Source: Thiohalospira halophila DSM 15071
GTDB taxonomy: Bacteria > Pseudomonadota > Gammaproteobacteria > Thiohalospirales > Thiohalospiraceae
Direction of reading: 5' to 3'
NCBI RefSeq assembly: GCF_900112605.1
Contig: NZ_FOMJ01000006.1
Span: 1 to 64,000 of the forward strand
Length of the DNA: 64,000 nt
The position numbers and the translations under genes were made by a program. Position 1 is the stretch's first letter. Every line of letters begins with the position of its first letter. Shown here piece by piece: positions 1 through 64,000 of this stretch. The notes under the pieces were generated by a model. That model did no database searches. It was given only the letters and a program-made list of their open reading frames with translations, and was not told the origin of the DNA.

Positions 1-42
1 CGAGGTTCCGGACTGGCGCTACCGCGCCATCCGGAACGACGA
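1..42 (+). repeat. REP-like dispersed palindrome, copy 1
   Basis: Begins at the window edge. The core TTCCGGACTGGCGCT is followed by a short loop and CCATCCGGAAC, then GACG. The same unit recurs near 1264, 7186 (inverted) and 11328, always outside genes. It is an imperfect hairpin (GTTCCGGA paired with TCCGGAAC) of the REP type. The left boundary may lie outside the window. Confidence 0.75.
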
Positions 43-67
43 TATCGGGAAGGTTTTTGGATCCCTG

Positions 68-115
68 TGGAGCACCCCATCCCGGCCCGGGTGGAGCACC
101 CCATCCCGGCCCGGG
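68..115 (+). repeat. Two perfect 24-bp tandem repeats
   Basis: Two identical 24-bp units stand head to tail (68-91 and 92-115), each beginning TGGAGCACCCCATCCC and ending GGCCCGGG. They lie between the REP-like element and the Rpn-type gene. Each unit contains the palindrome CCCGGCCCGGG. The function is unknown. The short array could reflect replication slippage. Confidence 0.85.
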
Positions 116-196
116 TAGAATATCGCCACGGTCACCAGACGCCGGCCACGGAGTGGCCACCGGACCGAATTCGTCCAGTCGCCCAGGGAGGGGCTC

Positions 197-1237
197 ATGG
201 ACCACGACCACGGCTACAAACACCTGTTCAGCCACCCGGAGCTGGTGGCCGACCTGCTCACCGGCTTCGTGAACGAGCCCTGGGTGGAGGAGCTCGACCT
301 CGCCAGCCTGGAACGAGTAAGCGGCCACTACGTCAGCGACGACCTCCGGGAGCGGGAGGATGACCTGGTCTGGCGCGTCCGCTGGGGCGAGGGCTGGTGC
401 TACGTCTACCTCCTCCTGGAATTCCAGTCCACGGTGGACCGCTTCATGGCGGTGCGCCTGCTCACCTACCTGGGCCTGCTCTATCAGGACCTCCTCAAGG
501 CCGGAGAGCTCGCCCCCGACGGCCGGCTGCCTCCCGTCCTGCCCCTGGTCCTCTATAATGGAGAGCGGCGCTGGACCGCCCCGGTGGAAATGGCCGAACT
601 CATCACCCCGGTACCGGGCGGACTCGAGGCCTATCGCCCCGATTTCCGCTACCTGCTGCTGGACGAGGGCGCCTTCCGGGAGGCCGAACTCCCGGAGCGC
701 AACCTGGCCGCCGCCGTCTTCCGGCTGGAGCACAGCCGCAAACCGGAAGATCTCCAAACCGTGGTCCATCGGCTGGTAGAGTGGTTGCAAACGCCCGCGC
801 AGCGGTCCCTGCGCCGGGCCTTCTGCGTCTGGCTGGGACGGGTCATCCTCCCCGGCCGCTTCGGTGACACGGAGTTCCCCCCGACCAACGACCTGCGGGA
901 GATGGAAAGCATGCTGTCCGAGCGCGTAAAGGAATGGCAGGAGCAGTGGAAACAGCAGGGGCTGCAAAAGGGCCTGGAAGAGGGCCGGGAGCAGGGCCTG
1001 GAACAAGGCCTGGAACAAGGCCTGGAGCAGGGCCTGGAGCAGGGCCTGGAGCAGGGCCGCACCCAGGGCGAGGCGGCCCTGTTGCTGCGCCAGCTGGAAC
1101 GGAAGTTCGGCAAGGAGGCCATGGAGAGCTGGCGCCCCCGAGTAGAGGGCGCCGATGCCGAGACCCTGCTGCGCTGGTCCGAGCGGATCCTAACCGCGAC
1201 GGAACCGGCCGAGATCTTCGACGACGGCCAGGACTAG
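197..1237 (+). CDS. Rpn family recombination-promoting nuclease / putative transposase, DUF4351-like C-terminus
   Basis: The 346-residue protein has the start typical of the PD-(D/E)XK Rpn/YhgA group (DHGYKHLFSHPELVADLL) and the conserved LLLEFQS motif at residues 72-78, whose Glu and Gln belong to the nuclease core. Family members are DNA endonucleases that promote RecA-independent recombination. About residues 265-288 are six EQGL units encoded by 12-bp DNA repeats (989-1060). They are followed by a DUF4351-like tail (ALLLRQLERKFG). An upstream AGGGAGGGG supports the ATG. The gene stands alone and is flanked on both sides by REP-like palindromes. Repeat length may vary between strains. Confidence 0.85.
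   Translation: MDHDHGYKHLFSHPELVADLLTGFVNEPWVEELDLASLERVSGHYVSDDLREREDDLVWRVRWGEGWCYVYLLLEFQSTVDRFMAVRLLTYLGLLYQDLLKAGELAPDGRLPPVLPLVLYNGERRWTAPVEMAELITPVPGGLEAYRPDFRYLLLDEGAFREAELPERNLAAAVFRLEHSRKPEDLQTVVHRLVEWLQTPAQRSLRRAFCVWLGRVILPGRFGDTEFPPTNDLREMESMLSERVKEWQEQWKQQGLQKGLEEGREQGLEQGLEQGLEQGLEQGLEQGRTQGEAALLLRQLERKFGKEAMESWRPRVEGADAETLLRWSERILTATEPAEIFDDGQD
989..1060 (+). repeat. Six 12-bp in-frame repeats encoding EQGL units
   Basis: Six direct copies of a 12-bp unit (GAGCAGGGCCTG, with GAACAAGGCCTG variants) lie inside the Rpn-type gene and encode a Glu-Gln-Gly-Leu linker. The two variant types are grouped, which suggests expansion by slippage. Degenerate copies precede the array. Confidence 0.9.
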
Positions 1238-1263
1238 CCCCACCTCTCTGTCGAAGGGCAGTC

Positions 1264-1316
1264 GGCGGCCTGTTCTCGAGGTTCCGGACTGGCGCTACCG
1301 CGCCATCCGGAACCTC
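1264..1316 (+). repeat. REP-like dispersed palindrome, copy 2
   Basis: It sits between the converging ends of the nuclease and thioredoxin genes. It carries a leader GGCGGCCTGTTCTCGAGG shared with the copy near 11328, followed by the palindrome core TTCCGGACTGGCGCT. Its outer arms, GAGGTTCCGGA and TCCGGAACCTC, pair well, so transcripts from either side would fold here. It may act as a 3' stabiliser or terminator. Confidence 0.8.
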
Positions 1317-1330
1317 GATGGTAGTGGGTG

Positions 1331-1669
1331 CTAGTCGTCGAAGAGCAGGCCGTAGGGTCGGGCCAGGGCCTGGCGGACGGCGTCGACGCCGAAGCTGCGG
1401 GAGAGCCGCTGGCCCTCCCGGCCCTCCAGGCAGATCACGGCGGTGGGCGCGGCGGTGACCACCCACTGACCCGCCACCTCCGGATGGGCGGCGGCGTCCA
1501 CGGCGATGAGGGCCGCGCGGGGGAATTCCTCGGCCAGCAGGGCCTCCACCTTCGGCCGCAGGGCGTGGCAGACGTGGCAATCGGGGGTGGAGAACCAGAC
1601 CACCGCGGCCGGGTACTCCGCCAGCCGGGCGTCCATCTCGTCCTGGCTATCCGCTGTCAGGCTGGTCAT
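1331..1669 (-). CDS. Thioredoxin-family protein
   Basis: A 112-residue single-domain thioredoxin fold with a CHVC redox motif at residues 31-34 (motif STPDCHVCHALRP) and the conserved cis-proline region TAAPTAVICL. It has no signal peptide, so it is probably cytoplasmic. CHVC is not the CGPC of classical TrxA, so a specialised disulfide role is more likely than general thioredoxin activity. It is the last gene of a four-gene cobalamin operon and its start overlaps btuF by 4 nt. Its link to cobalamin metabolism is positional only. Confidence 0.85.
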   Translation of the reverse strand: MTSLTADSQDEMDARLAEYPAAVVWFSTPDCHVCHALRPKVEALLAEEFPRAALIAVDAAAHPEVAGQWVVTAAPTAVICLEGREGQRLSRSFGVDAVRQALARPYGLLFDD

Positions 1670-2553
1670 TGCGCCCGCTCCCGTGCCTGGTCCAGCACCG
1701 CGCAGAGTCGCTCGGCGCCCTCCACCAGCCGCGGGCCGGTGCGCTGCAGGATATCCGGCTTGATGAAGAAGAGATTATCGTCGGCCACCGCCGGCAACTC
1801 CGGCCACCGGCGCCAGCGCTCCAGCCACTCCGGCTGCTCCTCGCCCATGCCGCCGGCGATGATGACCTCCGGCTCGGCCGCCAGCACCGCCTCCTCGCTG
1901 ATCCGCGGCGAGGCGCCCTCGGCATCCGCAAAGACGTTGACCCCGCCACAGAGCTCCATGACCTCGGTGACCGGGTGGCCGCGGCTCAGGGTCATCAGCG
2001 GCCGATCCCAGATGGCGTAGAAGACCCGCAGCGGGGCCGCCCCCTGGTGCGCCTCCCGCAGGGCGGCCACGCGCTCGGTGAAATCGTCGGCGGCCGGCTC
2101 GGCGGTCTCGCCCGTCCCGGCCAGCCGGCCCAGGGCGCGCAGCTCGGCGGGGATGTCGGCCAGGCCGCGCGGGTCGCTGACGAAGACCGGCACCCCCAGC
2201 TCCCGCAGCCGGCGCACCGGCCCGCGCGGGTTGCCCTCCGCCCAGGCGACCACCAGGTCCGGTTCGGCGGCGAGGATCGCCTCCATGTCGGGGCCGCTGT
2301 AGCCGCCGATGTCGGTGCGTTCCGCCGCCTCCGGGGGATGGTCGCTGTGGCTGGAGACGGCCACCACCCGCTCCCCGGCCCCGGCGGCGAAGAGCATCTC
2401 CGTGGCGTGGGGCGCCAGGGAGACGATGCGCTCCGCCGGCTCGGCCAGTTCCAGTTCCTCGCCCAGGCCGTCCTGCACCGTCACGGCGGCAGCGAGGCCG
2501 GGCACGAGCAGGAAGAGGGCCAGTAGCGGGGAGAGCGAGTATCGAGTCGTCAT
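1666..2553 (-). CDS. btuF: Cobalamin-binding periplasmic protein BtuF-like
   Basis: A 295-residue protein with a clear signal peptide (about residues 1-23) and the class III solute-binding fold. The first lobe carries the family signature RIVSLAPHATEMLFAAGAG. BtuF captures vitamin B12 or cobinamide in the periplasm for the BtuCD ABC transporter; btuC and btuD are not in the window. It overlaps cobD upstream and the thioredoxin gene downstream by 4 nt each, so it is translationally coupled in the cobalamin operon. A role in corrinoid salvage is inferred from the family and context. A siderophore or haem ligand is less likely here. Confidence 0.85.
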   Translation of the reverse strand: MTTRYSLSPLLALFLLVPGLAAAVTVQDGLGEELELAEPAERIVSLAPHATEMLFAAGAGERVVAVSSHSDHPPEAAERTDIGGYSGPDMEAILAAEPDLVVAWAEGNPRGPVRRLRELGVPVFVSDPRGLADIPAELRALGRLAGTGETAEPAADDFTERVAALREAHQGAAPLRVFYAIWDRPLMTLSRGHPVTEVMELCGGVNVFADAEGASPRISEEAVLAAEPEVIIAGGMGEEQPEWLERWRRWPELPAVADDNLFFIKPDILQRTGPRLVEGAERLCAVLDQARERAQ

Positions 2554-3557
2554 GGGGCGATCTCCTGTGGAGTGATCTCCTGAAGGGCCGTCGCCAGCCG
2601 CTGCCAGTCCGCCTCCCCGGCGGGGAGGCCGAAGCGCAGCGCCGGCGGGTGGTCGAAGCGGCGTACACGGATGGCGCGCCGGGCCAGGGCCTCTTCCACC
2701 GCGACGGCCCGCTCGGTCTCCACGTACTGAAAGAGCGGCGTGCCGCCGGTGGGCGGCAGGCCGGCCTGGTTCAATAATTCCGCCAGCCGCGCCGAGTCGG
2801 CGACCAGGCGCGCCCGCGCCTCGGCCTGCCAGGCGGTATCCGCCAGGGCGCCGGCCCCGGCCCAGCGCGCCGGCCCGGAGACCGACCAGGGGCCCATCTG
2901 CTCGGCCAGGGCCCGGCGCACCCCGGGCGGGGCCAGGGCGAAGCCCAGCCGGATCCCGGCCAGGCCGAAGAACTTGCCCACCGAGCGCAGGACCACCAGC
3001 CCGGGCGCGCCGACCTCCTCCGCCGCCGTTGGTCCCTCGCCGCTATCGGCGAAGGCGGCATCGATGACCAGCCAGCCGCCGCGGTCGGCCAGCTCCCCCC
3101 GCCAGGCGGCCAGACGCTCGGCGGGGAGGGTCGCCCCCGTGGGATTGTTGGGCTGGATCACCACCAGGGCATCCAGGCCGTGCAGGTCCGCCGGCCCCTC
3201 CGGGGGGACGGGGACGACCTCGCAGCCCGCGGCCGACCAGGCGGCGGCGTGCTCGACGTAGCCCGGGTGGGTGATGCCCACTCGCCAGCCCCGGGCGCCC
3301 AGGGCGGTCGGCAGGGCCTGGATGGCCGCCTGGGAGCCGGGGACCGCCAGGAGCTGGTCGGTGCCGTAGTAGTCGGTGGCGGCGGCCTCCAGGCGGCCGT
3401 CATCCTCGGGCAGCCGGTGCCAGACCGACTCCGGTGGTCGGGGGACCGGCCAGGGCACGGGATTGATGCCGGTGGAGAGATCCAGCCACTCCCCGGCCGG
3501 GATCCCCCAGCGCCGGGCGGCGGCGGCGATATCGCCCCCGTGGGCCGTCATGCCCAT
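2550..3557 (-). CDS. cobD: L-threonine-O-3-phosphate decarboxylase CobD (CobC in Pseudomonas nomenclature)
   Basis: A 335-residue fold-type I PLP enzyme. It opens with HGGDIAAAARRWG, typical of CobC/CobD, and has the NNPTG motif at 137-141, an active-site Asp near 166 and the Schiff-base Lys195 in RSVGKFFGLAGIRLG. It makes (R)-1-amino-2-propanol phosphate for the cobalamin nucleotide loop, the substrate CbiB attaches to adenosylcobyric acid. It overlaps cbiB upstream by 10 nt and btuF downstream by 4 nt. The adjacent cbiB supports this assignment over histidinol-phosphate aminotransferase. Confidence 0.9.
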   Translation of the reverse strand: MGMTAHGGDIAAAARRWGIPAGEWLDLSTGINPVPWPVPRPPESVWHRLPEDDGRLEAAATDYYGTDQLLAVPGSQAAIQALPTALGARGWRVGITHPGYVEHAAAWSAAGCEVVPVPPEGPADLHGLDALVVIQPNNPTGATLPAERLAAWRGELADRGGWLVIDAAFADSGEGPTAAEEVGAPGLVVLRSVGKFFGLAGIRLGFALAPPGVRRALAEQMGPWSVSGPARWAGAGALADTAWQAEARARLVADSARLAELLNQAGLPPTGGTPLFQYVETERAVAVEEALARRAIRVRRFDHPPALRFGLPAGEADWQRLATALQEITPQEIAP

Positions 3558-4462
3558 CCCCGCAGGAGCAACTCGACAACCAGCGCGACCCCCACCAGGC
3601 CGATGACGGCGCGGCCAAGGAGTTTCCCCGCGCGGTGGATATCATCGGCGGTGGCGGCCCGCCCCTCCCCCAGCGCCGGGCGGACCTCGGTGCGGCCGTG
3701 GTAGGGGGCGGGCCCACCCAGGCGGATCCCCAGCGCCCCGGCCCCGGCGGCCATCACCGGGCCGGCATTGGGGCTCTTCCACCGCCGCCCCTGGGTCCGC
3801 CAGCAGCGGATGGCCCGACTCGTATTGCCGGCCACGGCGTAGGCGGCGGCGGTGAGGCGGGCGGGGAGCCAGCCCAGCAGGTCATCGGCGCGGGCGGCGA
3901 CCCGCCCGAAGCGGTCGTAGCGCTCGGTGCGGTAGCCCCACATGGCGTCCAGGGTATTGATGAGCCGGAAGGCGACCAGCCCGGCGGCCCCGGCCACCAG
4001 GTACCAGAAGAGCGCGGCGATCACCGCATCATTGCCGTTCTCCAGTACCGACTCGGTGGTCGCGGCGGCGATCCCGTCCGCCTCCAGGGCGGCCGGGTCG
4101 CGGCTCACCAGCATCGCCACCGCCGAGCGGGCGCCGGCCAGGTCGCCACGGGCCAGGGGGGCGGCCACCGCACCGGCGTGGTCGGTGAGGCTGCGCCCGC
4201 CCACGGCGAGCCAGAGCAGCGCGACCTCCAGGAACCAGCCCGCCCCGGGCAGGGCGGCCAGCCAGCCCGCCGCCAGCGCCGGTGGAACCACCAGCAGGCC
4301 CGCCAGCACGGCGCCGCGGCGGATAGTGGGCGCATACCAGCGCGCCTCCACCGCCTGGACCGCCCGCCCGAAGAGCGCCAGGGGATGGCGGCGCGGCTCA
4401 CCCAGGAGGTGGTCGGCGACCAGGGCGGTGACAATGGCGGCGGTGGCCAGGGGCAGTTCCAT
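3548..4462 (-). CDS. cbiB: Adenosylcobinamide-phosphate synthase CbiB
   Basis: A 304-residue integral membrane protein with family hallmarks: an N-terminal helix with DHLLGEPRRHPLALFGR, a central NTLDAMWGYRTERYDRFGRVAARADD segment given here by its parts NTLDAMWGYR and RFGRVAARADD, and several hydrophobic helices. CbiB joins aminopropanol phosphate to adenosylcobyric acid. It is the first gene of the operon cbiB-cobD-btuF-thioredoxin. The short upstream gap shows no B12-riboswitch motifs. It is called CobD in the aerobic-pathway nomenclature. Confidence 0.92.
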   Translation of the reverse strand: MELPLATAAIVTALVADHLLGEPRRHPLALFGRAVQAVEARWYAPTIRRGAVLAGLLVVPPALAAGWLAALPGAGWFLEVALLWLAVGGRSLTDHAGAVAAPLARGDLAGARSAVAMLVSRDPAALEADGIAAATTESVLENGNDAVIAALFWYLVAGAAGLVAFRLINTLDAMWGYRTERYDRFGRVAARADDLLGWLPARLTAAAYAVAGNTSRAIRCWRTQGRRWKSPNAGPVMAAGAGALGIRLGGPAPYHGRTEVRPALGEGRAATADDIHRAGKLLGRAVIGLVGVALVVELLLRGWA

Positions 4463-4523
4463 GGGCTCCGGCGATCGGCGGGGGAGCCGGCCAGTCTAGC
4501 AGGGGCGCCGGGGTGGTGGGAGG

Positions 4524-4787
4524 TCAGCCGGCGCGGAGGGGGTAGTGGTCCGGCGAGCGCAGGATCTCGGTACTGAGATCGACATCCAGTTCCGGCCAGT
4601 GGAGCTGGCCCGGTACCGGCTCTTCGACCCGGAGAACCGCATCCACACGCGCCTCGCGGAACCAGGGGTATTCCTCGAACGGGAGGAACCACTCCGAGCC
4701 ATCCGAGGCTCGAAGCGCGACCCCGCCTGCGGTAATGGCGGTAACCTCAGCCCCCGAAATGGGCTCGCCAGGCTCGCTGGAATGCAT
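4524..4787 (-). CDS. DUF2442-type small protein
   Basis: The predicted 87-residue protein contains a DUF2442-like stretch (VTAITAGGVALRASDGSEW, then FEEYPWF and WPELDVDLSTE). The reading frame stays open upstream. Met at 4787 is preferred because the preceding 43 codons have no family similarity, although this leaves a 41-nt overlap with the DUF4160 gene. DUF2442 and DUF4160 proteins are often encoded side by side and have been suggested to resemble toxin-antitoxin pairs. Its biochemical role is unknown. The pair interrupts the cobalamin locus between cbiB and cobQ. Confidence 0.7.
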   Translation of the reverse strand: MHSSEPGEPISGAEVTAITAGGVALRASDGSEWFLPFEEYPWFREARVDAVLRVEEPVPGQLHWPELDVDLSTEILRSPDHYPLRAG

Positions 4788-4986
4788 GGTGGTGCTCCCG
4801 GACGGTGGCATCAATGACGCGAAGCTGCCGGAGATCCAGGCCACTGGCCCGGGCCAGTTCCACCTCCGGCGACAGCCAGAATTTGGCCTCTCCCCCTCCA
4901 CACTGGACGTGGACATGCATGCGCGGCTCTTCCCGGGAAAAGAAGAAGAACCGGCACCCTCCTTGCCGAAGGATGGTCGGGCTCAT
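4747..4986 (-). CDS. DUF4160 domain protein
   Basis: A 79-residue protein with the DUF4160 pattern: SPTILRQGGCRFFFFSREE, then RMHVHVQCGGGEAKFWLSP, and a C-terminal helix with HHHAFQRAWRAHF. The ATG at 4986 gives a complete domain; a longer upstream reading frame is only the antisense of cobQ. It precedes and overlaps the DUF2442 gene, so the two are probably co-expressed. Family members are small proteins of unknown activity, often in mobile or stress modules. Its position inside cobalamin genes suggests a later insertion. Confidence 0.75.
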   Translation of the reverse strand: MSPTILRQGGCRFFFFSREEPRMHVHVQCGGGEAKFWLSPEVELARASGLDLRQLRVIDATVREHHHAFQRAWRAHFGG

Positions 4987-5086
4987 CCATGAACCCCTGC
5001 TCCTGTATTTGGAAAGAGCGTAGCCGAGCCCATTCCCACCGGCAAGACGCAGCGGCATCAGGGCCGGCGTGTGCGACAATACGGCC

Positions 5087-6535
5087 ATGACGAGAACCCT
5101 CATGGTCCAGGGGACCACCTCCGACGCCGGCAAGAGCCTGCTGGTGGCCGGGCTCTGCCGGGTGCTGGCCCGGCGCGGCGTCTCCGTGGCCCCCTTCAAG
5201 CCCCAGAACATGGCGCTGAACTCGGCGGTCACCGCCGATGGCGGCGAGATCGGCCGCGCCCAGGCGCTCCAGGCCGAGGCCGCCGGGATCCCGGCGGAGG
5301 TGGACTTCAATCCCGTCCTGCTCAAGCCGGCCACCGACCGGGGAGCCCAGGTCATCGTCGGCGGGCGCTCCATCGGCACCCTGGATGCCGTGGCCTACCA
5401 CGACTACAAGGCCACCGCCCGGGAGGCGGTCCTGGCCGCCCACGCCCGGCTGGCCGCGCGCTTCGAGGTCATCGTGGTGGAGGGGGCCGGCTCCCCGGCG
5501 GAGGTGAATCTCCGGGAGCACGACATCGCCAACATGGGCTTCGCCGAGGCGGTGGACTGCCCGGTGATCCTGGTGGCCGATATCGACCGCGGCGGCGTCT
5601 TCGCCCAGCTGGTGGGGACACTGGAGCTGCTCTCCGCCAGCGAGCGCGCCCGCGTGGCCGGCTGCGTCATCAATCGCTTCCGCGGCGACCCGGCGCTGCT
5701 CCAGCCGGGGCTGGACTGGTTCACCGAGTACACCGGCAAGCCGGTGCTGGGGACCCTGCCCTTCCTCCCCGGGCTGCATCTCGATGCCGAGGACCGGCTG
5801 GACGGCTCCGCCGGCTCCGGGGAGGGGGCCGACCGGCTGCGCGTGGTCGTCCCGGCGCTACCCCGGATCAGCAACCACACCGACCTCGACCCCCTGCGCG
5901 ACCACCCGGGGGTGGAGCTCCTCTTTGCCGGCCCGGGGGAGACGCCGGGGGCGGACCTGGTCGTCCTCCCCGGCTCCAAGAACGTCCGCGCCGATCGGGC
6001 GTGGCTGCGCGAGCAGGGCTGGGACGCCGCGCTGGCGCGCCACCTCCGCTACGGCGGACGGGTGCTGGGGATCTGCGGCGGCTACCAGATGCTCGGCCAC
6101 TGGATCCACGACCCCGAGGGCTGCGAGGGGGAGCCCGGCTCCGAGGCGGGGCTGGGCTGGCTGGATCTGGAGACCACCCTGGGCCCGGAGAAGCAGCTCC
6201 ACAATGTCACCGGCCGGCTGGAGCCCGAGGGGGCAACGGTGGCCGGCTACGAGATCCACCAGGGGACCACCACCGGCTCCGATACCGCCCGCCCCGCCGC
6301 CACCCTGGACGGCCGGCCCGACGGCGCCCGCAGCGCGGACGATCGGGTTCGCGGTACCTACCTCCACGGGGTCTTCGACGAGGCGGAGGCCCGTCGCACC
6401 CTGCTGGCCTGGGCCGGCTGGAGCGGCGAGGGAGACTCCGACCACCACCGCCGCCGCGCCGACTCCCTGGAGCGGCTGGCCGATGCCGTGGAGGCCCACC
6501 TGGATCCGGCGTGGCTGGCGAGCTGGGCCGGCTGA
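5087..6535 (+). CDS. cobQ: Cobyric acid synthase CobQ
   Basis: The 482-residue cytoplasmic amidotransferase converts adenosylcobyrinic a,c-diamide to cobyric acid using four glutamine-derived amide groups. The N-terminal ATPase domain carries [11 protein letters not shown] (residues 7-17). The C-terminal class I glutaminase domain has the nucleophile Cys330 in [11 protein letters not shown] and a late His in YLHGVFDE. The ATG at 5087 places the nucleotide motif at the usual distance; a GTG six codons upstream is possible. It is divergent from the other cobalamin genes, which act just downstream in the pathway. No cobalamin riboswitch was seen in the short leader. Confidence 0.95.
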
Positions 6536-6555
6536 GTCCGGTTACACTCCCTTCA

Positions 6556-6583
6556 TTGTGGCTATAACGCCCTGCGTTATACT
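6556..6583 (+). promoter_or_regulatory. higBA promoter with palindromic operator
   Basis: A perfect inverted repeat TATAACG-N5-CGTTATA (6563-6581) overlaps a sigma-70-like -10 (TATACT, 6578-6583). A possible -35 (TTGTGG, 6556-6561) lies 16 bp upstream. HigA antitoxins bind such palindromes and repress their own operon, so autorepression is the likely role. The AT-rich palindrome stands out in this GC-rich DNA. Confidence 0.75.
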
Positions 6584-6611
6584 AAAGGGAGAGGCACCGC
6601 GAGGGACCGAG

Positions 6612-6893
6612 GTGATCAAGAGCTTCAGGGATCGACGAACAGCCGCCATCGCGCGCGGAACCCCCTCGCGCAAGTTGCCACGAGACATCCAGCGGACGGC
6701 GCTCAAGAAGTTGCGGCAGCTGGAAGCGGCGACCAACCTCGATGACCTGCGTATCCCGCCAGGCAACCGGCTGGAGGCGCTGCGGGGAAACCGGGAAGGG
6801 CAGCACAGCATCCGCATCAACAGCCAGTGGCGGATATGCTTTCGTTTCCATGATGGCGACGCCCATGACGTCGAGATCGTCGACTATCACTGA
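6612..6893 (+). CDS. higB: HigB-type toxin (RelE/ParE superfamily)
   Basis: A 93-residue protein with HigB/PSK-killer features: IKSFRDRRTAAIARG at the start, KLPRDIQRTALKKLRQLEAA in the middle and the C-terminal SQWRICFRFHDGDAHDVEI region given here by WRICFRF and DVEIVDYH. HigB toxins are ribosome-dependent mRNA endonucleases. The start is a GTG with GAGGG just upstream; there is no suitable ATG at the family's N-terminus. The toxin gene precedes the antitoxin, as is typical for higBA. All core residues appear intact, so the system is likely functional. Confidence 0.88.
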   Translation: MIKSFRDRRTAAIARGTPSRKLPRDIQRTALKKLRQLEAATNLDDLRIPPGNRLEALRGNREGQHSIRINSQWRICFRFHDGDAHDVEIVDYH

Positions 6894-6905
6894 GGAGGGG
6901 GCGAG

Positions 6906-7169
6906 ATGACCGAGCAGCTTCCCAACATCCATCCCGGCGAGATCCTGCTGGAGGATTTCATGGAGCCCATGGGCCTCAGCAAGAACGGCCTGGCCAAGGC
7001 CATCGGCGTCCCGGCCACCCGCATCGGGGAGCTGACCCGCGGCCGACGCCGCATCACCGGCGACACCGACCTCCGCCTCTCCCGCTACTTCGGCACCAGC
7101 GAGGGCTACTGGCTCCGGCTGCAGAACGCCTACGACCTCGAGGAGGCCCGCCGGAAGATGTCGGCCTGA
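6906..7169 (+). CDS. higA: HigA-type antitoxin, XRE-family repressor
   Basis: An 87-residue protein beginning with NIHPGEILLEDFMEPMG, the HigA/VapI signature, followed by a helix-turn-helix (SKNGLAKAIGVPATRIGEL) and the conserved GTSEGYWLRLQNAYDLE. HigA neutralises HigB and represses the operon. GAGGGGGCG precedes the ATG, and the gap to higB is only 12 nt. The likely binding site is the palindrome overlapping the promoter. A REP-like cluster follows the stop codon. Confidence 0.92.
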   Translation: MTEQLPNIHPGEILLEDFMEPMGLSKNGLAKAIGVPATRIGELTRGRRRITGDTDLRLSRYFGTSEGYWLRLQNAYDLEEARRKMSA

Positions 7170-7185
7170 CGAGAACCCCGGCCCC

Positions 7186-7235
7186 GTCGTTCCCGATGGC
7201 ACGCAGCGCCAGTCCGGAACCCCGAGAACCGGCCT
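7186..7235 (-). repeat. REP-like dispersed palindrome, copy 3 (inverted)
   Basis: This is the reverse complement of the copy near 11328: it reads GTTCC(C)GATGGCACGCAGC in the plus direction and ends CGAGAACCGGCC. With the variant copy at 7266-7301 in the opposite orientation it forms a BIME-like pair in the gap between the converging higA and dehydrogenase genes. Confidence 0.75.
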
Positions 7236-7265
7236 GCAACGCAGATTCCGGCGTCAGCGGCTACG

Positions 7266-7301
7266 CTCTCGAGGTTCCCGCCTGCGCGGGAACGACGGTT
7301 C
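7266..7301 (+). repeat. Short palindrome related to the REP family
   Basis: CTCTCGAGGTTCCCGCCTGC is followed by GCGGGAACGACGG. It keeps the flanks of the REP-like family (CTCGAGGTTCC and GGAACGACGG) but has a shorter central stem, TTCCCGC-CTGC-GCGGGAA. It may act as a terminator-like fold for the dehydrogenase and higA transcripts. Confidence 0.65.
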
Positions 7302-7319
7302 CTTTCCCGCTGTTCCTGC

Positions 7320-10300
7320 CTAGAGCAGGACTCGCTCGATGCCCCGGTCCTTCGCCTTCTCGATGAACTGCTTCTGCCAGCCGTCGCCCAGGAGGTGGTT
7401 GGCCATCTCCACGACGATGTAGTCGGTCTCCACGCCGGTATCGTCGGTGTAACGGGAGAGACCCTGCTGGCAGGCGGGGCAGGAGGTGAGCATCTTCACC
7501 TGGTTGTCCTGCGCCTTCTCCTCGCCGGTGTAGTACTGCACACCGCCGCGGATCTCCTCCTCCTTGCGGTAGCGCAGCTGCGTGGCGATATCCGGCCGGG
7601 AGACGGCCAGGGTACCGGCCTCGCCGCAGCAGCGGTCGGAGAGCTGGACCTCCTGCCCCATGAGCTTCTCCGCCGTGTCGGTGGGGCTGTAGGTCTTCAT
7701 CGGGGTGTGGCAGGGGTCGTGGTAGAGGTACTGGACCCCCTCCACGCCCTCGACGTTCATCCCCTTCTCCAGCAGGTACTCGTGGATGTCCAGCAGGCGG
7801 CAGCCCGGGAAGATCTTCTGGAACTGGTACTTCTCCAGCTGATCCATGCAGGTGCCGCAGGAGACGATGACCGTCTTGATATCCAGGTAGTTCAGGGTGT
7901 TGGCCACCCGATGGAAGAGTACCTGGTTGTTCACCGAGATGGCGTGGCCGGTCTTGTCGTCGCCGGTGGAGCTCTGGGGATAGCCGCAGCAGAGGTAGCC
8001 CGGCGGCAGGACCGTCTTGGCCCCGGCCTCCCAGAGCATGGCGATGGTGGCCAGGCCGATCTGGGAGAAGAGCCGCTCGGAGCCGCAGCCGGGGAAGTAG
8101 AAGACCGCCTCGGAGTCGTCGTCGGTGGTCTCCGGATTGCGGATGACGGGGACGATGGAGTCGTCCTCCAGGCCCAGCTGCTGGCGGGTGGTGGTCGCCG
8201 GCATGTCGTTGGGCATGGGCTTCTTCATGAAGTGGACGACCTGCTCGGTCACCGTGGGCTGGCCGGTGGTGCTCCCCGGCGGGTTCTTGCCCGAGTCCAC
8301 CGGCGTCAGCGCCCGGGTGACCTTGCTGGCCATGCGCTGGGCGCGATAGCCGAGCTGGATGACGCCGGCGCGCATGGCCTTCACCGCCCCGGGATCGGTG
8401 ACGTTGAGGTAGGCCATGGAGAGCGCCGCGCCCGGGTTGAACTTCTTCTGCCCCTGCTCGCGCAGGATGTTGCGCATGCGGATGGAGACATCGCCGAAGT
8501 CGATGTCCACCGGGCAGGGATTGAGGCACTTGTGGCAGACCGTGCAGTGGTCGGCCACGTCGGTGAGCTCCTCGAAGTGGTTCACCGAGATCCCGCGCCG
8601 GGTCTGCTCCTCGTAGAGGAAGGCCTCGACGATGAGGCCGGTGGCCAGGATCTTGTTGCGCGGCGAATAGTGCAGGTTGGCCCGGGGGATGTGGGTCATG
8701 CAGACCGGCTTGCACTTGCCGCAGCGCAGGCAGTCCTTGACCTCGTGGTTGAGGTCGGAGAGCTCGCTGGCCTCCAGCAGCAGGGCTTCCTCGTCCAGCA
8801 GGCGCAGGGAGGGGGTGTAGGCGTTCTGCAGGCCGGAGCCCGGCATGAGCTTGCCGCGGTTGAAGCGCTCGTCCGGGTCCACCTCGCGCTTGTAGTCGGC
8901 GAAGGCGGCCACGGCCTCGGGCTCCATGTAGGCCATCTTGGTCAGGCCGATACCGTGCTCGCCGGAGATCACGCCCCCCAGCTCCCGGGCCAGCTCCATG
9001 ACCCGATCCACGACCCGATCCGCCTCCTGCATCATGTCGTAGTCGTTGGAGTTCACCGGGATGTTGGTGTGGACGTTGCCGTCCCCGGCGTGCATGTGAG
9101 TGGCCACGAACAGGCGCGACGAGCGGATCTCCTGGTGGAGTTCATCGAAGCGCTTGCGTACCTTGGCCAGGTCCTGGCCGCCGAAGATCTCGCCCAGGGG
9201 CCGCTCCACCTCCTCGCGGTAGGAGATCCGTTCGTCCCGGCGCTGCATGACGCGGAAGAGGGTGTCCCCCGGCTCCAGCGCCTCCCGGGCGGCATCGACG
9301 AGGACCTCGGTCATCTCGGCGGCGGGCCGGTCCAGGTTGTTCATCAGGGTGGTCCAGCGCTGGCGGACGCCCGCCAGCAGCTCCCGGGCCGCGCCCTTCT
9401 TGCCCTCCAGGATGGCGTCGGCCTCCTCGGAGCGCTCGTAGTCCTTGGCCTTGCGCACCTCCGGCATGTCGGTGTCCAGGTATTCCAGGACGGAATCGAT
9501 CATGCGGACCTTGTTGGCGGTGGAGAGCTCGATATTGATGCGCTCGATGCCGTCGTTGTAGTCCGCCAGCCGGTCCAGCGGGATGACCACGTCCTCGTTG
9601 ATCTTGAAGGCGTTGGTGTGGGCGGCAATGGCAGCGGTGCGGGCGCGGTCCAGCCAGAAGCGGTGGCGCGCCTCGGCACTGGCGGCGATGAATCCCTCGC
9701 CACCACGGGCGTTGGCCATCTGCACCACCCTGGAGGCGGCGTCGGAGACGGCGGTCTCGTCCTCGGCGGCCAGGTCGATGAGCAGGACCATCTTGGGCAG
9801 ATCCCGCCGGGGCGCCTTGGTGGAGTACTTCACCGCCCGGATGTAGCGCTCGTCCAGGTGCTCCATGCCGGCCAGGGCGACGTCATCGCGACCATCGATA
9901 TAGTCCTTGGTCTCCACGATGGCCGGGACGGCGCGACGCAGGTCGGCGCCGAAGAACTCCAGGCAGACGGTGCGCTGGTGCCTGGGCATGGTGTGGAGGA
10001 CGAAGCGCGCGGAGGTGATGATGCCGTCGCAGCCCTCCTTCTGGATGCCGGGCAGACCGCCCAGGAACTTGTTGGTAACGTCCTTGCCCAGGCCGACCTT
10101 GCGCAGCTCGGGGCCCGGGATGGTCAGGTCCTGGGACTCCCCCACCGGGGTGGTGAAGTCGGTGTCGTAGCGGGTGATCCGGAAGGTCGCCTCGTCCACG
10201 TCGTGGATCTTGCCGCGGTTGTGGGCCAGGCGCTCCACCACCAGCCACTGCCCCTCGGGGGTGACCATGCGCCAGTCCACCAGGTTGTCCAGGGTGGTGC

Positions 10301-11177
10301 CCCAGAGGACGGCCTTCTTGCCGCCGGCGTTCATGGCGACGTTGCCGCCGATGCAGGAGGCATCCTGGGAGGTGGGGTCCACGGCGAAGACGAAACCGGC
10401 CTCGCCGGCCTTCTCCGCCACCCGCTTGGTGACCACGCCGGCGCCGGCGCGGATGGTGGTGGCGCGGCCGGCGTCGCCGGGGAGTTCGCGCTCCTCCACC
10501 GCGGAGAGGTCTTCCAGCTTCTCGGTATTGATGACCGCGGTGTTGCGGCACAGCGGCACGGCGCCGCCGGTGTAGCCGGTCCCGCCGCCGCGCGGGATGA
10601 TGACGAGATCTAGGTCGATGCAGGCGCGCACGAGCTCCGCCACCTCGGCCTCGGTATCCGGGTTGAGGACCACGAAGGGGTACTCCACCCGCCAGTCGGA
10701 GGCGTCGGTGACGTGGGAGACCCGGGCCAGGCCGCCGAAGTCGATATTGTCCTTGCGGGTTACCTTGTTCAGGCGCTTGAGGGCACGCTGGCGCAGGTCC
10801 TTCTCCGCGTCCAGCTCTTCCTCGAAGCGGCGCACCGCCTCCCGGGCGCGCTCCACCAGGGTCAGGACCACCTCGCGCCCCTCGGCGCGCTCGGCGATGG
10901 AATCCAGCCGCTGCTGCATGGCCTGGACCAGGGAGCGCCGCCGCTTGCGGTGCTCGATGAGGTCGTCCTGGATGTAGGGGTTGCGGGTCACCGCCCAGAG
11001 GTCGCCCAGGACCTCCAGGAGCATGCGGGCGGAGATGCCGGTGACACGCTCCGAGCGCAGGCTCTGGATGACTTCCCACATCTCCTCGCCGAGAAAGCGA
11101 TTGACGATCTCGCGATCGGAGAATGAGGTGTAGTTGTACGGGATCTCGCGGATACGGGCACTGTCCTGCTGGGACAT
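7320..11177 (-). CDS. Large FAD-binding/4Fe-4S dehydrogenase (DUF3683; D-lactate/glycolate-oxidase-like)
   Basis: A 1285-residue fusion. It has a DUF3683-type N-terminus ([16 protein letters not shown]), an FAD-linked oxidase domain with [13 protein letters not shown] near 195 and [15 protein letters not shown], a FAD-oxidase C-terminal domain with [14 protein letters not shown], two Fe-S motifs ([11 protein letters not shown] near 814, [12 protein letters not shown] near 877) and two cysteine-rich CCG segments (FPGCGSERL near 1032, [12 protein letters not shown] near 1150). It resembles GlcD plus GlcF in one chain and probably oxidises a 2-hydroxy acid with electrons going to quinone. The substrate cannot be read from sequence. 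The ATG at 11177 gives the family start; the longer frame is not conserved-looking. Confidence 0.88.
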
Positions 11178-11327
11178 GAAGGCCGTGACCTCTTGATGCG
11201 GGCAGGATGGAGGATCATAGCACGCCCCCCGGCCGGAGGCGACGAATCCCGCTCGAACGAGCCGGGATTTCAACCAGTTAGGAGAGGTTGACGGGTGTGA
11301 GGGGTCTCACGCGGCCGGACAGGCCCC

Positions 11328-11381
11328 GGCGGCCTGTTCTCGAGGTCCCGGACTGGCGCTGCGTGCCATCCGGAACGACGG
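11328..11381 (+). repeat. REP-like dispersed palindrome, copy 4
   Basis: It carries the leader GGCGGCCTGTTCTCGAGG identical to the copy near 1264, then CCCGGACTGGCGCTGCG and CCATCCGGAACGACGG. It lies just after the porin stop codon in the 217-nt gap before the large dehydrogenase. Nothing else convincing was seen in that gap. Confidence 0.8.
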
Positions 11382-11394
11382 GGGGATAACTCCC

Positions 11395-12567
11395 CTAGAA
11401 GTCCTTGCGCAGGCCCAGGCTCCAGGTACGCTGCTTGAAGTCGAATTCGTCGGTGTCGCTGGTAAAGCGGTTGAAGCGGTAGCCCAGGAAGAGGCGGCTC
11501 TCCTCGGAGAAGGAGTGGATGAAGCCGGTGGCGGCGTAGATGCCGTTGACGTCATCAATATGGTCGGCGTCGTTGGAGATCCGCTGGCCGCCGAGCTGGA
11601 AGACGTAGGTATTGGGCTCGAAATCGAACTGGTAGCCGGCGAAGCCGCTCCAGCCGGTCTGGTCGCCCAGGCCGACATCGATATTCTCAGCGTCGACCAC
11701 GTCGGCGGCCTCCTCTTCTCCCTCGAAGCCCTCGAACTGGAGGCTGAAGGTGTGGGCCTCGCCCTCGTACTGGCCGCCGATCTTGGCCGCCTGGAAGGAG
11801 CGGCCGATGGTTTCATAGCCCCCATCATCGTCCAGCAGGTGGACGAACTCGGCAGCACCAGGGTTGTCTTCGTCCTCCTTCACGGCCACGGCATCCCAGT
11901 CATTCATGGAGACGGCCAGAAAGCCCTCCCAGTCGCGGCCGAAGAACTTGAGCGCGGCGGAGTAGTCGCCCTCCTCGCCCCGGTCGCTGGTGGCGTCCTC
12001 CTCGTCCCGGGTCCGGTAGTTGCCCTGGTCCAGGCTGGCGTTGATGTGGAAGGCGATGTTCTCGCCGGTGACCTCGTAACCCAGGGCGTCGCTCATGTAG
12101 CCGTGCTGGCCGAAACTCGGCGTGGAGACGAACAGGGGCCGCTCGTAGCCGAGCATGCCGGCGTTGGAGCGCGCCTCCAGGGTGGTCCAGGCGAAGGGGT
12201 CGTAGGTCACGCCGCCGGTGTACTTGTAGGCGGGCTTCAGCGACCCGGCGGTGATCCGGCCGAAGGGGGCCTCCAGCCCCACGAAGGCCTCGCGCTGCTC
12301 CTCGCTCCAGGCGGCGCGGGTGGTGTTCAGCCGCAGCCGATAGCGGGCGAGGACGGCGACCTGCTGACCCAGGTCCTCCACCACGTCCACGCCGAGCTCC
12401 CCGCGCATGGCATCGGTGAAGGCGAGGCCGTTATCACCGCTGGCGCCGGTATCGCGGTAGTTGGCGATCTCCGCCTGGGCGGAGCCGGAGACCTCCACCT
12501 CGGTGGCCGCGGCCGGGGTGGCGGCCACGGCGGCCGCCGCGGCGAGGAGGGGAAGACGCTTGGCCAT
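11395..12567 (-). CDS. Outer-membrane porin (gram-negative general porin type)
   Basis: The predicted 390-residue protein has a signal peptide (MAKRLPLLAAAAAVAATPAAA) followed by the beta-barrel opening TEVEVSGSAQAEI. Alternating short strands, a VGLEAPFGRITAGSLKP turn of the bacterial porin family and a terminal Phe (LGLRKDF) support outer-membrane assembly through BAM. The sequence is rich in Asp and Glu, which fits a halophile, but that is inference. The ATG at 12567 immediately precedes the signal peptide; an in-frame upstream codon would add 12 residues without improving it. It stands alone, with a REP-like element after the stop. Confidence 0.88.
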   Translation of the reverse strand: MAKRLPLLAAAAAVAATPAAATEVEVSGSAQAEIANYRDTGASGDNGLAFTDAMRGELGVDVVEDLGQQVAVLARYRLRLNTTRAAWSEEQREAFVGLEAPFGRITAGSLKPAYKYTGGVTYDPFAWTTLEARSNAGMLGYERPLFVSTPSFGQHGYMSDALGYEVTGENIAFHINASLDQGNYRTRDEEDATSDRGEEGDYSAALKFFGRDWEGFLAVSMNDWDAVAVKEDEDNPGAAEFVHLLDDDGGYETIGRSFQAAKIGGQYEGEAHTFSLQFEGFEGEEEAADVVDAENIDVGLGDQTGWSGFAGYQFDFEPNTYVFQLGGQRISNDADHIDDVNGIYAATGFIHSFSEESRLFLGYRFNRFTSDTDEFDFKQRTWSLGLRKDF

Positions 12568-12645
12568 GATCGAGAATCCCTTGCCGATTGAATAAGGGTG
12601 CATTATCCGGGAGAGCGGCGGCCCGAAACAAGGTGGGCCGGCGCC

Positions 12646-13131
12646 CTAGTGCCGGCCCGGCCGGAACGCATCCCAGAGCAGGAGGACGGCGCCGATGGTG
12701 ATGGCGCTGTCGGCGATATTGAAGGCGGGCCAGTGCCACCCGGCGGCGTGGACGTCGATGAAGTCGATGACGTAGCCCAGACTCAGTCGGTCCACCAGGT
12801 TGCCCACTGCCCCGCCGATGATGAGCGCCAGGGCGGCCCCCAGACGGTGCTCGCCCCGGGACAGGCGCGCCAGCCAGACCACCAGGGCCACCGCCACGCC
12901 GATGGCCAGGGCGGCGAAGAGCCAGCGCTGCCAGCCGCCGGCATCCGCCAGCAGGGAGAAGGCGGCGCCGGTGTTGTAGGCCAGCCGCAGGTCCAGGAAG
13001 GGCAGCACACTGATCATCCCCTCGCGCAGGGCCGTCTCCGCCCACCCCTTGGTGAGGTAGTCCAGAATCAGCACGACGGCGGCCAGCCAGAGCCAGCGCA
13101 GCATGGGGCGGCGCTGCAGGGCGGTCGCCAT
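12646..13131 (-). CDS. lspA: Lipoprotein signal peptidase LspA (signal peptidase II)
   Basis: A 161-residue inner-membrane aspartyl protease that cleaves prolipoprotein signal peptides. Four hydrophobic helices are visible, with the conserved GGAVGNLVDRLSLGYVIDF region and the second active-site segment FNIADSAITIG. Its start codon overlaps the ileS stop as TGATG, so translation is coupled. The ribF-ileS-lspA order is the common proteobacterial arrangement. It would process the four lipoproteins encoded near 55-59 kb. Confidence 0.95.
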   Translation of the reverse strand: MATALQRRPMLRWLWLAAVVLILDYLTKGWAETALREGMISVLPFLDLRLAYNTGAAFSLLADAGGWQRWLFAALAIGVAVALVVWLARLSRGEHRLGAALALIIGGAVGNLVDRLSLGYVIDFIDVHAAGWHWPAFNIADSAITIGAVLLLWDAFRPGRH

Positions 13132-15980
13132 CAGATGAACTCCCGCGCCTCGCCGTCCCCGGCGATATTGGTCACGCAGCGCCCGCAGAGGTCGGGGTGG
13201 TCGGCGTGCTCGCCCACGTCGGGGCGGTGGTGCCAGCAGCGGCCGCAGCGCGCATGCCCGGTGGCGGCCACCGCGATCCAGACCTCGTCACCGGTGGAGA
13301 GCTCCACGTGGTGGCCCTCCGCCGGGGCATCCGTGGCCCAGTGCACCCGGACGGCGGAGGTGAGGAAGAGGAAGCGCAGCTCGTCCCCCATGGGCTCCAG
13401 GGCCTGGCGCAGCTCGCTGCCGCAGTAGAGGTCCACCTCCGCCTCCAGGGCGCCGCCGATGCCGCCAGCGGTACGGAGCTGCTCCAGCTCGCGGCTTACC
13501 GCCTCGCGCACCTCCAGGGCCCGGCTCCAGAGACCGTCGCCGGTCCCCTCCTCCGCCGGCAGGGCCGGGAACTCATGCCAGGTGGTGAGGAAGACGGAGT
13601 CGGTGGAGCGCCCCGGCAGGTGGTCCCAGACATCCTCGGCGGTGAAGCTGAGGATGGGGGCCATCCAGCGCACCAGGGCGGCGATGATGTGCCAGACCGC
13701 GGTCTGGGCCGAGCGCCGGCCGGCGCTGGCCGCCGGCATGGTGTACTGGCGGTCCTTGATGACGTCCAGGTAGATCGAGCCCAGCTCCACGGCGCAGAAG
13801 TTGTGCAGCCGCTGGTAGACGTGGTGGTACTCGTGGCGGTCATAGGCGGCCAGGATGGCCTCCTGGGTCTCCACCGCCCGGCGCAGGATCCAGCGGTCGA
13901 AGGGGAGCATGTCGGCGGGGGCCAGGGCCTGCTCCGCCGGGTCGAAGTCGGCCAGGTTGCCCAGCAGGAAGCGGGCGGTGTTGCGCACCCGCCGGTAGGC
14001 GTCGGCCATCTGCTTGAGGATGCGGTCGGAGACGGCCATCTCCGCGCGGTAGTCGGCGGAGGCGACCCACAGCCGCAACAGGTCGGCGCCCAGCTCGTCC
14101 ACCACCTTCTGCGGGGCGACCACGTTGCCCTGGGACTTGGACATCTTCCGCCCGCCCTCGTCCACGGTGAAGCCGTGGGTGAGTACCCCCTTGTAGGGGG
14201 CGACCCCGCGCAGGGCCACGGAGGTGAGCAGGGAGGACTGGAACCAGCCGCGATGCTGGTCGGAGCCCTCCAGGTAGAGATCGGCGGCGGGGAACTCGGT
14301 GAGGCCGGCGCGCTGCTCCAGCACGGTGTAGTGGGTCACGCCGGAGTCCAGCCAGACGTCCAGGGTGTCGGTGATCTTGCGGTACTGCGCCGCCTCGTCG
14401 CCCAGCAGCTCCGCCGGGTCCAGCTCGAACCAGGCGTCCATGCCGCCGGCCTCCACCCGCTGGGCGACGGCCTCGAGGAGCTCGTCGGTGCGCGGGTGGA
14501 GTTCGCCGCTGTCGCGGTGGACGAAGAAGGGCAGCGGGGTGCCCCACGTCCGCTGGCGGGAGATACACCAGTCGGGCCGGTTCTCCACCATGGAGCGGAT
14601 GCGCGCCTCGCCCCACTCCGGGGTCCAGTCGGTAGTGCCGATGGCCGCCAGGGCCTTGTCCCGCAGGCCGCCGTGGTCCATGCCGATGAACCACTGGGGC
14701 GTGGCGCGGAAGAGGATGGGGGTCTTGTGGCGCCAGCAGTGGGGGTAGCTGTGGTGCAGCGCCTGGTCGTGGACCAGGGTGGCGGTGGCACGCAGCTGCT
14801 CGATGACCTTCGGGTTCGCCTCCCGGGCGTGGAGGCCGCCGAAGAACTTCAGGTCCTCGATGAAGGTGCCGTCGTCGCGCACGGGGTTGTCCACCGGCAG
14901 GCCGTAGCGCTGGCCGACGACGTAGTCCTCCTGGCCGTGGCCGGGGGCGGTGTGGACGCAGCCGGTGCCCGCCTCGGTGGTGACGTGGTCGCCGAGGATC
15001 ACCGGCACCTCGCGCTCGTAGAAGGGGTGGGCGAGCTTGAGCCCCTCCAGGTCGGTGCCGCGGCAGTAGCCCACCACGCGGTAGTCGGTCTCCCAGCGCT
15101 CGAAGACGGTCTCCAGCAGCTCCTGGGCGACGATGAGCCGCTCCGGCGGGTGGTCGCCCACGCCGGGGCACTCCGCCACGGCGTAGTCCAGCTCGGGGTG
15201 GACGGCCACGCCCTGGCTGGCCGGCAGGGTCCAGGGGGTAGTGGTCCAGATCACGAGACTGATATCGCCGTGGGCCTCGTGGTCGTGGCCCTCCGGGTAG
15301 TGGCAGCGGGCATAGAGGGCCGCCGGGTCCAGCACCCGGTAGCGGACATCGATGGCCGGGGAGGCGATCTCGTGGTACTCCACCTCCGCCTCGGCCAGCG
15401 CCGAGCCGCAGTCGGTGCACCAGTGGACCGGCTTGTAGCCGGTGTGGATGTGGCCCTCCGCCCGGATCCGGCCCACGGCGCGGATGGTATCCGCCTCCAT
15501 CTGCGGGTCCATGGTGAGGTAGGGGTTATCCCAGTCGCCCAGGATCCCCAGCCGGATGAAGTCGGCCTTCTGGTTCTCCACCTGCTCGGCGGCGTAGTCA
15601 CGGCAGGCGTTGCGGAACTCGGCGTGGCTCACCGCCACTCCGGCCTTGCCCACGGTGCGTTCCACCTGTAGCTCGATGGGTAGGCCGTGGCAGTCCCACC
15701 CGGGGATGTAGGGGGCATCCATCCCGCCCAGTGTCCGGGACTTGATGACGAAGTCCTTGAGGACCTTGTTCACGGCGTGGCCGATGTGGATATCGCCGTT
15801 GGCGTAGGGGGGGCCGTCGTGAAGCCAGTAGGTCGGTGCCCCGGCGCGCTCCTCGCGGATCCGCTCATAGAGGCCGTTCTCGGCCCAGCGGGCGAGGAAG
15901 TCCGGCTCCCGCTTGGGCAGGTTGCCGCGCATGGGGAAGTCGGTGTGGGGCAGGTTCAGGGTGTGCTTGTAGTCGGCCAC
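13131..15980 (-). CDS. ileS: Isoleucyl-tRNA synthetase
   Basis: A 949-residue class Ia synthetase, close to the usual bacterial length. HIGH lies at 65-68 ([10 protein letters not shown]), KMSKS near 610 ([10 protein letters not shown]), the editing domain carries [12 protein letters not shown], and the C-terminal zinc finger has CGRCWHH and CGRCVTN. It charges tRNA-Ile and edits valine. The GTG at 15980 is preferred because GGAGG lies 10 nt upstream and the protein then begins [19 protein letters not shown] as in relatives; the longer frame overlaps ribF. No T-box leader is seen. Confidence 0.97.
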
Positions 15981-16014
15981 GGCGGGCGTTCCTCCAGTGC
16001 GTTGTCTCGCGGCG

Positions 16015-16944
16015 TCATTCCACGCCCAGGCGGCGGCGGGCGGCAGCGGCGTCGGCATCGATCTGCGCGGTGAGCTCCTCCAGGGAGCCGAAACGCTGCT
16101 CTTCCCGGATCTTCTCCACGAACTCCACGCTCACCGGGCGGCCGTAGAGGTCGCCGGCGAAGTCGAAGACGTGGACCTCCAGCACCGGCTCGGTGCCGTC
16201 CACGGTGGGCCGGGTCCCCACGTTGGCCACCGCCGGCCGCGACGGACCGCCGTCAACGGTGAGCCAGACGGCGAAGACCCCCGACAGCGGCCGCTTGCGC
16301 CGGTAGAGGGGGATGTTGGCCGTGGGGAAGCCGATGGTGCGGCCCCGCTGGTCGCCGTGGACGACCCGGCCGCAGAGGCGATAGGGCCGCCCCAGCAGCT
16401 CGGCGGCGGTCTCCAGCTCGCCGGCGGTGAGCGCGTTGCGCACCCGGGTGCTGCTGACGCGCTCGCCGTCCAGGCTGTAGGTCCGGGTCCGTTCCACGGC
16501 GAAGCCGTGCTCGGCCCCGGCGGCCTCCAGGGTCTCGAAGGTCCCGGCGCGCCGGTTCCCGAAGCGGAAGTCATCGCCCACCACCAGGTACTCGGTCCCC
16601 AGCCCGTCCACCAGAACGCGCTGGATGAATTCCTCCGGCGCCATGGCCGCCAGGCGGGCGTCGAACTTCAGGCAGAGCACCCGTTCCACCGGCTGGGCCC
16701 GCAGGGCATCCACCTTCTCGCGCAGTCGCGTGATGCGGGCATCGGCCCGCTCCGGGGCGAAGTACTCCAGCGGGTGGGGCTCGAAGGTGATGAGCGTCGC
16801 CGGCAGGCCGCGCGCGCGGGCCCCGGCCTCGAGCTGTCCCAGCACGGCCTGGTGGCCCCGGTGGATGCCGTCGAAGTTGCCGATGGTCACGGCGGAGCCG
16901 CGATGCGCGGGGCGCAGATTGTGCAGGCCGCGGATGACCTCCAT
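16015..16944 (-). CDS. ribF: Bifunctional riboflavin kinase/FAD synthetase RibF
   Basis: A 309-residue cytoplasmic enzyme that phosphorylates riboflavin to FMN and adenylates FMN to FAD. The N-terminal nucleotidyltransferase domain shows [18 protein letters not shown], and the C-terminal kinase domain shows [18 protein letters not shown] and GFPTANIPL. It leads the ribF-ileS-lspA group with a 34-nt gap to ileS. Its product serves the flavoproteins in the window, including the large dehydrogenase, WrbA and PdxH. Confidence 0.95.
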
Positions 16945-17052
16945 GGGGCGACTTCTCCCGGGCGCATGCGGGCCTCTACCCGGCGCCGTGGCGTTTCGTG
17001 GCCGGGCAGTATACGACAGCCCCCCTGCCCGTGCCCACGCCGGGCGCGGGCC

Positions 17053-17316
17053 CTAGCGAGGACCTCCTCCGTCGGGGTCCTCGCCCTCGGTGTCCGTCCC
17101 CGATGCCGGGTCGCGCGCCCGGGACCGATCCTCGGGTTTATCCTCGGGGGGCGGCTGACGCACCGGGATCTTCGGGTCGTCGTCGTCCATGAGGATGCGG
17201 TAGGCCGGCCCCTCCAGGTCATCGAACTGGCCGCTGCGAATGGCCCACAGGAAGCCGGCGGCGGCGATCCCCAGCAGGAGGATGGCCAGGGGGATGAGGA
17301 AGTAGAGTGTCTCCAA
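17053..17316 (-). CDS. ccoS: cbb3 oxidase assembly protein CcoS
   Basis: An 87-residue protein with one N-terminal membrane helix (LYFLIPLAILLLGIAAAGFL) followed by WAIRSGQFDDLEGPAYRIL, the CcoS signature. CcoS is needed for haem and copper insertion into the CcoN subunit. The C-terminal Pro/Asp/Glu-rich tail is longer than in many homologues and looks disordered. It ends the run ccoNOQP-ccoG-ccoH-ccoI-ccoS, 83 nt after ccoI. Confidence 0.93.
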   Translation of the reverse strand: METLYFLIPLAILLLGIAAAGFLWAIRSGQFDDLEGPAYRILMDDDDPKIPVRQPPPEDKPEDRSRARDPASGTDTEGEDPDGGGPR

Positions 17317-17399
17317 GTTCTCGCCTCTCGACGGCGCCGATCACCCGCCCATCCTACGACCGGGCCGGCCTCGGGACCACCCCGTACGGTTGTGAGCAC

Positions 17400-19886
17400 C
17401 TACTCCCGGCCGCGCGCGGCCAGCCGCAGGGCGTTGGTCACCACGATGAGCGAGGAGAGCGACATGCCCAGGGCGGCGAGCCAGGGGGTCAGCCAGCCGG
17501 CCGCCGCTACCGGCAGGGCGACGAGGTTGTACCCCAGGGCCCAGGCGATGTTCTGGCGGATCACCCGATGGGTAGCGCGGGCGCGATCCACCGCCTCGGC
17601 CAGGGCAGGCAGGCGATCGCCCTGGAGGATGAGGTCGGCACTGGCGTGGGCGAGCTCGGTGGCCCGGGCCATGGCCACCGAGACATCGGCCCCCGCCAGG
17701 ACCGGGGCGTCGTTGACGCCGTCCCCCACCACCGCAACCCGCTCGCCGCGGGACTGATATTCCTGCACCACCGCGAGCTTGCCCGCCGGGTCCAGGCCGC
17801 CGCGGTACTCCTCGATCCCCAGCTGCCCGGCCACCGCCGCCACGGTGGCCGGCCGATCCCCGGAGAGGATGGCCACGCTCAGGCCGCGCCGGCGGAGGTC
17901 GGCGATGGTCCCGGCGGCATCCTCACGCAGAGTATCGGCGAGCAGAAAGAGGGCCCGGATGCCTTCAGCATCGGCGAGGGCCACCGGGGTGGCGGCCGGA
18001 TGGGCGGCCACGGTGGACTCCATGGCGTCGCGATGGGCGGTGCCGGGGCACTCGGCGCGGATGAAGTCGGGGCTGCCCAGCCAGTACTCGACCCCGTCGA
18101 CCCGGCCGGTGACGCCGAGCCCCGGGCGGTTGGTGAGCGCCTCCACCGCGGGGGGCGTACCGGGGCCGGCGGCCACCAGGGCACGACCCAGCGGGTGGCT
18201 GGTCCCCGCCTCCAGGGCGGCAGCGATGGCCAGCGCCTCGTCGCCCTCCCCGCGCAGAGAAACCGTCTCGGTAAGCGAGGGCTCACCTCGAGTCAGGGTC
18301 CCGGTCTTGTCGAAGAGGATCCGGTGGACCCCGGCCAGCCCGTCCAGGGCGTGGCCCCGGGTGGTGAGCAGCCCCAGGCGAGTGAGTGCTCCCACGCTGG
18401 CGGTAACCGCCACCGGCGTCGCCAGGGCCAGGGCGCAGGGGCAGCTGGCCACCAGCACGGCCACGGCGACCCAGAAGCCGGTGGCGGCATCCACTGCCCA
18501 GGTCCAGGCGCCGCCGGCCACTGCCGCGAGGATCAGGACGCCGAGGACGAAGACGCCGGTGCCGCGTTCGGCCATGCGGGCGATGGCCGGCTTCTCGCTC
18601 TGGGCGCGATCGAGCAGGCGCTGGATCCCGGCGACCACGGTATCCGGCCCCACCCGACGGACAGTGACCTCCAGGGGGCTGTCGCGGTTGACGCTGCCGC
18701 CGACCACCTCGTCGCCCTCCCCCCGCGGCACCGGCAGGGATTCCCCGGTAAGCAGGGACTCGTCGGTGGCGGAGTGGCCGTTCACCACCTCGCCATCCGC
18801 CGGCACGGGGTCGCCGGGCCGCACCCGGACCCGATCGCCGGGGGCGAGGTCGCTCACCGGCACCGTCTCCTCGCCCCCGTCGGCGGTGATCCGGGTGGCC
18901 GTCGCCGGCAGGAGCCGCCCGACGGCCTCCACCGCCTGGCCGGCGCGGTGGCGCACCCCCATCTCCAGGAAGCGGGACGTAAGCAGGAAGAAGACGAACA
19001 TGGTCGCCGATTCGAAGTAGACCTCCCCGCTACCGGTCACCGTGGCCCAGGCGGAGGCGCCCCAAGTGGAGGCGACGGCCAGGCTCACGGGGACGTCCAT
19101 GCCGGCGCTGCCGCTCTTGAGATCGCGCCAGGCGGAGGTAAAGAAAGGCCAGCCGGCGTAGAAGACCACCGGCGTGGCCAGCAGGAGGCTGACCCAGCGC
19201 AGGAACTGCTGCATCTGCGCATCGATGCCGTACTGGTGGCCGGCGTAGAGGGCGACGGCGAGCATCATGACCTGCATGGTACCCAGGCCGGCCACGGCCA
19301 GGCGGCGCAGGGCGGCGCCGCGCTCGCGCTTGTAGAGCGACTCCTGCTGGCCCGGGTCGAAGGGGTGGGCGCGGTAGCCGATGGCGGCGATGGCCCGGAG
19401 GATGTCGGAGAGCGCGATCCGGGAGGAATCCCAGCGGACCCGAGCCCGGTGGGTGGCGTAGTTTACCTGGAAATCCAGGACGCCCTCGAGGCCGCGGACA
19501 TGGCGCTCGGAGAGCCAGACGCAGGCGGCGCAGGTGATCCCCTCCAGGATCAGCGACGCCTCGCGGACGTCGTCCTCGTCCACGGCGACGAAGCTGCGCT
19601 GGATGGACTCGCGATCATAGAGGTCGAGTTCCGCCAGGGCCTCCGGGATCAGCTCACCGGCGTTGCGCGCCTTCTCCGTGCGATGGCGGTAGTAGTCGGT
19701 GAGACCGGCGTCCACGATGGCGCTGGCCACCGCCTGGCAGCCGGGGCAGCACATGGGCTGCTCCGCGCCATCGATAGTAACGCGGTAGTCAGCGCCGGCC
19801 GGGACCGGCAGGCCGCAGTGGAAGCACTCGCAGGCGGCGGGCTCCGCCCCTTCCTCAGGAGTCGTCGTTGATGCGGGTTCGGGCAT
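17400..19886 (-). CDS. ccoI: Copper-translocating P1B-type ATPase CcoI
   Basis: An 828-residue P-type ATPase. The N-terminus has a cysteine-rich metal-binding region (CFHCGLPVP, MCCPGCQAV) typical of CcoI/FixI, then an HMA domain with GITCAACVWL near 118. The transmembrane metal site is SCPCALALATPVA near 480 and the phosphorylation site is DKTGTLTRG near 525. CcoI exports copper for assembly of the cbb3 binuclear centre and is distinct from the CopA detoxifier. It overlaps the FixH-like gene by 32 nt. Confidence 0.93.
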   Translation of the reverse strand: MPEPASTTTPEEGAEPAACECFHCGLPVPAGADYRVTIDGAEQPMCCPGCQAVASAIVDAGLTDYYRHRTEKARNAGELIPEALAELDLYDRESIQRSFVAVDEDDVREASLILEGITCAACVWLSERHVRGLEGVLDFQVNYATHRARVRWDSSRIALSDILRAIAAIGYRAHPFDPGQQESLYKRERGAALRRLAVAGLGTMQVMMLAVALYAGHQYGIDAQMQQFLRWVSLLLATPVVFYAGWPFFTSAWRDLKSGSAGMDVPVSLAVASTWGASAWATVTGSGEVYFESATMFVFFLLTSRFLEMGVRHRAGQAVEAVGRLLPATATRITADGGEETVPVSDLAPGDRVRVRPGDPVPADGEVVNGHSATDESLLTGESLPVPRGEGDEVVGGSVNRDSPLEVTVRRVGPDTVVAGIQRLLDRAQSEKPAIARMAERGTGVFVLGVLILAAVAGGAWTWAVDAATGFWVAVAVLVASCPCALALATPVAVTASVGALTRLGLLTTRGHALDGLAGVHRILFDKTGTLTRGEPSLTETVSLRGEGDEALAIAAALEAGTSHPLGRALVAAGPGTPPAVEALTNRPGLGVTGRVDGVEYWLGSPDFIRAECPGTAHRDAMESTVAAHPAATPVALADAEGIRALFLLADTLREDAAGTIADLRRRGLSVAILSGDRPATVAAVAGQLGIEEYRGGLDPAGKLAVVQEYQSRGERVAVVGDGVNDAPVLAGADVSVAMARATELAHASADLILQGDRLPALAEAVDRARATHRVIRQNIAWALGYNLVALPVAAAGWLTPWLAALGMSLSSLIVVTNALRLAARGRE

Positions 19887-20652
19887 GGACCTCGTGGGTG
19901 GCGCCGGCGCGCTCGATGGTCATGGCGAGGTCCCAGCGGCCGGGGGCCGGCAGCCGGAGGTCGCTGCGGTAGAGGCCGGGCCCGACCTGCTGGAGCTCGA
20001 AGGAGACGTCGAGATCCTTGTTGGCGGGCCGGAGGAACTTGCCGCTCACGGTCGCCCCGTCCAGGGGCTCCCCCTTCCGGGTGGTCACCTTAACCTGGAA
20101 GGCCTCCCGCTGACCGGCCACCGGCGGGTCCAGGAAGCCCTGGGTGACCTGCCAGCCCCGCTCGCGCTGCTCCTCGACGCGCTCCAGGTAGCGATTGTAG
20201 AGCTCTTCCTTCTCCTGGTAGTCCCGGGCCACGGTGCCGGGAAAGTGGGACTGGACCTCGGCGCCGCTGTCCGGCTCGGGCAGGAGCCACGCGGTGGCCT
20301 CCGGTCCGAGGCCGCCATTGGCCAGGGTCAGGAAGACGGCGTTAACGCTGATCACGACACCGAAGAAGGCGACGATGAGGGCCGGACCCCAGTGGAACCG
20401 GAACCGGCCCTTGCGCTGCTGCAGGCCGATGATGGCCAGGGCGTAGGCGGTAACGAAGTAGACCGCCAGGTGCATGGCATAGACGTCCATCCCCGGCCAG
20501 TCGGTGGCAGCCCATACGGTATAGGCTGCCACTACCGGGAAGGCGGCGGCGAGCGCCCCCACCTTGGGGTCCCCGCCGCGCAGCCGCAGCAGGAGGAAGA
20601 CCAGGACGATGGCGATGGCGCCACCGACGAGGGTCAGGAGCATGGTCTGCAT
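19855..20652 (-). CDS. ccoH: FixH/CcoH-family cbb3 assembly protein, extended N-terminus
   Basis: A 265-residue protein with several N-terminal hydrophobic segments (LLTLVGGAIAIVLVFLLL and two further within residues 30-80), then a FixH-type helix (ALIVAFFGVVISVNAVFLTL) and a periplasmic Ig-like domain ending PAPGRWDLAMTIERAG. FixH/CcoH helps mature cbb3 oxidase together with the CcoI pump. The extra N-terminal helices make it longer than classical CcoH (about 160 residues), so it may be a fusion with another small membrane domain. Its position between ccoG and ccoI supports the assignment. Confidence 0.8.
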   Translation of the reverse strand: MQTMLLTLVGGAIAIVLVFLLLRLRGGDPKVGALAAAFPVVAAYTVWAATDWPGMDVYAMHLAVYFVTAYALAIIGLQQRKGRFRFHWGPALIVAFFGVVISVNAVFLTLANGGLGPEATAWLLPEPDSGAEVQSHFPGTVARDYQEKEELYNRYLERVEEQRERGWQVTQGFLDPPVAGQREAFQVKVTTRKGEPLDGATVSGKFLRPANKDLDVSFELQQVGPGLYRSDLRLPAPGRWDLAMTIERAGATHEVHARTRINDDS

Positions 20653-20664
20653 CAGGTTGTTACC

Positions 20665-22077
20665 TCAATCGGGCCCATGGAAGGTCGCCTCCGCTTTCAG
20701 GGGCTGGTAGGCGTCATTCACCGGGTCCATTACGAAGCGGAAGTGGGTCTGTTCCCCGGTGAGGAGGTCGGGTTCCACCCGGACCTTGGCCTGCACTCGG
20801 CTCGACCGTTCGGCCTCCACGGTGATGGTCTCGTAGCCGCCGAGATCCATGGAGGCACCTTGCAGCCCCTCCAGCCGGATCCGGTAATCGATGGGTTCAG
20901 TGGTCTTGTTGGACACCTTCAGATTGTACCGGTTCTGGATCCGGCCATCCGAGAGGGTCACCGACAACGGTTGACGCACCTGGGCGGCAAAGAACTCCAT
21001 CGGCGCCCGGGTCGCGATGCTGTAGATGAGCGCCCCGGACGCCACCAGTATCGCCGCGGCGTACCCGAAGTTCTTGGGCTTGAGGAAGTGGGTCTTGCCC
21101 CCCTCCAGTTCCCGCTCGGAGGTGTAACGCACCAGGCCGCGCGGGTAACCCATCTGGTCCATGATGTTATCGCAGGCGTCGATGCACAGAGCGCAGGAGA
21201 TGCACTGGTACTGCAGGCCGTTGCGGATGTCGATCCCGACCGGGCAGACCTGGACGCAATAGCCGCAGTCAATGCAGTCGCCGTAGCCCTTCTCGCGCCG
21301 CTCCTCCGGCGTCTTCAGCCCCTTGGCCACCTTGTGCCGCCCCTGCTCGCGCTCCCCCCGGTTGGTGTCGTAGCTGACGATGAGGGTGTCCATGTTGAAC
21401 ATGGCGCTCTGGAAGCGGGCGTAGGGGCACATGTAGGTGCAGACCTGCTCCCGGGCGTGGCCGGCCATGATGTAGGTGGTCAGCGTCAGGAAGCCGGTGG
21501 TGAAGTAGGCCGGATAGGGCGCCTGCCCCGTGAAGAACTGCTGGACCAGTGTGGGGGCATCGGTCCAGTACATGGTGAAGGTCAGCCCGGTGAGGAAGGC
21601 CATGGCCAGCCACAGGATGTGCGTAATCCCGTACTTGGTGATCTTCTCGCTGTTCCACGGCCCCTTGGACAGGCGCAGCCGTTTGGGCCGCTCGCCCTGA
21701 ACCAGTCGCTCGATGAGGATGTAGACGTCGGTCCACAGGGTCTGGAAGCAGAAATAGCCGCAGAAGACGCGCCCGGCGATGCCGGTGACAAAGAACAGCA
21801 GCCAGGCGCCGATGATGAGCAGCCCCGCCAGCCAGAAGATATCCTGGGCGAAGACCGTCAGATCGAAGAGATAGAACTGGCGTCCCGGAATGTCGAACTG
21901 CACCGCCTGACTGGGGCCGGTGGTCCGGTCCCAGCGCAGCCACGGCAGGAGGAAGTAGACGCCGTAGGCAAGGATCAGGATCCCCCACTTGAGGTTCCTG
22001 AACCGACCCTTGACCGAGCGAGGGTGGATGGGGATGCGCGCCTGGTAGGCGCCCTCCTGAGCGGTTTCCGTTGCCAT
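20665..22077 (-). CDS. ccoG: cbb3 oxidase accessory ferredoxin-like membrane protein CcoG
   Basis: A 470-residue protein with about five membrane helices, a ferredoxin-like pair of 4Fe-4S motifs near 272-305 (CIDCGYCVQVCPVGIDIR and CISCALCIDACDNIM) and a C-terminal Ig-like domain. CcoG (RdxA/FixG) takes part in Cu2+ to Cu+ reduction for cbb3 assembly. The early motif FCGYFCFQTLWTD is also family-typical. It begins the assembly half of the cluster after a 213-nt gap with three hairpins. Confidence 0.94.
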   Translation of the reverse strand: MATETAQEGAYQARIPIHPRSVKGRFRNLKWGILILAYGVYFLLPWLRWDRTTGPSQAVQFDIPGRQFYLFDLTVFAQDIFWLAGLLIIGAWLLFFVTGIAGRVFCGYFCFQTLWTDVYILIERLVQGERPKRLRLSKGPWNSEKITKYGITHILWLAMAFLTGLTFTMYWTDAPTLVQQFFTGQAPYPAYFTTGFLTLTTYIMAGHAREQVCTYMCPYARFQSAMFNMDTLIVSYDTNRGEREQGRHKVAKGLKTPEERREKGYGDCIDCGYCVQVCPVGIDIRNGLQYQCISCALCIDACDNIMDQMGYPRGLVRYTSERELEGGKTHFLKPKNFGYAAAILVASGALIYSIATRAPMEFFAAQVRQPLSVTLSDGRIQNRYNLKVSNKTTEPIDYRIRLEGLQGASMDLGGYETITVEAERSSRVQAKVRVEPDLLTGEQTHFRFVMDPVNDAYQPLKAEATFHGPD

Positions 22078-22105
22078 GGACTTCCCTCCAGCAATTCAAG
22101 CGGTC

Positions 22106-22230
22106 CACCCGGATCGAACGAGATCCGGGTGCCGATTCCGGGCCTGCCCGGCACTACCCTTCCTCCTGTCGACGTTTCCGGGTGCCGGAAACGACAACGG
22201 GAGGCGCAACCGCTGGTCACGACCTCCCGT
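22106..22230. other. Three successive hairpins between ccoP and ccoG
   Basis: Perfect inverted repeats occur at 22106-22131 (CACCCGGATC, 6-nt loop), 22174-22192 (GTTTCCGG, 3-nt loop) and 22197-22230 (ACGGGAGG, 18-nt loop). The last is followed by TCTTTTT on the plus strand, which is the wrong orientation for the cco transcript. They may separate expression of the oxidase and assembly genes by processing or partial termination, or stop antisense transcription. Confidence 0.65.
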
Positions 22231-22290
22231 GGCTCTTTTTATGGTTGGTCACGAACCCATGTTCGCGACCTTTATCGCGCTTGTCGAGGC

Positions 22291-23220
22291 CTACTGCCCG
22301 CCGCCCAGCTCGTGGACGTAGAGCGTCAGCAACCGGATCTCGTCCTCGGAGAGGCGGTCACCGAACTTCGGCATACGACGCTGGATGCCGTCGTGGATGA
22401 CCTCCTTCACGGCCGCCATCTTGGCATCGATGCCGTCGGCGCCCGGGACATCCGCAACCGTCCAGATGGAGTCGGTGAGATTGGCGGCACCCACGGACTC
22501 ACGGCCGGTACCCTCGGTGGTGTGGCAGTAGTAGCAGCCACCGGTGTCGCCGTTGAAGATCGCCTCACCCTGCGAGGCGAGCTGCCGATCCACGTCGTGG
22601 CCGGAGAGGCTCAGGGCGTAGGCCGCCACCGAGTTCAACTGCTCCTCGGTGAAGGTCTCCTGAAACGGGGGCATGTAGCCCAGCCGACCCTGGTGGAGCG
22701 TCTCGTTGATATCGGCGAAGTCCCCGCCCCAGAGCCAGGCGTCGTCCACCAGGTTGGGATAGGCGCCCATGACGCCACCCCCGCCCTGCTGATGGCAGGC
22801 GGCGCAGTTGTCGCCGAACAGGCCCCGGGCGTAGGAGCGGGTGAAGGCCATGAGGTCCGGATCGTTCTGGATGGCCTCGTAGCTGAGATCCGCCACCTGG
22901 TCGAGGTACTCCTGCTGACGCACCGCCGCGGGGCTCTCCTTCATCTCCTTGAGGAAGAGGGCCCGGGTGTTCCAGTGGGTCGTCTTCTCCTCACCGGACT
23001 CGGTCTCGTAGGTGATGGTGTTCATCAGCCCCTTGGTATAGGTATCCCCCACGGGCCAGGCCGGGTAGAGGATCCAGTAGACCACCGCGAAGATGACCGA
23101 GGCGTAGAAGGTCCACAGCCACCAGCGCGGCAGGGGATTGTTGTACTCCTGGAGGTCACCGTCCCAGGCGTGGCCAGTGGTCTCCACCTCACCCTGGTTC
23201 TGGTTGTTGTGCTCACTCAT
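22291..23220 (-). CDS. ccoP: cbb3 oxidase subunit III, dihaem cytochrome c CcoP
   Basis: A 309-residue membrane-anchored cytochrome with an N-terminal helix (WWLWTFYASVIFAVVYWIL) and two c-type haem motifs, CAACH near 140 and CYYCH near 228, each followed by a distal Met in a plausible position. CcoP relays electrons from periplasmic cytochromes to CcoN. The start MSEHNNQ at 23220 overlaps ccoQ by 8 nt; the extra ten upstream codons belong to ccoQ. The ccoNOQP order is canonical. Confidence 0.95.
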   Translation of the reverse strand: MSEHNNQNQGEVETTGHAWDGDLQEYNNPLPRWWLWTFYASVIFAVVYWILYPAWPVGDTYTKGLMNTITYETESGEEKTTHWNTRALFLKEMKESPAAVRQQEYLDQVADLSYEAIQNDPDLMAFTRSYARGLFGDNCAACHQQGGGGVMGAYPNLVDDAWLWGGDFADINETLHQGRLGYMPPFQETFTEEQLNSVAAYALSLSGHDVDRQLASQGEAIFNGDTGGCYYCHTTEGTGRESVGAANLTDSIWTVADVPGADGIDAKMAAVKEVIHDGIQRRMPKFGDRLSEDEIRLLTLYVHELGGGQ

Positions 23221-23425
23221 CTTTGTTGTCCTCACGCTTCGGGGCATCATCGTGCCCTTCGTTGAGCGGCATGAACCGGTAGGATTCCAGGCGCTCGGTG
23301 CGCCGCCGCCCGGTATACACGTAGAGGAGGATGCCTACGTAGGTGGTAAAGAAAAGCACCAGCGCAAACATCTTGCTGTTGTCCAGTTCCGTGAACCAGA
23401 GAAAGAAATCCTGCATACGTATCAC
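23213..23425 (-). CDS. ccoQ: cbb3 oxidase small subunit CcoQ
   Basis: A 70-residue protein with one membrane helix (MFALVLFFTTYVGILLYVY) followed by the arginine-rich TGRRRTERLESYRFMPL, typical of CcoQ/FixQ. It stabilises the interaction of CcoP with the core. A start three codons later at 23416 is equally possible. It lies between ccoO and ccoP and overlaps ccoP. Confidence 0.92.
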   Translation of the reverse strand: MIRMQDFFLWFTELDNSKMFALVLFFTTYVGILLYVYTGRRRTERLESYRFMPLNEGHDDAPKREDNKDE

Positions 23426-23443
23426 CGGGTCGGTTGAATCGGG

Positions 23444-24178
23444 TTACCGATACTCGACGAACTCACCCTCGTCGTACTTGCTGAAGTCGACCATGGTGCC
23501 GAGCACCTGCAGGTACGCCACGATGGCATCCATCTCCGTGATGTCGGAGTTGTCGCCGTCGTAGTTGCCCTGCTGGGCCTCGTCCACCAGGTTCTGGTCG
23601 GCCTTCGGGATGTGGAGCTTGTCCGCCACATCCTTGCCGAACTTCTCGACGTTGGCCTGGTACTCCTGCTGGGTCTCGGAGTAGGGAACGCCCACGGCCT
23701 TCAGGGCCCGCATGCGGTCCTCGATCTGCGAGTAATCCAGCTTGTTCTCCACCAGCCAGGGATAGTCCGGCATGATGGACTCCGGCACCACCGAGCGCGG
23801 GGCCTTCAGGTGCTGGACGTGCCACTCATTGGAGTACTTGCCGCCCACGCGGGCCAGGTCGGGGCCCGTGCGCTTGGAGCCCCACTGGAAGGGGTGGTCG
23901 TACTTGGACTCCGCGGCCAGGGAGTAGTGGCCGTACCGCAGCTCCTCGTCGCGGAAGGGCCGGATCATCTGGGAGTGGCAGGTATAGCAGCCCTCGCGCA
24001 GATACATGTCCCGGCCCCGCAGCTCCAGCGGGGTGTAGGGGCGGACCCCGTCCACATCCTCGACCGTCTCGTCGATGTAGTAGAGCGGGACGATCTCCAC
24101 CAGGCCCCCGATGCTGATCACGAGCAGCGTCAGGATGATGAGCCAGCCCGCGTTGGTCTCGATTGTTTCGTGTTTCAT
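23444..24178 (-). CDS. ccoO: cbb3 oxidase subunit II, monohaem cytochrome c CcoO
   Basis: A 244-residue cytochrome with an N-terminal anchor ([20 protein letters not shown]), the haem motif CYTCH near residue 63 in [16 protein letters not shown], and the conserved [16 protein letters not shown]. It passes electrons from CcoP to the CcoN haem b. Start MKHETIE at 24178 is chosen because the longer frame reads through ccoN. It follows ccoN by 25 nt. Confidence 0.96.
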
Positions 24179-24203
24179 GACTCTCTCCAGCCCTCGCGGG
24201 TTC

Positions 24204-25685
24204 TTAGTGGGCCGCCGGCGCCGGAATGGAGGCATCGGCGGTAGCGTTCTCGCGCTTGGCCTGGCGGATGGTCATCCAGGCGTTGTAGGCGAGCAGCAGC
24301 ATACCGGCCACGAAGAACATGCCACCGATGGCGCGGACCGCGTAGGGCATGTGCAGGAACTCCACCGTCTCGATGAAGGTGTAGGCGAGGTTGCCGTACT
24401 CATCGAAGGCGCGGAGCAGCAGGCCCTGCCCGATACCGGCCACCCACATGGCGCTGATGTAAAGCACGATGCCGATGGTCGCCAGGAAGAAGTGGGCATA
24501 GACCAGCTTCTGGCTGAACAGGCGCGTGCCGTACAGGCGCGGCAGGAGGTGGTAGAAGGAGCCGATGGTGATCATCGCCACCCAGCCCAGGGCACCGGAG
24601 TGGACGTGACCCACGGTCCAGTCGGTGTAGTGGGAGAGGGCGTTCACGCTCTTCAGCGACATCAGCGGACCCTCGAAGGTCGACATGCCGTAGAAGGAGA
24701 GCGAGGTGATCAAAAAGAGCATGATCGGGTCGGTCCGCAGCTTCTCCCATGCCCCGGACAGGGTCATGATGCCGTTGATCATGCCGCCCCAGGAGGGCAT
24801 CAGCAGCAGGATGGAGAAGGTCGCCGCCAGGGTGGAGGTCCAGTCCGGCAGGGCGGTCCAGTGGAGGTGGTGCGCACCCACCCACATGTACAGGAAGATC
24901 AGCGCCCAGAAGTGGACGATGGACAGCCGGTAGGAGTAGACCGGCCGCTCCGCCTGCTTGGGCACGAAGTAGTACATCATGCCGAGGAAGGCCGCGGTCA
25001 GGAAGAAGCCCACCGCGTTGTGGCCGTACCACCACTGGGTCATGGCGTCCTGAACCCCGGCGTGGAGGCTGTAGGACTCCCAGCTGAACAGGGAGACCGG
25101 CATCGCCATGTTATTGAAGATGTGCAGCAGCGCGGTGGCCAGGATGAAGGCCATGTAGAACCAGTTGGCCACGTAGATGTGGGGCTGGCTCCGGCGCCGC
25201 AGGGTCTGGGTATAGATCCAGAAGTAGACCACCCAGATCACGGCGATGAGGATGTCCACCGGCCAGGTCATCTCCGCGTACTCGCGCGACTGGGTGTAAC
25301 CCGAGACGTAGTTGAGCGCCGAGATCACGATGGCGACCTGCCACCCCCAGAAGGTGAAGTTGGCCAGGGTATCGCTGTACAGCCGGGTCTGGCAGGTACG
25401 CTGCACCACATAGTAGGAGGTGGCGAACAGCGCACTGCCGCCGAAACCGAAGATCACCGCGGAGGTATGCACCGGCCGCAGACGGCCGAAGCTGATCTCG
25501 GGGATGCCGAAGTTGAGGAAGGGCCAGGCCAGCTCCGAGGCGATGTACACCCCGGTGGTCATGCCGAGCACACCCCAGATGATGGCCATGATCGTAAATT
25601 TGCGGACGATATCGTAGTTGTACTGGTCCGCTGCCGAGACGGCACCCTCCCGGGTGCCCGTGCTGTCAGCGATTGTCTGTGTCAT
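24204..25685 (-). CDS. ccoN: cbb3 oxidase catalytic subunit I CcoN
   Basis: A 493-residue haem-copper oxidase with about 12 membrane helices. Haem and copper ligand regions include [45 protein letters not shown] and [14 protein letters not shown], and STFEGPLMS is also diagnostic of CcoN. It reduces oxygen to water at high affinity and pumps protons. It heads the oxidase operon. An FNR/ANR-like site about 160 bp upstream suggests induction at low oxygen. Confidence 0.97.
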
Positions 25686-25846
25686 TTGACGCCTCGCTAT
25701 ATCAAACCGAACGGATTCCGGAACGGAGCCCCGGGGCCTGGGCCCCTCAAGGTAATTGTGAATAGTAATCGACCGGCGATCGACGAAGCAAGCGCAGGGG
25801 CCGCCGGAGGCACGGTCCAGAGTGACCCATTCCGGCCCGACGGAAA

Positions 25847-25860
25847 TTGATCCGGATCAG
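25847..25860 (-). promoter_or_regulatory. FNR/ANR-type binding site upstream of ccoN
   Basis: TTGATCCGGATCAG matches the FNR/ANR consensus TTGAT-N4-ATCAA at nine of ten defined positions. It overlaps the bioD stop codon, 162 bp before the ccoN start. cbb3 operons in many proteobacteria are activated by FNR-type regulators. No convincing -10 was recognised at the usual distance. Confidence 0.7.
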
Positions 25861-26552
25861 GCCAGCACCTCGCGACCAAGGCGGGAGACGGCGCCATGCA
25901 GCGATTCCACCACCTCGGCCGGTGTGGCATCCGGCACATGAGTCAACTCGGCCAGCAGGGGCGCGGACAGCCGCTCCGCCAGCGTATCCCGGTTGGCGGC
26001 AGCCGCGGTCATGTCGGGCTCGATGTGGTTGGCGACCCACCCGGCCAGGGGCAGGCCGCGGGCGGCGATGGACTCCGCAGTGAGCAGGGCGTGGTTGAGG
26101 CAGCCCAGGCGCAGGCCCACCACCATCACCACCGGCAGACCCAGGGCCTCGGCGAGGTCGGCCAGGGTCTCCCCCGGTGCGGTGGGCACCAGCCAGCCGC
26201 CGGCGCCCTCCACTACCGCGGTCACGCCCTCGGGTACGGCCGCCTCCAGGCGCCGGGCCAGGGGAGCGGTAGCCAGGTCCACGCCGGCCTCGGCGGCCGC
26301 CAGGTGGGGCGCCATGGGCGGCTCCAGGCAGACGGGATTAACCTGCTCGTAAGGGAGTTCCACCGAGGCGGCGGCGCGCAGGGCCTCGGCATCCTCGTTG
26401 CGCAGCCCCGCCGGAGTCGCCTCCGCCCCGGCGGCCACGGGCTTGAGACCGCAGACCGCCTCTCCGGTGGCGGCCCAGGCGGCCACCAGGCCGGCGGCCA
26501 CCCGGGTTTTGCCTACATCGGTGTCGGTGCCGGTGACGAAGATCCCCCTCAT
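25857..26552 (-). CDS. bioD: Dethiobiotin synthetase BioD
   Basis: A 231-residue ATP-dependent carboxylase that closes the ureido ring from 7,8-diaminononanoate and CO2. The P-loop-like FVTGTDTDVGKTRVAAGL lies at the N-terminus, followed by CGLKPVAAG with the substrate-binding Lys and VEGAGGWLVP. It overlaps bioC by 4 nt and is the last gene of the biotin operon. bioA, which makes its substrate, is not in the window. Confidence 0.95.
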   Translation of the reverse strand: MRGIFVTGTDTDVGKTRVAAGLVAAWAATGEAVCGLKPVAAGAEATPAGLRNEDAEALRAAASVELPYEQVNPVCLEPPMAPHLAAAEAGVDLATAPLARRLEAAVPEGVTAVVEGAGGWLVPTAPGETLADLAEALGLPVVMVVGLRLGCLNHALLTAESIAARGLPLAGWVANHIEPDMTAAAANRDTLAERLSAPLLAELTHVPDATPAEVVESLHGAVSRLGREVLA

Positions 26553-27478
26553 GACCGGCGCACCGAACTCCGCAGGGAGTCCAGGCTCACCGTGGTGGCA
26601 CCATCCTCGGACCGCTGCTGCGCCGGCGTGGTCTCCGGGGCCCAGGCGTGGCCGTGGACCACCTCCCAGGTGGTCGGCAGAACGCCCTCGGCGGTCCGGA
26701 AGGGCTCGTAGGCGGCCTCCAGGCCGGCCAGGGTCCGGCGCCCCATGAGGCCCTCCCGGCGACCGCCGGTGACGGTCTGGGCGCCGATGGTCTTGAGATC
26801 CCGCATGAGGCCGCGGACGTCCGGATAGGTCAGGGTGAAGTACTCCATGTCCATGACCGGGTCGGCCAGGCCGGCATGGACCAGTTCGTCGCCCAGGTCG
26901 TGCATGTCCACGAAGGTGTTCACGTGGGCCTCCCCGTCCACCGTGGCCCAGGCCGCGCGCAGTTCATGCAGGGTATCCGGGCCGAAGGTGGTGAAGAGGA
27001 AGAGGCCACCGGGGCGCAGGACCCGGCGTACCTCGGCGAAGGCCGTGGCCGGGTCGCACCACTGCAGGGTGAGGTTGGAGAAGACCAGGTCGAAGCTGGC
27101 CGCCGGGAAGGGCAGCGCCTCCAGGTCGGCGGAGGTGAAGTGGCGCCGACCGCGCCAGGGGACCTTCGCCCCCCGCCACCAGCCGCCGACGCGGCGGCGG
27201 GCGCGGGCCACCATGGCCGGGGCCAGGTCGGCGGCGATCACCTCGGCTCTTGGATAGCGCTGCACCAGCCGCTCGGCCCCCCGGCCGGTCCCGGTGCCGA
27301 TATCCAGCACCCGCTCCGGCTGCATGAGTATCAGGTCCAGCCGCTCGTCCATGTGCGCCCCCACCTGGTGCTGGAGGACGGCGGCGGCATCGTAGTCCTC
27401 GGCGGCCCGGTCGAAGGCGGCCCGGATCTGCTGCCGGACCCGCTGCCTGTCGCCCCGTTGGTCGTCGAACTCAGCCAT
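26549..27478 (-). CDS. bioC: Malonyl-ACP O-methyltransferase BioC
   Basis: A 309-residue SAM-dependent methyltransferase. Motif I is VLDIGTGTGRGAERL, motif II includes EALPFPAASFDLVFSNLTLQ and motif III RPGGLFLFTTFGPDTL. The N-terminal helix FDRAAEDYDAAAVLQ is typical of BioC. It methylates malonyl-ACP to start pimelate synthesis through fatty-acid elongation. The start at 27478 overlaps bioH by 8 nt; a longer reading frame is only bioH in another frame. Confidence 0.95.
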   Translation of the reverse strand: MAEFDDQRGDRQRVRQQIRAAFDRAAEDYDAAAVLQHQVGAHMDERLDLILMQPERVLDIGTGTGRGAERLVQRYPRAEVIAADLAPAMVARARRRVGGWWRGAKVPWRGRRHFTSADLEALPFPAASFDLVFSNLTLQWCDPATAFAEVRRVLRPGGLFLFTTFGPDTLHELRAAWATVDGEAHVNTFVDMHDLGDELVHAGLADPVMDMEYFTLTYPDVRGLMRDLKTIGAQTVTGGRREGLMGRRTLAGLEAAYEPFRTAEGVLPTTWEVVHGHAWAPETTPAQQRSEDGATTVSLDSLRSSVRRS

Positions 27479-28226
27479 CCAGCGCCTCCCGGAAGGCCTC
27501 GGGGTGGGAGAGGAAGGGGGCATGGCCGGCCCCCTCCAGGATGGTCGTTCGCCCCTCCGGGGCCAGGTCGGCGGCGGCCTCCAGGGCGGCCGCCGGGACC
27601 AGGTTGTCCCGCTGGCCGCCGATGAAGTGGACCGGGACCGCCAGCCCCGCCAGCTCGGAGCGGAGATCGCTACCGGCCAGCCACTCCAGCCCCCGGGCCA
27701 GGGCGTCATGGTCGGGCTCGCCGTGCTCGAAGACCCGCTCGCGCAGGCGGCGGACATCCTCCCGGGCCGTGGCCGAACCGCGGGCCTGGAGGGCGAGGAA
27801 GCGCAGCAGGGTGCCGCGATAGTCCCGGGCCAGGTCAGCGGCGAAGTCGTGGAGGACGCCGGGCGGCGTGGCGTGGGGCCAGTCGGCCCCGGTGACGAAG
27901 CGGGGCGTGGCCGCCACCAGCTTCAGGGCGGCCACCCGCTCCGGGAAGTCCAGCGCCAGCCGCAGGGCGACCAGGCCGCCCAGGGACCAGCCCACCAGCG
28001 TCGTCCGCTCCGGCAGCACCTCCGCCACCTCGGCGGCGGCCCCGGCCAGGGTCGAGGGAACCGGACCGCGGCTGGCGCCGTGGCCCGGGAGATCCACGAT
28101 GGTCACCCGGCGGTCCCCGGCCAGCGCGTCGGCGGTCTCGGTCCAGACGCCGCCATGCAGCCCCCAGCCGTGGATCAGGGCCCAGTCGGGGCCACTACCC
28201 CGCACCGTGGTCGCCAGGTCGCTCAT
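27471..28226 (-). CDS. bioH: Pimeloyl-ACP methyl ester carboxylesterase BioH
   Basis: A 251-residue alpha/beta hydrolase with the nucleophile Ser81 in LVGWSLGGLVALR, an oxyanion-hole region ALIHGWGLHGGVW and the catalytic His in GAGHAPFLSHP near 234. It removes the methyl group when the pimeloyl chain is complete. It overlaps bioF by 4 nt and bioC by 8 nt. The gene order supports BioH over a generic esterase. Confidence 0.94.
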   Translation of the reverse strand: MSDLATTVRGSGPDWALIHGWGLHGGVWTETADALAGDRRVTIVDLPGHGASRGPVPSTLAGAAAEVAEVLPERTTLVGWSLGGLVALRLALDFPERVAALKLVAATPRFVTGADWPHATPPGVLHDFAADLARDYRGTLLRFLALQARGSATAREDVRRLRERVFEHGEPDHDALARGLEWLAGSDLRSELAGLAVPVHFIGGQRDNLVPAAALEAAADLAPEGRTTILEGAGHAPFLSHPEAFREALDG

Positions 28227-29392
28227 GCCGGAACCTCCGCCGGCCGGGTCGCGGCCAGGGCCGCCACCAGCTCGTCGATCTCGGCCTCGGTGTGGTCGGC
28301 GGTGAGGCTCACCCGCAGCCGCGCCGTCCCCGGCGGGACCGTGGGCGGGCGCACGGCCGCCACCCGGAAGCCGCGCTTGCCCAGGGCATCGGCCCAGGCG
28401 GAGGCGGTCTCCGCCTCCCCCGCCGGCAGGGGCTGGATGGGGGTGGGCGACTCCATGAGCGCCAGCCCGGCCTCGGCCGCCCCGGCCCGGAAACGCCGGA
28501 TGAGGGCGTCCAGGTGGGCCCGGCGGCGCTCGCCCTCCTCGCCCTGGATGAGGGCGAGGCTGGCCCGGGTGGCCTCGGCCACGGCGGGCGGGAGGGCCGT
28601 GGTATAGATGAAGGTCCGCGCGGTATTCACCATCGCCTCGATGAGGGCCTCGTCGCCGGCGACGAAGGCGCCGAAGGTGCCGAAGGCCTTGCCCAGGGTC
28701 CCCACCAGCACCGGCACCTCGGCGGTCCCCAGCCCGGCGGCGGCGACGCTGCCCCGTCCGCCGGGGCCCACCACGCCCAGGCCGTGGGCATCGTCCACCA
28801 TGAGCCAGCTCTTCCCCGCCGCCTCCGCCAGCTCGGTCAGGGGGGCAAGGTCGCCGTCCATGCTGAAAACGCCGTCGGTGGCCACCAGGGCGGTATCGTC
28901 GCCCCGGCGGCGTGCCAGGTCGGCGGGGTCGGCGTGGGCGTAGCGGCGCAGGCGCGCCCCAGCCAGCCGGGCGCCGTCGATGAGGGAGGCGTGGTTGAGC
29001 CGATCCTCCCAGACGGTATCCCGACGGCCGGCCAGCGCCTCGATGACCCCGAGGTTGGCCATGTAGCCGGTGGAGAAGACCAGGGCCCGCTCGCGGCCGA
29101 CGAACGCGGCCAGCTCCGCCTCCAGGGCCTGGTGGGGCCCGGCGTGCCCCCCCAGCAGGTGGGCGGCCCCGGCCCCGGCGCCCCAGCTCCGCGCCCCCCC
29201 CGCCAGGGCGGCGGCGGGCTCCGGATGGGCCGCCAGCCCCAGGTAGTCGTTGCTGGCGAAGTTGCGGTACTCGACGCCGTCCAGGACCACCCGGGCCCCG
29301 GGGGCCGATTCCAGCAGGGGGCGACGCCGGTAGAGGCCCTCGGCCTCCCGCCGGGCCAGCAACGGACCCAGACGCTGTGCGGCGTCGGCCAT
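28223..29392 (-). CDS. bioF: 8-amino-7-oxononanoate synthase BioF
   Basis: A 389-residue alpha-oxoamine synthase using PLP to condense pimeloyl-ACP with alanine. FASNDYLGLAAHPE lies near the N-terminus, DDAHGLGVVGPGGRG binds the cofactor, and the Schiff-base Lys is in VGTLGKAFGTFGAF near 235. Start MADAAQR at 29392 overlaps the bioB stop as TGATG; 54 further upstream codons are bioB in another frame. Confidence 0.96.
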   Translation of the reverse strand: MADAAQRLGPLLARREAEGLYRRRPLLESAPGARVVLDGVEYRNFASNDYLGLAAHPEPAAALAGGARSWGAGAGAAHLLGGHAGPHQALEAELAAFVGRERALVFSTGYMANLGVIEALAGRRDTVWEDRLNHASLIDGARLAGARLRRYAHADPADLARRRGDDTALVATDGVFSMDGDLAPLTELAEAAGKSWLMVDDAHGLGVVGPGGRGSVAAAGLGTAEVPVLVGTLGKAFGTFGAFVAGDEALIEAMVNTARTFIYTTALPPAVAEATRASLALIQGEEGERRRAHLDALIRRFRAGAAEAGLALMESPTPIQPLPAGEAETASAWADALGKRGFRVAAVRPPTVPPGTARLRVSLTADHTEAEIDELVAALAATRPAEVPA

Positions 29393-30393
29393 CACGCCCC
29401 GGCGGCGGCCGCGGCCTCCACCGCGGCCCAGTCGCCCCCCTCGGGCCGCAGGCCCAGGCGCTCGAACAGCGCCCGGTCGCGCTCCACGTCGGCGTTGCCG
29501 GTGGTCAGGAGCTTCTCGCCGTAGAAGATGGAGTTGGCCCCGGCGGAGATGCACAGCGCCTGGAGGGCGTCGTCCATGTCCTCGCGCCCGGCAGAGAGCC
29601 GGACGTGGGAGGCCGGCATGGCGATGCGGGCGGCGGCGATGGTGCGCACGAACTCGATGGGGTCGAGCTCCTCGATGCCGTGGAGCGGCGTCCCCTCCAC
29701 CTGGATGAGCAGGTTGATGGGCACGCTCTCCGGGTGGGGATCCAGGGTGGCGAGCTGCTGGAGCAGGCCGGCGCGCTCGTTGCGACTCTCGCCCATGCCG
29801 AGGATCCCGCCGGCGCAGACCTTCATCCCCGCCTCGCGAACCCGGCTCAGGGTATCCAGCCGCTCCTGGTAGGTGCGGGTGGTCACCACGGTGCCGTAGA
29901 ACTCCGGCGAGGTATCCAGGTTGTGGTTGTAGTAGTCCAGGCCCGCCTCGCGCAGCCGGGTGGTCTGCTCGTCGCTGAGCATGCCGGCGGTGAGGCAGGT
30001 CTCCATGCCGAGGTCGCGGACCCGGCGGACCATCTCGGCCACGGTATCCAGGTCCTTGTCCCGGGGGCTGCGCCAGGCCGCGCCCATGCAGAAGCGGCTG
30101 GCCCCGGCATCCCGCGCCTGGCGCGCGGCATCCTCCACCTCCTCGATCTGCATCAGGCGATCGCGCTCCAGCCCGGTATCGTAGCGCGCCGACTGCGGAC
30201 AGTAGGCGCAGTCCTCGGGGCAGGCGCCGGTCTTGATGGAGAGCAGGGTGGAGAGCTGCACCTCGGCGGGGTCGAAGTGGGCCCGGTGGGCGGCCTGCGC
30301 CCGGTACATGAGCTCCGGGAAGGGCAGCTCCACGAGCTCGCGGATCTCGGCGCGGCTCCAGTCGTGGCGCGGGGCCGTGGGAATCTCGATCAT
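29392..30393 (-). CDS. bioB: Biotin synthase BioB
   Basis: A 333-residue radical SAM enzyme that inserts sulfur into dethiobiotin. The SAM cluster motif is Cys58, Cys62 and Cys65 in [27 protein letters not shown] and SAGREDM are also conserved. It is the first biotin gene of the operon and lies 12 nt after a small membrane-protein gene. A BirA-like site upstream of that gene suggests repression by biotin. Confidence 0.97.
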
Positions 30394-30405
30394 GCTCCTC
30401 GTTCC

Positions 30406-30813
30406 TTATTTCTTGTCATGTTCGGCGGGAATGGGCGTGTCGTGCCATTCCTCGCGCTGGATCTGCACCAGCTGGTAGATGGACCAGGGGATGATGATCA
30501 CCGCGCAGAAGATCCAGAGGACCACCCACGGCATCAGCCCCCGGGAGAAGAAGGTGGCCACGACCACCACCAGGCCGACGGCGCCGTAGAGCGGTGTGGC
30601 CCCGGTCTGGGTGTAGTGGCCCACCCGCGGGTTGGGATTGTGGCGGTTCATGGCGTAGACCAGCATGGAGGCTCCCAGCCAGAAGATCCCCAGCGGCAGC
30701 GGCACGAGCATCGCCGCGATGTTGCCGTAGTGGAAGATCTTGGCGGCGAAGCGGGCACTCGCGGCGGTCACCACGCGCGGGCCTTTGCCCTCCGCGTTCT
30801 CGGTCTCGGTCAT
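30406..30813 (-). CDS. Small membrane protein preceding bioB, function unknown
   Basis: A 135-residue protein with about four hydrophobic segments: NIAAMLVPLPLGIFWLGASM (may form one or two helices), YGAVGLVVVVATFFS and MPWVVLWIFCAVIIIPWSIY. A conserved-looking polar loop NRHNPNPRVGHYTQTG follows the first. GGAGCTCCC precedes the ATG. No family was recognised. It is only 12 nt from bioB and shares the promoter that carries a BirA-like operator. Biotin or pimelate-related transport is possible but unproven, and it lacks the length of BioY. Confidence 0.75.
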   Translation of the reverse strand: MTETENAEGKGPRVVTAASARFAAKIFHYGNIAAMLVPLPLGIFWLGASMLVYAMNRHNPNPRVGHYTQTGATPLYGAVGLVVVVATFFSRGLMPWVVLWIFCAVIIIPWSIYQLVQIQREEWHDTPIPAEHDKK

Positions 30814-30841
30814 GGGAGCTCCTGGGTCGGTTAGGGGGACC

Positions 30842-30895
30842 ATGCTAATCTGGCCCGGGACGCTGTCAACCGGCAGGGAGGCCGGATGGTTGACG
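30842..30895 (-). promoter_or_regulatory. Probable bio promoter with BirA-like operator
   Basis: TGTCAACC-N16-GGTTGACG (30864-30895) resembles the BirA operator consensus TGTAAACC-N14-16-GGTTTACA, with one and two mismatches in the arms. The minus-strand -35 TTGACA (30864-30869) is perfect and embedded in the left arm. A -10-like TAGCAT (30842-30847) follows at 16 bp. Repressor bound here would block the bio promoter. The right arm overlaps the comF start codon. Confidence 0.7.
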
Positions 30896-31590
30896 AGAAC
30901 CGACGGGAACGGACGCCCCGGGACCGCCCCCTGGGGCCGCGCTGCCGCCTCTGCCGTGGGCCGGCGGACGGCCCCCTCTGTCCCGGCTGTCGGGGCGACC
31001 TCCCCCGGATCCCCGACCCCTGCCCCGAGTGCGGCGAGCCCGGGCACGGCCCGGAGCCCTGCCCGGCCTGCCGTCGGCAACCACCCGCCACCCCCCTCCT
31101 CGCGGCCTGCCGGTACGCCTGGCCGGTGGACCGGCTGATCCACGCCATGAAGTTCCACGGCGATCTGGTGGCTGCCCGGGGACTGGGCGAGGTGCTCGCG
31201 GAGGCGGTTGCCGGGGAGTCCGTGGATGCCCTGGTCCCGGTCCCCCTGCACCGGCGGCGGCTGGCCGAGCGGGGATTCAACCAGGCCCTGGAAATGGCCC
31301 GCCCGGTGGCCCGGACCACGGATGCGCGCCTCTGGCCGCACCACGCCGTCCGGCAGCGGGCCACAGCGGCCCAGTCGGGGCTGGATGCCCGCGCCCGACA
31401 GACCAACATTCAAGGCGCCTTCCGGATCCGCCGGCCGGTGGCCGGGGCCCGTATCGCCATCGTGGACGACGTGGTCACCACCGGCGGCACCACCCGGGAG
31501 CTGGCCCGGGCCCTGCTGGAGGCCGGGGCCGCGGCGGTGACGGTCTGGGCCGTCGCCCACGCCGATCCCCCGGCAGAGGACGGGGACTAG
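30886..31590 (+). CDS. comF: ComF-family phosphoribosyltransferase-like protein
   Basis: A 234-residue protein with an N-terminal double zinc finger (CRLCRGPA at 20-23, CPGC, CPECGEPGHG, CPAC) and a C-terminal type I PRTase fold with VPVPLHRRRLAERGFNQ and the PRPP loop IAIVDDVVTTGGTTREL. ComF helps natural transformation, probably in handling internalised single-stranded DNA. It is divergent from the bio operon, a common arrangement in gammaproteobacteria. Its 3' end overlaps the convergent barrel gene by 4 nt. Confidence 0.92.
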   Translation: MVDENRRERTPRDRPLGPRCRLCRGPADGPLCPGCRGDLPRIPDPCPECGEPGHGPEPCPACRRQPPATPLLAACRYAWPVDRLIHAMKFHGDLVAARGLGEVLAEAVAGESVDALVPVPLHRRRLAERGFNQALEMARPVARTTDARLWPHHAVRQRATAAQSGLDARARQTNIQGAFRIRRPVAGARIAIVDDVVTTGGTTRELARALLEAGAAAVTVWAVAHADPPAEDGD

Positions 31591-32345
31591 AAGATGTAGT
31601 GGACCCCGGCGTAGGTGCCGCTGAAGTCGGTATCCACGGTGACGTCACCCACATCCTCCAGGTCCAGGGACTGGGAGCGGACGCCGACCCGGACACCCAG
31701 CCCGAAGGCCGAGGTCCAGGAGACGTCGGCAGCGGTATCGGTTAAGCTGTTGTCCCCCGCCGAGATCCGGGCGGTACGGGCGTTCACCGCCAGGCCGGTG
31801 CCGGGGATGTGGACGCCGGCGGCCAGGTAGCCCAGCGGGATCCAGCCGTCCAGGTCCTCGTTCAGGGTCTCACTACCTCCGCCACCGGGCGCATCACCGG
31901 ACAGGTAGAGGTTGCCGGAGACTCGCTTGACGTCCAGACCGAAGTCCAGCTCGAAGAGATTGTCCAGGGGCGACCAGTAGAGGATGAAGTCGGTCTGGTC
32001 CAGCTCCAGATCGGTCTGCACGTCGGTGGCATCAACGTCGAACCCGCCGAAGGTTGCCACCGGCACTTCACCATTGCTCCCGCTGGAAGCAATGCTGGTC
32101 CGCTCGATGCGGACGTTGGGAATGAGGGGGACCGGGTGCTCGGCGTAGACCCAGCCCTGGAACTCCCCGGAGTCATCGAGCTTGAGGTCGTCCTGAAGAT
32201 CGACATCGCCGCCGTTGTAGGCGGTGGAGCCGTCGGGCTCGGCATTCCAGTAGTCGACGCCCACCCCGACCCCGAAGCCGAGGAGGTCGGCGCTGGCGGT
32301 GGCGGGGGCAACGGCCAGGGCCGCGGCGATGGCGAGCTTGCGCAT
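31587..32345 (-). CDS. TIGR04219-type outer-membrane beta-barrel protein
   Basis: A 252-residue protein with a signal peptide (MRKLAIAAALAVAPATASA) followed by DLLGFGVGVGVDYWNAEPDG, the start typical of TIGR04219 barrel proteins. Alternating strands continue to a terminal aromatic GVHYIF, suited to BAM recognition. The surface loops are rich in Asp. The role of this family is unknown. It stands alone and is convergent with comF. Confidence 0.85.
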   Translation of the reverse strand: MRKLAIAAALAVAPATASADLLGFGVGVGVDYWNAEPDGSTAYNGGDVDLQDDLKLDDSGEFQGWVYAEHPVPLIPNVRIERTSIASSGSNGEVPVATFGGFDVDATDVQTDLELDQTDFILYWSPLDNLFELDFGLDVKRVSGNLYLSGDAPGGGGSETLNEDLDGWIPLGYLAAGVHIPGTGLAVNARTARISAGDNSLTDTAADVSWTSAFGLGVRVGVRSQSLDLEDVGDVTVDTDFSGTYAGVHYIF

Positions 32346-32444
32346 GGTTCTTCCCTCCCTGTCGATTAGGGGCGGAAGCTACCACGAAGATCGGGGCAGG
32401 GCCATGAAGTAGCTCACACCCCACCCCTCCGCCGCCCCGGCGAT

Positions 32445-33011
32445 TCAGTAGATCGGACCACCGGCCGCCGCGTAGTCGCTGAGGACCCGCGCCGCCTCCG
32501 CCCGTCGAACGTCGCGCCGGACCTCGATGCCGCGCCGGCCCAGGGACTCGAGGCCGGCCGCCGGCTTGTCCCCCTCATCGAAACCGGCGGCGGCGATATC
32601 GGCCTCCCGGGCACCGGCCACCACCCGGCTCACCCCCGACCAGGGGATGGCCCCGAGGCACATGGCGCAGGGCTCGCCGGCGGTCACCAGGGTCAGGGGG
32701 GCGCCGGGGGCCGTGGCCAGGTCGTGGGTCCCCGATTGCCGCTGGGCAATGGCCAGGGCGATCATCTCGGCGTGGGCCCAGGACTGGCCACTGGCCAGGA
32801 CCCGGTTCATCCCCGGCGCCACCAGATTCCCGGCGGCATCCACCACCACGGCGCCGAAGGGCCCCCCTTCGCCCCGTTCCATGACCCCTCGCGCCAGGGC
32901 GATGGCGAGACCCATGGCGGCGGCATCATCCAGCGGCCCGGGATGGGCCCGGACGACCTCGTCCACCCAGGATGGTAGTTCGATCCGGATTGCCGGCCAC
33001 TCGGTAGTCAT
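32445..33011 (-). CDS. Nucleoside/guanine deaminase-type cytidine deaminase superfamily protein
   Basis: A 188-residue zinc deaminase with the HAE motif at 80-82 (WAHAEMIAL) and the second zinc motif at Cys115 and Cys118 (EPCAMCLGAIPWSG). PCAMCLGA is characteristic of the GuaD/TadA-like group. The extended C-terminus resembles guanine deaminases more than TadA (which ends sooner). The likely substrate is a free base or nucleoside such as guanine; this is inference. It has no operon partner. Confidence 0.85.
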   Translation of the reverse strand: MTTEWPAIRIELPSWVDEVVRAHPGPLDDAAAMGLAIALARGVMERGEGGPFGAVVVDAAGNLVAPGMNRVLASGQSWAHAEMIALAIAQRQSGTHDLATAPGAPLTLVTAGEPCAMCLGAIPWSGVSRVVAGAREADIAAAGFDEGDKPAAGLESLGRRGIEVRRDVRRAEAARVLSDYAAAGGPIY

Positions 33012-33132
33012 GTTCTTTCTCGACGGTTGCCGCGGTTGTGATTACGCTTTGGCGATATCCTGCCTCGAGGCAGTATGGCCATTAACCCCGCTTCCGGCGA
33101 ACGCGAAGACGTGCCCCAAGGAGCCCGGAACC

Positions 33133-34050
33133 ATGGACCCCAAGACCCTCCTCTCCAGCATCCCGTGGCAGACCCTGATCACGACGGGCCTGCGGGTAGT
33201 GCTCATCCTCGTCGTCGCCTGGGTGGCCATGCGCCTGGTCCGGGCCGCCCTCGCCCGCATGGAGCGCCGCCTGGTGGAGCGCGCCGCCGGCGACCAGGAG
33301 AGCGGCCCCGAGGCCGCCAAGCGCGCTGAGACGCTCACCCGCCTGCTACGCCAGGGGGCCGGCATCGCCATCGGGGTGATAGTGGCCATGGTGATACTCC
33401 GCGAGCTGGGGGTGGATATCGCGCCGCTGCTCGCCGGCGCCGGCGTCCTCGGACTGGCGGTGGGATTCGGCGCGCAGAACCTGGTGCGCGACGTCATCAC
33501 CGGCTTCTTCTTCATCCTCGAGAACCAGATCCGGGTGGGCGATGTGGCCATCATCAACGGCACCGCCGGCGTGGTGGAGCGGCTGAACTTCCGCACCGTG
33601 GTCCTGCGCGACCTGGCGGGGACGGTCCACGTGCTCCCCAACGGCGCCATCACCTCGGTCTCCAACATGACCAAGGACTGGTCCGCCTATGTCATGGATA
33701 TCGGCGTCTCCTACAACTCGGAGCCGGACCAGGTCATCGGCATCATGCAGCGGGTAGGGGATGAACTCCGGGCCGACGACTACTTCGGCCCGCTCATCTC
33801 GCAGCCGGTGGAGATCTTCGGCGTCAATGAGTTCGCCGACTCCGCCATCGTCATCAAGGGGCGTATTATCACCCGCCCCGGCCACCAGTGGGAGTGCGGC
33901 CGGGAGTACCTCAAGCGGCTCAAGACCGCCTTCGGCGAGGCCGGCGTGGAGATCCCCTACCCCCATCGCTCCATCGAGGTCAGCGATGCCCAGGGGCCGC
34001 TCACCGAGCGACTGCTGGAGGCCGAAAGGGCCGGCACTAGCGGCGCATGA
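33133..34050 (+). CDS. Small-conductance mechanosensitive channel (MscS family)
   Basis: A 305-residue channel protein with an N-terminal helix (LITTGLRVVLILVVAWVAM), a second near 75-95, and the pore-lining TM3 AGVLGLAVGFGAQNLVRDVI followed by GFFFILENQIRVGDV. The cytoplasmic beta domain includes LRDLAGTVHVLPNGAI. It releases osmolytes on hypo-osmotic shock, which suits a halophile. AAGGAG upstream supports the ATG at 33133. A long in-frame extension upstream overlaps the deaminase gene on the other strand and was not used. Confidence 0.93.
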   Translation: MDPKTLLSSIPWQTLITTGLRVVLILVVAWVAMRLVRAALARMERRLVERAAGDQESGPEAAKRAETLTRLLRQGAGIAIGVIVAMVILRELGVDIAPLLAGAGVLGLAVGFGAQNLVRDVITGFFFILENQIRVGDVAIINGTAGVVERLNFRTVVLRDLAGTVHVLPNGAITSVSNMTKDWSAYVMDIGVSYNSEPDQVIGIMQRVGDELRADDYFGPLISQPVEIFGVNEFADSAIVIKGRIITRPGHQWECGREYLKRLKTAFGEAGVEIPYPHRSIEVSDAQGPLTERLLEAERAGTSGA

Positions 34051-34183
34051 GCTGGAGCGCCCCGGCCACCACCGCCAGCACGCCCATGATGAGGTCGTCG
34101 TGAAGGAATCGCAGGTGGGCCAGGTCGATGAGGCCGGTGAGGATGAGCCAGGCGGCCAGGGCAACGTTGGCGAGGTACGGCAT
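34037..34183 (-). CDS. 48-residue hydrophobic small protein
   Basis: The gene encodes a predicted 48-residue protein with two hydrophobic helices (ANVALAAWLILTGLIDLA and DLIMGVLAVVAGALQL) joined by HLRFLHD. GGAGGAAACCC lies directly before the ATG, a strong ribosome site. It lies between mscS and the antiporter, antisense to both, with its end overlapping mscS by 14 nt. No family was recognised. Confidence 0.6.
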   Translation of the reverse strand: MPYLANVALAAWLILTGLIDLAHLRFLHDDLIMGVLAVVAGALQLMRR

Positions 34184-34259
34184 GGGTTTCCTCCAGAGGG
34201 ATGGTCGAGGGGCCTCATCGTGACCCCCGACCGTTCCGGCGACAAGACGGGCTAGGCCC

Positions 34260-35954
34260 ATGGACTTCACCCAGCAGCTCCTGCTCCTGGGCAGCGCCCT
34301 GGTCCTGCTCAGCATCGTGGCCAGCCCCCTCTCCCACCGGCTCGGCCTGCCCATCCTCGCGGTCTTCCTCGCCCTGGGCATGGTCGCCGGCAGCGACGGC
34401 CTGGGGATCGAATACCACGACCCGCTCTCGGCCTTCCTCATCGGCAACCTGGCGCTGGCCATCATCCTCTTCGACGGCGGCCTGCGCACGGATACCGCAA
34501 CCTTCCGCGTGGGCCTGCGACCGGCCCTCTCCCTGGCCACGGTAGGGGTGGTGATCACCGCCGGCATTACCGGCGCCGCCGCCGCCTGGATCCTGGAGCT
34601 GGATCCCGTCTCCGGCCTGCTACTGGGGGCCATCGTCGGCTCCACCGACGCCGCGGCCGTCTTCGGGCTGCTGGGCGCCCGGGGCCTGACCCTCAAGCAG
34701 CGGGTGGGAGCCACCCTGGAGATCGAGTCCGGGCTCAATGACCCCATGGCGGTCTTCCTCACCCTCCTCTTCCTGGAGTGGGCGCGTACCGGCAGCGACC
34801 CCGGCGGGCTGGGCGTCGCGCTGCAGCTGGTCTGGCAGATGGGAGCGGGGGCGGCCCTGGGGCTCGGCGGTGGCTGGCTCCTGGCGCGGCTCATCAACGC
34901 CCTGGACCTTACCGAGGGGCTCTACCCCCTGGCGGCGCTGGCCGGCGGCATCGGCCTCTTCGCCAGTGCCAACAGCCTCGGCGGCAGCGGCTTCCTGGCC
35001 GTCTACCTGGCCGGGCTGGTCGTCGGCGACCGGCCGCTGCAGGCCGGCCACCACATCCGCCGCTTCAACGACGGCCTGGCCTGGCTGGCCCAGATCGGGA
35101 TGTTCCTCATCCTCGGCCTGCTGGTGAACCCCTCCGAGATCTGGGCCGTGGCCCCTCAGGGGCTGGCCGTGGCAGCGGTTCTCATGCTGCTTGCCCGGCC
35201 GGTGGCGGTCTTCCTGGGCCTCGCCCCCTTCGGCCTGGACTGGCGGGAGCAGCTCTTCCTGAGCTGGGTGGGACTGCGCGGCGCCGTGCCCATCGTCCTG
35301 GCCCTCTTCCCGCTACTGGCCGGACTGCCGGATGCGTCGACCTACTTCAATATCGCCTTCTTCGTGGTCCTGGTCTCGCTCCTGGTCCAGGGGGCCACCA
35401 TCGCCCCGGTGGCACGCCGGCTGGGGCTGGACATGCCGCCGCAACCGCAGGTGATGCAGCGCTTCGAACTGGATATCCCGGCGCAGTACGACTACGAGTT
35501 CATCGGCTACCGCCTGGAGCCGGACAGCCCCGCCGCCGGTCGCGATCCCCAGGCCATCGGCCTGCCCGACCACGCGCGGGTGGTGGCCGCCCTGCGCGAG
35601 GGCCGCCCGCTGGAGCCCGATGACGACTGCCTCTGCCCGGGGGACTACATCTACGTCCTCGCCACGCCGCCGGACCTCCCCCTGCTGGACCGCCTCTTCG
35701 GCCCGGCGCGCCCGGAGGAGGCCGCCTTCTTCGGCGAGTTCCTCTTGAACGGCGACGCCCGGCTCCTGGATGTCGCCGCCATCTACGGCCTGGAGATCAC
35801 GGTGGACGACCCCGGCGAGACCCTCCACGACCGCCTGAGCCACTACTTCAAGGGCCGCCAGGTGGTGGGTGACAGCCTGGCCATCGCCGGTGTGCGCCTG
35901 ACCATCCGCGAGATGGAGGGGCCGACCATTACCCGGGTAGGGCTGAAGTTCTAG
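34260..35954 (+). CDS. Potassium/proton antiporter, CPA1 family (NhaP2/CvrA-like)
   Basis: A 564-residue protein with about 12 membrane helices (first LLLLGSALVLLSIVASPL), the conserved IILFDGGLRT and GSTDAAAVFGLL, GLRGAVPIVLALFPLLAG, and a cytoplasmic C-terminus with RCK_C/TrkA-C and CorC-like regions (about 385-564). This layout is that of K+/H+ antiporters such as NhaP2. It probably exports K+ or Na+ in exchange for protons for pH and osmotic control. Its stop codon shares the palindrome CTAG with the stop of the convergent glycosyltransferase gene. Confidence 0.9.
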   Translation: MDFTQQLLLLGSALVLLSIVASPLSHRLGLPILAVFLALGMVAGSDGLGIEYHDPLSAFLIGNLALAIILFDGGLRTDTATFRVGLRPALSLATVGVVITAGITGAAAAWILELDPVSGLLLGAIVGSTDAAAVFGLLGARGLTLKQRVGATLEIESGLNDPMAVFLTLLFLEWARTGSDPGGLGVALQLVWQMGAGAALGLGGGWLLARLINALDLTEGLYPLAALAGGIGLFASANSLGGSGFLAVYLAGLVVGDRPLQAGHHIRRFNDGLAWLAQIGMFLILGLLVNPSEIWAVAPQGLAVAAVLMLLARPVAVFLGLAPFGLDWREQLFLSWVGLRGAVPIVLALFPLLAGLPDASTYFNIAFFVVLVSLLVQGATIAPVARRLGLDMPPQPQVMQRFELDIPAQYDYEFIGYRLEPDSPAAGRDPQAIGLPDHARVVAALREGRPLEPDDDCLCPGDYIYVLATPPDLPLLDRLFGPARPEEAAFFGEFLLNGDARLLDVAAIYGLEITVDDPGETLHDRLSHYFKGRQVVGDSLAIAGVRLTIREMEGPTITRVGLKF

Positions 35955-37075
35955 GCCACGCCAAGCGCCTCCGCCCAGGCCGGCCGCTGCTCGGGCCACG
36001 CGAGCCAGGCGAGATCGGGGGCCGGGGACAGTTCGCCCCGGCCGTGGGCGGCGGCCAGCGCCTCGAGCCGATCGGCCAGGGCCGTGGCCTCGGCCTCCGG
36101 GTTGTCGAGGTCGTCGGGATAGCGCCACTCGGCAGGGATGAAGTCGCGATAGGCGAGCCGGTCCGGGACCACCGGCCGGCAGCCGGCGGCCACTGCCTCC
36201 TGCACCGCCAGCCCCTGGAAGTCGTGGAGGGCGGTGGAGACGACGACATGGGAGGCCTGCAGCAGGGCGCGGAAGGCGTCGTCGCCGGCCACCGGCCCCA
36301 CCTCGCCCACTCGCTCCCCCAGCCGCTCGGCCAGGGCGGCCACGTCCACCGGCGAGCCCCGGAACTGCTGCCCCAGGAGGTGGACCCGGAAGTCGACGCC
36401 GCGCGCGACCAATTGCTCCAGGGCGGCGACGAAGCGCTCCGGCGCCTTGTCGTGCTCCCAGCGGTGGGGCCAGACCAGGGTCAACGGGCCCTCGGCGGGG
36501 GCGGTATCCGGCCGGAACCAGGCCACGTCCAGGGGCACCGACAGGACCGAACCCAGGGCACCCAGCTCCGCATCCAGCGCGCCGGGCACGGCATCGGGCA
36601 TCCGCGCCAGCAGGGCCCGCGCCCCGGCACGGAAGGTGTCGCGATTGAAGGCGGAGTTGAAGCGCACCACCTCCGCGGCCAGGGCGGTGTAGAGATTCAC
36701 CACCCGGTGCTCGTTGCTCGGGTGGGCGTGGGGACTCTCGGGGTAGGCGAACTGGTTCTCGTGGAAGTAGGCCAGCGCCGGCGTCGCCGCCAGGGCCGGA
36801 ACCAGGCCGCGCAGGCCGGCGAGATCGACCATGGAGGTGGCGATCACGAGGTCATACCCGGCCTCCAGGGTCGCGCGCTGCTCGAAGGCCCAGGTCAGGC
36901 TGTTGCCGCGGATGCGCCAGCGGAAGTGGCGCGGCGGGAGGGTCAGCACGGTCCACGCCGCCTCCGGGAAGGCGGCCACCAGCCCCTCCCGCCAGCGGCG
37001 ATGGCTGACGGCGTCGTAGGCCGACAGCAGGAGGATCCGGCGACCTTCGCCCCCGCCGTTATCCGCATGTCCCAT
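35951..37075 (-). CDS. DUF3524 glycosyltransferase, probable tRNA-queuosine mannosyltransferase-like
   Basis: A 374-residue GT-B-type protein. The N-terminal DUF3524 domain starts RILLLSAYDAVSHRRWREGL and contains SMVDLAGLRGL and YFHENQFAYPES, matching the GTDC1/QTMAN group that mannosylates queuosine in tRNA-Asp. The C-terminal donor domain has LVWPHRWEHDKAPERFV and STALHDFQGLAVQEA. A role in tRNA modification is inferred from the family; a sugar transferase of other specificity is possible. Start MGHADN at 37075 gives the domain boundary; the longer frame is antisense to the next gene. Confidence 0.8.
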   Translation of the reverse strand: MGHADNGGGEGRRILLLSAYDAVSHRRWREGLVAAFPEAAWTVLTLPPRHFRWRIRGNSLTWAFEQRATLEAGYDLVIATSMVDLAGLRGLVPALAATPALAYFHENQFAYPESPHAHPSNEHRVVNLYTALAAEVVRFNSAFNRDTFRAGARALLARMPDAVPGALDAELGALGSVLSVPLDVAWFRPDTAPAEGPLTLVWPHRWEHDKAPERFVAALEQLVARGVDFRVHLLGQQFRGSPVDVAALAERLGERVGEVGPVAGDDAFRALLQASHVVVSTALHDFQGLAVQEAVAAGCRPVVPDRLAYRDFIPAEWRYPDDLDNPEAEATALADRLEALAAAHGRGELSPAPDLAWLAWPEQRPAWAEALGVA

Positions 37076-37193
37076 GGCGGCTCCCCCTACCGAAAAGTGG
37101 CCACTCACATCGGACCATGGTACTACGGGCTTGAAAAGCGCCGACAGGGGACGGAAGCTGGGACGGTACGATGAGCCAGCCGACGGAGGCACC

Positions 37194-37421
37194 GTGGACA
37201 ACACCCAGCGCATGAATCTCCACATCGACGAGGATATCGACCTGGAACGGCGTCAGGAGATCGTCGCCCTGCTGGAGTGGGAGCCGGGCGTCTCCCAGGC
37301 CTGGTTCGAACACGATGACCCGCACCACCTCGTCGTGGTCTGCGACCCCGCCTACTTCAGTGCCGCTACCCTGGTGGACTTCGTCGACCGCCACGGCGTC
37401 CACGCCCGGGTGGCCGCATGA
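37194..37421 (+). CDS. Small HMA-like ferredoxin-fold protein without CxxC
   Basis: A 75-residue protein with a beta-alpha-beta-beta-alpha-beta pattern like heavy-metal-associated domains (MNLHIDEDIDLERRQEIVAL, then VSQAWFEHDD and LVVVCDPAYF) but without the CxxC metal site. The GTG at 37194 is preferred because GGAGG stands six bases before it; an ATG at 37212 is the alternative. It overlaps the lactate dehydrogenase gene by 4 nt, so the two are probably translated together. Function unknown; a regulatory or ligand-binding domain is possible. Confidence 0.72.
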   Translation: MDNTQRMNLHIDEDIDLERRQEIVALLEWEPGVSQAWFEHDDPHHLVVVCDPAYFSAATLVDFVDRHGVHARVAA

Positions 37422-38368
37422 GCGGACGGGTCGCCATCGTCGGCACCGGCAATGTCGGCGTGGCGGCCGCCTACGCCCTCTTCCAGCAGCGCGTGGCGCG
37501 GGAGCTGCTGCTGGTGGACCGCGACCGGGAACGCGCCGAGGGCGAGGCCATGGACCTGGCCCACGGCCAGGCCCTGGTGGGCTCCTGCCCGGTGCGCGCC
37601 GCCGACTGGGCCGACCTGGCCGGCTGCGACGTGGTGGTCCTGGCCGCCGGCGTGGGGCAGCAACCGGGGGAGGACCGCCTGAGCCTGCTGCAGCGCAACG
37701 CCGAGGTCCTCGCCGGGATCGCCGCCGAGCTGGACCATCACGCCCCGGAGGCGGTGGTCATCGTCGCCAGCAATCCGGTGGACCTGCTCACCCGCATCCT
37801 CCAGCGCCTCTCCCGGCGCCCCGCCGAGCGCATCCTGGGCACCGGGACCATGCTGGACACCTCCCGCTTCCGGGCGCTGCTGGGCTACCACTACGGCATC
37901 AACCCGCGCTCGGTCCACGCCTACATCCTGGGCGAGCACGGCGATTCCGAGGTGCCCCTGTGGAGCGACGCCACCATCGGCGGCCAGAACCTGCGCGGGG
38001 CGACCATCAATGGCCGCCCCTGGGACCCGGAGGCGCTCCACGGCCTGTTTACCGAGGTCCGCGACGCCGCCTACGCGATCATCCAGCGCAAGGGCTACAC
38101 CAACACCGCCATCGGCCTGGTCATCGCCTACCTGACCCGGGTCATCCTCGATGACCAGAAGAGCGTGGTCCCGGTGAGCGCGGCGGTGGACGGGGAGTTC
38201 GGCCTGTCCGACCTCTGCCTCTCCCTGCCCCGCGTGGTGGGGGCCGGCGGTGTGGAGGGCTCCGTCCTCCCCGAGCCGGACGAGGACGAGCGCGCCGCCC
38301 TCACCGCCAGCGGCGAGACCCTGGCCGGCCACCTGGCAGGGCTCGATCTCGACGGCCTCAGGGCGTAA
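37418..38368 (+). CDS. ldh: NAD-dependent L-lactate dehydrogenase
   Basis: A 316-residue LDH/MDH-family enzyme. The Rossmann motif is GTGNVG (9-14), with Asp34 for NAD. In the substrate loop Gln81 (GVGQQPGEDR) occupies the position that is Gln in lactate dehydrogenases and Arg in malate dehydrogenases. The catalytic His is in GEHGDSE near 175. It probably interconverts pyruvate and L-lactate. It is coupled to the upstream HMA-like gene and convergent with the DUF389 gene by 11 nt of overlap. Substrate is inferred from the single key residue. Confidence 0.88.
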   Translation: MSGRVAIVGTGNVGVAAAYALFQQRVARELLLVDRDRERAEGEAMDLAHGQALVGSCPVRAADWADLAGCDVVVLAAGVGQQPGEDRLSLLQRNAEVLAGIAAELDHHAPEAVVIVASNPVDLLTRILQRLSRRPAERILGTGTMLDTSRFRALLGYHYGINPRSVHAYILGEHGDSEVPLWSDATIGGQNLRGATINGRPWDPEALHGLFTEVRDAAYAIIQRKGYTNTAIGLVIAYLTRVILDDQKSVVPVSAAVDGEFGLSDLCLSLPRVVGAGGVEGSVLPEPDEDERAALTASGETLAGHLAGLDLDGLRA

Positions 38369-39362
38369 GGCCCAGTCCCGGGAGGTCGGGCAGCGGCAGC
38401 TCCGAGTGGAGGGGGATGGCCAGCAGGAGGAAGAGCAGGGTCACCACCCAGAAGGTGACGGCCAGTTGCACCGACTGGCGGGCCTTGCGCTTCTCCAGCC
38501 AGGTGCGCGGCCGCACGCCCTTGATGAGGAAGACCACCTTGGCGGCCAGATTGATGCTGACCACGTTCACCGCCAGCAGCAGGCCGGCGCTGGCTGCGAC
38601 ATCCAGCCGCCCGGTTCCCAGGAACATCCCCATGGCCATGACCGGCGGCATCAGCGCCACCGCCACCATCACGCCTACCAGGGCCGAGGGCAGCCCCGTG
38701 GTCAGGGAGACCACCGCCGCCGCCCCCGAGGCTAGGGCGATGATGACGCTGTCGTAGCCCACCACGGTACGGGAGATGAGCTCCGCGCTGCCGTACTCCA
38801 TGGGCACCACCACCCCGATGGCGACGGCCAGGACGAAGGCCGAGGCCATCCCCGCCATCCCCGTCCCCAACGCCTGGCGGATAAGGTCCCGGTCGCCCAG
38901 GGCGGTGCCCAGGGCGAAGGCGAGGTGCGGGCCCAGTAGCGGCGCGATGACCATGGCGCCGACCACGATGGCGACGCTGTCGGCCAGCAGCCCGGCCGCC
39001 GCCACCAGCCCGGAGAGCAGGACCAGCGCCAGGTGATCGCCGGTAAGCCGCGCACCGCGGGCGATCTGGTTGTAGAGCTCCTCCCGGGAGGTCCCGCCGC
39101 TACCGGCCTGCTCCCCCTCCGGCCGCGGCAGCACCGCCTCCACCGGCAGGATCAGGATCCGGCCCTCGGGGGCATCCCCCACCACCGCCTGCAACCGGTC
39201 CAGGAGCTCCTGGTGCTCCCCCGCCGGGACCACCATGCGCACGCTGCGCCGTTCCTGCTCGTCCACCGCCCCGCACCAGACGTCCAGGGCGCCGTTCTCC
39301 CGCCCCAGCCGCTCCAGCGTCTCGGTATAGCTCGCCGGTGCCACCACCTCGATGATCCGCAT
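38358..39362 (-). CDS. DUF389 / TIGR00341 family membrane protein
   Basis: A 334-residue protein with a cytoplasmic N-terminal domain (MRIIEVVAPASYTETLERL), then a DUF389 core whose helices include VAIVVGAMVIAPLLGPHLAF and GLPSALVGVMVAVALMPPVM. The function of the family is unknown. It starts at the ATG at 39362, the first residue of the family's N-terminal domain. It has no apparent operon partner. Confidence 0.9.
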   Translation of the reverse strand: MRIIEVVAPASYTETLERLGRENGALDVWCGAVDEQERRSVRMVVPAGEHQELLDRLQAVVGDAPEGRILILPVEAVLPRPEGEQAGSGGTSREELYNQIARGARLTGDHLALVLLSGLVAAAGLLADSVAIVVGAMVIAPLLGPHLAFALGTALGDRDLIRQALGTGMAGMASAFVLAVAIGVVVPMEYGSAELISRTVVGYDSVIIALASGAAAVVSLTTGLPSALVGVMVAVALMPPVMAMGMFLGTGRLDVAASAGLLLAVNVVSINLAAKVVFLIKGVRPRTWLEKRKARQSVQLAVTFWVVTLLFLLLAIPLHSELPLPDLPGLGLTP

Positions 39363-39422
39363 CCCTTTCCCCCGGTCTTTATTACACGATAGACGGGCCA
39401 CGCCGACGCCGATAACACCAGT

Positions 39423-39452
39423 TTGTATCCGAGTCCGCGGACGGGCTAGTAT
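39423..39452 (+). promoter_or_regulatory. Probable sigma-70 promoter of the Wzz-type gene
   Basis: TTGTAT (39423-39428) and TAGTAT (39447-39452) are separated by 18 bp, about 40 bp before the Wzz-type start. Each hexamer matches the consensus at four or five positions. The palindrome GTCCGCGGAC lies in the spacer and could be an operator. Confidence 0.5.
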
Positions 39453-39494
39453 CGAACGATTGTTACATCCGTATTAACCGTTTCGAGGACTCGC

Positions 39495-40361
39495 ATGGCC
39501 ACCCAACAACCACCGCACGATACCCCCTATGCCGATGACGAGATCAGCCTTATCGACCTCTGGCGAGTCCTCGCCCGCCGTCGGTTCTGGATCCTGGCGA
39601 CGTTCGTGCTCGTGATGGTACTGGCCGGCGCCTGGCTCGCCCTTAAAACACCGGTTTATGAGGCCAGTGCCAGCATTGAGATTGGCACTGTCGCGGCCCA
39701 CCCTGATAAAACGAAAGAAGTCTACGTCCTCGACTCACCCCAAAAAGAAGATTCACCCAAGCCCCGAAGTTCCTTAGAACTTCTGGAAGATCCTGCCGCC
39801 GTTACAAATCGCCTCAATTCTTCCCTACAGTCAGGGACCGCGGAGGTCCAGTCAGGACGGATCATCCAGCTAACGACCCGTTCCGAAGACCCCGAGCAGG
39901 CAACCCGGCAACTGCGCGGCGTCCTGGAGGAATTGCGGAACCGCCACGCCGGGTATCTCGAGACCTTCCGCTCAAATATCCGCGAGCGTGCCGAAGAGGT
40001 AAATCAGCGGATTGGCTTCATCGAGGACCAGCAGGCTCAGTTCGAGGCCAAGCTGGGAGAGCTGGATGCCAACACCTCAGCGGCCATAGGTGCCCTGCTC
40101 ACACTGGAGCAACGCCTGTTTAACAGGCTCCCCCAGCTGGAAGAACAGCGCAGAGAGCTGCTGAATCAACTATCGGAGCGCCTGACCCAGCCGACGCGGA
40201 TCATCGCCGAACCAACAGCGACGTCGAACCCGGTGGAGCCGAAGAACCGCCTGGTCCTGGCGCTGGCGGCGGTCCTGGGTCTGATGCTCGGGGTCTTCGT
40301 GGCCTTCTTCCGGGAGTTCCTGACCCGGGTAGCGGAGGCCGGGGAGGAGGAAACGGAATAA
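39495..40361 (+). CDS. Wzz/chain-length-determinant domain protein
   Basis: A 288-residue inner-membrane protein. After a polar N-terminus (EISLIDLWRVLARRRFWI) comes a first helix (LATFVLVMVLAGAWLAL), a large periplasmic part with coiled-coil heptads (about 130-225) and a second helix (LVLALAAVLGLMLGVFVAFF). This is the layout of Wzz proteins that control O-antigen or capsule chain length. No polysaccharide genes lie nearby. Its middle part uses more AT-rich codons (AAA, ACA, TTA) than neighbouring genes, which suggests transfer. No kinase domain is fused. Confidence 0.85.
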   Translation: MATQQPPHDTPYADDEISLIDLWRVLARRRFWILATFVLVMVLAGAWLALKTPVYEASASIEIGTVAAHPDKTKEVYVLDSPQKEDSPKPRSSLELLEDPAAVTNRLNSSLQSGTAEVQSGRIIQLTTRSEDPEQATRQLRGVLEELRNRHAGYLETFRSNIRERAEEVNQRIGFIEDQQAQFEAKLGELDANTSAAIGALLTLEQRLFNRLPQLEEQRRELLNQLSERLTQPTRIIAEPTATSNPVEPKNRLVLALAAVLGLMLGVFVAFFREFLTRVAEAGEEETE

Positions 40362-40365
40362 CCCC

Positions 40366-41337
40366 CTACGGCCAGACCGCCATGGCGGCCACCCAGGCCA
40401 GCCAGGCGGCCAGGAGGGCCGCCCCCTCACGCCGGCCCAGCCGGTGGCCGGTGTAGAGGAAGAGGACCAGGGCCGCGGCGGCGGCGAGCATCACCCACTG
40501 GTCCACGGCCAGCAGCCGAGGGGCCGCCTGGAGGGGGGCGACCAGCGCCGCCGCGCCCAGCACCCCCAGGGCGTTGAAGAGGTTGCTGCCGAGGATGTTG
40601 CCCACGGCCACGTCGCCACTGCCGCGCAGGGCGGCCGTGAGGGAGACGGCCAGCTCCGGCAGGGAGGTCCCCACCGCCACCACGGTGAGGCCGATGACCG
40701 CCGGCGGGATCCCGGCCGCTTCCGCCAGGCCGCTCGCCCCTTCCACCAGCAGCCGCGCCCCGGCCACCAGCAGCGCCAGCCCCGCGACCACCAGGACCAC
40801 GCCGGTGGCCATCCGCCTGGCCGGGGTGACCGCCGCCGCCTCCGCGGCGTGGAGGGCCCCCTCCGGCGTGGCGGCCCGGGACTCGCTCCGCCACGCCACG
40901 ACCAGGTAGCCCGCCAGGGCGGCCAGGAGGAGGCCGCCCTCCCAGGGCATTAGGCCGCCACCGAGGAGGGCCAGCAGCAGCCCGGTGGCGCCGAGCATGG
41001 CCCAGCCGTCCCGGCGCAGGGCCAGGGGCGTCACGGTGAGCGGGGTGATCACGGCGCAGAGCCCGAGGATGAGCAGGATGTTGCCGGCGTTGGAGCCCAC
41101 CACGTTGGCCAGGGCGAGGTCGTCGGCGCCGCGCGCGGCAGCGTCCAGGGAGACGGCGAGCTCCGGGGTGGAGGTGCCGAAGCCGACGATGACCAGCCCC
41201 GCGAGCAGGGGCGAGAGGCCCAGCCGTCGGCCCACCGCCAGGGCACCGCGGACCAGGAGCTCGCCGCCGCCGGCGAGGAGGGTGAGACCAACGGCCAGCG
41301 CCGCCAGCAGCAGGAAGGGATGGGTCTCCGCGGACAT
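40366..41337 (-). CDS. Calcium/sodium antiporter, CaCA family (YrbG-like)
   Basis: A 323-residue membrane protein with about 10 helices and the two inverted alpha repeats of the family: VGFGTSTPELAVSLDAA and NVVGSNAGNILLILGL in the first half; VAVGTSLPELAVSLTAAL and NILGSNLFNALGVLG in the second. It exchanges cytosolic Ca2+ for Na+ (or K+). Start MSAETHP at 41337 avoids a long extension antisense to pdxH. Confidence 0.93.
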   Translation of the reverse strand: MSAETHPFLLLAALAVGLTLLAGGGELLVRGALAVGRRLGLSPLLAGLVIVGFGTSTPELAVSLDAAARGADDLALANVVGSNAGNILLILGLCAVITPLTVTPLALRRDGWAMLGATGLLLALLGGGLMPWEGGLLLAALAGYLVVAWRSESRAATPEGALHAAEAAAVTPARRMATGVVLVVAGLALLVAGARLLVEGASGLAEAAGIPPAVIGLTVVAVGTSLPELAVSLTAALRGSGDVAVGNILGSNLFNALGVLGAAALVAPLQAAPRLLAVDQWVMLAAAAALVLFLYTGHRLGRREGAALLAAWLAWVAAMAVWP

Positions 41338-41467
41338 GGGCACGCCCCCTTGATGGCCACCGGCCCCCATTGAGCCCCGGGCGGCGCCCCCTGTCCAGAG
41401 GAGCGGTTCCAGAGGGGCGGGACCCCGGCCCTCTGCGCTAGAATGAAGAGCCGTTCCAGGAGGACCC

Positions 41468-42055
41468 ATGACCCAGCCCTTCGATGAGCCCTTCGACCAC
41501 TTCCGCGCCTGGCTGGCCGAGGCCGAGGCCTCGGAGCCGAACAATCCCACCGCCATGAGCCTGGCCACGGCCGATGCCCAAGGTCGGCCCTCCTGCCGGA
41601 TGGTGCTGCTCAAGGGGGTCGAGGGCGGCGGCTTCGTCTTCTACACCAACACCGAGAGCCACAAGGGCCGGGACCTGGCCGCCAACCCCCGCGCGGCGCT
41701 CTGCTTCCACTGGAAGTCCCTGGATCGCCAGGTCCGGGTGGAGGGGACGGTGGAACCGGTAACCGCGACGGAGGCGGACGCCTACTTCGCCAGCCGTGCC
41801 CGGGGCAGCCGCATCGGCGCCTGGGCGTCCCAGCAGTCGCGCCCCCTGGCCGACCGCCGCACCCTCAAGCGGGCGGTGGCCCACTACGGCTTCCGCTTCG
41901 GCGTGGGCGAGATCCCGCGCCCCCCGCACTGGTCCGGCTACCGGGTTCTGCCGGAGCGTATCGAGTTCTGGACCGACCGCGCCTTCCGCCTCCACGACCG
42001 CTTCCTCTACACCCGGGAGGGGGAGGGCTGGGCCGTGGAGCGGCTCTACCCGTAG
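41468..42055 (+). CDS. pdxH: Pyridoxamine 5'-phosphate oxidase PdxH
   Basis: A 195-residue FMN oxidase converting PNP or PMP to PLP. It has [21 protein letters not shown], given here as [35 protein letters not shown] and a C-terminal [14 protein letters not shown] followed by RLHDRF. GGAGGACCC before the ATG and a TAGAAT -10 (41439-41444) support the start. PLP is used by CobD and BioF in the window. The gene stands alone. Confidence 0.96.
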
Positions 42056-42097
42056 ATTCGCGACCCCGGATTCCGGGCCCGAACGCCGAACGGGCCT

Positions 42098-42700
42098 TCA
42101 GTCGGCGAGCTTCGCCGCCACCCGGGCAACGTGGGCGCCCTGGAAGCGGGCGATGGTCAGCTCGTTCGCCGAGGGCTGGCGGCTGCCGTCCCCATCCGAG
42201 AGGGTGGTGGCGCCGTAGGGGGTGCCGCCGCTGATCTCGGCCATGTTGAGCAGCTCCTGGCAGGCGTAGGGGACGCCCACCACGACCATGCCCTGGTGGA
42301 AGAGGGTGGTGTGGAAGGAGGTGATGGTCGTCTCCTGGCCGCCGTGCTGGGTGGCGGTGGAGGCGAAGACGCTGCCCACCTTGCCCACCAGGCGGCCGTT
42401 GAACCAGTGGCCCCCGGTCTGGTCCAGGAAGTTGCGCATCTGTCCGCACATGTTGCCGAAGCGGGTGGGGGTGCCGAAGAGGATGGCGTCGTACTCCGGG
42501 AGTTCCTCCACGGTGGCCACCGGGGCGGGCTGGTCGAGCTTGGCCCCGGCCTGGCGGGCCACCTCCTCCGGCATGGTCTCGGGGACGCGCTTGACCGTCA
42601 CCTCGGCCCCCTCGACCTCGCGGGCACCCTCGGCCACGGCGTTGGCCATGGTCTCCACGTGGCCGTGCATGCTGTAGTAGAGCACCAGTACTCGCGCCAT
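42098..42700 (-). CDS. wrbA: NAD(P)H:quinone oxidoreductase WrbA-type flavoprotein
   Basis: A 200-residue flavodoxin-fold protein. [20 protein letters not shown], given here by [17 protein letters not shown], binds FMN phosphate; [20 protein letters not shown] and [15 protein letters not shown] are WrbA-specific. It performs two-electron quinone reduction and protects from redox cycling. It stands alone and is convergent with pdxH. Confidence 0.95.
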
Positions 42701-42816
42701 TGCTGCCTCCTTCTCGTGCGTTCCGGTAGAACCCGAAGGCTAGCACGCACGGACGGCCCCACCAGGGGTCGTGCACGGCATGGACCGTTGCGGAACACGC
42801 AACGATAACCGGCCGA

Positions 42817-43011
42817 TCAGGCCTCGGCGGTCTCGCTGACCAGCTCCTTCAGGCAATCCGCGCAGAGGCAGTCGCCGTACTCCGTCTGCAGCTCATCGGC
42901 AACCTCCTCGGGGATGGTGACTACCTGGCACTGGCAGCGCTCGATGTTGCCCACCCGGCACTCGAAGGCGGTGCCGCAGCGGGGGCAGTTCTTGGGCTCG
43001 TGGGCGGGCAT
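42817..43011 (-). CDS. Small cysteine-rich CWC-type protein
   Basis: A 64-residue protein with six or more cysteines in metal-binding spacing: CPRCGTAFECRVGN, CQCQ and CLCADCLKEL. It matches the cysteine-rich CWC family, probably zinc-binding, of unknown function. GGAGCC precedes the ATG. It is downstream of nrdJb on the same strand with a 49-nt gap, so it may be co-transcribed. Confidence 0.82.
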   Translation of the reverse strand: MPAHEPKNCPRCGTAFECRVGNIERCQCQVVTIPEEVADELQTEYGDCLCADCLKELVSETAEA

Positions 43012-43060
43012 GGCTCCCTCCTCGGTCGTCTCCGTTCCGCCGGTGTTCAGCGACGCGGCC

Positions 43061-43783
43061 TCAGCCGCATTTGCTCTCGCCGCAGGCCAGGCAGGTCATG
43101 CAGCCGTCCATGAGGACCATGGCCTTGGTATGGCACTTGTTGCACAGCTCGGCGCCGGGGGGATAGTCGCCCTCTTCCTCCTCGGCGGCCTCCTGACCGG
43201 AGCCCTGGCGCTGCTCGTACTCGGCGCGCTTGGCCTCCACCAGCGCCTTCTGGTGCTCGTCCAGCCCCGCCTCCTGGATCATGCCGATCTTGCGCAGGTG
43301 CTGATCGATGACCTCCCCGATCTCCGCCACCAGGGAGGGCATGTACTTGCCGCCCTTCTTGAAGTAGCCGCCGCGCGGGTCGAAGACCGAGTGGAGCTCC
43401 TCCACCAGGAAGGTGACGTCGCCGCCCTTGCGGAAGACGGCGGAGATGATCCGCGTGAGCGCCACGATCCACTGGAAGTGGTCCATGTTCTTGGAGTTGA
43501 CGAAGATCTCGAAGGGCCGCCGGTGCTCGTGGCGGGTCCCCTCGTTGAGCACGATATCGTTGATGGTCAGGTAGATGGCGTGCTCGGACAGCGGCGTGGC
43601 GATCTTGTAGGTAGAGCCCTCCAGCCGCTCGGGGCGCTCCAGGCGCTCGTGCATCTGGATGACGTTCTCCGCCTCGTAGCCGCCGGCCTCCGGTTCGGCC
43701 ACCGCCGCCGGCGCCTCGGCCTCCTCCTTCTCGGGGCTGGCGATGCCGTAGTCGACGATGGGCTCCTCGATCTTGATGCTCAT
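43061..43783 (-). CDS. nrdJb: Class II ribonucleotide reductase, C-terminal part NrdJb
   Basis: A 240-residue protein corresponding to the C-terminal part of class II reductases. It contains YKIATPLSEHAIYLTINDIV, given here as KIATPLSEHAIYLTIND, ALTRIISAVFRKGGD and LVEELHSVFDPRGGYFKKGG. The terminal cysteines (CNKCHTKAMVLMDGCMTC and CGESKCG) are the redox-active tail that re-reduces the active site. The split form NrdJa/NrdJb is known in Pseudomonas. It starts at the ATG at 43783 after GGGAGAAGAAC. A 224-nt structured gap separates it from nrdJa. Confidence 0.92.
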   Translation of the reverse strand: MSIKIEEPIVDYGIASPEKEEAEAPAAVAEPEAGGYEAENVIQMHERLERPERLEGSTYKIATPLSEHAIYLTINDIVLNEGTRHEHRRPFEIFVNSKNMDHFQWIVALTRIISAVFRKGGDVTFLVEELHSVFDPRGGYFKKGGKYMPSLVAEIGEVIDQHLRKIGMIQEAGLDEHQKALVEAKRAEYEQRQGSGQEAAEEEEGDYPPGAELCNKCHTKAMVLMDGCMTCLACGESKCG

Positions 43784-43851
43784 GTTCTTCTCCCGCTGTT
43801 CGTTGTCTTCAGCCGTGGGGTCCTCGGGACCGGACCGCGCCGCAGGCGTGG

Positions 43852-43949
43852 CTCCGGGGGCTCCTTCCCGGGAACCTCGGCGGCAGGGATGCCGCCGTGG
43901 AGGCTCCAGGGATGGATTCACGCCGTTTCCCGGGAAGGAACCCCCGGAG
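43852..43949. other. Long compound hairpin between nrdJa and nrdJb
   Basis: Arms at 43852-43875 and 43925-43949 pair over about 24 bases with one mismatch and one bulge; the core is CCTTCCCGGGAA. The loop holds a second perfect hairpin, CGGCGGCA-GGGA-TGCCGCCG (43878-43897). No T-run follows. It could be an RNA processing or pausing element in the split nrdJ transcript, or a small MITE-like insertion. Confidence 0.8.
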
Positions 43950-44007
43950 GCGCGCCCCCTCTAGCTCCGACTGCCTCCCCGGAGCCTACCGAGTCACTCT
44001 CCCCTTA

Positions 44008-46158
44008 TCAGAACCGCCCGTAGTAGCCCTCCTTGAGGGCGTCGTAGAGGTTGGCGGCGGTGTGCATCTCGCCGTCGTACTCGATCTCGTCGTTGCCCCG
44101 GGCCTCGATCACGGTCCCGTCGGCCAGGGTGAAGCGATAGGTGGTGTTCTCCAGGTCCTTGTCGGTGACCAGCACTCCCTGGAAGGCCTCGGGGTTGAAC
44201 CGGAAGGTGGTGCAGCCCTTGAGGTCGTGGCTGTAGGCGTAGTGGTAGATGTCCTTGAAGTCCTCGTAGGGGTACTCCGTGGGGACGTTGGCCGTCTTGG
44301 AGATGGAGGAGTCCACCCACCGCTGCGCCGCGGCCTGCACGTCCACGTGCTCCTTGGGCGTGATGTCCTCGGCGGTGATGAAGTAGTCCGGCAGCCGCTC
44401 CTCCTCCACCTCGGAGTAGGGCATGGCGCGCGGGTTCACCAGCTCGCGGTAGGCCAGCAGCTCGAAGGAGTAGACCGGCACCTTCTCCTTGGTCTTGCGC
44501 CCCTCCCGGATGATGTTCCGGTTGTAGTGGTGGGCGAAGGAGGGCTCGATGCCGTTACTGGCGTTGTTGGCCAGGGACAGCGAGATGGTCCCGGTAGGCG
44601 CGATGGAGCTGTGGTGGGTGAAACGGCTGCCCTCCTCGGCCAGGGTATCCACCAGCTCCGGCTCGGCCTCGGCCACGCGCTGCATGTAGCGGCTGTAGCG
44701 GGCGTGCAGGACCCGGCCGGGCACGCGATCGCCCACCTGGTAGCCGTCGCGCTTCATCTCCGGGCGCTTGCGCAGCATCTCGCCGGTGATCTCGTACTCC
44801 TGCTCCATGACCGGAGCCGGCCCCTTCTCCCGCGCCAGCTCCAGGCCGGTGCGCCAGCCGGCCAGGGCGAGCTGCTTCGAGGCCTCCTCGGTGAAGGCCA
44901 GGGAGTCGGGGTCGCCGTACTTCATCTGCAGCATGGTCACGGTGGAGCCGACCCCCAGGAAGCCCATGCCGTGGCGGCGCTTGCCGAAGATCTCGGCGCG
45001 CTGCTGCTCCAGCGGCAGGCCGTTGATCTCCACCACGTTGTCCAGCATGCGGGTGAAGATGGAGACCACCTCCCGGTACTCCTCCCAGTCGAAATACGCG
45101 CGCTCGGTAAAGGGCTCGCGGACGAACTTGGTGAGGTTCACCGAGCCCAGCAGGCAGGAACCGTAGGGGGGCAACGGCTGCTCGCCGCACGGGTTGGTGG
45201 CCCGGATCTCCTCGCAGAACCAGTTGTTGTTCATCTCGTTGACCTTGTCGATGAGGATGAATCCCGGCTCGGCGTAGTCGTAGGTGGAGGTCATGATCAT
45301 GTCCCACAGGCGGCGCGCCTTGAGGGTCCGGTAGACCCGGCAGGCCACGAGCCCCTCGTCGTCGACGATGTAGCCGTCCTTCTGGGGCCAGTCGCGCCAG
45401 ATCACCTGCTCCGGATCGTGGAGGTCCAGGCCGTCCACCTCGGCCTCCGCCTCGGTGACCGGGAAGGCCAGGTTCCACCAGTCGTTGTTCTGCACCGCCT
45501 CCATGAACTCCCGGGTGATGAGCAGGGAGAGATTGAACTGGCGCAGGCGGCCGTCCTCGCGCTTGGCGCGGATGAAGTCCATGACATCGGGGTGGCCGAT
45601 GTCGAAGGTCCCCATCTGGGCGCCGCGCCGCCCCCCGGCGGAGCTCACCGTGAAGCACATGCGGTCGTAGATATCCATGAAGGAGAGCGGCCCGGAGGTG
45701 TAGGCGCCGGCGCCCGCCACGAAGGCCCCTCGGGGGCGCAGGGTGGAGAACTCGTAGCCGATGCCGCAGCCCGCCTTCAGGGTCAGCCCCGCCTCGTGGA
45801 CCTTCTCCAGGATGTCGTCCATGGAGTCGCGGATGGTCCCGGAGACGGTGCAGTTGATGGTGGAAGTGGAGGGCTTGTAGGCCCAGGCGCCGGCGTTGGA
45901 GGTGATGCGGCCGGCGGGGATGGCCCCGCGGCGCAGCGCCCAGAGGAACTGCTCGTACCAGTGCTCCTGCTTGTCCGTCTCCTCCACCTCGGCCAGGGCC
46001 CGCGCCACCCGCTTCCAGGTGTCGTCCACGGCCTCGTCCAGCACCTGGCCGTCCTTGGTCTTGAGGCGGTACTTCTTGTCCCAGATATCCTCGGAGGCCG
46101 GCTGGATCGGGATCTCCCGGACGTCCGCGGGGGTGGACTGGGGGCGCGGTCGGCTCAT
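44008..46158 (-). CDS. nrdJa: Adenosylcobalamin-dependent class II ribonucleotide reductase, catalytic part NrdJa
   Basis: The predicted 716-residue catalytic part makes deoxyribonucleotides without an oxygen-dependent radical subunit. Visible motifs are GRITSNAGAWAYKPSTSTIN for the active-site region, GGRRGAQMG, NLSLLITREFM, TNPCGEQPLPPYGSCLLGSV and APTGTISLSLANNASNG. The usual C-terminal cysteine tail is in the separate nrdJb. The ATG at 46158 with AAGGAGAGCACC before it is preferred over a longer frame. It requires adenosylcobalamin, and window genes cbiB, cobD, cobQ and btuF supply it. An NrdR-like box lies 55 bp upstream. Confidence 0.95.
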   Translation of the reverse strand: MSRPRPQSTPADVREIPIQPASEDIWDKKYRLKTKDGQVLDEAVDDTWKRVARALAEVEETDKQEHWYEQFLWALRRGAIPAGRITSNAGAWAYKPSTSTINCTVSGTIRDSMDDILEKVHEAGLTLKAGCGIGYEFSTLRPRGAFVAGAGAYTSGPLSFMDIYDRMCFTVSSAGGRRGAQMGTFDIGHPDVMDFIRAKREDGRLRQFNLSLLITREFMEAVQNNDWWNLAFPVTEAEAEVDGLDLHDPEQVIWRDWPQKDGYIVDDEGLVACRVYRTLKARRLWDMIMTSTYDYAEPGFILIDKVNEMNNNWFCEEIRATNPCGEQPLPPYGSCLLGSVNLTKFVREPFTERAYFDWEEYREVVSIFTRMLDNVVEINGLPLEQQRAEIFGKRRHGMGFLGVGSTVTMLQMKYGDPDSLAFTEEASKQLALAGWRTGLELAREKGPAPVMEQEYEITGEMLRKRPEMKRDGYQVGDRVPGRVLHARYSRYMQRVAEAEPELVDTLAEEGSRFTHHSSIAPTGTISLSLANNASNGIEPSFAHHYNRNIIREGRKTKEKVPVYSFELLAYRELVNPRAMPYSEVEEERLPDYFITAEDITPKEHVDVQAAAQRWVDSSISKTANVPTEYPYEDFKDIYHYAYSHDLKGCTTFRFNPEAFQGVLVTDKDLENTTYRFTLADGTVIEARGNDEIEYDGEMHTAANLYDALKEGYYGRF

Positions 46159-46212
46159 GGTGCTCTCCTTGACGAAACGGGCCACATCCGCTCCTCTCGG
46201 CAGGAGGAGCCG

Positions 46213-46228
46213 GCACAAGATATTGGGT
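46213..46228 (-). promoter_or_regulatory. NrdR-box-like site upstream of nrdJa
   Basis: GCACAAGATATTGGGT agrees with the palindromic NrdR-box form ACACAATATATTGTGT at 13 of 16 positions. It sits 55 bp before the nrdJa start, where NrdR commonly represses reductase genes. NrdR usually uses two boxes about 31 bp apart and no second strong box was seen, so confidence is limited. Confidence 0.4.
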
Positions 46229-46307
46229 CGAGATGTCGGCATTAAACCGATGAGGTGGGCCGGGTGTCAATGCCGTCGTCGAGGCGTGGGCAATCTCCCA
46301 CCACCAT

Positions 46308-46355
46308 CATTAGATATTCCTTATTACTCCAATATATCAGATAGTTACACACAAT
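46308..46355. other. AT-rich island in the nrdJa-hsp20 gap
   Basis: In the 404-nt divergent gap this stretch is strikingly AT-rich (TTAGATATTCCTTATTACTC and CAATATATCAGATAG) against its GC-rich surroundings. It probably holds the nrdJa promoter, but no clear -35/-10 pair was found. The rest of the gap holds the NrdR-like box and the hsp20 control elements. Confidence 0.4.
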
Positions 46356-46462
46356 CCGGGCACGCCTTCTGTCCGCAAGCCACTGTCTGTGCTGGCTTTT
46401 ATGAGTTGACCGCGGGCGCCATTCACGGCCGTTCACCGGACTCCGGAAAGGTACAAGATGTT

Positions 46463-46486
46463 GGGTTTGTTGTTGCGGTCAAACCC
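46463..46486. promoter_or_regulatory. Perfect palindrome just upstream of the heat-shock promoter
   Basis: GGGTTTG and CAAACCC flank a 10-nt spacer, six bases before the sigma-32-like -35. It is not the CIRCE element of HrcA. It could be a repressor site for the hsp20 operon or a small stem; its function is unknown. Confidence 0.45.
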
Positions 46487-46491
46487 GGACG

Positions 46492-46520
46492 CTTGAAAGG
46501 GGCTGGCGGCGCCCCTATTC
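46492..46520 (+). promoter_or_regulatory. Sigma-32-like heat-shock promoter
   Basis: CTTGAAA (46492-46498) is a perfect sigma-32 -35 element. CCCCTATTC starts 13 bp later and resembles the -10 CCCCATNTA. It is 43 bp before the first hsp20 gene. The three chaperone genes downstream fit RpoH control. Confidence 0.75.
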
Positions 46521-46562
46521 AGGGGGTGTAGGCAACAAAGACCGAATCTGGAGGTAAATGTC

Positions 46563-47003
46563 ATGAACATGGTTCGTTATCGCCCCTGGAACAGCCTGGA
46601 GCAGATGCGTCAGGAGATGGACCGACTCTTCGAGGACATGAACGAGCGGGAGGAGAGCGGCGGCCTGGTCGCCTCGGACTGGGTCCCCGCCGTGGACATC
46701 CGCGACGAGGCCAACCAGTGGCTCATCCACGCCGATATCCCTGGGGTGAAGCCCGAGGATATCGAGGTGGGCATGGAGAACGGCGTGCTCACCATCAAGG
46801 GTGAACGCAAGGAGGAGAAGACCGAGGGCGAAGGCGAGTACAAGCGCACCGAGCGCATCCGCGGCTCCTTCTTCCGCCGCTTCACCCTGCCGGATACCGC
46901 CGACGCGGAGAACATCCGGGCGCGCTGCGACAATGGCGTCCTGGAGGTGAACATCCCCAAGCAGGCGAAGAGCCAGCCGCGCCGGATCACCGTCGAGAGC
47001 TGA
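46563..47003 (+). CDS. Hsp20/alpha-crystallin small heat-shock protein
   Basis: A 146-residue chaperone with an N-terminal arm (MVRYRPWNSLEQMRQEMDRL) and a complete alpha-crystallin domain: DWVPAVDIRDEANQWLIHAD, given by VPAVDIRDEANQW, IPGVKPEDIEVGMENGVLTI and a GVLEVNIPK ending. The C-terminal extension has the I-x-I-like ITVES. It holds unfolding proteins as oligomers. GGAGGTAAATG precedes the ATG. A terminator-like hairpin follows before cbpA. Confidence 0.94.
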   Translation: MNMVRYRPWNSLEQMRQEMDRLFEDMNEREESGGLVASDWVPAVDIRDEANQWLIHADIPGVKPEDIEVGMENGVLTIKGERKEEKTEGEGEYKRTERIRGSFFRRFTLPDTADAENIRARCDNGVLEVNIPKQAKSQPRRITVES

Positions 47004-47028
47004 TCGCCGGCCTTCCGGCGACCTCCCC

Positions 47029-47062
47029 GGGCGGGCCCGGCAAGACGGGGTCCGCCCTTTTT
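47029..47062 (+). terminator. Intrinsic terminator-like hairpin after hsp20
   Basis: GGGCGG (47029-47034) pairs with CCGCCC (47052-47057), an inner CCCG/CGGG stem extends it, and TTTTT follows. It lies between hsp20 and cbpA, so it probably lowers rather than abolishes downstream transcription. Confidence 0.8.
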
Positions 47063-47083
47063 GTCCATCGATGACGGTGTGCC

Positions 47084-48046
47084 ATGGAATACAAGGACTA
47101 TTACGAGATCCTGGGCGTCTCGCGAGACGCCACCCAGGACGACATCAAGAAGGCCTACCGCAAGCTGGCGCGGAAGTACCACCCCGACGTCAGTGAGGCC
47201 GCGGATGCCGAGGAGCGCTTCAAGGAGGTGGGCGAGGCCTACGAGGTCCTCTCCGATGCCGAGAAGCGCGCCGCCTACGACCAGCTCGGCAGTAACTGGC
47301 AGCAGGGCCAGGACTTCCGGCCGCCGCCGGACTGGGATACCGGCTTCGAGTTCCGGGGCGGTGGCTTCGCCGGCGAGGGCTTCTCGGACTTCTTCGAGTT
47401 CGTCTTCGGCGGTGGCAGCCCCTTCGGCCCCGATATGGCCGGAGGGGGCCGGGGTCGCGGCGGTGGCGGCGGGTTCCGCAGCCAGGGCGAGGACCACCAC
47501 GCCAAGGTCGCCATCGACCTGGAAGACAGCTACCAGGGGGGCACCCGCACCATCACCCTGCAGGTCCCCGAGTACGACCAGCAGGGCCGACTGGTGCGCC
47601 GCCAGCGCCAGATCGACGTGCGCATCCCCAAGGGGATCACCAGCGGGCAGCGGATCCGGCTCTCCGGTCAGGGGGCACCGGGCATGGGCGGCGGCCCGGC
47701 CGGGGACCTCTACCTGGAGGTGGAGTTCCGGCCCCACCGCCTGTTCCAGGTGGACGGCCACGACCTGACTCTGGAGCTGCCCATCACCCCCTGGGAGGCG
47801 GCCCTCGGGTCGAAGGTCTCGGTGCCGACGCTGGGCGGCTCGGTGGAGCTGAAGATCCCCGAGGGGGCCCGCAGCGGCCAGCGCCTGCGGCTCAAGGGGC
47901 GCGGACTGCCGGGGAATCCTGCGGGCAACCAGTACGTGCGGCTGCGGGTCGATGTCCCCCCCGCCCGGACCGAGGAGCAGCGCCGGCTCTACGAGCAGAT
48001 GCGCGAGGGGTTCGACTTCGACCCGCGCGCCGATCTCAACCGTTAA
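47084..48046 (+). CDS. cbpA: CbpA-like DnaJ co-chaperone
   Basis: A 320-residue J-domain protein. The HPD motif is at 33-35 ([10 protein letters not shown]), then a Gly/Phe-rich region (about 85-140) and two substrate-binding beta domains ([20 protein letters not shown], given by [13 protein letters not shown], and [19 protein letters not shown]). It has no CxxCxGxG zinc finger, so it is a class B CbpA type rather than DnaJ. It stimulates DnaK ATPase. It lies between two hsp20 genes in the heat-shock operon. Confidence 0.93.
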
Positions 48047-48058
48047 GGAGGTACCAGC

Positions 48059-48559
48059 ATGGATACAACAGCCATTCGCCAGCGCATGCATCGCGCCATG
48101 GACTCCCTCGCCGAGGGCTGGAGCCATCTGGCCCAGCGGGCGGGCCAGGCCCTCACCCGTTTCCATCCCGTCCGCCACCGTACGGAGGGGGTGGATACCC
48201 CCCGGGAACGCCACGAACGGGCCGGGGCCACCTGGGGGCTCCTGGCGGCCGAGGTGAGCGACCACGCCGACGAGGTAGTGGTGGAGCTGGAGGCCCCGGG
48301 CATGGACCCCGAGGACTTCGACCTCCACGTGGCGGACGACACCCTGGTCGTCCGCGGCGAGAAACGGGTGGAGGAAGAGCGCGACGAGGGGCGCTTCCAC
48401 ATCATGGAGCGCGCCTTCGGGACCTTCGAACGGGCCATCCCGCTGCCGGCCCCGGTGGACGAGGCCGCGGCGAAGGCGCGCTATCGCAAGGGCGTGCTCC
48501 GGGTAAGCCTGCCCAAGAGCGCCCAGGCCCGGCAGCGCCGGATCGCCGTGGAGTCGTGA
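48059..48559 (+). CDS. Second Hsp20-family small heat-shock protein
   Basis: A 166-residue protein, divergent from the first Hsp20. The N-terminal arm is longer (MDTTAIRQRMHRAMDSLAEG). The alpha-crystallin domain includes VVVELEAPGMDPEDFDLHVA and VRGEKRVEEERDEG, and it ends with RKGVLRVSLPKSAQARQRRI and AVES. GGAGGTACCAGC precedes the ATG, 12 nt after cbpA, so it is in the same operon. Different oligomers or clients are likely but not proven. Confidence 0.92.
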   Translation: MDTTAIRQRMHRAMDSLAEGWSHLAQRAGQALTRFHPVRHRTEGVDTPRERHERAGATWGLLAAEVSDHADEVVVELEAPGMDPEDFDLHVADDTLVVRGEKRVEEERDEGRFHIMERAFGTFERAIPLPAPVDEAAAKARYRKGVLRVSLPKSAQARQRRIAVES

Positions 48560-48606
48560 CGGGCCGGCATCGTGACGAACAGGGGCCTCGAAGGGGGAGG
48601 TCGCTA

Positions 48607-48631
48607 ATACTTGACTAATACACTCGGGATT
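48607..48631 (+). promoter_or_regulatory. IscR type-1-like site over a sigma-70 promoter
   Basis: The 25-bp site starts ATACTTGACTAATAC and ends ACTCGGGATT. It agrees with the IscR type-1 consensus at about 22 of 25 positions. Its TTGACT (48611-48616) is a -35 with TAGATT (48634-48639) 17 bp downstream. IscR or a related Rrf2 regulator would cover the -35 and repress. No isc or suf genes are near. Confidence 0.65.
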
Positions 48632-48698
48632 ACTAGATTAGGCAGTGACGAACATCAGCGTTCGCTAATCCAAGCGCCACGGGCGCAGGAGGTCGACC

Positions 48699-49142
48699 AT
48701 GAGTCTGATCAACAACTTCCCCCATGATGGCGTCGTCACGGTGAATCGCGTGATCCTCAAGCCCGAGTACAGCGTCGAGGATCTGGAGGAGCGGGTCGCC
48801 ATGCTCTGCGAGAACGTCAAGACCTATCACTCCGATACCGGGTTCGTGGGCGGCTTCGTGGCCCTGAACAGCGGCAACATCTCCAACGAGGGCTCCGCGG
48901 CCGGGCAGGCGGTGGAGTCCGATCTCAAGGACCGGGAGGCCCTGATCATCACCTTCTGGCGGAGCTTCGAGGAGCACGAGGAGTCCCACAAGAGCGAGAC
49001 CTTCCAGCCCCTCTTCCAGGACGTGCTGGCGCTCTGCGAGAACGGGAACGAGGAGATTGCCTACGAGATGCTCTGGTCCGGGGCCGCCTATTCCCCGGAA
49101 GAGGCCGAACAGGCGCGCGCCGCCAAGGAGCGGGCCGCCTGA
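48699..49142 (+). CDS. 147-residue protein of unknown function, possible dimeric alpha-beta-barrel fold
   Basis: A soluble, acidic protein of unrecognised family. GFVGGFVALNSGNISNEGSA and ALIITFWRSFEEHEESHKSE weakly recall the antibiotic-biosynthesis-monooxygenase fold, where such helices and strands form dimers; this is a loose resemblance. Two cysteines (CENVKTY and LALCENGNEE) could bind metal or redox groups. GCAGGAGGTCGACC gives a strong ribosome site. It has its own sigma-70 promoter covered by an IscR type-1-like site, which suggests a role in Fe-S or redox stress. A strong terminator follows. Confidence 0.85.
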   Translation: MSLINNFPHDGVVTVNRVILKPEYSVEDLEERVAMLCENVKTYHSDTGFVGGFVALNSGNISNEGSAAGQAVESDLKDREALIITFWRSFEEHEESHKSETFQPLFQDVLALCENGNEEIAYEMLWSGAAYSPEEAEQARAAKERAA

Positions 49143-49214
49143 CCCAACCGCATTGACCATGCATCCGCGAAGCTGAAGGGAGCCCCTCCCTGTCGACCGG
49201 TACGCCGGTCCTTT

Positions 49215-49252
49215 CGCCCCGCCCTCCTTCCCCTCGGGCGGGGCGCCTTTTT
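49215..49252 (+). terminator. Strong intrinsic terminator
   Basis: CGCCCCGCCC (49215-49224) pairs perfectly with GGGCGGGGCG (49236-49245) over 10 bp with an 11-nt loop, and TTTTT lies two bases after. It ends transcription of the 147-residue gene before the convergent zinc-finger gene. Confidence 0.9.
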
Positions 49253-49270
49253 GTCCGGTTCCCGGCCGAG

Positions 49271-49624
49271 CTAGGCCTCGCGCCGGGCGGCGCAGTCGAT
49301 GCACAGGGCGGCGGCCGGATCGGCTGCCAGCCGCGCCGGGGCGATGGGTTCGTCGCACTCGCGGCAGAGCCCGTACTCCCCCTCCTCGATCCGGACCAGC
49401 GCGGCATCGATGAGGCGCAGGCGCTGCTGGGCCCGCTCGGCGCTGGCCTTCGCCATGGCCTGGCCCTGGAGGGCATCCATGCGGGAGAGGCGACCCTGGC
49501 GCTGCTGGTCCAGCTCCACGGTGGCCTCCGCGTCCCGGCGCTCGGCCTGATCCGCCACCAGCTCCGCCCGCTCCCGCTCCAGGTCGGCCCGGCGGGCCTC
49601 GACGTCCACGCCTTGTTCACCCAT
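49271..49624 (-). CDS. TraR/DksA-type C4 zinc-finger protein
   Basis: A 117-residue protein with a helical N-terminal half (about 8-75, likely coiled coil) and a zinc finger, CRECDEPI and CIDCAARREA. The order matches small DksA/TraR-type proteins that insert into the RNA polymerase secondary channel. The coiled-coil tip lacks the DxxDxA motif of DksA, so ppGpp synergy is doubtful. It is a separate gene from the similar one near 60 kb. Confidence 0.85.
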   Translation of the reverse strand: MGEQGVDVEARRADLERERAELVADQAERRDAEATVELDQQRQGRLSRMDALQGQAMAKASAERAQQRLRLIDAALVRIEEGEYGLCRECDEPIAPARLAADPAAALCIDCAARREA

Positions 49625-49726
49625 CGCCTGCCTCCAGTGGTGGTCAGGGCCCCGACGAGAAATGGCGGCCCGGAGGCCGCCATTCCATCACGCCGGTGGG
49701 TCCCCTGCCAGGGGCCCGCTACGCCA

Positions 49727-50665
49727 TCAGGTCCGCTGGGCACCGTGGTAGAGGTTCACCACGTGGCGGGCCTCGGCGAAGAAGAGCCAGCGTTCCGTGG
49801 CGATGCCCAGGAAGGCGCTCACCAGGGCGGCCCAGGCGAGGATCGCATCCCCGCCCGCCTGCAGGCCCATGCCCAGCAGGATGGCCGGCAGAATGAAGCC
49901 GAGGCCGTAGACCACGCCCCGCAGCAGCCGCACCCGGCCCGGGGCCACCTCGTAGCCGAACTCGTCGGTGAGGAAGGTCCCGGCACTGTGGCCCACGTCC
50001 AGCAGGCGCACCGTGGCCCGGGTAAAGCCGGTGGCGGTGTTGATGGTCACGCCGGTGGGCTTGCCGATCCAGAAGTAGTAGATGGCCTTGAGCACCAGCG
50101 CCACGGCGATGGCGGCCACCGCCATCTGGGCGGTGAAGACCGCGGCGGCCCCGTCGGCGGTGAAGCCGGCGAGGATCACCGAACCCAGCATGACCCCCAG
50201 GGCCAGGTAGTTGGCCGGAGTCAGGGCGGTATTCCACTGGCGGATGGTCTTCAGGCAGGCGTAGATCATGCCGGTGGAGAAGATCGTGATGATGGCCAGG
50301 GCCAGCGCGATCCAGCCCAGGACCATGGTCAGGCCGTTGTGCTCGCCCCCGAGCAGCCACAGGCCACCCAGGTAGCCGATGGCAAAGGGGTAGTAGACCA
50401 CCGCGAAGACCCCCTCCCGGGAGAGCCAGGAGGTCTTGAAGCGGAAGAAGGCGCGCCAGGCGTTCTTCGGGTTGGCCAGGTGGCCGGTGGAGAGCATGAG
50501 CCCCACCGTGGTAAGCACCAGGGAGGTGATCCCGGCGGTGTAGAGGGTCTCGGGACGCAGACCGCCGCCCAGGCCCAGCAGGTCCATGAGCACCAGCAGG
50601 ATCATGAGGCCGAAGCCGGCCCCCGAGGTGACGGTGAAGAGGATGACCGATAGTGCGGGATGCAT
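49727..50665 (-). CDS. soeC: Sulfite dehydrogenase membrane anchor SoeC (DmsC/NrfD-like)
   Basis: A 312-residue integral protein with about eight helices (first ILFTVTSGAGFGLMILLVLM). It belongs to the DmsC-type anchors that hold a molybdoenzyme and pass electrons to quinone. Its length and its order after soeA and soeB match SoeC of purple sulfur bacteria. DMSO reductase anchors are similar, but SoeA lacks a Tat signal, which favours Soe. It is 21 nt from soeB. Confidence 0.86.
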   Translation of the reverse strand: MHPALSVILFTVTSGAGFGLMILLVLMDLLGLGGGLRPETLYTAGITSLVLTTVGLMLSTGHLANPKNAWRAFFRFKTSWLSREGVFAVVYYPFAIGYLGGLWLLGGEHNGLTMVLGWIALALAIITIFSTGMIYACLKTIRQWNTALTPANYLALGVMLGSVILAGFTADGAAAVFTAQMAVAAIAVALVLKAIYYFWIGKPTGVTINTATGFTRATVRLLDVGHSAGTFLTDEFGYEVAPGRVRLLRGVVYGLGFILPAILLGMGLQAGGDAILAWAALVSAFLGIATERWLFFAEARHVVNLYHGAQRT

Positions 50666-50686
50666 GTCGTGCCTCGCTGGAAGTCG

Positions 50687-51385
50687 TTAGCGCGGGATGG
50701 CCTGGTTGACCCACTCGTTGATGCGGTCCTTCAGGCTGGGCCGATCGTCCACATCTTCAGTGGGCACCTGCTTCACCGGCCGCGGCGGCAGATACTGGTT
50801 GGTGGGGTTGTACCCCAGCTCCGGCATGAGGCCGTAGCCGCCCCGCTCGCGCACCAGGGTGGAGACGTCGGAGTCCGGGTCCCCGAGGTCACCGAAATAG
50901 CGGGCGTGGGCCGGGCAGGTGAGCACGCAGGCGGGCTGGCGCTCCTCCTGGGGGAGGTTCTCGTCGTAGATCCGATCCACGCAGAGGGTGCACTTCTTCA
51001 TGGTGCCGGACTCGCGATCCAGTTCCCGGGCGCCGTAGGGGCAGGCCCAGGAGCAGTAGTTGCAGCCCATGCACTTGTCCTGGTCCACCAGGACGATACC
51101 GTCCTCCTGCCGTTTCCAGGAGGCGCCGGTGGGGCAGACCGTCACGCAATCCGCGTCCTCGCAGTGCATGCAGGACATGGGGAAGTTGATGGTCTTGTTG
51201 TTGGGATAGTCCCCCACCTCGTAGTGGCGGATGCGGTTGAACCACACCCCCGACGGATCCTGGCCGTAGGGCTTGTAGTCCGAGAGGGGGCCGGTGGTCC
51301 CCGAGGTGTTCCACTGCTTGCAGGCCACCGCGCAGGCGTGGCAGCCCACGCAGGTGTCCAGGTCGATTACCAGTCCGAGTTTCAT
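50687..51385 (-). CDS. soeB: Sulfite dehydrogenase iron-sulfur subunit SoeB
   Basis: A 232-residue ferredoxin-like subunit carrying four 4Fe-4S clusters. Cysteine groups are CVGCHACAVAC (12-22), CMHCEDADCVTVCP, CMGCNYCSWACPYGA and CTLC with CVLTCPAHA. It wires SoeA to the SoeC quinone site. It starts after GGAGAGCCGACC and lies 27 nt after soeA. The NrfC/DmsB-type sequence alone does not show the substrate; the operon does. Confidence 0.9.
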   Translation of the reverse strand: MKLGLVIDLDTCVGCHACAVACKQWNTSGTTGPLSDYKPYGQDPSGVWFNRIRHYEVGDYPNNKTINFPMSCMHCEDADCVTVCPTGASWKRQEDGIVLVDQDKCMGCNYCSWACPYGARELDRESGTMKKCTLCVDRIYDENLPQEERQPACVLTCPAHARYFGDLGDPDSDVSTLVRERGGYGLMPELGYNPTNQYLPPRPVKQVPTEDVDDRPSLKDRINEWVNQAIPR

Positions 51386-51412
51386 GGTCGGCTCTCCGCG
51401 CTGGACGCTCGA

Positions 51413-54334
51413 TTATTTCTCGCCGCGGCTGATGACGTCGGCCATGGACCGACGCAGATTCACCGCATCGTGGGTGTGGTAGCGCAGGGTCTCGCTGGCG
51501 GGCTTCTGCCCCGGCAGCGGCTTGACCCGGTCGAACTCGGGCCAGATCCCCTCTTCGCCGGGGCCGGCGGGGTAGATACGGACCTTGAGGTCGTACCAGG
51601 CCGCCTGTCCGGTCACCGGATCGGAGTTGGTGATCCGCTTCTCGTCCCCCTTGGGCGGCAGCAGTTCGCTGATGAGGTGGTTCATGAGGAAGCCCCTCTG
51701 GCTCTCGTTGGCATCCTCGCTGAGCCCCCAGGCGCCCTTCTGCTTGCCGATGGCGTTCCACGTCCAGACGGTGTTCTCGTTGACACCCTCCATGAGCTTC
51801 ACCTGGACGCGGATCTTGCCGTTGTGGGACTCCACCCAGGCCCAGCCCTCATCCTCGATCCCCAGCTTCTCGCCCACCTGGCGATTCATGTAGAGGAAGT
51901 TGTGGGCCAGGATCTGGCGCAGCCAGGCGTTCTGGCTGTCCCAGGAGTGGTACATCATCATCGGCCGCTGATTGATGGCGTGGAAGGGATAGGCGTCGTT
52001 GTCGACGCGCTGCTCCTCCAGCGGGACGTAGTGGTCCGGCAGCGGATCGAAGTAGTTCACCAGCCGCTCGCGGATGGCCGGGTCCTTGGGCTGCGGCCCG
52101 TCATAGAGGCCCTGCCCCGCCAGCCGGAACTTCTGCAGCGGCTCGGAGTAGAGCTCCATGACGATGGGGTCCGAGGAGCCGTTCCAGCCGGACTCCTTGG
52201 AGAGCTCCAGGTAGTCCTTGTTGGCGAACTTGTAGAACCGGGTATTCTCCGGCAGGTGGTACTCGTAGAAGGCGCCGTTCTCGATGTAGCGGTCCCACTG
52301 GTTCGGGTTGGGCTCGCCCTTGAGATCCTTGTCGCCATTCTCGCCCCGCCAGCCGGCCAGGAAGCCGATGCCCGGGGACTTCTCGAAATTGATGATGAAG
52401 TCCTTGTAGTCCTGGAACTTGCGGCTGCCGTCCTCGTTGGTGAAGGCGGGCAGCCCCAGCCGGCCCGCCATCTCCACCAGGACCTCCTGCCAGGGGCGGA
52501 CATCCCGGTCCGGCTCGATGACCGGCTGACGGATGGAGTCCGCCGCCGAGTCCGGCTCCGAGATGGGCCGATCCAGCATGGAGATGGTGTCGAACCGCTC
52601 CAGGTAGGTGGTATCCGGCAGCACCAGGTCGGCGAAGTTGACCATCTCCGAGTGGAAGGCGTCGGAGACCACCAGGTGCGGGATCTTGTACTCCCCGTCG
52701 GCGCGCTTCTCGCGCAGCATGTCCATCACGTCCTTGGTGTTCATGGTGGAGTTCCAGGACATGTTGGCCATGAAGAAGATCAGCGTATCGATGGGATACG
52801 GATCCTCGTTGACGGCGTTGGTCACCACCATGTGCATCAGGCCGTGGGCCGAGACCGGCGCCTCCCAGGAGTAGGCGTGGTCGATGCGCAGCGGATTGCC
52901 GTCGTCATCGATGGCCAGGTCCTCCGGGGCCTTGGGGAAGCCCAGCGGCGGGCCGGAGAGCGGCGTATTGGGCGCCGCGCTCTTGGCCGGCTTGATGCCC
53001 GGCGGGATGTGCTTGGGATAGGGCGGCTTGGCGCGGAAGCCGCCGGGGCAGTCGATGGTCCCCAGCAGGGTCTGCAGCAGGTGGATCGCCCGGGCGGCCT
53101 GGAAGCCGTTGGAGTGGGCGGAGATCCCGCGCATGGCGTGCATGGAGACCGGCCGACCGATGAAGCGGTCGTGCTTGCGGCCGGCCCAGTCGGTCCACTC
53201 CACGTCCACGGTGATGGTCTCGCGGAAGGCGACATGGGCGATCTCCAGGGCCAGCCGCTCGATGTCCTCGGCGCTGATCCCGCAGATCCGGGCGGCGTTC
53301 TCCGGGCTGTACCGGTTGTCCAGGTACTTCTCCATCATCATCCGGAAAACGGTCTTCACCGGGCGGCCGTCGGGGGCGGTGTACTCGCCCACCAGCGCCG
53401 GCTTCACCTCCGGATCCAGGCCGTTGACCCAGGCCTCCTGCTCCAGGTCCCAGACCAGCGGGTTGCCGTCGTCGTCCCGCAGGATCAGGCCGTCGCCCTG
53501 CTCCCCAGGGGTATTCACCACCAGGAAGGGCGAATTGGTGTAGCGGACGAGGAATTCCTGGTCGATGAGGCCGCGGTCCATGAGCACGTGGATCATGGAG
53601 AGCGCCAGCATGGCGTCGGTACCGGGGCGGATACCCACCCACTCGTCGGCGATGGCCTGGTAGCCGGTGCGCACCGGGTTCACGGCCACGAACTTGGCGC
53701 CGTTACGCTTGAGCTTCTCCAGGCCGATCTTGATGGGGTTGGAGGCGTGGTCCTCGGCGACCCCCCAGAGCACGAAATACTTGGTGCGGTCCCAGTCGGG
53801 GTCGCCGAACTCCCAGAAGGCGTGGCCGATGGAGTAGAGGCCGGCGGCGGCCATGTTCACCGAGCAGAAACCGCCGTGGGCGGCCCAGTTGTAGGTGCCG
53901 AACTGGGTGGCCCACAGGCCGGTGAGCGCCTGCATCTGGTCGCGACCGGTAAAGAAGGCCAGCTTGGTCGGGTCCGTCTCGCGAATGTGCTGGAGCCGCT
54001 CGCTGAGGGTATCCAGCGCCTCGTCCCAGGAGATGGGCTCGAACTCGCCGGCGCCGCGCTCGGTCCCGGGCTTGCGCCGCAGGGGCTGCTGCAGCTTGGC
54101 CGGCGAGTTCTGCTTCATGATCCCGGCGTTGCCCTTGGCGCAGAGCACCCCCTTGTTGATGGGGTGGTTGCGGTTGCCGCGGATGAAGCGGACGTTGTTG
54201 TCCTCGACGGTCACCTCGATGCCGCAGCGGCAGGCACACATGTAGCAGGTGGTGTACTTCTGCTCCTGCCGGTCATGGTCCTCGAACTTCGGGAGGTCCT
54301 TGGCATGTACGGGGATCTCGGACAGCGAACTCAT
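51413..54334 (-). CDS. soeA: Cytoplasmic sulfite dehydrogenase molybdopterin subunit SoeA
   Basis: A 973-residue member of the DMSO-reductase family, matching the length known for SoeA. The N-terminal 4Fe-4S motif has Cys30, Cys33, Cys37 and Cys65 (CYMCACRCGIEV and VLCAKGNAG). There is no twin-arginine signal, so it faces the cytoplasm. SoeA oxidises sulfite to sulfate during lithotrophic sulfur oxidation and reduces quinone through SoeBC. Thiosulfate or polysulfide reductases are relatives, but those with this architecture are usually exported. The gene is divergent from moaA, which makes its cofactor. Confidence 0.87.
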   Translation of the reverse strand: MSSLSEIPVHAKDLPKFEDHDRQEQKYTTCYMCACRCGIEVTVEDNNVRFIRGNRNHPINKGVLCAKGNAGIMKQNSPAKLQQPLRRKPGTERGAGEFEPISWDEALDTLSERLQHIRETDPTKLAFFTGRDQMQALTGLWATQFGTYNWAAHGGFCSVNMAAAGLYSIGHAFWEFGDPDWDRTKYFVLWGVAEDHASNPIKIGLEKLKRNGAKFVAVNPVRTGYQAIADEWVGIRPGTDAMLALSMIHVLMDRGLIDQEFLVRYTNSPFLVVNTPGEQGDGLILRDDDGNPLVWDLEQEAWVNGLDPEVKPALVGEYTAPDGRPVKTVFRMMMEKYLDNRYSPENAARICGISAEDIERLALEIAHVAFRETITVDVEWTDWAGRKHDRFIGRPVSMHAMRGISAHSNGFQAARAIHLLQTLLGTIDCPGGFRAKPPYPKHIPPGIKPAKSAAPNTPLSGPPLGFPKAPEDLAIDDDGNPLRIDHAYSWEAPVSAHGLMHMVVTNAVNEDPYPIDTLIFFMANMSWNSTMNTKDVMDMLREKRADGEYKIPHLVVSDAFHSEMVNFADLVLPDTTYLERFDTISMLDRPISEPDSAADSIRQPVIEPDRDVRPWQEVLVEMAGRLGLPAFTNEDGSRKFQDYKDFIINFEKSPGIGFLAGWRGENGDKDLKGEPNPNQWDRYIENGAFYEYHLPENTRFYKFANKDYLELSKESGWNGSSDPIVMELYSEPLQKFRLAGQGLYDGPQPKDPAIRERLVNYFDPLPDHYVPLEEQRVDNDAYPFHAINQRPMMMYHSWDSQNAWLRQILAHNFLYMNRQVGEKLGIEDEGWAWVESHNGKIRVQVKLMEGVNENTVWTWNAIGKQKGAWGLSEDANESQRGFLMNHLISELLPPKGDEKRITNSDPVTGQAAWYDLKVRIYPAGPGEEGIWPEFDRVKPLPGQKPASETLRYHTHDAVNLRRSMADVISRGEK

Positions 54335-54417
54335 GGACGCACCTCTTCAGGGGGTTCGGGCGTCAGCCCGGACATGGATTAACGACGCAATTCTGGACGC
54401 TGCCGGCCCGATTCTCA

Positions 54418-54454
54418 ATAAGATTCTTCTAATTCAGAGATAGAAGAAACTTAT
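54418..54454. promoter_or_regulatory. Near-perfect palindrome in the soeA-moaA divergent gap
   Basis: ATAAGATTCTTCTA (54418-54431) and TAGAAGAAACTTAT (54441-54454) form an inverted repeat with one mismatch over 14 bp and a 9-bp spacer. It lies 84 bp before soeA and 112 bp before moaA. Because the genes diverge, it is not a terminator. It is a likely operator for joint control of sulfite oxidation and molybdopterin synthesis. The binding regulator is unknown; it does not match ModE or FNR sites. Confidence 0.7.
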
Positions 54455-54565
54455 GCTTGAAAAGTGGGTTCGCCCACCCTCGGGATCGGTTTTCTCGGCA
54501 GCGCGGCTGCGCTAGGATTCGCTATGTTTCCTCATGCAGAGCGCGACCCGGTCGCGGAGATCCCC

Positions 54566-55561
54566 ATGGAACAAGCGCAATCCCCCGCCCTCATCGACCC
54601 CTTCGGCCGGCGCATCGAGTACCTGCGGGTCTCCGTCACCGACCGCTGCGATCTGCGCTGCAACTACTGCATGCCGCGCGGCTTCCGGGACTTCGAGGTC
54701 CCGGAGCACTGGCTGACCACGGCGGAGCTGGAGCGCATAGTGGGGGCCTTCGCCCGGCTGGGTACGCGCCGGGTACGGCTAACCGGCGGGGAGCCCCTGG
54801 TGCGCAAGGAGCTCCCCGACATGGCCCGGGCCATCGCCAGCCTGCCGGGGATCCGCGACCTGTCCCTGTCCACCAACGCCACCCGGCTGCGCCGCCACGC
54901 GGAGGAGCTGCACGCGGCCGGGGTGGACCGGCTCAATGTCAGCCTGGACACCCTGGACCCGGAGCGCTTCAAGGCCATCACCGGCGGTCGGCTGGACAAG
55001 GTCCTGGACGGGCTGGAGGCGGCACGGGACGCCGGTCTGGGGCCGGTGAAGATCAATACCGTGGTCCAGCGCGGCACCAACGACGACGAGCTGGACGGCC
55101 TGGTGGACTACTGCATCGAACGCGGCTTCACCCTGCGCTTCATCGAGACCATGCCGGTGGGCGATACCGGCCGCGAGGCCACCGACGACTACGTGGACCT
55201 GGCGGAGGTCCGGCGCGGCCTGGAGCAGCGCTTCGACCTGCTCCCGGCGGCCATGCCCGGCGGCGGGCCGGCCCGCTACGTCCAGGTGGCGGGGACCGAC
55301 GTGAAGATCGGCTTCATCACCCCGCTCTCCCAGCACTTCTGCGACACCTGTAATCGTGTCCGGCTGGGCGTCGACGGCACCCTCTACCTCTGCCTGGGGG
55401 ACGAGGCGACCTACGACCTGCGCACCCCGGTCCGCGAGGGGGCCAGCGATGCCGAGCTGGAGGCCCACATCCACGCCGCCATTGCCCACAAGCCGGAGCG
55501 CCACGAGTTCAACGACCGGCCGGAGAAGGTGGTCCGCTTCATGTCCATGACCGGGGGGTGA
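54566..55561 (+). CDS. moaA: GTP 3',8-cyclase MoaA
   Basis: A 331-residue radical SAM enzyme in the first step of molybdenum-cofactor synthesis. The SAM cluster cysteines are 28, 32 and 35 in TDRCDLRCNYCMPRGF. The C-terminal second cluster has CDTCNRVRLGVDG and LCLGDE. It ends with the GG tail typical of MoaA. Start MEQAQSPALI at 54566 is chosen over an upstream in-frame GTG. It is divergent from soeA, so one regulator could control both. Confidence 0.96.
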   Translation: MEQAQSPALIDPFGRRIEYLRVSVTDRCDLRCNYCMPRGFRDFEVPEHWLTTAELERIVGAFARLGTRRVRLTGGEPLVRKELPDMARAIASLPGIRDLSLSTNATRLRRHAEELHAAGVDRLNVSLDTLDPERFKAITGGRLDKVLDGLEAARDAGLGPVKINTVVQRGTNDDELDGLVDYCIERGFTLRFIETMPVGDTGREATDDYVDLAEVRRGLEQRFDLLPAAMPGGGPARYVQVAGTDVKIGFITPLSQHFCDTCNRVRLGVDGTLYLCLGDEATYDLRTPVREGASDAELEAHIHAAIAHKPERHEFNDRPEKVVRFMSMTGG

Positions 55562-55565
55562 GCCC

Positions 55566-56591
55566 TCACTCCCCGCCGGTGACCATCTCCAGCACCCGGG
55601 GCCGGACCTCGGCCTCCAGCCGCTCGGCGAGCTTGTCCAGCAGGCGCTGACGGGCGGTAGGCTCATCGGTGGCCGCGGCGCGCTCGGAGAGGGTCGCCCG
55701 GCCCCGGACCTCGCCGGCGGCATCCGCCAGGCTCAGCCCCAGGCGGCCCTCGTACCAGTGCCACCCCTCGCGCCGACCGCGGTCGGTGAGTACCAGCTCC
55801 GCCCGGAGGGTGTACTCCCCGTCCGCCGAGGTGGTGAAGCCGGCATTGCCCAGGGCGCCGCGCAGGGCGGCATCCATGCGGGCCGCCTCGTCCCCGGTCG
55901 CCACCGGGGTCAGGGTAACCGCCGCCAGGGCCTCGCGGTGGCGCGCCGCCAGCTCCGCCGTGCTCCAGGGGGAATCGACCCCGCGCCCGGTAGCCCCGAC
56001 CACCCGCAGGTGGGCCTGAAGCCCCTCCCGCGCCCGCTGGCGCTCCAGGGCCCGGCCCAGGGCGGCGACCCGCTCCAGGGAGTCCCGGGCGGCTTCCGCC
56101 GCCTCGACGTGCCGGCGGATGGCGCGGTCCAGGTCGCCGATCTCGCGGCGCAGGCGCAGGGCCGCCCGATTGCGGTCCAGAACCGCCAGGGCGTGATAGG
56201 CCCCCTCTTCCGGCGCGCGCCAGGTCTCGGCGATGGTCACCCCGGTGAGGACCTCCTCGCTGCGGGTCCGGATCCGGCTCTCCGCCTCCTGCTCCAGCTC
56301 CCCGGCCTCCAGCCGGGTCACGTCACGACTCTCCGACTCCACCCGGACCCGGAAGGATCGCGCCAGCTCGGCACGGGCCCGATCCCGGGCGGCCGCCAGG
56401 CTGTCGGCGCGGCCCGTCCCGGTGAGATAGGCCTCCCGCGGATAGTCGGCGGGCTCGCCGCCATCCACCCAGCCGGGCCGCGCCTGCGGGTCGGGCCCGG
56501 AGGCACAGCCCGCGACCACCGACAGCAGCAGCGCGAGTGACCACCCGCTAACGCGAGCCGGGTTCAGCCGGCTTCTCCGCTTTGTCCCCAT
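55566..56591 (-). CDS. LPP20-family lipoprotein with C-terminal extension
   Basis: A 341-residue lipoprotein. The signal ends in LLLSVVAGC with the lipidated Cys at 29. An LPP20-like domain follows (YLTGTGRADSLAAARDRARA and ELARSFRVRVESESRDV), then a long region with coiled-coil character (about 150-205) and a CsgG-like beta domain near the end. Its start overlaps the COG3014 gene by 44 nt. It is the last gene of a four-lipoprotein operon. The function of the group is unknown. Confidence 0.8.
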   Translation of the reverse strand: MGTKRRSRLNPARVSGWSLALLLSVVAGCASGPDPQARPGWVDGGEPADYPREAYLTGTGRADSLAAARDRARAELARSFRVRVESESRDVTRLEAGELEQEAESRIRTRSEEVLTGVTIAETWRAPEEGAYHALAVLDRNRAALRLRREIGDLDRAIRRHVEAAEAARDSLERVAALGRALERQRAREGLQAHLRVVGATGRGVDSPWSTAELAARHREALAAVTLTPVATGDEAARMDAALRGALGNAGFTTSADGEYTLRAELVLTDRGRREGWHWYEGRLGLSLADAAGEVRGRATLSERAAATDEPTARQRLLDKLAERLEAEVRPRVLEMVTGGE

Positions 56592-57903
56592 GTTGCATCC
56601 CTCCCACGCTCCCGGTTCCGGGGGCGATCCAGTGGTCGATAAGGAAGTAATACTCCCCCGCTCGCAGGCGGATATTCTCCACGGTCCGGCCCTCACGCCC
56701 GCCGAAGGTAGCGGTCAGGTCGTAGCGCCCCGGCGGCAGATCCAGCCAGGCCAGCCGGTAGCGCGCCGGCAGGGTCCGCCAGCTGCGCAGGTCGGCGCGC
56801 TCGCTGGCAAAACCGGCAATATTGACCGCCAGACCGGCCAGGGGGTGGGCCTCAGCGGCCTCGTCCACCGCGGCGTTCTTGGCCACGGAGCGGGCCAGGG
56901 CGCGGGCCGTGATGGCGCCCATGCGCTCCTCCAGCACCGTCCGGGCAATGGCGTCGACATCGGCGACCACCGCCGCCGGCGCTTGCTCCTCCCCGGCGGC
57001 GAGGGCGGCGCTCTCCAGCCGCCAGGGCCGGGAGCGATAGGCCGGCAGCGCGATCCGGTGGAGCTTGCCCTGGGCGTCCTGAACGTTGAGGGCGTTCTCC
57101 ACCTTCACCGGCGCCAGCCCCTCCCCGGTGACGAGGATCACGTGGGCCCGGCGGGCCTGCTCCGCCATGGTCCGCCAGTCGATGTCCCCGAAGGTCCGGC
57201 GATAGCCGGCATGCTCGTCGTCCAGGCCCAGGGCGTCGGTGAGCCGCAGCAGTGCCGCCTTCAGGCTCGGCGGCGGGTGGACCCCGATGGCGGCCTCCTG
57301 GCGCCGGTAGGCACGGTAGGCCTTGCGGTAGGCGATGAGGGCATCGGAGCGCTCCCCCAGGGCCTCGAAGAGGATCCCGGAGAGGTAGCGGGCAAAGGGG
57401 TCGGCGTCGTAGACGGAGCCCTCCGCCTCCGCCGCCAGCACCTGCAGTCGCAGGTCCACCTGTAGGGCCTCCACCCGCGCGGCGTCCCGCTGGCCCAGGT
57501 CGAGGTAGTTGAAGGCCTTCACCAGATGCAGCAGCACCTGCTCGTGGGGGGCGCCGACGTAGCTGGTCACCCCCTCGGCCATGGTGAGGCTGCCCAGGGT
57601 CTCGCTGACGCTGGTCACCCCCAGCTCCTCCATGAGCCCCTTGGCCCGCTCCAGGTCGGCATTGCTGCCGCGGTAGTCGCCGGTCATCCGCCGGAGCATG
57701 CCGCGCTCCAGGTGGTAGAGGATGGTGTCGGCCTCGCGCCCGCCCAGGGCTCCGTCTACCGCCTCCAGGGCCTGTTCCGGCTCGCCGGCGAGCAGGGCCT
57801 CTTCCACGGGCCCAAAGCGATCCGAGTGGGTCGCGCAGCCGCCGATGAACAGGACCGCCGCCAGCAGCCAGGGCACCAGCCCCATCGAGCTCGAGGGCCG
57901 CAC
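56548..57903 (-). CDS. COG3014 family lipoprotein
   Basis: A 451-residue lipoprotein with lipobox LFIGGC (Cys23). Tetratricopeptide-like helices (LEAVDGALGGREADTILYHL, given by EAVDGALGGREADTILY, and LERGMLRRMTGDYRGSNADL) occupy the N-terminal third. TMAEGVTSYVGAPHEQVLLH is a COG3014 signature. It lies between LpoB-like and LPP20-like genes. Its function is unknown; a scaffold for the neighbouring lipoproteins is possible. The alternative start at 57885 would keep the signal. Confidence 0.85.
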   Translation of the reverse strand: MRPSSSMGLVPWLLAAVLFIGGCATHSDRFGPVEEALLAGEPEQALEAVDGALGGREADTILYHLERGMLRRMTGDYRGSNADLERAKGLMEELGVTSVSETLGSLTMAEGVTSYVGAPHEQVLLHLVKAFNYLDLGQRDAARVEALQVDLRLQVLAAEAEGSVYDADPFARYLSGILFEALGERSDALIAYRKAYRAYRRQEAAIGVHPPPSLKAALLRLTDALGLDDEHAGYRRTFGDIDWRTMAEQARRAHVILVTGEGLAPVKVENALNVQDAQGKLHRIALPAYRSRPWRLESAALAAGEEQAPAAVVADVDAIARTVLEERMGAITARALARSVAKNAAVDEAAEAHPLAGLAVNIAGFASERADLRSWRTLPARYRLAWLDLPPGRYDLTATFGGREGRTVENIRLRAGEYYFLIDHWIAPGTGSVGGMQHGDKAEKPAEPGSR

Positions 57904-57910
57904 GGCGCGC

Positions 57911-58528
57911 TCAGGGCCGAAGGGCAGCGCCCTCGATGTACTTCTTGATCTTCTTCTGGCCCATCCAGACCTTGCGATTGTCGGCCAGGCTGATCATCTC
58001 CAGGTCCACCTGGTAGAAGCGGACCTGCTCCCGCCCCTCCCGGTCGATGATGGTGTTGATGGAGCCCAGGAGCATGTAGTCGGCCCCCAGTTCCTCGCCC
58101 ATGGCCTTGCGGGTGTCGGGACTGGCGTGGAGGTCCTGGTCGGCGCGCTCCTCGCGGATGGACTCGCGCTGCTCGGCCGAGGCAACGAACTCCACCCGAC
58201 CACTGTTGATGAGCTCGCGCTGGAGGTCGTTGATGAAGGTCCGGGTGTTGATGTGCTCGTGGCTGAGGTTGCGGACCTCGCCGACGATGACGGTGGGCCG
58301 CTCGCCGGTCTCCTGACGGTGGTTCGCCAGCCAGGGCCGGGCCAGGGCATCGGCCACCATCTCCTCGGCCACCAGGCGGGAATCGGTATCGTTCCAGCGG
58401 CCGGAGAGGTCCCGGGTCTCGTCGGTGTCGATGCGCTCGACGGTCTTGCCGCAGCCCCCGACGGTGAGCAGCAGCGTCAGGGTCAGTAGCAGGGACAGGG
58501 TTGCCCGGGTTGCGGTCACGGTAGACAC
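57911..58528 (-). CDS. LpoB-family lipoprotein (penicillin-binding-protein activator type)
   Basis: A 205-residue lipoprotein with lipobox LTVGGC (Cys26) and the LpoB-type alpha/beta domain (RPTVIVGEVRNLSHEHINTR, then FINDLQRELINSGRVEFVAS and LGADYMLLGSINTIIDREG). Enterobacterial LpoB activates PBP1b from the outer membrane. In this cluster it is accompanied by LPP20 and COG3014 partners, not by a PBP gene, so a distinct role is possible. It is 7 nt from COG3014. Confidence 0.85.
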   Translation of the reverse strand: MSTVTATRATLSLLLTLTLLLTVGGCGKTVERIDTDETRDLSGRWNDTDSRLVAEEMVADALARPWLANHRQETGERPTVIVGEVRNLSHEHINTRTFINDLQRELINSGRVEFVASAEQRESIREERADQDLHASPDTRKAMGEELGADYMLLGSINTIIDREGREQVRFYQVDLEMISLADNRKVWMGQKKIKKYIEGAALRP

Positions 58529-58537
58529 GGTTTCTCC

Positions 58538-59110
58538 TTATTCCTCTTTCTGGACAGTACGGTCGAACAGGCGCCCGCCCCGCTCCTGCAGGTGGTCGCG
58601 CAGGCCGGGGGCCATGGCCTCCACTCCCGCCGTGGTATCGGCTACCTCCTGCAGGCGCAGCTCGGCCAGGGCGTAGACCGTATCGGTCTCGGGGTTCCGC
58701 CAGCGGCCGATGATGCGGGCGCCGGCGAGGTTTAGCTCCGTCACGGCCTCGATCTGGCGGCTGATGCTGGCCTCGTCCACGGCGCGCTCGCCCTCGCCAG
58801 CGCGGGCACGGTAGTCGCTGGAGACCACCTCCATGTAGGCGGAGAGGGCGCGCGCGAGCTTGGCCCGAGCACGGTTGTCGGCGGTCTCGATCTGCAAGGA
58901 GCGATCGCCCATGGCCGGGGCCTGCCCCACGCCGTGGAAGAGGCGGCTGTCGCCGTCACGAAGCGGGCCAGTGCCCTGATTCACCCAACCCGGTGCCCCT
59001 TCGATTCCCAGGTCACTCTCCACCGAGCGCATGCTTCCGCAGGCGGCCACGGCCAGCGCCAGCAGGGCCACGAGGCCGGTTCGCAGGTGGTGCTGTAGGG
59101 CGTGCTGCAT
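58538..59110 (-). CDS. LPP20-family lipoprotein
   Basis: A 190-residue lipoprotein with lipobox LAVAAC (Cys24). An LPP20 domain covers most of it: APGWVNQGTGPLRDGDSRLF, FHGVGQAPAMGDRSLQIET and ADNRARAKLARALSAYMEVV. It begins the four-gene run, 9 nt before the LpoB-like gene, with GGAGGGAAGTC upstream. LPP20 proteins are surface or periplasmic lipoproteins of unknown function. Confidence 0.85.
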   Translation of the reverse strand: MQHALQHHLRTGLVALLALAVAACGSMRSVESDLGIEGAPGWVNQGTGPLRDGDSRLFHGVGQAPAMGDRSLQIETADNRARAKLARALSAYMEVVSSDYRARAGEGERAVDEASISRQIEAVTELNLAGARIIGRWRNPETDTVYALAELRLQEVADTTAGVEAMAPGLRDHLQERGGRLFDRTVQKEE

Positions 59111-59196
59111 GACTTCCCTCCCCTCCGGGACCTGTCCCGATAATTGGGTCTCGGTCGTCCATTTGCAACAAGGAGGGACACCGTATCGTCGGGCCG

Positions 59197-59225
59197 TTGG
59201 GTGGCGCCTCCCCGACCGCTATAAT
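59197..59225 (+). promoter_or_regulatory. Promoter of ppa
   Basis: A perfect sigma-70 -10 TATAAT (59220-59225) lies 51 bp before the ppa start. TTGGGT (59197-59202) at 17 bp spacing serves as a weak -35. Confidence 0.75.
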
Positions 59226-59275
59226 GCGCTTTTCCAGTATCGCCGCAACCGCCCAACCAGCAACGGGAGCAACCC

Positions 59276-59803
59276 ATGAATCTGGACAATCTGCCCGCCG
59301 GCAAGTCGGTGCCGGACGACGTCAACGTGGTCATCGAGATCCCGGCCGACAGCGCGCCGGTGAAGTACGAGGTGGACAAGGACTTCGGCGGCCTCATGGT
59401 GGACCGGCTCATGCCCACCGCCATGTTCTACCCGGCCAACTACGGCTTCATCCCCCACACCCTGGCCGATGACGGCGACCCCGTGGACATGCTGGTGGTT
59501 ACCCCCCATCCGCTGGTCCACGGCTCGGTGATCCGCGCGCGGCCGGTGGGCGTGCTCAAGATGAGCGACGAGGAGGGCGAGGATGCCAAGCTCATCGGTG
59601 TGCCGGTTAGCAAGCTCTCCCCCCTGTACGACCACGTCCAGTCCCCCGACGACCTGCCGCAGCTCCTGCGCGACCAGCTGGTCCACTTCTTCGAGCACTA
59701 CAAGGATCTGGAGAAGGGCAAGTGGGTGCGAGTGGACGGCTGGGAGGGCCTGGACTCCGCCCGGGCCGAGATCGAGGCCTCGGTGAAGCGCGCCCAGGGT
59801 TGA
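59276..59803 (+). CDS. ppa: Inorganic pyrophosphatase
   Basis: A 175-residue family I soluble pyrophosphatase, the usual bacterial length. The metal-binding motif [10 protein letters not shown] and substrate residues in [18 protein letters not shown] are present, and [14 protein letters not shown] is near the C-terminus. It drives biosynthesis by hydrolysing PPi. It is divergent from the lipoprotein cluster and has a strong promoter. Confidence 0.97.
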
Positions 59804-59888
59804 TTCAGCAGCAGCTGATCCAGCCGCGGTTGATCGAGCCGCCCACCGGGTCGCTGGTCAGTCGCTGACGACTGGCTGGTGTTCCACC

Positions 59889-59961
59889 GGGGCCCGCCGG
59901 GCCCCGTATGCAGACAGGGCCCGCCACCGGAGCGAGGATTCGACTTCCGGTGGCGGGCCCT
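59889..59961. terminator. Two strong hairpins after ppa
   Basis: GGGGCCC-GCC-GGGCCCC (59889-59905) is followed by a 16-bp perfect stem (59916-59931 with 59946-59961, AGGGCCCGCCACCGGA) around a 14-nt loop. No T-run follows. The pair separates ppa from the convergent zinc-finger gene and probably acts as a bidirectional terminator or RNA stabiliser. Confidence 0.75.
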
Positions 59962-59985
59962 CTGCGTTCCGGCCCCCGGGGGGAT

Positions 59986-60387
59986 TCAGAGGTTGCCGGG
60001 GGCGCCGGCGCCCTCGTGATTGCGCTCGTACTCCGCCTGGTGCTCCAGGCAGCGGGTGGCGGTGGGCTGCGCCTTCAGGCGGGCTACCTCGATGGGCTCG
60101 TCACAGACCTGGCAGTGGCCGTAGCGCCCCTCACGGATCCGCTGCAGCGACGCCTCGATGGCCCGCATCTCCTCCACCTGCCGGTCGACGATCCCGTACT
60201 GGAGGTCGCTGAGCATGTCGGCTACCGACTCGTCCCCGGAGTCGTGGACGTTGCCGGCCAGGTCGCTGTAGTGCTCGTTCTCCATGCGCTGGAGCTCGTC
60301 GCGGATCTCGCCGCGCAGGTACTCGCGGCGATCGCGCAGCTGCTGCTCCAGCTCGCGGACCTGTTCGCTGGTGAGTTCTTCGGCCAT
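59986..60387 (-). CDS. TraR/DksA-family zinc-finger protein
   Basis: A 133-residue protein with a long helical N-terminus (LTSEQVRELEQQLRDRREYL and onward) and a zinc finger with CQVCDEPI and the second half CLEHQAEYER, which has one Cys and a His. It resembles the short DksA-like group (YbiI/DksA2 types). The imperfect C3H form may still bind zinc. The coiled-coil region includes DSGDESVADMLSDLQ. It is a separate copy from the gene near 49 kb. Confidence 0.85.
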   Translation of the reverse strand: MAEELTSEQVRELEQQLRDRREYLRGEIRDELQRMENEHYSDLAGNVHDSGDESVADMLSDLQYGIVDRQVEEMRAIEASLQRIREGRYGHCQVCDEPIEVARLKAQPTATRCLEHQAEYERNHEGAGAPGNL

Positions 60388-60459
60388 GGGTACTCCTGAC
60401 TGTGATAGCGGTGTTTCCGGCCACGTTGGGCCCGGCTGCGATTCGATTCAAGGGGCCGT

Positions 60460-60909
60460 TCAGGGGGAGGCGTAGCCATCCGTGTTGCGTTCGACCCAGT
60501 GCTCGCCGTCAGGACCCAGCTCCTTCTTCCAGAAGGGGGCGCGCGCCTTGAGGCCCTCGGTGATGTAGCGGCAGGCCTCCAGGGCGTCTCCCCGGTGCTC
60601 CGCCCAGGTGGCCACCAGGACGATGGGCTCCCCCGGCTCCAGCACGCCGCTGCGGTGGAGGACCAGGGCGTCCTGGATGGCCCAGCGCTCGGCGGCCTCG
60701 TCCCCGATGGCCCGGATCTGGCCCTCGGTCATGCCGGGGTAGTGCTCCAGGCTCATCCGGGTCACCGGCCGCCCCTCGTTGGCACCGCGCATGGTGCCGA
60801 CGAAGACCGCGGTGCCGCCGTAGCGACCGGCCAGGTCGGTCCGCCGGGCCTGGCGGGAGGAGAGCTCGCACCAGGGGTCGAAGGGGGCGTCGAGGATCAC
60901 GACCTCCAT
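60460..60909 (-). CDS. moaE: Molybdopterin synthase catalytic subunit MoaE
   Basis: A 149-residue protein that inserts sulfur into precursor Z with MoaD. It has GAFVGTMR-like [35 protein letters not shown], given by [32 protein letters not shown] and the C-terminal ARAPFWKKE with active-site lysines. It lies just after moaD on the same strand with a 4-nt gap. Confidence 0.95.
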
Positions 60910-60913
60910 GGCG

Positions 60914-61141
60914 TCAGCCCCCCGTCACCGGCGGGAAGAAGGCCACCTCGTCGCCGTCGGCCACCGGGCTGTCCCAGTCGGCGTAGGCCATGTTCACCGC
61001 CGCCAGGGCATTCGCCGGCGGCTCGGCGCCCTCGGTGGCGGCGGCCCAGACGCCGGCGACGTCCGCCGCCCCGGAAACGACGGTCTGCTCCCGACCCTGC
61101 TGTTCGCGGAGGCTGGCAAAGAAGCGTACCTGGATACTCAT
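60914..61141 (-). CDS. moaD: Molybdopterin synthase sulfur-carrier subunit MoaD
   Basis: A 75-residue ubiquitin-like protein ending in the required Gly-Gly (FFPPVTGG), whose C-terminus carries the thiocarboxylate. The start [16 protein letters not shown] is typical. It is read with moaE and divergent from moaC. A long frame upstream is antisense to moaC. Confidence 0.94.
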
Positions 61142-61156
61142 GGCAACCTGCCGAGT

Positions 61157-61185
61157 TTGGACCCAATCCCGAGGCAGCCTATCAT
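61157..61185 (+). promoter_or_regulatory. Probable moaC promoter
   Basis: TATCAT (61180-61185) with TTGGAC (61157-61162) at 17-bp spacing lies 29 bp before moaC, in the gap divergent from moaD. The -10 fits the consensus at five of six bases. It is not known whether moaDE share control. Confidence 0.5.
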
Positions 61186-61213
61186 GGCCCCGCAGCCATC
61201 GGGAGCCCGTGTC

Positions 61214-61690
61214 ATGAGCGAACTCACCCATTTCAACGCCGCCGGCGAGGCCCACATGGTCGACGTGGGCGACAAGGCGGAGACCGAGCGCGTGGCCGTG
61301 GCCGAAGGCCGCATCCGCATGGCGGCGGAGACCCTGGAGCGGATCCGCGCCGGCGACCACGCCAAGGGCGACGTCCTGGGCATCGCCCGGGTGGCGGGGA
61401 TCATGGGCTCCAAGCGCACCGCCGACCTCATCCCGCTCTGCCATCCCCTCCCCCTTACCGCCCTGGAGGTGGACCTCACGCCGGAAGACGACCTGGCCGC
61501 CGTCCGCGTGGAGGCGACTGCTCGGACCACGGGGCGCACCGGCGTGGAGATGGAGGCGCTCACCGCCGTCCAGGTAGCCCTGCTCACCATCTACGACATG
61601 TGCAAGGCGGTGGACCGCGGCATGGTCATGGACGGCGTGCGACTGCTGGAGAAGCGCGGCGGCAAGTCGGGGACCTGGCGGGCGGAGTAG
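61214..61690 (+). CDS. moaC: Cyclic pyranopterin monophosphate synthase MoaC
   Basis: A 158-residue enzyme acting after MoaA. It has [48 protein letters not shown] (His and Cys near the active site), [20 protein letters not shown] and [10 protein letters not shown]. Start MSELTHF at 61214 gives a family-length product; a longer reading frame is antisense to moaD. moaA lies at 54.6 kb on the same strand. Confidence 0.96.
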
Positions 61691-61717
61691 ACCCGACGCA
61701 GGAGGACAGTCGGGAGA

Positions 61718-61741
61718 TTCCCGGGAGGGGTGTTCCCGGGA
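61718..61741. repeat. Two TTCCCGGGA units after moaC
   Basis: The palindromic nonamer TTCCCGGGA occurs at 61718 and 61733, 15 bp apart, each followed by GG. They lie in the 355-nt gap after moaC and could pair with each other. Apart from these and the long palindrome at 61819-62000, nothing else convincing was seen in this gap. Confidence 0.6.
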
Positions 61742-61818
61742 GGAAGCGGTACCGGTTGCCGGACGCATGGGCTCCCACCGACCCGGAATGCTGACCGGAT
61801 GGGCCACCGATGGTCGTT

Positions 61819-62000
61819 AGAGGGTGGGGTGGCGGTAGCCGGACGTGTGTAACGCACCGAGCAGCGCAGCCCGAAAGGGAAAAGGAAGCGCGCTTGTCTG
61901 AGCGACAGCGAGTTTGCGCGCTTCCCCCTTTCGGGCGAGCCGCGCAGGGCACCCGAAGGGTGCGTTACCCCCTCGTCCGGCTGCCGGTACCCCACCCTCT
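61819..62000. repeat. 182-nt imperfect palindrome between moaC and the phosphatase-like gene
   Basis: The outer arms AGAGGGTGGGGT and ACCCCACCCTCT pair, and complementarity continues inward through CGGCAGCCGGAC-like blocks, GTAACGCACC/GGTGCGTTAC, CCCGAAAGGG/CCCTTTCGGG and GGAAGCGCGC/GCGCGCTTCC. The loop is TTGTCTGAGCGACAGCGAG. It would form a very long hairpin between convergent genes. It may be a mobile noncoding element; similar TCTGAGCG...AGCGAG pieces recur in proteobacterial intergenic DNA, as I recall. Confidence 0.8.
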
Positions 62001-62045
62001 CAACCACTGCAGTTGCCCGCACCGTATACCGCCTTCGTTTCGGCC

Positions 62046-62330
62046 CTACTCGCCCGGCGCGGTGGTCCCCTCGCTCCGGGCGAGCAGGCGCATGCCGCCG
62101 GCCAGGCCGTCGATGCGGCGGATGAGGCCGTCGCGGTCGGTCTCCGGCCAATGGAGGCAGCGGACCCCCTCGGGGGCCGGGTCATCGGCCTCCCCCAGCC
62201 GGATAACCAGGTCGAAGGGCGGCTCGCCCACCGGCTTCACCCACTCCGGCGCCCGCTCCCGCGCCAGGTCGGCGGCGACCTCGGCCGACTGGCCGAGAAA
62301 GAGCAGGCGGGCGCGGCGCTTGTAGCCCAT
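62046..62330 (-). CDS. Degenerate low-molecular-weight phosphatase/arsenate-reductase-fold protein
   Basis: A 94-residue protein resembling the LMW-PTP/ArsC fold: strand and loop RARLLFLGQSAEVAADLARE where active enzymes have CxxxxxR, and CLHWPETDRDGLIRRIDGLA near the C-terminus like the HWPxPDP region. The catalytic Cys and Arg of the P-loop are replaced, so it is probably inactive and may bind phosphate ligands or partners. GGGAGGAAGT precedes the ATG. It is short for the family (usually 130-160). Resemblance is by eye. Confidence 0.65.
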   Translation of the reverse strand: MGYKRRARLLFLGQSAEVAADLARERAPEWVKPVGEPPFDLVIRLGEADDPAPEGVRCLHWPETDRDGLIRRIDGLAGGMRLLARSEGTTAPGE

Positions 62331-62427
62331 ACTTCCTCCCGGGCGGGTTGAAATGCCGCCCCCTCGCTGCCATGCGGAGGGGACGGGCTGGCACGGCCCG
62401 CGAATGATACAACGAGGAGGAGCCACC

Positions 62428-62733
62428 ATGAGCATCAGCCAGGCAGACCTCGACGCCCGGGTCCGCGGCCGCGAGGCCGTCGACCGCAAGCTCCAGGAAC
62501 TCGGCATGAGCCGCGGCGTGACGATCGGCCGCGTGGACTGGCGGCCCAACCCGGAGCTGGAGACGCCGGAGAAGGCCGCCGACAGTTACTACATGACCGT
62601 GGCCTCCGACTCCAAGCAGGCCCACCACACCTTCTCCGCCGAGGAGCTGGCGAACCCCCACATCGACGAGGACAACGCCCTCCACGAGGCCATGGAGCAG
62701 ATCATCGCCGGGCTGGTCCCCGACATGACCTGA
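62428..62733 (+). CDS. 101-residue protein of unknown function
   Basis: A soluble, acidic protein with no recognised family. It starts MSISQADLDARVRGREAVDR after GAGGAGGAGCCACC, a strong ribosome site. Visible segments are GVTIGRVDWRPNPELETPEK and DSKQAHHTFSAEELANPHID, with two adjacent His residues, and a helical C-terminus. It lies 31 nt before mutH, so it may share its transcript. Composition suits a cytoplasmic protein. Confidence 0.72.
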   Translation: MSISQADLDARVRGREAVDRKLQELGMSRGVTIGRVDWRPNPELETPEKAADSYYMTVASDSKQAHHTFSAEELANPHIDEDNALHEAMEQIIAGLVPDMT

Positions 62734-62764
62734 GAGGGGACGCCGGGTGCGGTACCATGACCCC

Positions 62765-63430
62765 ATGGTGACCGCCCCCCGCGACGAGGAAGAGCTCCAC
62801 CACCGCGCCACGGCGCTGGCCGGGTCCACCCTGGGCGCCGTGGCGGGGCGGTGCGGGCTCGCCGTTCCGACGGACCTGCGCCGTTCCAAGGGCTGGGCGG
62901 GGCGGGTAATGGAGACCGCCCTGGGGGCCGACGGCGGCTCCCGGGCGGTTCACGACTTCGCCCACCTCGGGGTGGAGCTCAAGACCCTCCCCCTCCAGGG
63001 GCCCACCGAGCCCCGGGAGACCACCTACGTCTGCACCGCCGACCTGACCTCGCTGGGGGAGTCCTGGGAGGCCTCCTGGGTCGGCCGGAAGCTCGCCCGC
63101 GTGCTCTGGGTCCCGGTGGAGGGCGACCCGGCCATCCCGCCGGGGGAACGACGGGTGGGCACACCCTGGCTCTGGTCCCCCACGGCGGAGCAGACGGCCA
63201 CCCTGCGCTCGGACTGGGAGGCCTTCCGGGAGCGGCTGACCCTGGAGGGAGCGGCCGGGCTCACCGCCCACGCCGGGACCTGGCTCCAGGTCCGGCCCAA
63301 GGCCGCCCACGGCCGGGCGCGTACCGCCGCCTTCGACGCCGAGGGCCGCCGGATCACCGTCAACCCGCGCGGCTTCTACCTGCGGACCGCCTTCACCCGC
63401 GCCCTGCTCGCCGAGGCCTTCGGCGAGTAG
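62765..63430 (+). CDS. mutH: DNA mismatch repair endonuclease MutH
   Basis: A 221-residue restriction-like endonuclease that nicks the unmethylated strand at hemimethylated GATC under MutS/MutL. The catalytic D-(x)n-E-x-K motif is in HDFAHLGVELKTLPLQG, and KGWAGRVMETALGA and VLWVPVEGD are conserved. Start at the ATG at 62765 is favoured over a GTG six codons upstream. MutH implies Dam methylation. Downstream hemE is convergent. Confidence 0.93.
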   Translation: MVTAPRDEEELHHRATALAGSTLGAVAGRCGLAVPTDLRRSKGWAGRVMETALGADGGSRAVHDFAHLGVELKTLPLQGPTEPRETTYVCTADLTSLGESWEASWVGRKLARVLWVPVEGDPAIPPGERRVGTPWLWSPTAEQTATLRSDWEAFRERLTLEGAAGLTAHAGTWLQVRPKAAHGRARTAAFDAEGRRITVNPRGFYLRTAFTRALLAEAFGE

Positions 63431-63437
63431 GGCCCGC

Positions 63438-64000
63438 TCAGGTGTGGTAGGCCGGGGAGAGCTCGTGGACGGCGTCGATGAAGGCGCGGGCGTGCTCGGG
63501 GTCGACGTCGGGGGTGATCCCGTGGCCGAGGTTGAAGACGTGGCCGGAGCCACGACCGTAGCTCTCCAGGATGGTGGCCACCTCCTCGCGGATCCGCTCC
63601 GGGCGGGCGTGGAGCATCATGGGGTCCATGTTGCCCTGCAGCGCCACCCGGTCGCCCACCCGCGCCCGGGCATCGCCCAGGTCGGTGGTCCAGTCCAGTC
63701 CCAGGCAGTCGCAGCCGGTCTCCGCCATGGACTCCAGCCACTGGCCGCCGTTCTTGGTGAACAGCGTCACCGGCACCCGCCGGCCGTCGGCGTGGCGGTC
63801 CAGGCCGTTGATGATGCGCTGCATGTAGGCCAGCGAGAAGGTCCGGTAGTCCCGGGGGGTAAGCACGCCGCCCCAGGTATCGAAGATCATCACCGCCTGC
63901 GCCCCCGCCGCGATCTGGGCGTTGAGGTAGGCGGTGACGGAATCGGCGGTGACCGCCAGCAGGTGGTGGGCCAGCTCCGGGCGGTCGTAGATGAGGGTCT
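63438..64000 (-). CDS. hemE: Uroporphyrinogen decarboxylase HemE, C-terminal part
   Basis: The visible 187 residues are the C-terminal half of HemE, which converts uroporphyrinogen III to coproporphyrinogen III. Markers are [52 protein letters not shown] and the C-terminus VDAVHEL-like [12 protein letters not shown]. The gene continues past the window edge, so the N-terminus is missing. It is convergent with mutH. Confidence 0.95.

Follow-up and report, generated by a model that had tools for sequence, protein, structure and literature searches.

The four lipoprotein genes at positions 55566–59110 of the 64,000-nucleotide stretch of Thiohalospira halophila DNA analyzed here (the window) are arranged together by more than chance, because their synteny is conserved across loci; they are inherited as a unit. 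We tentatively interpret them, with less than even confidence, as one operon for an outer-membrane–anchored adaptor module that controls local peptidoglycan remodeling. The four open reading frames were confirmed on the minus strand, running head to tail from 59110 to 55566, with the transcription order short LPP20 protein (LPPs), LpoB-like protein, tetratricopeptide repeat (TPR) protein, and long LPP20 protein (LPPL). The locus comprises the following features.

54464..55561, plus strand: moaA (Pfam Mob_synth_C and Radical_SAM), convergent, bounding the operon and outside it
55566..56591, minus strand: LPPL, long LPP20 lipoprotein, 341 aa; lipobox VVAGC, residue A at C+2
56548..57903, minus strand: TPR lipoprotein (COG3014 in the earlier note), 451 aa; GTG start, lipobox FIGGC, residue A at C+2
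57911..58528, minus strand: LpoB-family lipoprotein, 205 aa; GTG start, lipobox TVGGC, residue G at C+2, short linker
58538..59110, minus strand: LPPs, the operon's first gene, for a short LPP20-family lipoprotein of 190 aa; lipobox AVAAC, residue G at C+2
59111..59275, no strand: intergenic stretch between the operon and the divergent ppa, defined by the gene layout
59276..59803, plus strand: ppa, inorganic pyrophosphatase (Pfam PF00719, E 2.5e-56), divergent and outside the operon

The genes are separated by 9 nt (LPPs/LpoB-like) and 7 nt (LpoB-like/TPR), and the TPR and LPPL genes overlap by 44 nt, which bears out the tight or overlapping spacing described in the earlier note. LPPL most likely starts at the ATG at 56591 rather than at the first GTG of its open reading frame (56696). 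The operon promoter probably lies within 59111..59275; no match to the sigma-70 consensus was found in that stretch, and neither end of the operon carries a promoter or terminator consensus. A lipobox is present in all four proteins, as the earlier note had observed. Because the +2 residue (G, G, A, and A in operon order) is never Asp, the sequences suggest outer-membrane sorting of all four; Asp at +2 was also absent from 227 lipoboxes across the family loci. A search for defense systems with PADLOC gave no match.

We collected public loci through LpoB alone, obtaining 80, of which 67 had room downstream and 74 were scorable upstream. The TPR gene directly follows the LpoB gene in 65/67 loci, and LpoB, TPR, and LPPL genes occur together in 62/67, with few loci lacking the TPR or LPPL gene. 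In 43 of the 74 scorable loci a short LPP20 homologue immediately precedes LpoB; in the other 31 it is missing from that position. The unit is kept in distant taxa amid differing flanking genes, and overlaps are frequent. Among 274 genomes of the host’s class, the TPR gene was found in 52 and the LpoB gene in 60; 51 genomes had both, 1 had TPR alone, and 9 had LpoB alone. The check for co-occurrence across genomes that the earlier note proposed thus came out in its favor. Its multicomponent lipoprotein assembly stands as a conserved outer-membrane system, given the synteny, the co-occurrence, and the lack of Asp at +2, but the suggested secretion role does not, nor does a curli-like export role: fold matches to CsgG are weak and confined to one domain, and no such genes were recognized nearby. 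We infer that the four proteins physically form a complex.

As had been proposed, two LPP20 proteins flank the pair in the middle. LPPL matches the Pfam LPP20 family (PF02169) with E 1.1e-14 and 55.0 bits, well above the gathering cut-off of 25.9, whereas LPPs barely passes (E 1.3e-5, 26.0 bits); the LPPs profile also matches the Helicobacter pylori Lpp20 structure (5ok8, 3.2e-4). The predicted LPPL model (pLDDT 90.7) has a multidomain fold like that of H. pylori HP1454, its best PDB match by Foldseek (4kzs, E 2.7e-6, 287 columns), with a TM score of 0.57 by target length, an rmsd of 6.7, and 16% identity over the match; the two structures may differ in domain orientation. The TPR protein has no match among Pfam and NCBIfam profiles, a PDB search with its sequence returned nothing, and no paper was found on COG3014 by name. 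Its AlphaFold2 model (pLDDT 88.9, pTM 0.87) agrees with the TPR-like character first assigned to it: TPR helices form a superhelix over residues 26–238, followed by a beta domain that contains a helical hairpin at 316–367, and the Foldseek matches listed were TPR proteins.

The LpoB-like protein carries the LpoB domain (PF13036, E 2.6e-44). Against the TIGR02722 equivalog it scores 91.4 bits, under the cut-off of 110.55 that is passed by Escherichia coli LpoB (218 bits) and by a YcfL-linked LpoB (224 bits). The window protein has no counterpart to the 44-residue Pro-rich linker found in the E. coli protein, and the distance from the lipobox Cys to the DLSG motif is 14–17 residues across loci; YcfL-linked LpoBs likewise have no long linker, though one passes TIGR02722. 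LpoB is the E. coli activator of the cell-wall synthase PBP1B, a connection that the earlier note had raised for the window. The PBP1B-activator reading does not fit this organism, because its genome has no class A synthase bearing a UB2H domain, the LpoB-like protein falls below the equivalog cut-off, and the 44-residue linker is missing. The best UB2H hits in the genome are Mfd and UvrB only; an apparent match above the cut-off turned out to be Mfd.

It is rather unlikely that the LpoB-like protein instead activates another synthase here, with the other lipoproteins tuning it. The candidates would be a 903-aa frame and an MtgA-sized 252-aa frame, the synthases of this genome. Such a role would fit the PF13036 match and the HIT-family gene next to the Psychromonas clusters, which parallels the position of E. 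coli lpoB beside hinT. It would also fit the count for window-type clusters in UB2H genomes, 22/25 against 58% overall (p 0.001, a statistic that ignores phylogeny). The unit is enriched alongside UB2H synthases elsewhere, yet not dependent on them. In a UB2H census, 20/30 genomes had a full match and 10 did not, several of the 10 being incomplete metagenome genomes; short 43-residue matches, Mfd-like in kind, were left out. Against the activator role stand the missing UB2H synthase, the subthreshold equivalog score, and the presence of LpoA, the known partner of PBP1A; the short linker also makes reach to an inner-membrane synthase doubtful.

The LPP20 proteins offer two structural alternatives. 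That they build a periplasmic ring or disk below the outer membrane, as FlgP or FlgT does, is unlikely. H. pylori Lpp20 has an SHS2-like fold in common with FlgP and FlgT, and ring formation in the family accompanies extra sequence inserted after the SHS2 helix and before the second strand; in FlgP this insert is a beta-hairpin (PMC12222027). HP1454 and HP1456 (Lpp20) also bind FlgP in two-hybrid assays, but deletion of hp1456 gives no flagellar or barrier phenotype and leaves the motor unchanged (PMC11756786). LPPL, the one protein assessed for membership in the FlgP/FlgT ring formers, has in its model a helix at residues 100–117 where FlgP has its hairpin insert. No flagellar genes were recognized among recurrent neighbors of the loci. 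Quite unlikely, too, is an accessory role in outer-membrane assembly or lipid transport, in which the C-terminal domain of LPPL would act like LptE or PqiC. Foldseek hits for LPPL included LptE of multiple species (E roughly 3e-5 to 1e-3), GNA1162, and, more weakly, CsgG and PqiC; however, all of these matches span one ∼130-residue domain of a common alpha/beta fold, and none of the recurrent neighbors was recognized as an lpt, pqi, mla, or csg gene. We consider it improbable that the proteins are simply co-transcribed lipoproteins with separate tasks and form no complex. The loci that lack an upstream LPPs, a TPR gene, or an LPPL gene would be consistent with this, as would the two-hybrid result that HP1454 and HP1456 do not interact, the sole direct test of relatives (PMC11756786); however, gene order is conserved across distant taxa with frequent overlaps, and the TPR and LpoB genes co-occur near-completely.

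In the adaptor module that we favor, the TPR protein would dock peptidoglycan enzymes, chiefly hydrolases (for example, lytic transglycosylases or amidases), the LpoB-like and LPP20 proteins would serve as its co-regulators and anchors, and the short linker would keep the LpoB-like protein close to the outer membrane. Conservation of the unit, co-occurrence of TPR and LpoB, the lack of a UB2H synthase, and the short linker speak for this reading, together with the binding partners of HP0018 and the precedent of NlpI (both below). So does a second, diverged lipoprotein cluster in this genome beside the gene for an MltC-like lytic transglycosylase (SLT domain E 2.1e-21; best equivalog match MltC); among other clusters of the second type, 1/6 had an Mltc_N/SLT enzyme. 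Against it stand the UB2H enrichment of window-type clusters, which fits a synthase link elsewhere, the Lpp20 deletion without phenotype, the noninteracting HP1454 and HP1456, and the lack of any peptidoglycan gene as a regular neighbor of the window-type cluster across the 80 loci.

LpoB is a textbook case of outer-membrane control over cell-wall synthesis, and its evolutionary context has, to our knowledge, been little studied. Because the unit persists in a genome without LpoB’s known target, the family probably has an older role in shaping the cell wall, and what LpoB did before PBP1B becomes testable. One speculative possibility, perhaps a one-in-three prospect, is that LpoB originated as a component of an ancient lipoprotein machine of the outer membrane, made up of a TPR adaptor, LpoB, and LPP20 or YcfL, which did peptidoglycan work without PBP1B, and that enterobacterial PBP1B activation arose later through a new linker.

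The earlier note regarded the partners as being of unknown function; relatives have, however, been studied in H. pylori and Campylobacter jejuni, and the module joins these literatures and that on ycfL-lpoB into one candidate system. In H. pylori, HP1454 and HP1456 are encoded in one operon (PMC11756786), HP1457 is a reported LpoB homologue, and HP0018 is a TPR lipoprotein reported as homologous to Cj0089 (PMC11394524). HP0018 pulls down MltD and AmiA, and its loss alters cell shape and causes hypervesiculation; many enterohepatic Helicobacter encode it beside a homologue of LpoB (PMC11394524). LPPL and LPPs resemble this set through 4kzs and 5ok8, and HP1457 and HP0018 are likened to the window proteins through published descriptions only; sequence similarity is weak, and in H. 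pylori the HP0018 gene lies away from the others. The three genes of the C. jejuni operon cj0089-cj0090-cj0091 are co-transcribed and encode lipoproteins of 453, 122, and 207 aa: a TPR protein, a small lipoprotein, and the HP1457 orthologue (PMC3100323; PMC11394524). The likeness, drawn from papers only, lies in co-transcribed lipoproteins including a TPR protein; unlike in the window, none of the three is a named LPP20, the TPR gene comes first, and Cj0089 fractionated with the inner membrane.

NlpI, an E. coli outer-membrane lipoprotein, scaffolds peptidoglycan hydrolases with synthases (PMC7049810). Its likeness to the window module is one of functional analogy only. We know of no lipoprotein operon of the window kind that contains it. 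The FlgP and FlgT disks differ in that the ring-forming hairpin of FlgP is missing from the LPPL model. E. coli ycfL-lpoB shares with the window operon the PF13036 domain in an outer-membrane lipoprotein, YcfL-linked relatives also adjoin the TPR gene, and its HIT-gene neighborhood is common with the Psychromonas clusters. The two LpoB proteins are 19% identical and differ in the Pro-rich linker and the TIGR02722 score; moreover, the window genome has no UB2H target, and LPP20 partners replace YcfL. In the adaptor reading, E. coli ycfL-lpoB would be a reduced offshoot of this family, one that acquired its long linker later and specialized to reach PBP1B.

The window carries four successive open reading frames on its minus strand:

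59110-58538, minus strand: LPPs, a short LPP20 protein (Pfam LPP20)
58528-57911, minus strand: LpoB-like protein (Pfam LpoB)
57903-56548, minus strand: TPR protein (TPR superhelix in the model)
56591-55566, minus strand: LPPL, a long LPP20 protein (Pfam LPP20)

The first three genes are separated by 9 and 7 nt, and the last two overlap by 44 nt. With ppa divergent and moaA convergent on either side, the unit has the look of a self-contained operon; a scan for consensus promoter and terminator sequences found none. All four products carry a lipobox, and the earlier description of tightly spaced or overlapping lipoprotein genes, with two LPP20 proteins flanking an LpoB-like and a TPR protein, was borne out (two LPP20 matches and one LpoB match). 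The TPR protein had no match in Pfam or NCBIfam. Asp never occupies the +2 position in these proteins or in any of 227 recognised lipoboxes at related loci, which, by the E. coli sorting rule, suggests an outer-membrane location in the taxa concerned.

The LPPL model (pLDDT 90.7) best matched Helicobacter pylori HP1454 (PDB ID code 4kzs; E 2.7e-6, 287 columns). Next in rank were LptE structures, matched over ∼130 residues that, in our reading, would cover the C-terminal part of LPPL. The LPPs profile matched H. pylori Lpp20 (5ok8; 3.2e-4). The TPR protein was modeled (pLDDT 88.9, pTM 0.87) as a TPR superhelix followed by a C-terminal beta domain carrying an inserted helical hairpin; among the PDB matches listed for it, most are TPR proteins and MamA ranks highest.

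We searched public genomes with LpoB as the sole query, kept the best 80 of at least 563 related stretches, and labeled neighbors with profiles each made from six to eleven sequences of this analysis. These 80 loci span Gammaproteobacteria, Gallionellales, Desulfuromonadales, Mariprofundaceae, and others. Among those with room, the TPR gene lies next downstream of LpoB in 65 of 67, LPPL follows it in 62 of 67, and LPPs lies upstream in 43 of 74. No more than small subsets of loci have flanking genes in common; the unit thus stays together in differing genomic places. In one relative (L030:8381-9729), the short LPP20 gene ahead of the operon is tandemly duplicated, and two loci (L068 and L092) have LpoB and LPPL without a recognisable TPR gene between them. 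Across 274 genomes of the class, the TPR gene is present in 52, LpoB in 60, and both in 51 (Fisher p 8e-45, phylogeny ignored). The two are adjacent (≤1.2 kb) in 44 of these 51, with LpoB upstream, as in the window, in 25 and the TPR gene upstream in 19. In 17 of the latter 19, a gap of 0.5-1.1 kb separates them; at the locus checked (L034), the gap encodes YcfL (DUF1425). The window-type module may be ancestral relative to ycfL-lpoB, a hypothetical direction of change. The four-lipoprotein module is real and widely conserved, and relatives of its parts are known; the searchable literature yielded no account of what it does as a whole.

The source genome (G000) holds a second, paralogous cluster on contig C8, and the class sample has this cluster type in six further genomes:

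L008:3266-10277 (G000:C8): the diverged copy of the lipoprotein cluster
L141:12043-15001 and L142:1100-3321: second cluster type accompanied by homologues of the 522-aa protein of C8

The C8 cluster encodes, in order, a TPR protein, LpoB, LPPL, an SLT-domain enzyme with the lytic transglycosylase MltC as its best equivalog match, another short LPP20 protein, and an exported 522-aa protein without a family. The last looks transglutaminase-like by eye, a resemblance that no library backs, and with its homologues it is a candidate for an undescribed exported family. It and the MltC-like enzyme have similar charged helical segments right after the signal peptide. In one of the six further genomes (L139), an Mltc_N/SLT enzyme also adjoins the cluster; the enzymes beside this cluster type are the sole direct genomic link of the system to peptidoglycan. 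Elsewhere in the genome, a fifth LPP20-like lipoprotein (24.6 bits alone, slightly below the LPP20 cut-off) precedes a PEGA-domain protein of 680 aa (L009:5543-8260; G000:C6:203542-206259), possibly another envelope pair.

The link to PBP1B suggested in the earlier note is not supported in this organism. No synthase in the source genome has a UB2H domain: the two matches are Mfd (1151 aa) and UvrB, and a search at 1e-8 returned none. Its LpoB-like proteins contain the domain but score below the equivalog cut-off of 110.55 (window, 91.4 bits; C8 copy, 96.6 bits), which E. coli LpoB (218 bits) and one YcfL-linked LpoB (224 bits) pass. E. coli LpoB has a 44-residue Pro-rich linker, whereas the linker of the window protein is short and the Pro-rich stretch is absent from it, the C8 copy, and the YcfL-linked relatives; linker absence alone therefore cannot separate the two kinds of LpoB. 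UB2H occurs in 22 of 25 genomes with the window arrangement vs. 160 of 274 overall (p 0.001, phylogeny ignored), with a full match in 20 of 30 genomes behind fetched loci, so a PBP1B link is possible elsewhere, though not a requirement. A rival reading has the LpoB-like module activating another class A synthase; the source genome has one 903-aa transglycosylase-domain frame, one MtgA-sized protein, and LpoA.

We favor the four-gene unit as an outer-membrane adaptor module for peptidoglycan remodeling, in which the four lipoproteins would form a complex and the TPR protein would recruit hydrolases. Rival readings are an LptE/PqiC-like role, a ring or disk scaffold, and co-transcribed genes whose products form no complex. 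In H. pylori, HP1456 (Lpp20) and HP1454 share one operon and each binds FapH and FlgP, not one another, and loss of HP1456 gave no phenotype in the assays made (PMC11756786). The gene for HP0018, a TPR lipoprotein homologous to Cj0089, adjoins the LpoB homologue hp1457 in many enterohepatic Helicobacter; MltD and AmiA came down with HP0018 in co-precipitation, and cells that had lost it were less helical and showed vesicle chains (PMC11394524). The lipoprotein genes cj0089-cj0090-cj0091 are co-transcribed (PMC3100323). By their published descriptions, HP0018 and Cj0089 are candidate members of the window's TPR family, agreeing with it in length, architecture, and gene partners.
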